NCBI GenBank assembly: GCA_934417455.1
Contig: CAKRWK010000085.1
Coordinates: 1-5,711 of the forward strand
From: an uncultured Eubacteriales bacterium
Lineage (GTDB): Bacteria; Bacillota; Clostridia; Oscillospirales; CAG-272
Length of the DNA: 5,711 nucleotides
Direction of reading: 5' to 3'
Shown: one piece after another, positions 1 through 5,711 of the stretch
How positions within the stretch are numbered: position 1 is the stretch's first letter
How the letters are laid out: every line of letters starts with the position of its first letter
Made by a program: the position numbers and the translations under genes
Notes under the pieces: model-generated
What the model was told of the DNA's origin: nothing
What the model saw: the letters and a program-made list of their open reading frames with translations, nothing else
Database searches by the model: none

Positions 1-773
1 CCGTAGATGAAGGACTCAATGCACTTTTTGACCTGGGCAAAAGAAAGATTGTCAATCTTCACGAACGGCGCAAGATACGTGTCAAAGGAGGAAAACGCCT
101 GCGCGCCCGCCCATTCGTTCTGCATGATACCGAGGAAGTTGACCATCTGGTTGCAGAGGGTGGCCAGATGGCGGGCGGGAGCGGAGGTGATTTTTCCCGT
201 AACGCCGCCGAGACCTTCCTGAATCAGTTGTTTCAGAGACCAACCGGCACAATATCCCGTCAGCATGGAAAGGTCATGCAGGTGAATATCCGCGTTTCTG
301 TGCGCATCGGCAATCTCGGAGTCGTAAATTTCGGAAAGCCAGTAGTTGGCGGTGATGGCGCCGGAGTTGCTGAGAATCAGGCCGCCGACGGAATAGGTGA
401 CGGTGGAGTTTTCCTTCACGCGCCAGTCAAGGTTCTTGAGGTAGTTATCCATCGTTTCCTGATAATTGATGAGCGTAGTACCGAGGTTACGGAGTTTTTC
501 TCTTTGCTTTCTATAGAGAATGTAGGCTTTCGCCACTTCATCGTAACCGGCACGGATCAGAACGGACTCGACGCTGTCCTGAATGGCTTCCACCGTAATT
601 TTACCGTCTTTGATTTTATCTTCAAAATCGGCCGTTACTTTCAGGGAAAGAAAGTCGATTATATCGGGATGGTATTGTTTTTCGCAGGCATCGAACGCCT
701 GCACGATAGCGTTTTTAATTTTCGACAGGTCGAAGTCAACAACTTTGCCGTCTCTTTTAACCACGTTGTACAT
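1..773 (-). CDS. nrdD: Anaerobic (class III) ribonucleoside-triphosphate reductase, N-terminal part
   Basis: Reduces ribonucleoside triphosphates to deoxyribonucleotides under anaerobic conditions, using a glycyl radical installed by NrdG. The frame stays open from the ATG at 773 to the window edge, giving 257 codons of a family usually about 700 aa or more. The glycyl-radical C-terminus is therefore outside. Residues 1 to about 90 are an ATP-cone (starts MYNVVKRDGKVVDFDLSKI), the nucleotide-sensing module controlling overall activity. From about residue 100 the reductase core begins, with GGLILSNSGAI near 130-140, ADIHLHDL near 161-168 and YCAGWSL at 174-180. Cys175 probably corresponds to the N-terminal active-site cysteine of the family. 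A Shine-Dalgarno AAAGGAT (781-787) lies 7 nt upstream of the ATG. The gene follows nrdG and has its own promoter with NrdR boxes. Family assignment is firm; nothing can be said about the missing part. Confidence 0.95.
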   Translation of the reverse strand, partial: MYNVVKRDGKVVDFDLSKIKNAIVQAFDACEKQYHPDIIDFLSLKVTADFEDKIKDGKITVEAIQDSVESVLIRAGYDEVAKAYILYRKQREKLRNLGTTLINYQETMDNYLKNLDWRVKENSTVTYSVGGLILSNSGAITANYWLSEIYDSEIADAHRNADIHLHDLSMLTGYCAGWSLKQLIQEGLGGVTGKITSAPARHLATLCNQMVNFLGIMQNEWAGAQAFSSFDTYLAPFVKIDNLSFAQVKKCIESFIY

Positions 774-829
774 AGCGGTAATCCTTTCATTTTTCACTTT
801 TTAACTTTGCGGCAAGCGCATGTGTCAGT

Positions 830-845
830 GCACAATATTATACTA
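830..845. promoter_or_regulatory. Possible NrdR half-site over the nrdD -10 region
   Basis: The first nine bases, GCACAATAT, are identical to the left half of NrdR box 1, but the right half (TATACTA) has diverged into the -10 hexamer. Its centre is 44 bp from the centre of box 1. It may be a weak third contact point for an NrdR oligomer, or a chance match in an AT-rich promoter. Confidence 0.3.
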
Positions 846-865
846 CCTTTGTTCCCGTTTGTCAA
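837..865 (-). promoter_or_regulatory. nrdD promoter, consensus sigma-70 type
   Basis: On the minus strand, TTGACA (860-865) and TATAAT (837-842) are separated by exactly 17 bp (843-859). Both hexamers match consensus perfectly. Transcription should start near 829-831, giving a 5' leader of about 57 nt before the nrdD ATG. The promoter lies in the gap between nrdG and nrdD, so nrdD can be transcribed independently of nrdG. Confidence 0.88.
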
Positions 866-873
866 TAGAAAAA

Positions 874-889
874 GCACAATATCTTGTGA
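874..889. promoter_or_regulatory. NrdR box 1 (promoter-proximal)
   Basis: GCACAATATCTTGTGA is a 16-bp near-palindrome matching the NrdR consensus (ACACwATATaTwGTGT-like). NrdR is the zinc-finger/ATP-cone repressor of bacterial ribonucleotide reductase genes. The site is centred about 51 bp upstream of the predicted nrdD transcription start, just upstream of the -35 hexamer. Its partner box lies 31 bp away start to start, with a 15-bp gap, the roughly three-helical-turn spacing typical of paired NrdR sites. Confidence 0.87.
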
Positions 890-904
890 TTTTTTTCACC
901 GGGA

Positions 905-920
905 CCACAAGATGTTGTGC
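905..920. promoter_or_regulatory. NrdR box 2 (promoter-distal)
   Basis: CCACAAGATGTTGTGC carries the CACAA...TTGTG arms of an NrdR box. It sits seven bases beyond the nrdG stop codon and 31 bp from box 1, on the same face of the helix. The pair predicts repression of nrdD by NrdR when dATP is high. The boxes lie upstream of, not over, the -35/-10 elements. Confidence 0.85.
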
Positions 921-927
921 TTTTCGT

Positions 928-1620
928 TCAACCGCGGATTTCGACACACGGAATATATTCCCGCGCATTTTCCGCCATGTTTTCCATGGTTTCGTCGTCG
1001 GCCGCCGAGAGCCCTCCGGGGGCTATCAGGTGACCGGAGTCGGTAAACCTTTGTAGGAAATAACGCGGTGCGGGCGCTATCGTTTTGGCCATTTGTTCTA
1101 TCCGGTTGACAGTGTGGTGCGGCAGTACCACCGTTGTCCGGAACTCATAGTCCACCGCACCGGAATGCAGGAATCGTATACTTTCGAGAATCGGCGCCGT
1201 ATCAAAATCGTCGATTCCGACTGTTTTTCCATACATTTCCATTGTATTTTTTATGTCCATTGCCACATAATCGACGAGTTTTTTTTCGCAAACCTCCCGC
1301 AGTTTGTCGGGGTAGGAGCCGTTTGTGTCCAGTTTGACGGGATAACCGAGCGACTTGACAGCCATGAGAAATTCTTCTATATCCTTTTGAAGCAAGGGTT
1401 CTCCGCCCGTGACGGCCACGCCGTCAAGCAATCCCCGCCGTGCTTTGAGATAAGCGAGCACGTCCTCCGTATCGTACGCCTCCTGCAGGCGAATATCCGT
1501 CACAAGGCCGGAATTGTGACAGAACGGACAGCGGAAATTACATCCGCCGGTAAAAACCGTCGCGGCGACTTTGCCCGGATAATCGAGCAGTGACATTTTC
1601 TGAAAACCGAGTATCAGCAT
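928..1620 (-). CDS. nrdG: Anaerobic ribonucleotide reductase activating protein (radical SAM)
   Basis: A radical-SAM activase of 230 aa that should cleave S-adenosylmethionine at a 4Fe-4S cluster and abstract hydrogen from the NrdD glycine to form its glycyl radical. Cluster cysteines are Cys27, Cys31 and Cys34 in GCNFRCPFCH (CX3CX2C). The SAM-binding GGEP motif is at 72-75. The opening MLILGFQKMSLLDYPGK is typical of the longer, roughly 230-aa NrdG-like family rather than the approximately 155-aa E. coli type. The start at 1620 fits this family opening and follows a purine-rich GGAAGAAG; an ATG 19 codons further upstream would add an unrelated tail that spans the predicted promoter. It lies immediately upstream of nrdD, separated by the NrdR-controlled promoter. 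Pyruvate formate-lyase activase is a related alternative, but the neighbour argues for NrdD. Confidence 0.9.
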   Translation of the reverse strand: MLILGFQKMSLLDYPGKVAATVFTGGCNFRCPFCHNSGLVTDIRLQEAYDTEDVLAYLKARRGLLDGVAVTGGEPLLQKDIEEFLMAVKSLGYPVKLDTNGSYPDKLREVCEKKLVDYVAMDIKNTMEMYGKTVGIDDFDTAPILESIRFLHSGAVDYEFRTTVVLPHHTVNRIEQMAKTIAPAPRYFLQRFTDSGHLIAPGGLSAADDETMENMAENAREYIPCVEIRG

Positions 1621-1638
1621 ATATATTCTTCTTCCGAA

Positions 1639-1668
1639 ATCATAGTTAAAGTAAATAACAGTTGTCAT
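1639..1668 (-). promoter_or_regulatory. Probable nrdG promoter
   Basis: On the minus strand, ATGACA (1663-1668) and TATGAT (1639-1644) are 18 bp apart, each matching 5 of 6 consensus bases. It follows directly after the terminator at 1676-1701, where a new promoter is expected. The predicted start near 1632 leaves only about 12 nt before the nrdG ATG, short but possible. No NrdR box is visible here, unlike at nrdD. Confidence 0.45.
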
Positions 1669-1675
1669 TACCGTC

Positions 1676-1701
1676 AAAAAGGCGCAAAAATGCGCCTTTT
1701 T
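1676..1701 (-). terminator. Intrinsic terminator after the 77-aa gene, nearly symmetric
   Basis: The arms AAAAAGGCGCA (1676-1686) and TGCGCCTTTTT (1691-1701) are perfectly complementary over 11 bp, around a 4-nt loop. Read on the minus strand, a T-run follows the G/C-rich core. It starts 20 nt beyond the stop codon of the small gene, so it ends that transcript and possibly readthrough from metQNI. Because of its symmetry it could also work on the plus strand. Confidence 0.87.
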
Positions 1702-1721
1702 GGGTGGGCAATGTGCCTTTG

Positions 1722-1955
1722 TCAGTTATGCTCGGAGAGCCATGTTTCCGCTGCCGCTTTGGAAAGGCGCTTGATGTCTTCCTTTTTGTAAGGAGACGCC
1801 TCGCCGCCGTTGGTATACACGAAATAGTTACCTTCGGCCGTGCGATACAGCGTTTCTTCATAACCGGCGGGGTCGCCGTACGTGCCGACGCTTGTCTTGC
1901 GGACAACCTCGGACGCGTCCGTGTCATAAAGTTTTTTGCAGATGACCTTTTTCAT
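1722..1955 (-). CDS. Conserved small hypothetical protein, 77 aa
   Basis: A small soluble protein with no signal peptide or membrane segment. It begins MKKVICKKLYDTDASE, then carries ETLYRTAEGNYFVYTNGG at about residues 33-50 and ends in a charged helix-like segment with WLSEHN. The pattern K-K-x-Y-D-T, E-x-LYR, G-x-(Y/F)F and GG resembles a family of short uncharacterised proteins common in Bacillota chromosomes and their mobile elements; that resemblance is from memory, and no function is known to me. The start is supported by a strong Shine-Dalgarno AAAGGAG (1963-1969) 7 nt before the ATG. It lies 79 bp after metI in the same direction and is closed by the terminator at 1676-1701, so it may be a distal member of the met transcript or a separate unit. 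Confidence 0.82.
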   Translation of the reverse strand: MKKVICKKLYDTDASEVVRKTSVGTYGDPAGYEETLYRTAEGNYFVYTNGGEASPYKKEDIKRLSKAAAETWLSEHN

Positions 1956-1984
1956 ATTTTTTCTCCTTTCGGTATTTTTCTTTC

Positions 1985-1990
1985 ATTATA
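1985..1990 (-). promoter_or_regulatory. Weak candidate -10 box for the 77-aa gene
   Basis: A perfect TATAAT on the minus strand lies 29 nt upstream of the small gene's ATG. The base positions 17 bp further upstream (2008-2013, GCTCTC) do not resemble a -35 hexamer and no extended -10 TG is present. It could be an activator-dependent promoter or a chance match. Confidence 0.28.
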
Positions 1991-1991
1991 G

Positions 1992-2028
1992 GCCGACCCG
2001 TGCGCGAGAGAGCGCGGATTTTGTCGGC
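1992..2028 (-). other. Imperfect stem-loop between metI and the 77-aa gene
   Basis: GCCGAC and GTCGGC (1992-1997 with 2023-2028) can pair over 6 bp, and inside them CGCG (2003-2006) can pair with CGCG (2013-2016) around a 6-nt loop. There is no T-run after it, so it does not look like a terminator. It might slow 3' decay of the metQNI part of a longer transcript; function is unknown. Confidence 0.35.
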
Positions 2029-2034
2029 ATGCCG

Positions 2035-2754
2035 TCATTTTTCCCCTTTGGCGTGTCTGATACGGCGGTCGAGCCGCACGGACAGGCAGGTACCGACAAA
2101 CTGAAAGACCTGCACAATGATAACGAGAAGGACGACGGCAAGGAACATGGTGACGTATTTATAGCGATAATATCCGTAGTTGATGGCAATGCTGCCAAGG
2201 CCGCCGCCGCCGATGATGCCGCTCATGGCGGAATAACCGAGCACGGTGGTAAGGGCAATGGTGAAATTCAGGATAAGGGACGGCATGGATTCGGGAATCA
2301 TGACTTTGACGATAATCTGAAACGGAGAGGCACCCATGCTTTCCGCCGCCTCTATGATGTTGGGATTGACTTCCCTGAGACTGCCCTCCGCCAGTCGCGC
2401 CACGAACGGGAACGCCGCCACGACAAGAGGAACAACGGTCGCCGCCGTGCCGATGGTCGTACCGATAATCAGTCTTGACAGGGGAAAAACCATAATCATC
2501 AGAATCAGAAACGGAACGGAACGCAACAGGTTGATAAGTCCGTTCAGAAGTTTCATAACGGGAGCGGGAAGCGGCAGAATACCGCCCTTATCTCCCGTGA
2601 CAAGCAGAACGCCGAGAGGCAACCCGATAAGCACGGCAAATACCGTAGACAAAAGCGTAACATACAGCGTTTCCCACGCGGCCTTCGGAAATTCGTTTTT
2701 TACTATATTCCACGCCAGAGCCCACGCCTCGGCCGAAAAGAATTTTTCGCTCAT
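2035..2754 (-). CDS. metI: Methionine ABC transporter permease MetI
   Basis: The integral-membrane subunit of the MetNIQ importer, forming the methionine channel as a dimer. It has 239 aa, slightly longer than E. coli MetI (about 217 aa) because of an N-terminal extension and a basic C-terminal tail. Hydrophobic segments lie roughly at residues 31-52, 78-95, 100-122, 157-182 and 201-223. The EAA coupling loop that docks on MetN is clear at 135-156 (EAAESMG...IP). NLLRSVPFLILM at 75-86 is also typical of the family. The ATG at 2754 follows a strong GGGAGGAG in the 17-bp gap after metN, so the two genes are surely co-transcribed and tightly coupled. No terminator follows directly. Confidence 0.95.
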   Translation of the reverse strand: MSEKFFSAEAWALAWNIVKNEFPKAAWETLYVTLLSTVFAVLIGLPLGVLLVTGDKGGILPLPAPVMKLLNGLINLLRSVPFLILMIMVFPLSRLIIGTTIGTAATVVPLVVAAFPFVARLAEGSLREVNPNIIEAAESMGASPFQIIVKVMIPESMPSLILNFTIALTTVLGYSAMSGIIGGGGLGSIAINYGYYRYKYVTMFLAVVLLVIIVQVFQFVGTCLSVRLDRRIRHAKGEK

Positions 2755-2771
2755 ATATGGTTCTCCTCCCG

Positions 2772-3770
<999 letters not shown>

Positions 3771-3787
3771 GATACGGTCTCTCCGTC

Positions 3788-4639
3788 TTATTTGCGGATG
3801 TCATCGAGGGTGGTATGTGTTTTCGAGTAAATGCCCATCGGTTCGACGTGCACGGGGAGAACGGATACGATATGCGTGCCGTTTTCCTTGTTGAAGTCGT
3901 CAAGGTAGGGGGTATGCTGAAAGTAGTTGGCAAATTCCGCGCCGGATTCGACAGCGGTATTGGGCTGAACATAGTCGGTATAAACGGTAATCTGCAACGT
4001 CACGCCGCGCGCGGCCAGGATGGCTTTTGCCTCTTCGAGAATCTCGGCATGTGGCGTAGCGGATGCGGCTACGCGAATGACGGTGCCCTTCAGCGCATCG
4101 TAATCCACGGTGGCATCATAACCGTCGCCGGGGTTGTCAACCACGCTGAGAACGGCGCCGTTATATTTGTTCTGAATGAAGTTCTTCACCCGTTCCGAGG
4201 ACAGCGCGGCAACCAGCGCCTTTGTGCGCGGGTCATTCTCGTAGCCGGATTTCACGGCAAGAATGTTGGCATAAGCAGAGAAAGAACCTTCCACGCCGAG
4301 CGCATCCGCCGCCGGATTGATGCCGGCCTCAATAGCATAGTTGGAATTGATGACGGCAAAGTCCACATCGGAAAGCACACGCGGAAGTTGCGCGGCCTCC
4401 ACCTCGCGGAATTCAATGCCATAGGGATTGGACACGATGTCGCGCACCGTAGCGGTGATGCCTGCTTTTTTATCCAGCGTAATCAGCCCTTCGGCTTCCA
4501 GAAGAAGCAGGGCGCGGGCCTCATTGGTGGTGTCGTTCGGAATGGCAACGACGATTTTCTTTTCCCCGCAGGAAGCGAGAGAAAGAGCCGTACCGGCAAG
4601 CAGTACAAGGGTAAGAAGAAGGGCAACGATTTTTTTCAT
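3788..4639 (-). CDS. metQ: Methionine-binding lipoprotein MetQ, apparently circularly permuted
   Basis: The substrate-binding lipoprotein of the MetNIQ importer, 283 aa. Residues 1-23 are a signal peptide (MKK, hydrophobic core) with lipobox LASC and lipidated Cys24. The two halves are in swapped order compared with standard MetQ. The usual C-terminal half comes first (VAIPNDTTNEARALLLL at 31-47, EAAQLPR at 81-87, AVINSNYA at 95-102, NKYNGAV at 157-163). Then comes a linker of about 20 residues, then the usual N-terminal half (AASATPHAEILEEAK at 191-205, TDYVQPNTA at 221-229, NYFQHTPYLDDFN at 238-250, MGIYSK at 268-273), and it ends at TLDDIRK. Likely methionine contacts are kept: Tyr223, Phe240, His242, Tyr245, Arg42, Asn100, Asn125. 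The start at 4639 is set by the signal peptide and by GAGGAG (4649-4654). It is first in metQNI, behind the Met leader attenuator. The family is certain; the permutation is read from remembered family order. Confidence 0.93.
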   Translation of the reverse strand: MKKIVALLLTLVLLAGTALSLASCGEKKIVVAIPNDTTNEARALLLLEAEGLITLDKKAGITATVRDIVSNPYGIEFREVEAAQLPRVLSDVDFAVINSNYAIEAGINPAADALGVEGSFSAYANILAVKSGYENDPRTKALVAALSSERVKNFIQNKYNGAVLSVVDNPGDGYDATVDYDALKGTVIRVAASATPHAEILEEAKAILAARGVTLQITVYTDYVQPNTAVESGAEFANYFQHTPYLDDFNKENGTHIVSVLPVHVEPMGIYSKTHTTLDDIRK

Positions 4640-4668
4640 GACAGGTATCTCCTCATCTGTTTTTTTCG

Positions 4669-4701
4669 AAAAAAAGGCGGAGAGCCGATACGACTCTCCG
4701 C
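4669..4701 (-). terminator. Leader terminator (segments 3:4) ahead of metQ
   Basis: On the minus strand, GCGGAGAG (4694-4701, extended by TCG) pairs with CTCTCCGC (4677-4684, preceded by CGG). This gives 11 pairs including one U-G, around a 3-nt UAU loop. One C and seven U residues (4669-4675) follow. This is a strong factor-independent terminator placed between the promoter and metQ, so transcription of metQNI depends on preventing it. Confidence 0.93.
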
Positions 4702-4820
4702 AAACATTGATAAAAATGTTCATCGTCCGCTGTCAGCGGAGAGCGTTCGGTAAATGGGCATGAAGAAACATGCGCATGGACATTGCCATGTGCATCATCA
4801 TATCCATCATCATCGCTCTC
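4669..4820 (-). promoter_or_regulatory. Ribosome-mediated Met attenuator with segments 1, 2, 3 and 4
   Basis: Four RNA segments can pair in competing ways. Segment 1 GAGAGCG (4814-4820) is complementary over 7 bp to segment 2 CGCTCTC (4739-4745). Segment 2 CTCTCCGC (4736-4743) is complementary over 8 bp, plus a G-U, to segment 3 GCGGAGAG (4694-4701). Segment 3 pairs with segment 4 (4677-4687) as the terminator. Segment 1 covers leader codons 4-6, just before the Met run, and segment 2 covers the last codons up to the stop. A ribosome stalled at the Met codons would mask segment 1 and free segment 2 for 2:3 antitermination. A ribosome at the stop codon would cover segment 2 and allow termination. 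Inside the 2:3 loop, a small hairpin (GAACATT with AATGTTT) shortens the loop. The layout is that of trp/his attenuators, here for methionine uptake; function is inferred. Confidence 0.87.
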
Positions 4821-4831
4821 GAATTTTTCAA
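4733..4831 (-). CDS. Methionine-rich leader peptide of the metQNI attenuator, 32 aa
   Basis: A short reading frame from TTG (4829-4831) to TGA (4733-4735), using ten internal Met codons at positions 7-9, 11-13, 15, 17, 19 and 21. Residues 7-21 read MMMDMMMHMAMSMRM. The remainder (FLHAHLPNALR) is unremarkable. The TTG is chosen because AAAAGGAG (4841-4848) lies 9 nt upstream; the first ATG, at codon 7, would be 27 nt from it. The frame starts about 27 nt after the predicted transcription start and ends 93 nt before metQ. Its role should be to sense charged Met-tRNA by ribosome stalling, not to make a functional protein. A Met/His-rich metal-binding peptide is an alternative, but the alternative RNA pairings argue against it. 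Confidence 0.85.
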   Translation of the reverse strand: MKNSRAMMMDMMMHMAMSMRMFLHAHLPNALR

Positions 4832-4840
4832 CGGTCGGCG

Positions 4841-4848
4841 CTCCTTTT
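4841..4848 (-). promoter_or_regulatory. Ribosome binding site of the leader peptide
   Basis: AAAAGGAG on the minus strand lies 9 nt before TTG at 4829-4831. It decides the unusual TTG start and places codons 4-6 over attenuator segment 1. The metQ site (GAGGAG, 4649-4654) has the same 9-nt spacing. Confidence 0.75.
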
Positions 4849-4864
4849 CGATAAGAATGGAGAG

Positions 4865-4893
4865 ATTATAGCACATGTTATGTCGTTTGTCAA
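4865..4893 (-). promoter_or_regulatory. metQNI promoter, consensus sigma-70 type
   Basis: TTGACA (4888-4893) and TATAAT (4865-4870) on the minus strand are 17 bp apart (4871-4887), both perfect. The start of transcription is expected near 4858-4859, leaving a leader of about 220 nt before metQ. A strong unregulated-looking promoter fits control by attenuation downstream. Its -35 region, TTGACAAACG, matches the nrdD promoter for ten bases. Confidence 0.92.
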
Positions 4894-4939
4894 CCCTTTT
4901 TTTTGAAATTTTGCAGGATTTGTCAGGAGATGTTGCAAA

Positions 4940-5711
4940 TCAGACGTTTTTCCGATAAACAAAAAGACGGAAATGAAACGGTGTTGTCACCTCAGTAAGT
5001 GCGGCAACGCGCGCACATCCTTCGGCCGATGTGCGGTAAGCGTACGGCGTCATGCCGAAAAGGTTTTCGATAACGTCGTGTCCCCGAAGGGTTACGTCCC
5101 GCCGGATTTCCTCTGAAGAGAGGAGAGAGAAACCGGGCAAACGCGAATCGGCGACCGTATTATAGTATGGCGTTTCGTACAGCACTTTTTTCAGTCCGAA
5201 AAGATGTTCCCTCTCCGGGATGGCCATGAGAAAGACGCCGCCCGGCTTCAGTACGCGCAGAATTTCTTCCGTCGCGAGCGGCGCGAACATATTGACCGCC
5301 ACGTCGACGCTCTCCGTCCGCACAGGCATGTGATAGGCCCCTGCCACAAACAGCCGCAGCCGACGGTTACGCCCCGCGGCATAGCGCACGGCTTCCTTCG
5401 ATATATCGAACGCGTATACGTCTGCCGCGCGGCCGGCACCGGACAGCACGCGCTCCATGCGGTCGGTATAGAAGCACTCCCCCGCCCCGCCATCGAGCAA
5501 AACACCGCTCTCGGGCACATAGCGGAGAACCTCTCGGCAGACCGCGTCCGAAAGCATGTCATAATACCCGCCGCCCAAAAATGCCCGACGGCAAAGCACC
5601 ATACGGCGGTTGTCGCCGTGCGTGCCGCCGTGCCCCGACAGAAGCAGGTTGATGTATCCCTCTCTCGCGCGGTCAAACGAGTGCCCAGCCGGGCATACCG
5701 CCCGGCGGTCT
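4940..5711 (-). CDS. rlmA: 23S rRNA (guanine-N1) methyltransferase RlmA, 5' end cut off
   Basis: A SAM-dependent methyltransferase that modifies N1 of a guanine in 23S rRNA helix 35 (G745 for the E. coli type, G748 for the type found in many Gram-positive bacteria). 256 codons are visible; E. coli RlmA has 269, so only about 10-20 N-terminal residues are missing. The visible part opens with the second half of the zinc ribbon, VCPAGHSFDRAREGYINLLL, with Cys6 and His10 as probable zinc ligands. The first Cys pair lies outside. The SAM-binding motif LLDGGAGECFYT is at about 71-82, FDIS at 101-104, MFAPLATEE near 141-149, LKPGG near 154-158 and MTPYAY near 220-225. An ATG at 5602 is an internal Met, not the start. 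No clear terminator separates it from the met promoter 46 bp downstream. Which guanine is methylated cannot be told. Confidence 0.93.
   Translation of the reverse strand, partial: DRRAVCPAGHSFDRAREGYINLLLSGHGGTHGDNRRMVLCRRAFLGGGYYDMLSDAVCREVLRYVPESGVLLDGGAGECFYTDRMERVLSGAGRAADVYAFDISKEAVRYAAGRNRRLRLFVAGAYHMPVRTESVDVAVNMFAPLATEEILRVLKPGGVFLMAIPEREHLFGLKKVLYETPYYNTVADSRLPGFSLLSSEEIRRDVTLRGHDVIENLFGMTPYAYRTSAEGCARVAALTEVTTPFHFRLFVYRKNV

What the first reader, a model, noticed from the sequence alone, without database searches (positions are those of the whole stretch)
4669..4831. Met-codon leader peptide with complete trp-like attenuator controlling methionine importer genes
Seen: a consensus promoter, a ribosome binding site, a 32-codon ORF with ten internal Met codons in a 15-codon stretch, and three mutually exclusive pairings (1:2 of 7 bp, 2:3 of 8-9 bp, 3:4 of 11 bp with a 7-U tail). 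The geometry fits: stalling at any of the Met codons (4769-4813) leaves segment 2 (4736-4745) free, whereas a ribosome at the stop codon (4733-4735) covers it. Known: classical leader-peptide attenuators respond to Trp, His, Thr, Ile/Val/Leu and Phe, while methionine genes in Bacillota are usually under S-box or T-box RNAs. Inferred: this is a Met-sensing ribosome-mediated attenuator, a class I do not know to be well described.
Basis: partly seen in the sequence, partly recalled or inferred. Interest (0 to 1): 0.93.

Follow-up and report, generated by a model that had tools for sequence, protein, structure and literature searches.

The report
Methionine-codon attenuator for methionine uptake genes
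A 32-codon reading frame holding ten methionine codons lies just in front of genes that look like a methionine importer, and together with two competing predicted RNA hairpins that recur in relatives it likely switches those genes on when methionine runs short.

Summary
In detail: a perfect promoter, an SD, a TTG-started 32-codon ORF with ten Met codons in 15, and an 11-bp terminator with a 7-U tail precede metQ-metN-metI-like genes (minus strand). The antiterminator 2:3 is longer than described (15 bp, through the terminator loop). Comparison supports a Met-codon, ribosome-mediated transcription attenuator. Met-rich leader frames precede metQ in 25 of 80 related loci; frames with six or more Met in 15 codons occur there 22 times, and 5 times in the rest of 625 kb. 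A leader-peptide profile gave 28 places in 1,088 genome scans: 16 before metQ/metN, 9 metY, 1 nifS, 1 contig end, 1 spurious. It is scattered, not common (4 true genomes of 391 in a class-wide draw). Nine other metQ loci carry a T-box reading AUG; none of the 80 has both. Terminators: 23 of 25 with the leader, 6 of 35 with no known leader type. Most relatives add Cys codons; the window does not. The 1:2 pairing is not established; response to methionine is unmeasured. Methionine leaders were proposed in Campylobacter and Streptomyces; nine paper searches listed none in Bacillota. Verdict: new variant of the classical attenuator.

The parts
4888..4893 (-). -35 hexamer TTGACA
   Evidence: consensus scan (12 of 12 with the -10)
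4865..4870 (-). -10 hexamer TATAAT (with upstream TG); transcript predicted to start near 4858
   Evidence: start site inferred from spacing
4841..4846 (-). Shine-Dalgarno AAGGAG of the leader ORF, 9 nt before the TTG
   Evidence: read directly
4733..4831 (-). leader ORF, TTG start, 32 codons, ten internal Met codons, stop TGA 4735-4733
   Evidence: relatives
4769..4813 (-). Met-codon run: ten AUG in 15 codons (predicted regulatory codons)
   Evidence: codon positions; rarity
4814..4820 (-). segment 1, GAGAGCG, can pair with CGCUCUC 4745-4739 (7 bp); role as protector not established
   Evidence: z -1.5, p 0.09
4736..4750 (-). segment 2, CCGAACGCUCUCCGC, last codons of the leader ORF
   Evidence: 2:3 energy -25.7, z -3.7
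4685..4701 (-). segment 3, GCGGAGAGUCGUAUCGG: 5' arm, loop and first 3 nt of the 3' arm; partner of segment 2 in the predicted antiterminator
4677..4701 (-). intrinsic terminator hairpin (segments 3:4), 11 bp, loop of 3
4669..4675 (-). run of seven T/U after the terminator
3788..4639 (-). metQ-like lipoprotein (283 aa; halves in circularly permuted order)
2772..3770 (-). metN-like ATPase with NIL domain
2035..2754 (-). metI-like permease

Best explanation
The 32-codon ORF at 4831-4733 (minus strand), which holds ten Met codons in 15, together with a predicted antiterminator (segments 2:3) and a predicted terminator (3:4), most likely forms a ribosome-mediated transcription attenuator that would raise read-through into the metQ-metN-metI-like genes when charged elongator tRNA-Met is scarce. 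Proposed steps, all inferred: RNA polymerase makes the leader while a ribosome follows. With enough Met-tRNA the ribosome reaches the stop codon, covers segment 2, and 3:4 ends transcription. With too little, it stalls at an AUG codon; segment 2 begins 20 nt downstream of the start of the last AUG and stays free, pairs with segment 3 before segment 4 emerges, and transcription continues. Shown by sequence and calls: the anatomy, its recurrence with changing sequence, its tie to methionine genes, and that AUG-reading T-boxes stand at the same gene in relatives without it. Not shown: translation, termination, and the response to methionine.
For: Anatomy. Met-rich leader frames before metQ in 25 of 80 loci (4 or more Met in 15 codons); ATG inside 31 leaders by frame 221/18/1. 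Profile searches in 391+344+118+115+120 genome scans gave 28 distinct places at E<=0.01: 16 metQ/metN, 9 metY, 1 nifS, 1 contig end, 1 spurious. Terminator 23 of 25 with leader, 6 of 35 without any known leader type. 2:3 pairing: 31 leaders median z -1.8, 16 of 31 p<=0.05; own segment among the best 5 of 22 in 18 of 22; 18 held-out leaders median z -1.3, 5 of 18 p<=0.05. Aligned subgroup of 12: 2:3 paired in 97.7% of cells, at most 59.2% when slid, two pairs with a change on both sides, one sequence each. Window model: with segment 4 not yet made, 2:3 forms (P 1.00) for stalls at the 1st, 5th and last Met, and not (0.00) with the ribosome at the stop. Nine relatives carry a T-box with GAAC-AUG-G; none of the 80 loci has both.
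Against: No expression data. A first form of the 2:3 test, with the 5' arm alone as target, showed no signal (7 of 31 p<0.05, median z -0.2); the successful form was chosen after looking, so the held-out set is the fair test, and it is weaker. Four of 22 representatives rank below the best five (L010 8th, L047 20th, L074 18th, L076 16th). 1:2 is weak (8 of 31 p<=0.05), and in the window model 2:3 forms even with no ribosome (P 1.00), so without 1:2 an untranslated leader would read through. At equilibrium 3:4 wins in every state (P>=0.96), so the switch must be kinetic. MetQ, MetN and MetI match methionine models best but below NCBI's cut-offs. In 7 of 31 leaders the segment 2 found starts less than 14 nt after the start of the last Met codon. 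Terminators without Met codons occur in 6 of 35 and 5 of 11 relatives. In L105 the leader frame runs through the terminator.
Confidence: 0.87

Rival explanations
1. The same attenuator anatomy, but the ribosome is arrested by the nascent peptide binding a small molecule (TnaC-like), not by hungry Met codons.
For: Leader peptides share Met-rich patterns such as MxMCMxxMCM.
Against: Apart from Met the residues, spacing and length vary (A1 mean column identity 34%); Met-codon density, not a fixed motif, is the constant; Met-specific T-boxes stand in the same place in relatives.
Confidence: 0.05
2. A multivalent sulphur-amino-acid attenuator that senses cysteine as well as methionine.
For: 29 of 31 leaders contain Cys codons, 9.5% of residues; one leader precedes nifS.
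Against: The window's leader and that of L050 have no Cys codon, so for this window methionine alone can be read by codon. Part of the TGC excess may come from AUG-UGC-AUG self-pairing (inferred, not tested).
Confidence: 0.05
3. The ORF encodes a functional Met/His-rich small protein, for example a metal binder, and the terminator is incidental.
For: Met-, Cys- and His-rich composition.
Against: No Pfam or NCBIfam match for the window's peptide and none that matters for two relatives; tied to a terminator and to methionine genes; two leaders lack Cys.
Confidence: 0.02
4. An untranslated regulatory RNA (S-box, T-box or an unknown riboswitch), the ORF being accidental.
For: Such RNAs control methionine genes in Bacillota (PMC3771891, passages).
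Against: No Rfam match in the window and no riboswitch match in the 25 leader loci; in-frame ATG 221 against 19 out of frame.
Confidence: 0.01

Closest known systems
Classical ribosome-mediated transcription attenuators (trp, his, ilv, leu; in Bacillota Listeria rli60-ilv and hisS/hisZ leaders of bacilli)
   Same: Short ORF with codons of the pathway's amino acid, then alternative antiterminator and intrinsic terminator before the operon (PMC5864092 and PMC2965389, passages).
   Different: The amino acid is methionine; an importer (and in relatives metY) is controlled; regulatory codons are very dense (mean 7.1 per leader, ten here); the 1:2 protector is not established.
Campylobacter jejuni MetL (before metBA) and CJsORF19 MMYQMR (before a metQ homologue)
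   Same: Proposed methionine leader peptides, one of them before a methionine-binding protein gene (PMC3847290 and PMC11955535, passages).
   Different: 20 aa with 3 Met codons, or 6 aa; another phylum; MetL was found only in C. jejuni, C. coli and C. doylei.
Streptomyces lividans metL before metNIQ
   Same: A leader peptide before a methionine importer, filed as an attenuator (PMC8079986, passages).
   Different: Leaderless, 29 aa with two internal Met codons by my reading, and no typical terminator found by its authors. Its end CRRMCAF resembles the second uORF noted below more than the Met-rich leader.
Methionine T-box riboswitch
   Same: Senses tRNA-Met charging at methionine genes; nine metQ relatives here have one with an AUG specifier.
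   Different: Binds tRNA directly without a leader peptide; the S. aureus one prefers initiator tRNA (PMC3771891, passages), whereas internal AUG codons need elongator tRNA-Met.

Membership tests
Ribosome-mediated (trp-type) transcription attenuator | promoter and leader transcript in front of genes for the amino acid sensed | tested here: met
   metQNI best match methionine transporter models, though below NCBI cut-offs
Ribosome-mediated (trp-type) transcription attenuator | short translatable ORF with SD | tested here: met
   SD AAGGAG and TTG start; in relatives the starts were chosen by best SD match, so that is not independent; translation itself not tested
Ribosome-mediated (trp-type) transcription attenuator | run of codons for the sensed amino acid | tested here: met
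   ten Met in 15 codons; enrichment
Ribosome-mediated (trp-type) transcription attenuator | intrinsic terminator after the ORF | tested here: met
Ribosome-mediated (trp-type) transcription attenuator | antiterminator that excludes the terminator and is masked by a ribosome at the stop | tested here: met
   (in silico; first form of the test was negative)
Ribosome-mediated (trp-type) transcription attenuator | 1:2 pause/protector hairpin | tested here: inconclusive
Ribosome-mediated (trp-type) transcription attenuator | read-through rises when the cognate tRNA is uncharged | not testable with these tools
   needs reporter or term-seq
T-box riboswitch | match to the T-box covariance model | tested here: not met
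   no Rfam match in the window
SAM (S-box) riboswitch | match to SAM riboswitch models | tested here: not met
   no Rfam match in the window

The most novel reading that the evidence does not exclude
Clostridia and their kin use a taxonomically scattered sulphur-amino-acid attenuator class, read by elongator tRNA-Met (and in most members also by Cys codons), that takes the place of the Met T-box at methionine uptake and synthesis genes, and in many members it works in tandem with a second regulatory ORF whose end is fixed at codons CGA-AUG before a stop or Cys codon.
Probability: 0.5. Interest if true: 0.82.

Novelty: new variant of a known kind. Interest (0 to 1): 0.7.

Why it matters
Amino-acid attenuators are textbook, but in Bacillota methionine genes are thought of as the domain of S-box and T-box RNAs. 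Here a leader ORF with up to eleven internal Met codons, built from changing sequences around the same logic, recurs before methionine uptake and synthesis genes in scattered, mostly uncultured bacteria. It gives a clean case of two unrelated RNA devices (T-box and leader peptide) standing at one gene for the same signal. It also raises the question of how a cell separates elongator from initiator tRNA-Met shortage.

Tried and rejected
2:3 test with the terminator's 5' arm alone as target: no signal; kept as a negative result. Whole-genome look at the window's own organism: none is held. NCBIfam scan of two leader and three second-uORF peptides: nothing but one chance hit at E 0.34. G343 hit (E 0.003): lies opposite another gene, taken as spurious. 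Weak hits in G009, G012 and G018 at E 0.3-0.5 appear to lie in or opposite other ORFs. Nine paper searches on Met-codon leaders and one on the permuted MetQ listed nothing on a Met-codon attenuator in Bacillota; these are listings, some cut (20 of 106, 25 of 50, 25 of 87, 15 of 17, 12 of 15, 12 of 117). Most subscription papers are not in that library, and Rodionov 2004 on methionine in Gram-positives is recalled, not read. C. jejuni PMC3656092 holds none of the terms searched. Xanthomonas met 5'UTR (PMC6230763, passages) does not hold the term leader peptide.

Full report
What is there. The genes read on the minus strand. A perfect sigma-70-type promoter (4893-4865) is followed by an SD and a TTG-started ORF of 32 codons with ten Met codons in codons 7-21. 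Then come an 11-bp GC-rich hairpin with seven U and, 37 nt beyond the hairpin, the start of a MetQ-like lipoprotein gene, then metN- and metI-like genes. Two corrections: the start codon is TTG, and the antiterminator pairing runs through the terminator loop (CCGAACGCUCUCCGC with GCGGAGAGUCGUAUCGG, 15 pairs, -25.7 kcal/mol) and is not limited to 8-9 bp.

Is it more than chance? One scan for relatives of MetQ kept the best 80 of 315 matching stretches. In 25 of 80 the 450 nt before metQ hold a frame with four or more Met in 15 codons. At six or more Met, 22 such places lie before metQ and 5 in all the rest of 625,316 bases in six frames. In 31 leaders (25 metQ, 5 metY, the window) ATG falls in frame 221 times and out of frame 19 times. 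Leader starts were chosen by best SD match, so the SDs are not independent evidence; the leader of L063 is cut by the start of its contig. In 26 of 31 leaders a hairpin before a T run was found automatically 22-51 nt after the stop (that of L076 is weak, -7.6 kcal/mol); five were set by hand, and in one of these, L105, the leader frame runs through the terminator.

What does it go with? A profile of leader peptides was searched through whole genomes: 391 of one class, 344 of one order, and 118, 115 and 120 of three families, 1,088 scans with some genomes seen twice. Genomes with a match were 5, 2, 12, 3 and 4, so the element is scattered and not common; the profile is also not fully sensitive, missing 6 of 25 genomes known to have a leader. 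The searches gave 28 distinct places at E<=0.01. Sixteen precede metQ or metN, nine metY (O-acetylhomoserine sulfhydrylase, TIGR01326 over its cut-off for L100), one nifS, one lies at a contig end and one is spurious. Four of the 28 (G011, G012, two in G018) belong to leaders used to build the models; of the other 24, 22 precede methionine or sulphur genes. The four metN cases match ABC_MetN best and carry the NIL domain. In the nifS case a short ORF between leader and nifS looked CysK-like by eye but has no family match. In the 25 genomes of the metQ leaders, 19 gave a match at E<=1; the 20 strong places are one before metQ in each of the 19 and one before metY in G018. Of those 25 genomes, 19 also have a SAM riboswitch somewhere.

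The exchange with the T-box. All 80 metQ loci were compared with Rfam. Nine have a T-box, and all nine read GAAC-AUG-G where the specifier codon lies (the place of the specifier is recalled knowledge applied to one printed alignment). None of the nine has a Met leader, none of the 25 leader loci has a T-box, and no SAM riboswitch was found in any of the 80 loci. The genomes of the nine gave no profile match (a call without a positive control). So the same gene is put under tRNA-Met charging by another device in relatives. This is the strongest argument that the leader reads Met-tRNA.

The pairings. The first test of 2:3, with the 5' arm alone, was negative. With the target extended through the loop, 16 of 31 leaders reach p<=0.05 and the median z is -1.8; in 18 of 22 representatives the leader's own segment ranks among the best five of 22. 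As this form was chosen after looking, 18 new leaders were tested: median z -1.3, 5 of 18 p<=0.05, combined z -4.9 (the leaders are related, so the combined figure is too good; for L131 the automatic terminator was plainly wrong and was left in). In twelve aligned leaders 2:3 is paired in 97.7% of cells and at most 59.2% when slid, with two pairs changed on both sides in one sequence each, while five of the eleven pairs never vary in one helix; 3:4 is paired in 91.0%. The Met codons and the terminator go together: 23 of 25 against 6 of 35 for loci with no known leader type, 5 of 11 for loci with only the second uORF, 4 of 9 for T-box loci.

The mechanism in the window. Segment 2 begins 20 nt after the start of the last AUG. 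A simple model puts free RNA 14 nt past the A site. Before segment 4 is made, 2:3 forms for a ribosome stalled at the first, fifth or last Met and not for one at the stop codon. Once the whole leader exists, 3:4 wins in all states, so the decision must be made during transcription, as in known attenuators. The model does not support 1:2: without a ribosome 2:3 still forms. Across 31 leaders 1:2 is weak (8 of 31), and in several relatives the partner of segment 2 is the leader's own SD (AGGAGAAC with GUUCUCC), which may be incidental or may couple 1:2 to leader translation.

Methionine only, or sulphur amino acids? Met makes up 21.2% and Cys 9.5% of leader residues; 29 of 31 leaders have Cys codons. 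The window has none, so for it Met is the only sulphur amino acid that codons can read.

Against what is known. The anatomy is that of the classical attenuator; such leaders are known in Bacillota for ilv in Listeria (PMC5864092, passages) and proposed for hisS/hisZ in bacilli (PMC2965389, passages). Methionine leaders have been proposed: C. jejuni MetL with three Met codons (PMC3847290, passages), MMYQMR before a metQ homologue (PMC11955535, passages) and S. lividans metL before metNIQ without a typical terminator (PMC8079986, passages). A 2005 survey of Actinobacteria found no conserved RNA structure at methionine operons (PMC1262725, passages). What is new here, as far as those searches show, is the complete anatomy, its recurrence across families, the spread to metY, and the exchange with the AUG T-box; hence 'new variant of a known kind'.

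A second leader ORF. Many relatives, not the window, have between terminator and gene a second short ORF ending in Arg-Met before stop or Cys. CGAATGT occurs 26 times in the 250 nt before the 80 metQ genes, against a mean of 0.94 for permuted heptamers (the heptamer was chosen after looking); 20 of 80 loci have such an ORF by the script's rule, 9 of them together with the Met leader. A pattern for N-[FY]-R-F-G-[R/S]-M with the Arg/Ser codon left free hit 15 places in 12 of 341 genomes, reversed control none; all 15 use CGA, and all lie before metY (12) or metQ (3). It deserves its own study.

Noticed in passing
L112, L116, L118, L121, L122, L123 and others; in metQ loci L053, L056, L063, L007, L028, L068, L069: A second short ORF, typically ..NFRFGRM* or ..RMC.., right before metY or metQ, with the codon pair CGA-AUG invariant in 15 of 15 pattern hits although other Arg codons were allowed. 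S. lividans metL ends CRRMCAF, which looks similar.
   Followed up: partly
window 3788-4639: MetQ is circularly permuted: residues 31-164 match the C-terminal half and 187-282 the N-terminal half of a solved MetQ-like protein (4ib2). Of the 120 relatives listed, 39 are about 380-445 aa long; the three such proteins read (P0002, P0003, P0012) carry three halves (C-N-C twice, N-C-N), as expected of intermediates of permutation by duplication. One paper search listed nothing on it.
   Followed up: partly
L053, L100, L104, L106, L108, L111, L114, L121, L122, L123 (promoter region): Promoters of the metY and some metQ leaders hold a repeated TACCTA / TAGGTA palindrome around the -35 and just after the -10 (e.g. 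ACCTATTGACAAGGTAGG ... ACCAACCTAAACGATAGGTAA), likely a repressor operator in addition to the attenuator (read by eye).
   Followed up: no
L145, minus strand, about 536-3000: A Met/Cys leader with terminator and second uORF stands before a short ORF and nifS-nifU-like genes: the only profile hit with a known downstream gene outside metQNI/metY (nifU read by eye).
   Followed up: partly
window 837-865: A second perfect TTGACA-17-TATAAT promoter on the minus strand before nrdD.
   Followed up: no
L024, L026, L039, L040 near 3.7-3.9 kb: TwoAYGGAY RNA between the T-box and metQ, on the minus strand in three loci and on the plus strand in L040.
   Followed up: no
window 4940-5602: Upstream gene on the same strand resembles the 23S rRNA (guanine-745) methyltransferase family, below NCBI's cut-off.
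   Followed up: no
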